From Hyphomicrobiales bacterium (GTDB taxonomy: Bacteria > Pseudomonadota > Alphaproteobacteria > Rhizobiales > Aestuariivirgaceae), in NCBI GenBank assembly GCA_025362535.1, contig JANYGE010000054.1:1-11422 (forward strand): DNA of 11,422 bases. Direction: 5' to 3'. Both the position numbers and the translations under genes were made by a program. The notes beneath the pieces are model-generated. The model worked only from the letters and a program-made list of their open reading frames with translations, ran no database searches and had not been told where the DNA came from. Position 1 is the stretch's first letter. Every line of letters starts with the position of its first letter. This document shows, one piece after another, positions 1 through 11,422 of the stretch.

Positions 1-1
1 A

Positions 2-316
2 ATGAAGCCAACTTGGGGTGTGCCCGTGTCTGAAATTCAACGCGGCATCAAGCACGGCGTGCGCAAGATCAACATCGACACCGATAACCGCATGGCGCTG
101 ACTGGCGCTATTCGTAAGGTGCTGTTCGAAGACCCCTCCGAATTCGACCCACGCAAATATCTCAAACCCGCCATGGAAGCGATGACCAAGCTGTGCATGC
201 AACGCTTTGCTGAGTTTAATACCGCAGGACAGGCGAGCAAGATTAAGAAGGTGCTGCCCGTAGCCGAAATGGCTAAGCGCTATAAGGATGGAAGCTTGGC
301 GCAGAAGTTTGCGTGA
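2..316 (+). CDS. fbaA: Class II fructose-bisphosphate aldolase, C-terminal part (5' end outside window)
   Basis: This is the last ~104 residues of a zinc-dependent class II aldolase, which interconverts fructose 1,6-bisphosphate with glyceraldehyde 3-phosphate and dihydroxyacetone phosphate in glycolysis, gluconeogenesis and the Calvin cycle. The visible part contains GIKHGVRKINIDTDNRMA; the NIDTD element belongs to the substrate phosphate/DHAP-binding loop of the family. Next come DPRKYLKPAM and the helical tail with AGQASKIK, which as I recall are typical of the 'Calvin cycle subtype' found in alphaproteobacteria. The ATG at position 2 is an internal methionine, not the start: the zinc ligands and most of the barrel must lie upstream of the window. 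The gene ends in TGA and is followed 25 bases later by a terminator, so it closes its transcription unit. The alternative symbol cbbA cannot be excluded without the neighbouring genes. Confidence 0.93.
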   Translation: MKPTWGVPVSEIQRGIKHGVRKINIDTDNRMALTGAIRKVLFEDPSEFDPRKYLKPAMEAMTKLCMQRFAEFNTAGQASKIKKVLPVAEMAKRYKDGSLAQKFA

Positions 317-341
317 GAGTTTAAGGTTTTAGAATGAATTG

Positions 342-367
342 AAAAGGGCTCCCAGTTGGGCCTTTTT
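342..367 (+). terminator. Rho-independent terminator after the aldolase gene
   Basis: An A-rich 5' arm (AAAAGG) pairs with CCTTTT of the 3' arm. An inner CCC-AGTT-GGG hairpin is separated from it by a small bulge (GCT), and a run of six T follows. An alternative pairing GGC/GCC with a bulged G gives a similar structure. Its position, 25 bases after the aldolase stop, fits intrinsic termination. The stem is imperfect, so efficiency cannot be judged by eye. Confidence 0.65.
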
Positions 368-449
368 TATTTCTTTCGACGGGATGACAAAAAAGGGGGG
401 TTCGTTCCGGCCCCAGCTCCGTTTGCCTTTCCACTCTGAATTACAAAAA

Positions 450-512
450 CCTCGTTGGGGGTGATGCCTTTGCATGGGGCCTATTTATTTGAATAAATGC
501 GCGCTAACGAGG
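450..512 (+). repeat. Nested inverted repeats in the leader of the propeller gene
   Basis: The outer arms CCTCGTT (450-456) and AACGAGG (506-512) are perfect 7-base reverse complements. Between them lies a second perfect inverted repeat, ATTTATT (483-489) and AATAAAT (492-498), separated by only two bases. The outer arms end about 43 bases before the ATG of the beta-propeller gene. The arrangement could be a structured leader RNA or an operator; neither can be decided from the sequence. The rest of the 317-555 intergenic region shows only the aldolase terminator and no convincing sigma70 promoter. Confidence 0.4.
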
Positions 513-555
513 ATTTGGGGGATCGGGCAAATTCTTGAATTGGACATGTGGGCAC

Positions 556-1656
556 ATGGGACAAAGACTTAATGGTGGAGCAAAGAGACTCATCTTCACA
601 TCAACTGCGGCTGTTGCCGCTGCGCTTAAAAGAGTGGGGCGCACTGAGGATGTCAAATTTTCGCCGAACGGCAAGCAAGTGGCAATTGCTAGTTATTCTA
701 CCAATCGGCTGCTTATTCTTGATCTCAATTTTAAAACTGCTGGCGTAGTTGCGAGCGATTTTTTGGAAGTCACCAGCCCAGACTTAAAGCTGCCGCATGG
801 GCTTTCTTGGATCAATGATTCCAGCATTATTGTGGCCAATAGAATTGGCACGGTTTGCATCTTCCAATTGCCACCGAAGAAACCAAAGAGCCGAACTGTT
901 GAACTTGAAGCGGTTGCAACAATCGGTAAAGCAGATTTGCCGCTACTCAAAAATCCTGGTTCAGTTACAGTCACTGCGCTCGGCAAAAACCACTATGAAA
1001 TTTTGGTGTGCAGTTTTTCGACAAACCTTGTTTCACGCCATGTGCTGAGCACGGAAAATGGCTTCACACTTTCAGACCATTCCACATTTTTGCGACATAA
1101 GGTTATTACACCAGATGGGATCATTCGCAGTGCATCAGGTAAATTTGTGGCGGTTAGCAACCACAGAGGACAGCATGTGAGTGTGTATGACAGCTCAATT
1201 CCATTTGATGATAACAGCCTGCCAGTTGCAACGCTTGTTGGATTGAGCTTCCCGCATGGATTGCAATTTAGCCAGGACGAAAAATTTATTTTTGTTGCCG
1301 ATGCTGGGGAGCCATTTGTGCATGTCTATTTTAATGACTATAAAAACTGGAACGGCGAAATCCATCCTGTCTCCGCTATTCAAATATTAGACGATGCCGC
1401 ATTCATGCGAGGCCACGTCAACGCGGCAGATGGTGGCAGCAAAGGCATTGGTCTGAGCCGTGATAGTCACCTCCTCGCCGTCACTTGCGAGGAGGAGCCA
1501 CTGGCTTTTTACGATATTCGATCAATTCTCAAAGCCAAGAATTTTCCCGTTTTTGTTAAACCGGAATTTCCTCAGCTGCCGCCAAAACCCCCAAAAGGCA
1601 TTTTGCTGCGTCTGTGGAAATTTTGCCGCCGCAAATTGAAGCAGCGTCAGAATTAG
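556..1656 (+). CDS. Beta-propeller fold protein of unknown function
   Basis: The 366-residue product is made of about six repeats of a WD40/lactonase-like blade pattern: a 'gl-fs-dgk-ivVa---' strand pair followed by a 'v-vyd' strand. Examples are [51 protein letters not shown] and [18 protein letters not shown]. The C-terminal ~25 residues are proline-rich and then strongly basic. No signal peptide or membrane helix is evident, and I see no catalytic motif, so no enzymatic role is assigned; such proteins often bind ligands or partners. ATG at 556 was chosen over an in-frame TTG at 535, because [11 protein letters not shown] right after it looks like a conserved start region; neither has a strong ribosome binding site. 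The gene is more AT-rich than the window's second half. It is convergent with msrA and its stop codon overlaps the msrA stop by four bases. Confidence 0.8.
1470..1495 (+). repeat. Perfect 9-bp hairpin inside the propeller gene
   Basis: CCTCCTCGC (1470-1478) and GCGAGGAGG (1487-1495) are perfect reverse complements around an 8-base loop. Immediately downstream, AGCC-ACT-GGCT (1496-1506) forms a small second hairpin that runs into five T. The region codes for residues of the last blade (around [11 protein letters not shown]), so the pairing may be a by-product of Leu-Leu and Glu-Glu codons. It resembles a weak intragenic terminator or a pausing structure on the plus strand. Confidence 0.45.
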
Positions 1657-2162
1657 GCCGCATTGGCCCGTTTCGGCAGCACCCAGTTTGGCCGTGCGAA
1701 GTGGCAGGTGTAACCGTGCGGGATACGCTCCAGATAATCCTGATGCTCCGCCTCGGCCAACCAGAAATCTCCGGCGGGTTCAACTTCGGTCACGGCTTTG
1801 CCGGGCCAAATGCCGGAGGCGTTCACATCGGCAATGGTGTTCAGCGCTTCGGCTTTTTGGGCTTCATCGGTGTAATAAATCGCCGAGCGATAGGCCATGC
1901 CTTGATCATTGCCTTGGCGGTTCTTGGTGGTTGGATCATGAATTTGGAAGAAGAATTCCAAGAGCTTGCGATAGCTCATGATTGCCGGATCATAGACCAC
2001 CTCAATGCCTTCTGCATGCGAGCCATGGTTGCGATAGGTGGCGTTTTTCACGTCGCCTCCGGTATAGCCCACGCGCGTCGAAACCACGCCTGGCATTTTG
2101 CGGATCAAATCTTGCATGCCCCAGAAGCAGCCACCGGCTAAAATTGCTTTTTGTGTTGTCAT
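1653..2162 (-). CDS. msrA: Peptide methionine (S)-S-oxide reductase MsrA
   Basis: The 169-residue enzyme reduces the S diastereomer of methionine sulfoxide, free or in proteins, using thioredoxin. The active-site motif GGCFWG is at residues 10-15 with catalytic Cys12. The family blocks [20 protein letters not shown] and the C-terminal HQDYLER-GYTCHF are all present. The only other cysteine is Cys153, the likely resolving residue. No signal peptide is seen, so it should be cytoplasmic. The start at 2162 was chosen over a longer reading frame to 2255, because the family begins just before the 'AGGCFWG' block and a GGAG sequence lies about 9 bases upstream. Its ATG overlaps the msrB stop codon in ATGA, which indicates translational coupling. 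The gene is convergent with the propeller gene, with stop codons sharing TTAG. Confidence 0.96.
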
Positions 2163-2608
2163 GATAATTTCTCCACTTGGTTTAAATAAGCGCCATAACC
2201 TTGGGCTTCCATTTCGTCGCGCGGCACAAACCGCAAGCTCGCTGAATTGATACAATAGCGCAAGCCGCCCTTGTCGCTTGGGCCATCCTCAAACACATGA
2301 CCCAGATGGCTATCGCCATAGGTGGAACGCACTTCGGTTCTTATCATGCCATGTGTTGTGTCGCGCAATTCGTTGACATGGGCAGTCTCAATAGGCTTGG
2401 TAAAGCTGGGCCAGCCGCAGCCTGATTCAAACTTATCGGATGAGGCAAATAAAGGCTCGCCGGAGACGATATCGACATAGATGCCTTCGTCCTTGTTTTC
2501 CACATATTCGCCCGACCAAGGGCGCTCGGTGCCGCTGTTCTGCGTGACTTGAAATTGTTCTGGCGTCAGGGCCGCTATGGCTTCTTTGGTTTTTTGGTAG
2601 GTTTTCAT
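2159..2608 (-). CDS. msrB: Peptide methionine (R)-S-oxide reductase MsrB
   Basis: This 149-residue enzyme reduces the R diastereomer of protein-bound methionine sulfoxide and complements MsrA. The catalytic cysteine is Cys119 in RYCINSASL, with the family block SHLGHVF before it. Cys64 in GCGWPSF is the likely resolving cysteine, as in the Neisseria PilB-type domain. The two zinc-binding CxxC pairs of many MsrB proteins are absent: the segment that carries the first pair reads [13 protein letters not shown]. This is therefore the zinc-free form. There is no signal peptide. A clear ribosome binding site (AGAGGG) lies about 5 bases before the ATG at 2608. It is the first gene of a two-gene operon and overlaps msrA by four bases. 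A possible -10 TATAGA is visible about 90 bases upstream, but its -35 is poor, so no promoter is called. Confidence 0.96.
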
Positions 2609-2752
2609 AATTCCCTCTTTATCTTACAAGGTGGGAGATAGGTAAGGTTTACTAAAGTTCCAAGGCTCTATACGAGACTGTGATAAGGCGTGAAAAGTTG
2701 CGTTTATCGTTTCGGATTGTCTCACTAAGAGTTGTTCTTTGGTTATCTTGAC

Positions 2753-2770
2753 CGTGAATTAAGTTTCACG
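2753..2770. repeat. Inverted repeat (possible operator) between msrB and the amine oxidase gene
   Basis: CGTGAA (2753-2758) and TTCACG (2765-2770) are perfect 6-base reverse complements around a 6-base spacer. The left arm overlaps the last base of TTGACC (2748-2753), a good -35 match pointing towards the amine oxidase gene, although no convincing -10 follows at 16-18 bases. The symmetric site in a divergent intergenic region (2609-2803) is where a repressor or activator dimer could bind. I cannot name the regulator. Confidence 0.4.
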
Positions 2771-2788
2771 CCAGAGTAAAGTTCGCTG

Positions 2789-2795
2789 AAGAGGG
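2789..2795 (+). promoter_or_regulatory. Ribosome binding site AAGAGGG deciding the amine oxidase start
   Basis: AAGAGGG contains the GAGG core and lies 8 bases before an ATT codon at 2804, in frame with the FAD-binding domain. No ATG, GTG or TTG occurs in this frame between the upstream stop (TAA 2777-2779) and the GxGxxG motif. This placement makes ATT at 2804 the best initiation candidate. CTG at 2786 is the other option but has no good site before it. Confidence 0.45.
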
Positions 2796-2803
2796 TCTTC
2801 CAA

Positions 2804-4159
2804 ATTCCACGTCCCATTGATACTGATGCACTGATAATCGGGGCGGGAGCTTCCGGGCTTTATGCCGCTGATCGCCTGCGCCAGGCGGGCATTCGCTATG
2901 TCGTTCTGGAAGCCAGCGACCATGCGGGTGGACGGGTCTATTCCCGCCCCGAAATGAGCACGATGCTCGGGCTGGTGCTGGATGAAGGGGCCAACCTGAT
3001 CAACTCCACTGATCGCTTGGCTATCGGCCTTATGAATAAATTTGGCATTAAATATGTGCGCAGGCTCACCTTGGGTGAGGATGCCATGCATTATGTTTAT
3101 GATGGAAAAAGTTATGATCAAGCCGAAATGGAAGCTTTGCTTTTCACCAATAGTGCGAAAGCCTTGGAGCAGATTGCGGCTGATCAAGCGATTTGGAACA
3201 CAGATGAAAGCCGCCATCACAATCTAAGCTTCTTAAATGAAAGCATTGCGGACTATCTTGAACGGTGTGGTGCTGATCCCGCTTTAAAAACCATGTTACG
3301 GTCATTTTTCTGGAGCGAATATGGGCGCAAGATTGAGCATCTCAGTTTGCATGTGTTGTTAGACTACTTGCATGTTGATATCGGCGGCAAAAGCTTTGCG
3401 CTGATTCCCAATGTTGATGAGGCCTATACGGTTCCACAAGGAACCGGGCAGATTATCGCCCATCTCGAAGCGGCTTGCCACAGCCATATTGAATATGCGC
3501 GGCGCGTGTTCATGATCAAAGATAGCAATAGCGAACACATCACCGTGCAGGCGCATAATGCCTTGGACCGCGTAGAGATTTATCGTGCTCATATGCTATT
3601 TTTCTCAGCTCCGCTGCACAGTTTGCGCAAAATTGATGTGAAAGTCGAAGGGGTTTCGGTGGAGGCTCTTGAGATGGCTCGCGCCGTTACCTATGGGCGC
3701 GGCACGAAATTGCATATGAAATTTGAACAGGGCTTTCACGCGCTTTATCGTTATCCCGGCATTTTGCTCACCGATAGTGGTGAACAAATTTGGCCTTCGA
3801 GCACGGGGCAAGGTGGAGCAGGATTGCTCACAATTCTCAATGGGCCCATTCCCGAAGGCCAAGCTGCAACAACGGAACGGGTGGAGAGGGTGCTACGTGT
3901 TCTCGATATTGTGGCCCCGGGAGTACGCAAGTATTTTGTCGGTGTCGAGCGCAGCGAAGCGCCGATGAGTTATTCTGGCGCTCTGCGCCCTGGCGAAAAG
4001 GCTGAGCTTTTGATCAATAAGGGTGGCCTGCGCTGGTCCACCATTGGCGAGGCCAGCGGGGAAGAATTACAAGGCTACTTTGAAGGCGCACTGCGCAGTG
4101 CCGAAGATGCCGTTTCAGAATATATCACACAACATCGCGCGCGCGTGCGGACAAACTGA
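2804..4159 (+). CDS. Flavin monoamine oxidase-family FAD-dependent oxidoreductase, probable ATT start
   Basis: The product of about 451 residues has the amine oxidase layout. An N-terminal Rossmann FAD-binding motif LIIGAGASGLYAADRL is followed by VVLEASDHAGGRVYS, the ADP-ribose-binding acidic end and the GG doublet. A middle substrate domain contains the PQGTGQIIAHLEAA block. The C-terminal FAD-contact block is TIGEASGEELQGYFEGALRSAEDAV, a variant of the usual GE-T---GY-EGA--SG. Such enzymes oxidise primary or secondary amines or amino acids to imines with O2; the substrate is unknown. There is no leader peptide, so it is probably cytoplasmic. The first ATG is at 2954, but starting there would remove the FAD motif that is intact just upstream. 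The frame is open from 2780 without ATG, GTG or TTG, so ATT at 2804 (or CTG 2786) is proposed. A point mutation of an ATG or a sequence error is possible. It runs convergent with the FAH gene, 15 bases apart. Confidence 0.85.
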   Translation: MPRPIDTDALIIGAGASGLYAADRLRQAGIRYVVLEASDHAGGRVYSRPEMSTMLGLVLDEGANLINSTDRLAIGLMNKFGIKYVRRLTLGEDAMHYVYDGKSYDQAEMEALLFTNSAKALEQIAADQAIWNTDESRHHNLSFLNESIADYLERCGADPALKTMLRSFFWSEYGRKIEHLSLHVLLDYLHVDIGGKSFALIPNVDEAYTVPQGTGQIIAHLEAACHSHIEYARRVFMIKDSNSEHITVQAHNALDRVEIYRAHMLFFSAPLHSLRKIDVKVEGVSVEALEMARAVTYGRGTKLHMKFEQGFHALYRYPGILLTDSGEQIWPSSTGQGGAGLLTILNGPIPEGQAATTERVERVLRVLDIVAPGVRKYFVGVERSEAPMSYSGALRPGEKAELLINKGGLRWSTIGEASGEELQGYFEGALRSAEDAVSEYITQHRARVRTN

Positions 4160-4174
4160 AACGGCTTCGAACGG

Positions 4175-5020
4175 TTATTTATCGCGCACCACAACTTGTT
4201 CCTGCACGCCGAGGCCATCAATGCCGATACGCATTTTATCACCGGGCTTCAAATATTGTGGTGGCTTCATGCCCATGCCAACCCCAGGAGGGGTTCCGGT
4301 GGTGATAATATCACCTGGCATGAGTGTGAAGAATTCGCTGAGATAGGCCACAATATGCGCCACGCCAAACACCATGGTGGAGGTGTTGCCATCTTGCACA
4401 CGCTTGCCATTCAACTCGAGCCAAAGGTGAAGCTTTTGTGGGTCTTTCACTTCATCGGATGTGACCAACCATGGGCCGATGGGGCCAAATGTGTCGTAGG
4501 ATTTACCCTTGGTCCATTGGCCCGAGCGTTCCACTTGGAATTCGCGTTCGGACAGATCATTGATGGTGCAATAGCCCGCTACATATTTCAGCGCGTCAGC
4601 TTTTTTGATGTTCTTGGCCTTGGTGCCGATGATAACGCCAAGTTCCACCTCCCAATCGCCCTTCTTGGATTTGGGTGGCAAGGTGACAGTGTCATTGGGG
4701 CCGGAGAGGCAGCTTACTTGCTTGGTGAAGACCACGGGTTCATCTGGCACTTTCAGGCCGGACTCTGCAGCGTGATCAGAATAATTTAAACCAATGGCGA
4801 TAAATTTTTGCGGGTTGGCAACACATGAACCGATGCGGGGTTTACCTTTGACCAAGGGCAAGGTTTCAATTTTTATCTTACGCAGTTTGGCCAAGGCCTT
4901 TGGCGAAATGGTGTCACCTGTGATGTCACCCACATGGGCCGAGAGATCGCGGATGCGACCTTCCTGATCAAGGATGCCTGGTTTCTCTTTGCCGAGTTTG
5001 CCGTAACGTAAAAGTTTCAT
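4175..5020 (-). CDS. Fumarylacetoacetate hydrolase-family protein (2,4-diketo-3-deoxy-L-fuconate hydrolase-like)
   Basis: The 281-residue product has the full FAH fold: an N-terminal cap (MKLLRYGKLGKEKPGILD) and the catalytic domain starting at KFIAIGLNYSDHAAESG. The divalent metal triad is visible as Glu124 and Glu126 in DWEVELGVIIG and Asp155 in NDLSEREFQ, followed by KSYDTFGPIGPWLV and GDIITTGTPPGVGMG. Family members hydrolyse or rearrange C-C bonds of 2,4-dioxo acids. This subfamily is often annotated as ureidoglycolate lyase, or as the hydrolase that splits 2,4-diketo-3-deoxy-L-fuconate into pyruvate and L-lactate. The latter role is supported, as inference, by the L-lactate dehydrogenase-like gene at the head of the same operon. 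Only three bases separate its ATG from the stop of the preceding gene. The ureidoglycolate role is less likely, since no purine-degradation gene is near. Confidence 0.9.
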   Translation of the reverse strand: MKLLRYGKLGKEKPGILDQEGRIRDLSAHVGDITGDTISPKALAKLRKIKIETLPLVKGKPRIGSCVANPQKFIAIGLNYSDHAAESGLKVPDEPVVFTKQVSCLSGPNDTVTLPPKSKKGDWEVELGVIIGTKAKNIKKADALKYVAGYCTINDLSEREFQVERSGQWTKGKSYDTFGPIGPWLVTSDEVKDPQKLHLWLELNGKRVQDGNTSTMVFGVAHIVAYLSEFFTLMPGDIITTGTPPGVGMGMKPPQYLKPGDKMRIGIDGLGVQEQVVVRDK

Positions 5021-5023
5021 TGC

Positions 5024-5605
5024 TCAGTCCCATTGTTTGGCCGACTCATGCCAGCGCGGTTCATATCCATTTTGTAAAATGGCAATGATTGCGGGCGGAG
5101 TCAAAAGTTTCATTGGCATTAGAGGACTTGCGGCTGTGTAGCCTGCAAAGGACCAGCGCAGGAGGTTTTGGTTTCTGAGGGCATAGAAGCTATTGTTGGT
5201 TTCGAACATGGTGCCATTGGGCAGGCCCGTCGAGGCTCGCAAGGGCTGGCTCCGCAGAGTGAGGGTGCGTTCGAGATGAAGCTGTTGGTCAAACTCCCCA
5301 ACTCTTGTCGCGCCCAGAAACGCCTTTGCATCTTTTCGGCGGCAGAAGAAACAGGGGCGGTGACCAGCGGCCAAGGCCGTAACCTCATCAAGGAAAAACA
5401 GCGAGGTGTAGCCCAGCCCCATGGGTTCGTGGTGTTGGTCTTTCCAGTGCAACTCACAGCAAATCCAATGCCTGCTGGCCCAGCGGCGTTTGCCCAAGGT
5501 TTTATCATCACGGTGAAATTTGCCACCACGATTGCCCATCATGGTGCCACGCTCAGATGCGGCGACTATTTCACCGTTTGGCTTTACGCGATTTTGCAGG
5601 GACAT
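5024..5605 (-). CDS. Conserved hypothetical protein with CxxC motif
   Basis: The 193-residue protein has no family I can name. It starts SLQNRVKPNGEI, followed by RGTMMGNRGGKFHRDD. A stretch rich in Trp, His and Cys follows (RHWICCELHW, Cys49-Cys50), then LFFLDEVTALAAGHRPCFFCRRKDA with Cys85 and Cys88. The segment GHRPCFFCRR recalls the metal-binding Cys pair of Ada-type domains, but two cysteines plus nearby His are only suggestive of zinc binding. No signal peptide or membrane helix is seen. From memory, similar proteins occur in alphaproteobacteria with the same N-terminal, CxxC and C-terminal 'LLTPP' blocks, which supports a real gene and the long start. That start overlaps the dehydrogenase gene by 35 bases; an ATG at 5542 would avoid the overlap. 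It lies between two metabolic enzymes and is probably co-transcribed with both. Confidence 0.82.
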   Translation of the reverse strand: MSLQNRVKPNGEIVAASERGTMMGNRGGKFHRDDKTLGKRRWASRHWICCELHWKDQHHEPMGLGYTSLFFLDEVTALAAGHRPCFFCRRKDAKAFLGATRVGEFDQQLHLERTLTLRSQPLRASTGLPNGTMFETNNSFYALRNQNLLRWSFAGYTAASPLMPMKLLTPPAIIAILQNGYEPRWHESAKQWD

Positions 5606-6776
5606 CAGGTGGGGGCAATATGTGCGTGGGGATTGGCATAATCAGATTATGGCGGCCCAGTTTGGTGATATCAGTTTCACCGCACAGCGCCATGGTGGTA
5701 TCCAATTCGTTGCGGATGATTTCGATGGCGCGAGTAACACCGGCTTCACCTGCGGCCCCTAACCCATAAATATAGGCCCTGCCGATATAGGTGCCTTTGG
5801 CACCTAGGGCCATGGCTTTCACAACATCCATGCCCGTGCGAATGCCTGAGTCAAAATGCACTTCGACTTTGTCGCCCACGGCATCGATGATTGGGCCCAG
5901 CATATCAATGGTGGCGGATGCACCATCCAATTGACGGCCACCGTGGTTCGATACGATAATTGCATCAGCGCCGAGATTGGCGGCAATCTTGGCATCCTCA
6001 ACATCATTAATTCCCTTGAGAATGAGCTTTCCATCCCAAAGCTTGCGGATGAAATCGACCGAGGTCCAATCCAGAGTTTGATCAAACTGGTGATTGGTCC
6101 ATTCACTCAGAGAGGCAATATCGCCAACATCTTTAACGTGGCCCACAATATTGCCGAATTGGCGGTTTTTTGTGCCGAGCATGCCAAGGCACCAAGCGGG
6201 CTTGGTCATCATATTTATGATATTTGGGAGAGTGAGTTTCGGCGGCGACGAGAGGCCGTTTTTCACATCCTTGTGGCGCTGCCCCAAAATTTGCAGATCA
6301 AGTGTGAGCACCAAGGCCGAGCACTTCGCCGCTTTAGCACGTTCGACCAGGCGCTTGGAAAACGCGCGGTCGCGCATCACATAGAGCTGGAACCAAAATG
6401 GCTTATCGACATTCTTAGCCACTTCTTCGATCGAGCAAATGCTCATGGTGGACAGTGTATAAGGAAGGCCTGCTTTTTGCGCCGCGCGGCAGGCCAGAAT
6501 CTCTCCATCAGCATATTGCATGCCGCCTGAGCCAATGGGCGCAAACGCCACAGGCATTGAAACCTCTTCGCCAATCATTTTGGTTTTGAGGTTGCGGCCA
6601 TCAATATTAACAGCCACGCGCTGGCGCAGCTTATATTTGGCAAAAGCGGCCGAGTTATCAACATAGGTGCTGGTGGTATAGGAGCCAGTGTCGCAATAAT
6701 CATAAAACATGCGCGGCGCGCGGCGCTCATAAATTTGACGCAAATCTTCGATGCTAGGGACTTTGGCAAGGTTCAT
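5571..6776 (-). CDS. lldD: FMN-dependent alpha-hydroxy-acid dehydrogenase (L-lactate dehydrogenase type)
   Basis: The 401-residue product is a member of the glycolate oxidase/flavocytochrome b2 family, which oxidises L-2-hydroxy acids to 2-oxo acids with FMN. The FYDY substrate tyrosine is near the start; STMSICSIE, FWFQLYV and LTLDLQILGQRHKD follow. The catalytic set Lys254 (ILKGI), His278 and Arg281 (SNHGGRQLDGA) has the same 24-residue Lys-His spacing as plant glycolate oxidase. The closest match in style is rhizobial LldD, which feeds electrons to the respiratory chain, but glycolate or other 2-hydroxy acids are possible substrates. ATG at 6776 was chosen because the family begins there. 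A frame extension to a TTG at 6833 would cover a possible promoter. It is the first gene of a three-gene operon; its basic C-terminal tail overlaps the next gene by 35 bases. Confidence 0.92.
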   Translation of the reverse strand: MNLAKVPSIEDLRQIYERRAPRMFYDYCDTGSYTTSTYVDNSAAFAKYKLRQRVAVNIDGRNLKTKMIGEEVSMPVAFAPIGSGGMQYADGEILACRAAQKAGLPYTLSTMSICSIEEVAKNVDKPFWFQLYVMRDRAFSKRLVERAKAAKCSALVLTLDLQILGQRHKDVKNGLSSPPKLTLPNIINMMTKPAWCLGMLGTKNRQFGNIVGHVKDVGDIASLSEWTNHQFDQTLDWTSVDFIRKLWDGKLILKGINDVEDAKIAANLGADAIIVSNHGGRQLDGASATIDMLGPIIDAVGDKVEVHFDSGIRTGMDVVKAMALGAKGTYIGRAYIYGLGAAGEAGVTRAIEIIRNELDTTMALCGETDITKLGRHNLIMPIPTHILPPPDVPAKSRKAKR

Positions 6777-6804
6777 GGGGAGGCTCACATTCTTCGATAA
6801 AAGT

Positions 6805-6833
6805 TGAATAGCGCGCCTGTTGGAGCTTGCCAA
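6805..6833 (-). promoter_or_regulatory. Weak sigma70-like promoter before the dehydrogenase operon
   Basis: On the minus strand, TTGGCA (6833-6828) is a five-of-six -35 match. It is followed after 17 bases by TATTCA (6810-6805), only a weak -10. Its position about 29 bases before the ATG would give a short leader. The operon might instead be read from the tRNA promoter upstream, since I find no clear terminator after the tRNA. Confidence 0.28.
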
Positions 6834-6897
6834 TCACATTTAAGCTGCTGAGAAGGTGCCAAACGATGAACCGCTCAAAGATCATGCCAAACAGCGA

Positions 6898-6974
6898 TGG
6901 TACCACCACCCCGGCTCGAACGGGGGACCTCTAGATCCACAATCTAGCGCTCTAACCAACTGAGCTATGGCGGC
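6898..6974 (-). tRNA. tRNA-His (anticodon GTG)
   Basis: A complete cloverleaf of 77 bases including the encoded CCA reads on the minus strand. It has a 7-bp acceptor stem (two G-U pairs), a D-arm GCTC/GAGC, an anticodon stem CTAGA/TCTAG with loop TTGTGGA, and a T-arm CCCCG/CGGGG with loop TTCGAGC. The anticodon GTG reads histidine codons. The discriminator is A73 and the base before position 1 is T, so the usual G-1:C73 pair of tRNA-His is absent. That is the known alphaproteobacterial form, recognised by a matching atypical histidyl-tRNA synthetase. Confidence 0.96.
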
Positions 6975-6984
6975 AACAGGCCCG

Positions 6985-7013
6985 CTATTAGCGGCAGAGA
7001 AGAGCAAATTCAA
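6985..7013 (-). promoter_or_regulatory. Sigma70-type promoter of tRNA-His
   Basis: On the minus strand, TTGAAT (7013-7008) and TAATAG (6990-6985) are separated by exactly 17 bases. The -10 ends ten bases before the mature tRNA 5' end, so the primary transcript would carry a leader of only a few bases for RNase P to remove. A GC-rich stretch (CGGGCC) follows the -10 and could act as a stringent-type discriminator. Confidence 0.6.
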
Positions 7014-7078
7014 CCGCAAATCAGCCAATAAGGCACTTTTCTCAACAGAGAGGCCCCTAGCGCATTCGTTTACCTTGA

Positions 7079-7094
7079 TTAACAATTCCTTAAC
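7079..7094 (+). promoter_or_regulatory. CtrA box (TTAA-N7-TTAAC) upstream of the sensor kinase
   Basis: TTAACAATTCCTTAAC is a perfect match to the full CtrA recognition sequence TTAA-N7-TTAAC known from Caulobacter and other alphaproteobacteria. It can also be read as two TTAAC half-sites separated by six bases. It lies 53 bases before the kinase ATG, in the 173-base space shared with the divergent tRNA-His gene, about 66 bases from the tRNA -35. At this distance CtrA could activate the kinase promoter by binding near its -35. Confidence 0.65.
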
Positions 7095-7112
7095 GAAAGG
7101 TAGACGGGACGG

Positions 7113-7127
7113 TTAAAAATTGATTAG
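7113..7127 (+). promoter_or_regulatory. Second, imperfect CtrA-like box
   Basis: TTAA (7113-7116), seven bases and TTAG (7124-7127) repeat the CtrA box layout with one mismatch in the core TTAA. It starts exactly 34 bases after the first box and 20 bases before the kinase ATG. In that place a bound protein would more likely block than help transcription. AT-richness of the region makes a chance match possible. Confidence 0.35.
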
Positions 7128-7147
7128 TTGTTTCCAGATGTTTGCAA

Positions 7148-9529
7148 ATGGACCCGGTTTTGACAAAAGTACCTCCCACCCTCGAAGATCTGCGCCAAGC
7201 ACCCCAAGCGGCTTGGCTGTGGGATGGTGCGCGCGGACGCATTGTGTGGGCCAATCAAGCTGGCATTAAATTGTTTGATGGACAATCAATGTTTGATTTG
7301 ATTGACCGGCCTTTTGATGCGCGTGAAGCGGGCATTGAAACGATTACAGACCTCACCCGCAGTTTGCAGCGCGGTGAAATCAAACAAGCGCTTTTGAGTT
7401 TTCCATCTGTTGGTTTGCTGGTGCCGATTGAGTGCAAGTGCAATCTGCACAGCTTGGCAGATGGCCGGGCTGGGCTTCTGGTGGTGGAGATGCAGGCTGA
7501 AGTCGCTGCGCTCGAAGCTTCGCCAGGGTTTATGGCAATGGCTTTTCAGCATATGCCAGTTGCTGTTGGATTTGTGGATGAGGATGGTCGGTTCTCAAAC
7601 TTGAATGCGGCTGCAGCATCGTTATTTTCAGCGAACCGTCTTTCCGCTTTGCTCAATCAACCACTGCGCGCCGATGATATTTTGAAACGCATGCAGAGCT
7701 CAGCATTGGTCAGTCAGGTTGAAACCATCAACGGCGTTTTGGGCGTGCGTGAAGTGCGAATGACGCTGCAAAGGCTTCCCGAAGCCACTGGGCCATTCGC
7801 GATGATGCTGCTGGATGATGTAACCGAGCGGCGCGCCCTTGAACGTCAAATGGCTACACCATTGCAAAGCCCGGCCCAAGACGCACTGGCTTTTGAAAAT
7901 CTAGCAAAAGCATTGAATGACACCATCAAGCAAGACAGTGTTGTAAAAGCGGCCAAGCTTGAAGTGCCCAAACAAGTAATTGCTGCGGCAATCGTCCCCA
8001 AGCCTGCGGCTATGCATATTCCGAAAACAATGCTCAATGCGCTGGAGCAAACCGGCGCTGCTATCGCGATCTCGAAAGATGGCAAGCCGGCTTTTGTAAG
8101 CAAGAAAGCCGCCACTTTACTTGGCTATGAGAAGGCTGCTGATCTCTTTCAAGACGAGACGTTCTGGACCTCGCTCAAACAGATTAAAACATCATCGACT
8201 AAAGTCGATGTGCAAGTTGGCACGGGCCAGAGCTTTCAACTCGCTGCAAAGACAACGAATATTCCTTGGCTTTCAGGGCCTGCTCAGCAAATCGTCTTTG
8301 AGGCCCTAAAAAGTGAAAAGCCCAAAGAGCTTGCAAAGCCTAAGCCAGTAGAATCCGCCGCCGTGCTTGTGCCCGTTGAAACAAGTGTTGCGCCGAGCAC
8401 GGTTGAAATCGCCGCTGATGATGATTTGAAACGTATTCTCGATATTGCTTCAGATGGTATTGTAACCTTGGACCGCGAAGGCAGAGTGTTGAGTTTCAGT
8501 GCTGGGGCCGAGGCTATGTTTGGTTACCGCACAGCTGAAGTTCTGAACAAGCCTCTGGTCGATTTTTTTGCGCCTGAGAGCCATAAATTATTCACGGATT
8601 ATCTGGCTGGCTTGGAAGGGCCTGGGCTTGCAGCAGTTTTTAATGATGGCCGCGAGATGCTGGGCATTGTGAAGCAGGGCGGCACAGTGCCGATGTTTAT
8701 CACCTTGGGCCGGATGTCATCGGGTGGATCACGCGCCGCCTATGCCGTTGTGCTGCGTGACATTACGACGTGGAAGCGCACTGAAAAAGAACTGCGTGAA
8801 GCAAAGGATGTGGCCGAAGAAGCCAGCCGTCAGAAATCAGAATTTCTGGCGCGGATCAGCCATGAACTGCGCACGCCACTGAATGCCATTATCGGCTTTT
8901 CCGAAGTGATGCGGATGGGCCAGTTTGGTGAAATTAAAAATGCGAAATACCGTGATTATATTGATGATATTCACACCAGTGGTGGGCATCTCTTATCGCT
9001 GATCAATGATCTGCTTGATCTTTCGAAAATTGAAGCCGGAAAACTCGAACTTAATTTCACCGCTGTGAGTGTGGCTGATGCCGCCGAACATGCAATACGT
9101 CTGTTGCAAGAGGTGGCCACGCGCGGGCGAGTTCTGGTGCGGAAATCCTTGCCCGACAATCTGCCGCGTGTGGTGGCTGATCTTCGTGCTTTGCGTCAAG
9201 TGATGTTGAATGTTCTGTCTAATGCCATAAAATTCACCGATCCTGGTGGGCAGGTTATTATCTCGGCGCAACTCACCCGTGATGGTGAATTGGCACTCAG
9301 TATAAAAGATACTGGCATTGGGATGAATACGGCGCAAATCAAAGACGCTTTGGAACCCTTCAAGCGCGTGGAAACGGCTGGACGCGAAACGCAAGGGACT
9401 GGCCTTGGCCTTTCCCTGACAAAAGCCTTGGTTGAGGCCAACCGCGCTAAATTCAGCCTATCGAGTGAATCAGGTCGTGGCACTTTGATCGAAATTCTGT
9501 TTCCAACGACACGGGTTTTGGCTGAATAA
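7148..9529 (+). CDS. Multi-PAS cytoplasmic sensor histidine kinase, PdhS/PleC/DivJ-like
   Basis: The 793-residue protein has no membrane segment. Residues ~10-110, ~130-235 and ~290-385 look like divergent PAS domains (WLWDGARGRIVWANQAG; VGFVDEDGRFSNLNAAA; IAISKDGKPAFVSKKA). An Ala/Lys/Pro linker separates the second and third. A clear PAS domain spans ~424-540 (SDGIVTLDREGRVLSFSAGAEAMFGY, ending in VVLRDIT). The HisKA domain carries the phosphorylated His572 in SHELRTPLNAIIGFSE. The ATPase domain shows the N box (NVLSNAIKF, ~688), G1 DTGIGM (~721) and G2 GTGLGLS (~750). The kinase core and the ending FPTTRVLAE strongly recall PdhS of Brucella and rhizobia, which controls DivK phosphorylation and cell division polarity, although those proteins are longer. 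ATG 7148 was preferred to the TTG at 7142; neither has a strong ribosome binding site. No response regulator is adjacent, as is usual for this family. A CtrA box lies upstream. Confidence 0.9.
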   Translation: MDPVLTKVPPTLEDLRQAPQAAWLWDGARGRIVWANQAGIKLFDGQSMFDLIDRPFDAREAGIETITDLTRSLQRGEIKQALLSFPSVGLLVPIECKCNLHSLADGRAGLLVVEMQAEVAALEASPGFMAMAFQHMPVAVGFVDEDGRFSNLNAAAASLFSANRLSALLNQPLRADDILKRMQSSALVSQVETINGVLGVREVRMTLQRLPEATGPFAMMLLDDVTERRALERQMATPLQSPAQDALAFENLAKALNDTIKQDSVVKAAKLEVPKQVIAAAIVPKPAAMHIPKTMLNALEQTGAAIAISKDGKPAFVSKKAATLLGYEKAADLFQDETFWTSLKQIKTSSTKVDVQVGTGQSFQLAAKTTNIPWLSGPAQQIVFEALKSEKPKELAKPKPVESAAVLVPVETSVAPSTVEIAADDDLKRILDIASDGIVTLDREGRVLSFSAGAEAMFGYRTAEVLNKPLVDFFAPESHKLFTDYLAGLEGPGLAAVFNDGREMLGIVKQGGTVPMFITLGRMSSGGSRAAYAVVLRDITTWKRTEKELREAKDVAEEASRQKSEFLARISHELRTPLNAIIGFSEVMRMGQFGEIKNAKYRDYIDDIHTSGGHLLSLINDLLDLSKIEAGKLELNFTAVSVADAAEHAIRLLQEVATRGRVLVRKSLPDNLPRVVADLRALRQVMLNVLSNAIKFTDPGGQVIISAQLTRDGELALSIKDTGIGMNTAQIKDALEPFKRVETAGRETQGTGLGLSLTKALVEANRAKFSLSSESGRGTLIEILFPTTRVLAE

Positions 9530-9572
9530 TAATGCCATGAAACTGCCGCAACTGCGGTTATAAGCAGCAGCC

Positions 9573-11216
9573 ATGAATAAATTTATTTCGCGTCCAATTC
9601 CCATTATCGCTGTGCTGGTCTGCATTATTTTGAGTGGTTGGATATTTTATCTGCCGACCAAAATTGCCAAGACTATAAAGCTCACTTTGCAGGAGCAAAC
9701 CGGACGCGCCATTACAATGGGCAGCACTGGCTATAGTTTTTCGCCGCAATTTGGGATCGCAATTCAGGATGTGACGGTGGCTGGAACAGCCTCACTCAAT
9801 GAACCCATAGTTCATGCTGAGACTGTTTTGATCCCCCTTTCGGTGGTGCAGTTTTTTACGGGGCAAGCTACGGCGCAAACTCTTCTTGTTGACGGTGCTG
9901 ATTTCCACGTTGCCTTTGATGGTGTTGGCCATAGCAATGCTTTTGAAGGCCAGAGCCCGAAACCTACTCCGCCGCTGCATCTCCAGCTCAGCAATTCCAG
10001 TTTTCATTATTTCGATGAGCGCAGTAATGATCAGTTTAACTTTGATCACATATCGGGCCTTGCCGATTTTTCGAGTGACGGTGAAATCAGCAGCTCTGGC
10101 AGCGCTGTGGTGAAGGGGCAGTTTATCACATTCGATGCCACACTTGCTTCGCTTGAGCGGGCTTTTGGCGATGGCTCGCCGCTTGATCTCACCGTTGAAG
10201 GTGTTGCAAGTTCCTTTTCATTTTCGGGGCGGATTGCAACGGCGAAGCGATTGAATCTCGCAGGGCAGGCCGAGATGAGTTCCACCGATGCCCCACGGCT
10301 TTCAAAATGGTTGGGGGCTGGTGCTTCAGGATTGGCCGAAATTAAAAATATCGCGTTGAATGGGGCCTTGGATTCCGATGGTCCGGTTATATTGTTGAAG
10401 GATGCTCATCTGAAATTGGGCGACATGACAGCCAAGGGCGAGGTTTCATTTTCCAACGCGGGCGAGCGTCCGAATATCACCGCAGCTCTTGGCTTTGATC
10501 ATTTGGATTTCTCATCGTTAAATCTGCAAACTGGTGAAGGCTGGAGCGATAAGCCGATTGATTTTTCGGGCCTTGGCGCACTTGATATGCAGTTTCGGCT
10601 TTCAACAAATTCGCTGCACTATAATGGGCTGAAAACCGGAGTGGCCACCGTTGAAGGCACGCTCAAGGATCGTGTTCTCACTGCCACAGTGAAATCGGAC
10701 GATCTGGCGGGTGGGGCTTCTCAATTTGATGTGGGATTAGATGCCACGCAATTGCCGCCAAAGCTGAAGCTTGATGTATCCTTAGCCAATGTTGCGGCCA
10801 AGCCTGCACTTGCTGCGTTGATCAACCAGAGCTTTTTATCTGGTGCGCTCACGCTGGACTCGCATCTCACGGCCACGGGCAATAGCCAGGCTGAATTGAT
10901 TTCCACATTGAGTGGCGATGCCACCGCCTCAGTTGAAGGCGGCACTGTTTCGGGTGCCGAACTCAGCACGCTCGCTAAAGAGCCTATGCAAGGGTGGAAT
11001 GGTGGGCAAACGCCAAACCTTAAAGGCCAAGCGCAGTTCAGTTTGACTGAAGGGGTGGCCAAGCTTGGTGAAAATCAACTTGATGCTGCGGGCGTTTCAC
11101 TGCACAGTGAAGGCGATATTGATCTGTTGCGGAAATCGCTGGACCTGCAAACCGGGCCGGATGTAAAAGTGAAAATTCAGGGGCCATGGGCCAAGCCCAC
11201 GCTTACGCCGCAATGA
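9573..11216 (+). CDS. AsmA-family protein with N-terminal membrane anchor
   Basis: The 547-residue protein begins with a short cytoplasmic segment and one hydrophobic helix (residues ~9-29, IPIIAVLVCIILSGWIFYL). An AsmA-like N-terminal block with GYSFSPQFGIAIQDVTVAG follows. The long beta-rich body consists of repeated 'ldl-g-l---d' strands. The C-terminal ~110 residues (LSGDATASVEGGTVSGAELSTLA to KIQGPWAKPTLTP) match the AsmA C-terminal domain. It should sit in the inner membrane with its body in the periplasm. Larger AsmA-like proteins (TamB, YhdP) are thought to carry phospholipid to the outer membrane; whether this short member does so is unknown. It follows the kinase after 43 bases and precedes moaE by nine, suggesting one transcription unit. 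The small stem-loop before it has no T-run and is not a terminator. Confidence 0.87.
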   Translation: MNKFISRPIPIIAVLVCIILSGWIFYLPTKIAKTIKLTLQEQTGRAITMGSTGYSFSPQFGIAIQDVTVAGTASLNEPIVHAETVLIPLSVVQFFTGQATAQTLLVDGADFHVAFDGVGHSNAFEGQSPKPTPPLHLQLSNSSFHYFDERSNDQFNFDHISGLADFSSDGEISSSGSAVVKGQFITFDATLASLERAFGDGSPLDLTVEGVASSFSFSGRIATAKRLNLAGQAEMSSTDAPRLSKWLGAGASGLAEIKNIALNGALDSDGPVILLKDAHLKLGDMTAKGEVSFSNAGERPNITAALGFDHLDFSSLNLQTGEGWSDKPIDFSGLGALDMQFRLSTNSLHYNGLKTGVATVEGTLKDRVLTATVKSDDLAGGASQFDVGLDATQLPPKLKLDVSLANVAAKPALAALINQSFLSGALTLDSHLTATGNSQAELISTLSGDATASVEGGTVSGAELSTLAKEPMQGWNGGQTPNLKGQAQFSLTEGVAKLGENQLDAAGVSLHSEGDIDLLRKSLDLQTGPDVKVKIQGPWAKPTLTPQ

Positions 11217-11225
11217 AGAACCGCC

Positions 11226-11422
11226 ATGATTAAAGTGCAACAAGAAGCTTTTGATGTGGGCGCAGAATTTGCCAAGCTCAAAGGCCAGCGCACGGATATT
11301 GGCGGCACGGTGCTTTTTGTGGGCTCAGTGCGGGACATCTCGCAAGACACTGACATATCATCCATGACGCTGGAACATTATCCCGGCATGACCGAAAAAG
11401 CCCTAAGCGATATTGAAGCCGA
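11226..11422 (+). CDS. moaE: Molybdopterin synthase catalytic subunit MoaE, N-terminal part (cut by window end)
   Basis: The first 65 residues of a MoaE protein are present. It starts MIKVQQEAFDVGAEFAKLK, then has the conserved GGTVLFVGSVRD segment and ISSMTLEHYPGMTEKALSDIEA. MoaE, as a heterotetramer with the small sulfur carrier MoaD, inserts sulfur into precursor Z to make molybdopterin. The reading frame has no stop before the window ends, so the remaining ~85 residues, including the catalytic lysines, lie outside. GAAG about seven bases before the ATG may serve as ribosome binding site. The usual partner moaD is not directly upstream; an AsmA-family gene is there instead, nine bases away. 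Confidence 0.93.
   Translation, partial: MIKVQQEAFDVGAEFAKLKGQRTDIGGTVLFVGSVRDISQDTDISSMTLEHYPGMTEKALSDIEA

Follow-up and report, generated by a model that had tools for sequence, protein, structure and literature searches.

The 11,422-nucleotide stretch of DNA analysed here, called the window, makes up contig C386 of a draft genome of 2.80 Mb and 469 contigs. It carries a gene for a PdhS-like histidine kinase, followed on the same strand by genes for an AsmA-family protein and for MoaE (Table 1). Because the kinase gene lies on the plus strand and a tRNA-His gene flanks the gap before it on the minus strand, this gap is a divergent intergenic region, and it holds a sequence that matches the full CtrA-binding motif TTAA-N7-TTAAC.

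Table 1. Features of the window, and two strict CtrA boxes elsewhere in the same genome
Feature	Position	Strand	Basis or remark
tRNA-His (gtg)	6898-6974	-	tRNA call
Divergent intergenic region, tRNA-His (-) / kinase (+)	6975-7147	.	173 bp
Strict CtrA box TTAA-N7-TTAAC, TTAACAATTCCTTAAC	7079-7094	+	Half-sites 7079-7082 and 7090-7094; 9/9 fixed bases match
Promoter core TTAA(C/G)-N6-T(G/A/T)GAC, kept in genus	7090-7105	+	Downstream half-site 11 bp before -35-like TAGAC
-35-like TAGAC	7101-7105	+	Part of promoter core
Putative -10-like ATTAGT	7123-7128	+	17 bp after TAGAC; by eye
PdhS-like histidine kinase, 793 aa (PAS, HisKA, HATPase_c)	7148-9529	+	Pfam; ATG 7148 or TTG 7142
AsmA-family protein	9573-11216	+	43 bp after kinase
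moaE, PF02391	11226-11422	+	Cut by window end
Strict CtrA box, gcrA/argD divergent gap	G000:C337:1972-1987 (L089)		Pattern match
Strict CtrA box, 313-bp hemE/maf gap	G000:C400:11670-11686 (L093)		Pattern match

The domains that Pfam assigns to the kinase are those of the class formed by PdhS, PdhS1 and CbrA. As described in PMC3577659, Agrobacterium tumefaciens PdhS1, Brucella abortus PdhS and Sinorhizobium meliloti CbrA are large proteins that lack predicted membrane segments, unlike PdhS2. A simple hydropathy test of the window protein likewise found no segment as hydrophobic as a typical membrane helix (highest 19-residue value, 1.24), but at about 85 kDa, estimated from its length, the protein falls short of the size of over 100 kDa used for the class (PMC3577659). 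Its top NCBIfam model is PdhS, at 455 bits over residues 426 to 795 and so far under the equivalog cut-off of 2000, and the N-terminal half lies outside the stretch matched by that model. Given this grouping and these scores, we call the protein PdhS-like and of the soluble type, and do not file it as PdhS. Among the order-level matches listed, open frames ran from 721 to 1784 aa, some of them ended by contig ends. When up to six of the best first-look candidates per genome were scored, 113 of 160 genomes had a match at E <= 1e-80, each of them exactly one, as would be expected of orthologues present in single copy.

Among 21 same-genus loci that extend 500 bp or more past the kinase, that of the window included, AsmA was detected directly downstream in 4, in a test that a diverged AsmA could escape. 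Any shared control of AsmA and MoaE would therefore be specific to certain lineages, and the original prediction that CtrA sets their level together with that of the kinase shrinks to a lineage matter at most.

What had been claimed for the box itself holds: all nine fixed bases are matched, within a 173-bp gap and 53 bp before the kinase ATG (47 bp before the in-frame TTG). It is the single strict match in the window, where 0.04 are expected and where 8 of 200 whole-window shuffles produced at least one. Dinucleotide shuffles of the gap, which is 57% AT, yielded a strict box on either strand in 93 of 20,000 rounds (about 0.5%). The rarity first quoted, one match per 262,000 positions, is correct for equal base use but overstated for so AT-rich a gap. 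A search of the same 173 bp for CcrM sites (GANTC) found none.

The downstream half of the box belongs to a promoter core that is kept in the genus. In 27 of 37 same-genus orthologues the distance from the start of a TTAA to T(GAT)G(AC)CG is exactly 11 bp, and the next commonest offset accounts for 4. Conservation extends to bases outside the search pattern: in 30 same-genus promoters picked by the shape of this core, the G after the core is kept in 28, and each base of an AAA block and of the TTG that follows it is kept in at least 70%. The -10-like element was assigned by eye, and in some orthologues it reads TTTAAT, TTTATT or ATTTAT; a consensus sigma-70 scan of the kinase promoter returned no promoter-like sites, including none at ATTAGT. 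As a candidate for a genome-wide promoter class, the pattern TTAAC-N6-T(G/T)GAC was rejected. It has 2 matches in the window's own genome against 11 for the reversed pattern, so no such class is shown, and the TAGAC of the window is unmatched by it.

If the -35-like and -10-like elements are correctly placed, transcription would start near 7135 and the box would lie at about -56 to -41. In Caulobacter, half motifs are reported to activate when near the -35 element, where full TTAA-N7-TTAA motifs also lie, and to repress when over the -10 element; the podJ P1 promoter has a full motif with an N6 spacer at -49 (PMC4287350). We infer that the box of the window occupies an activator-type place, and activation would be the likelier sign of CtrA control because of the geometry of the box relative to the -35-like element.

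Within the genus, boxes were sought up to 200 bp before the start of 37 kinase orthologues, including that of the window. The strict box was found in 1 of the 37, the window's own, and in none of the 36 others over those 200 bp. With one mismatch allowed, boxes appeared in 19 of 37, that is, in the window and in 18 of the 36 others, the remaining 18 having none; 60 rounds of shuffling gave 1.8 (sd 1.3, maximum 5), and the counts for nine other spacers ran from 1 to 12. These 19 boxes do not share one position. Six stand at the promoter place of the window's box, namely its own and one-mismatch boxes in five others (G036, G022, G020, G013 and G027); nine genomes have in common a TTAAG..GTAAA box 26 to 40 bp before the start; and the remaining four lie elsewhere. 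This TTAAG..GTAAA variant is near the start codon, and in most of the nine genomes it stands after TTTATT or TCTATT, which by eye could be a -10 element, an arrangement that would suit repression.

Both half-sites had been expected to be kept in close relatives, and this expectation failed. Besides the strict count of 1 in 37, an upstream half-site with at least three of its four bases was present at the window's place in 6 of 30 aligned same-genus promoters, a figure equalled at the offset of -20 (6 of 30) and approached at -7 and -8 (5 each). Special conservation of the upstream half-site at this place was rejected, since it does not rise above other offsets. With the core kept and the upstream TTAA not specially so, it appears that an older promoter with a half-site was completed to the strict box in the lineage of the window.

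In the genomes G023 and G010, the palindrome CCTTTGGTTAACCAAAGG encloses the conserved TTAAC element, and near-copies of it occur in G005 and G026 (loci L014, L015, L016 and L017). This subgroup differs from its relatives at the TTAAC element and may possibly answer to a different regulator.

The absence of the strict box from all 36 same-genus relatives also bears on the suggestion that the window's copy is a chance match in AT-rich DNA, with an order-wide signal that is real for other lineages. We consider this unlikely. Shuffles of the same gap rarely yield such a box (about 0.5%), the box stands in exact register with the conserved promoter core, and near boxes occupy the same place in five relatives.

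Across the order, outside the genus, 109 kinase matches were found, of which four at contig ends or on short stretches (G159, G059, G182 and G185) were dropped, leaving 105 promoters from 32 families in which boxes were sought up to 300 bp from the first possible start. Strict boxes were present before 16 of the 105, compared with a shuffle mean of 0.12 (maximum 1 in 40 rounds), 0 to 3 for other spacers and 0 to 1 for eight permuted motifs. Boxes with at most one mismatch, here called near boxes, were present before 47, compared with a shuffle mean of 4.2 (maximum 7), 5 to 17 for other spacers and 3 to 14 for the eight permuted motifs. Farther upstream of the same loci, there were 0 strict and 0 near boxes among 105 between -600 and -300, and 0 and 1, respectively, between -900 and -600. 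The exact box is missing upstream of the other orthologues within the genus, an absence that the original prediction had counted against itself, but the kind of site is present across the order.

Genomes from the same family are not independent of one another, which makes the count by family the more reliable figure. Of the 32 families, 8 have a strict box, 18 a near box and 14 no near box. The 25 families with at least two genomes divide into seven in which every genome is positive (f11, f18, f23, f26, f39, f42 and f49; 27/27 genomes), eleven in which every genome is negative (f5, f7, f14, f20, f22, f28, f34, f37, f41, f44 and f48; 0/39) and seven that are mixed (f13, f16, f21, f27, f33, f40 and f43; near box in 16/32). 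In three orthologues of family f49 (L262 in G172, L264 in G118 and L266 in G147), two to three CtrA boxes precede the kinase in steps of 11 bp, and tRNA-His is still upstream of the kinase.

Promoters of other genes served as controls, with 30 loci listed per gene among 61 genomes searched. The FAH query matched 57 of the 61 genomes, and its 30 listed promoters had neither strict nor near boxes; those of msrB had no strict and one near box, in a set in which 5 of the 30 reading frames held stops. The gcrA promoters, intended as a positive control because gcrA is a CtrA target, had 2 strict and 7 near boxes among 30 listed, so that even an expected CtrA target is only partly matched by the pattern.

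The survey helps to weigh a second reading of the promoter, in which the working element is a single half-site with the core TTAA(C/G)-N6-TGGAC, bound by CtrA or by another factor, and the upstream TTAA is there by chance. This is possible, though we would not expect it, and as it partly overlaps with the explanation that we prefer, the odds of the two do not sum to one. The fixed 11-bp register in 27 of 37 orthologues, the few promoters that keep the upstream half-site, the activating half motifs of Caulobacter (PMC4287350) and the strict boxes that gap shuffles alone can yield (93 of 20,000) all fit a lone half-site; full boxes are nevertheless enriched across the order, with 16 strict among 105, and in five other same-genus orthologues a full box with one mismatch occupies the corresponding place.

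Placed as it is between tRNA-His and the kinase, the box could instead serve the divergent tRNA gene, but this is most improbable. By eye, 19 of 37 same-genus loci have tRNA-His some 740 to 830 bp away from the kinase; of the 19 strict or one-mismatch boxes within 200 bp of the kinase, 11 belong to loci with such a distant tRNA-His. In the order, tRNA-His lies within 900 bp upstream in 14 of 105 loci, yet near boxes precede the kinase in 47, and boxes all but vanish in the two more distant intervals. Other sequences were noticed between the two genes. A phasin gene (PF09361; L019:812-1279, minus strand) lies there in G002, and the 173-bp gap of the window is too small for one. Several same-genus loci have an inverted repeat, TTGTGC..TGCAACAT..ATGTTGCA..GCACAA, in this interval; our guess is that it may be the operator of a granule regulator.

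The genome encodes other key parts of the circuit. CtrA, whose absence the original prediction had named as fatal to it, is present on contig C12 (NCBIfam NF045991, 419.5 bits against a cut-off of 350), and its receiver domain can be aligned with that of the CtrA structure 4qpj. DivK is encoded on C58 and is 75% identical to a Caulobacter DivK query sequence; the 462-aa receiver-bearing frame beside divK is PleD-like by place and size only. GcrA is on C337, with a Pfam score of 170.6 bits (cut-off 26.9) and an NCBIfam score of 165.8 bits, the latter under its cut-off of 280.

A further OmpR-type regulator on C325 also has CtrA as its top NCBIfam model, at 78.5 bits and so below the cut-off of 350. 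It was rejected as CtrA: its sequence and family scores are those of a relative, the true CtrA being on C12, and we take it to be FtcR/Rem-like. The existence of this second regulator leaves room for the idea that a CtrA-like paralogue, this one for instance, binds the site before the kinase. We give that idea very little weight, for the genome has a true CtrA and the order-wide motif is exactly the consensus TTAA-N7-TTAAC reported from CtrA ChIP-seq in a stalked budding bacterium (PMC7200025).

In the whole genome, the strict pattern has 31 matches (14 on the plus and 17 on the minus strand), or 23 places after overlapping strand pairs are merged. Varying the spacer from N3 to N12 gave 10, 1, 6, 17, 31, 8, 7, 2, 3 and 12 matches, so that N7 stands out with 31 against 1 to 17 for the nine others. 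The pattern read backwards has 24 + 22 = 46 matches, more than the 31 of the real box; we rely on the spacer spectrum because the backwards pattern is built of different words (AATT for TTAA). By mechanical ORF calling, 18 of the 22 strict places outside the window are intergenic. Among them is the box between gcrA and argD (Table 1), the same arrangement as in S. meliloti, where a CtrA motif is reported at gcrA divergent from argD (PMC3616915). Further strict boxes lie in the dnaG/rpoD gap, in the gap before a gene for a B12-dependent ribonucleotide reductase and in the gap before a CtrA-like regulator gene. In S. meliloti a CtrA motif also precedes rpoD, and rpoD is bound by CtrA in Brucella (PMC3616915).

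A separate observation concerns the strict box in the hemE/maf gap, which is a candidate origin site. In Caulobacter, hemE borders the replication origin.

Computation directly shows the box and where it lies, that ctrA, divK and gcrA are present, and that boxes, identified by consensus matching, are enriched upstream of kinase orthologues. From these, we think it probable that the box of the window functions in the kinase promoter as a binding site for CtrA and forms part of a DivK/CtrA feedback loop. Phosphorylated CtrA would bind the pair of half-sites, with 6 bp between their end and the -35-like TAGAC downstream. The downstream half-site would be the older, genus-conserved element, set 11 bp (one turn of the helix) from the -35 element, and the second half-site, one turn farther up, would complete the full box in the window's lineage. 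The PdhS-like kinase would in turn act on DivK, which, in the pathway described in the literature, alters the phosphorylation of CtrA through DivL, CckA and ChpT, and the loop would be closed. Since similar words precede the kinase gene in many related families, CtrA probably tunes the level of a kinase by which it is itself controlled. The core of the CtrA feedback interpretation offered originally is thus probably right: CtrA and DivK are encoded, the top NCBIfam model of the kinase is PdhS and boxes are enriched across the order, but the strict box is not kept in the genus.

Loops of this kind are known. In S. meliloti the cbrA promoter is bound in CtrA ChIP-Seq, with an effect of CtrA seen by lacZ fusions and not by microarray, and CtrA directly activates divJ (PMC4433202). 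The locus described here would share with these a CtrA site before a gene for a DivK-pathway kinase and the resulting feedback loop, likewise in the Hyphomicrobiales. It differs in that the S. meliloti genes were studied by ChIP-Seq and lacZ fusions (PMC4433202) and the site of the window by sequence analysis; our kinase is likened to CbrA by class. As cbrA and divJ are already reported to be under CtrA control there (PMC4433202), the loop would be a new instance of known wiring.

In A. tumefaciens, the pdhS1 promoter, which has a predicted CtrA site, stood at 119% of wild type in a pdhS2 mutant and at 90% in a divK mutant, changes that are small, opposite to those of the ctrA promoter and a hint of repression (PMC7003649). 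Both this gene and that of the window encode soluble kinases of the PdhS class and have a predicted CtrA site, but the hint in A. tumefaciens is of repression (PMC7003649), whereas the box of the window sits upstream of the -35-like element, as is typical of activation. A similar contrast exists within the genus, between the element upstream of the -35 in the window's group and the TTAAG..GTAAA box near the start codon in nine other genomes. One tentative reading is that the link between CtrA and a soluble PdhS-type kinase is old in the Hyphomicrobiales, present in many families and absent from others, that the site moves between an activator-type place upstream and one near the start site, and that the sign of the feedback may thereby have flipped between lineages. 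As part of that reading, such a flip in CtrA-DivK feedback may have occurred even within one genus.

Brilli et al. proposed a shift of CtrA control in most Rhizobiales, away from divK and onto divJ and/or pleC (PMC2877005). PdhS has no occurrences in the main text of that paper (PMC2877005), and the present survey follows one orthologue group across 32 families, controlled by other spacers, shuffles and other genes. Our literature search found no paper naming both Aestuariivirga and CtrA. The new part of this work is the survey of where the link between CtrA and the kinase is kept, lost or moved. It extends wiring known from rhizobia to a genus rich in uncultured members, and across the order it records a CtrA site before one kinase gene, retained by some families but absent from others. 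The kinase promoter thereby offers a testable case of a cell-cycle feedback loop rewired at the promoter level, with its proteins unchanged.
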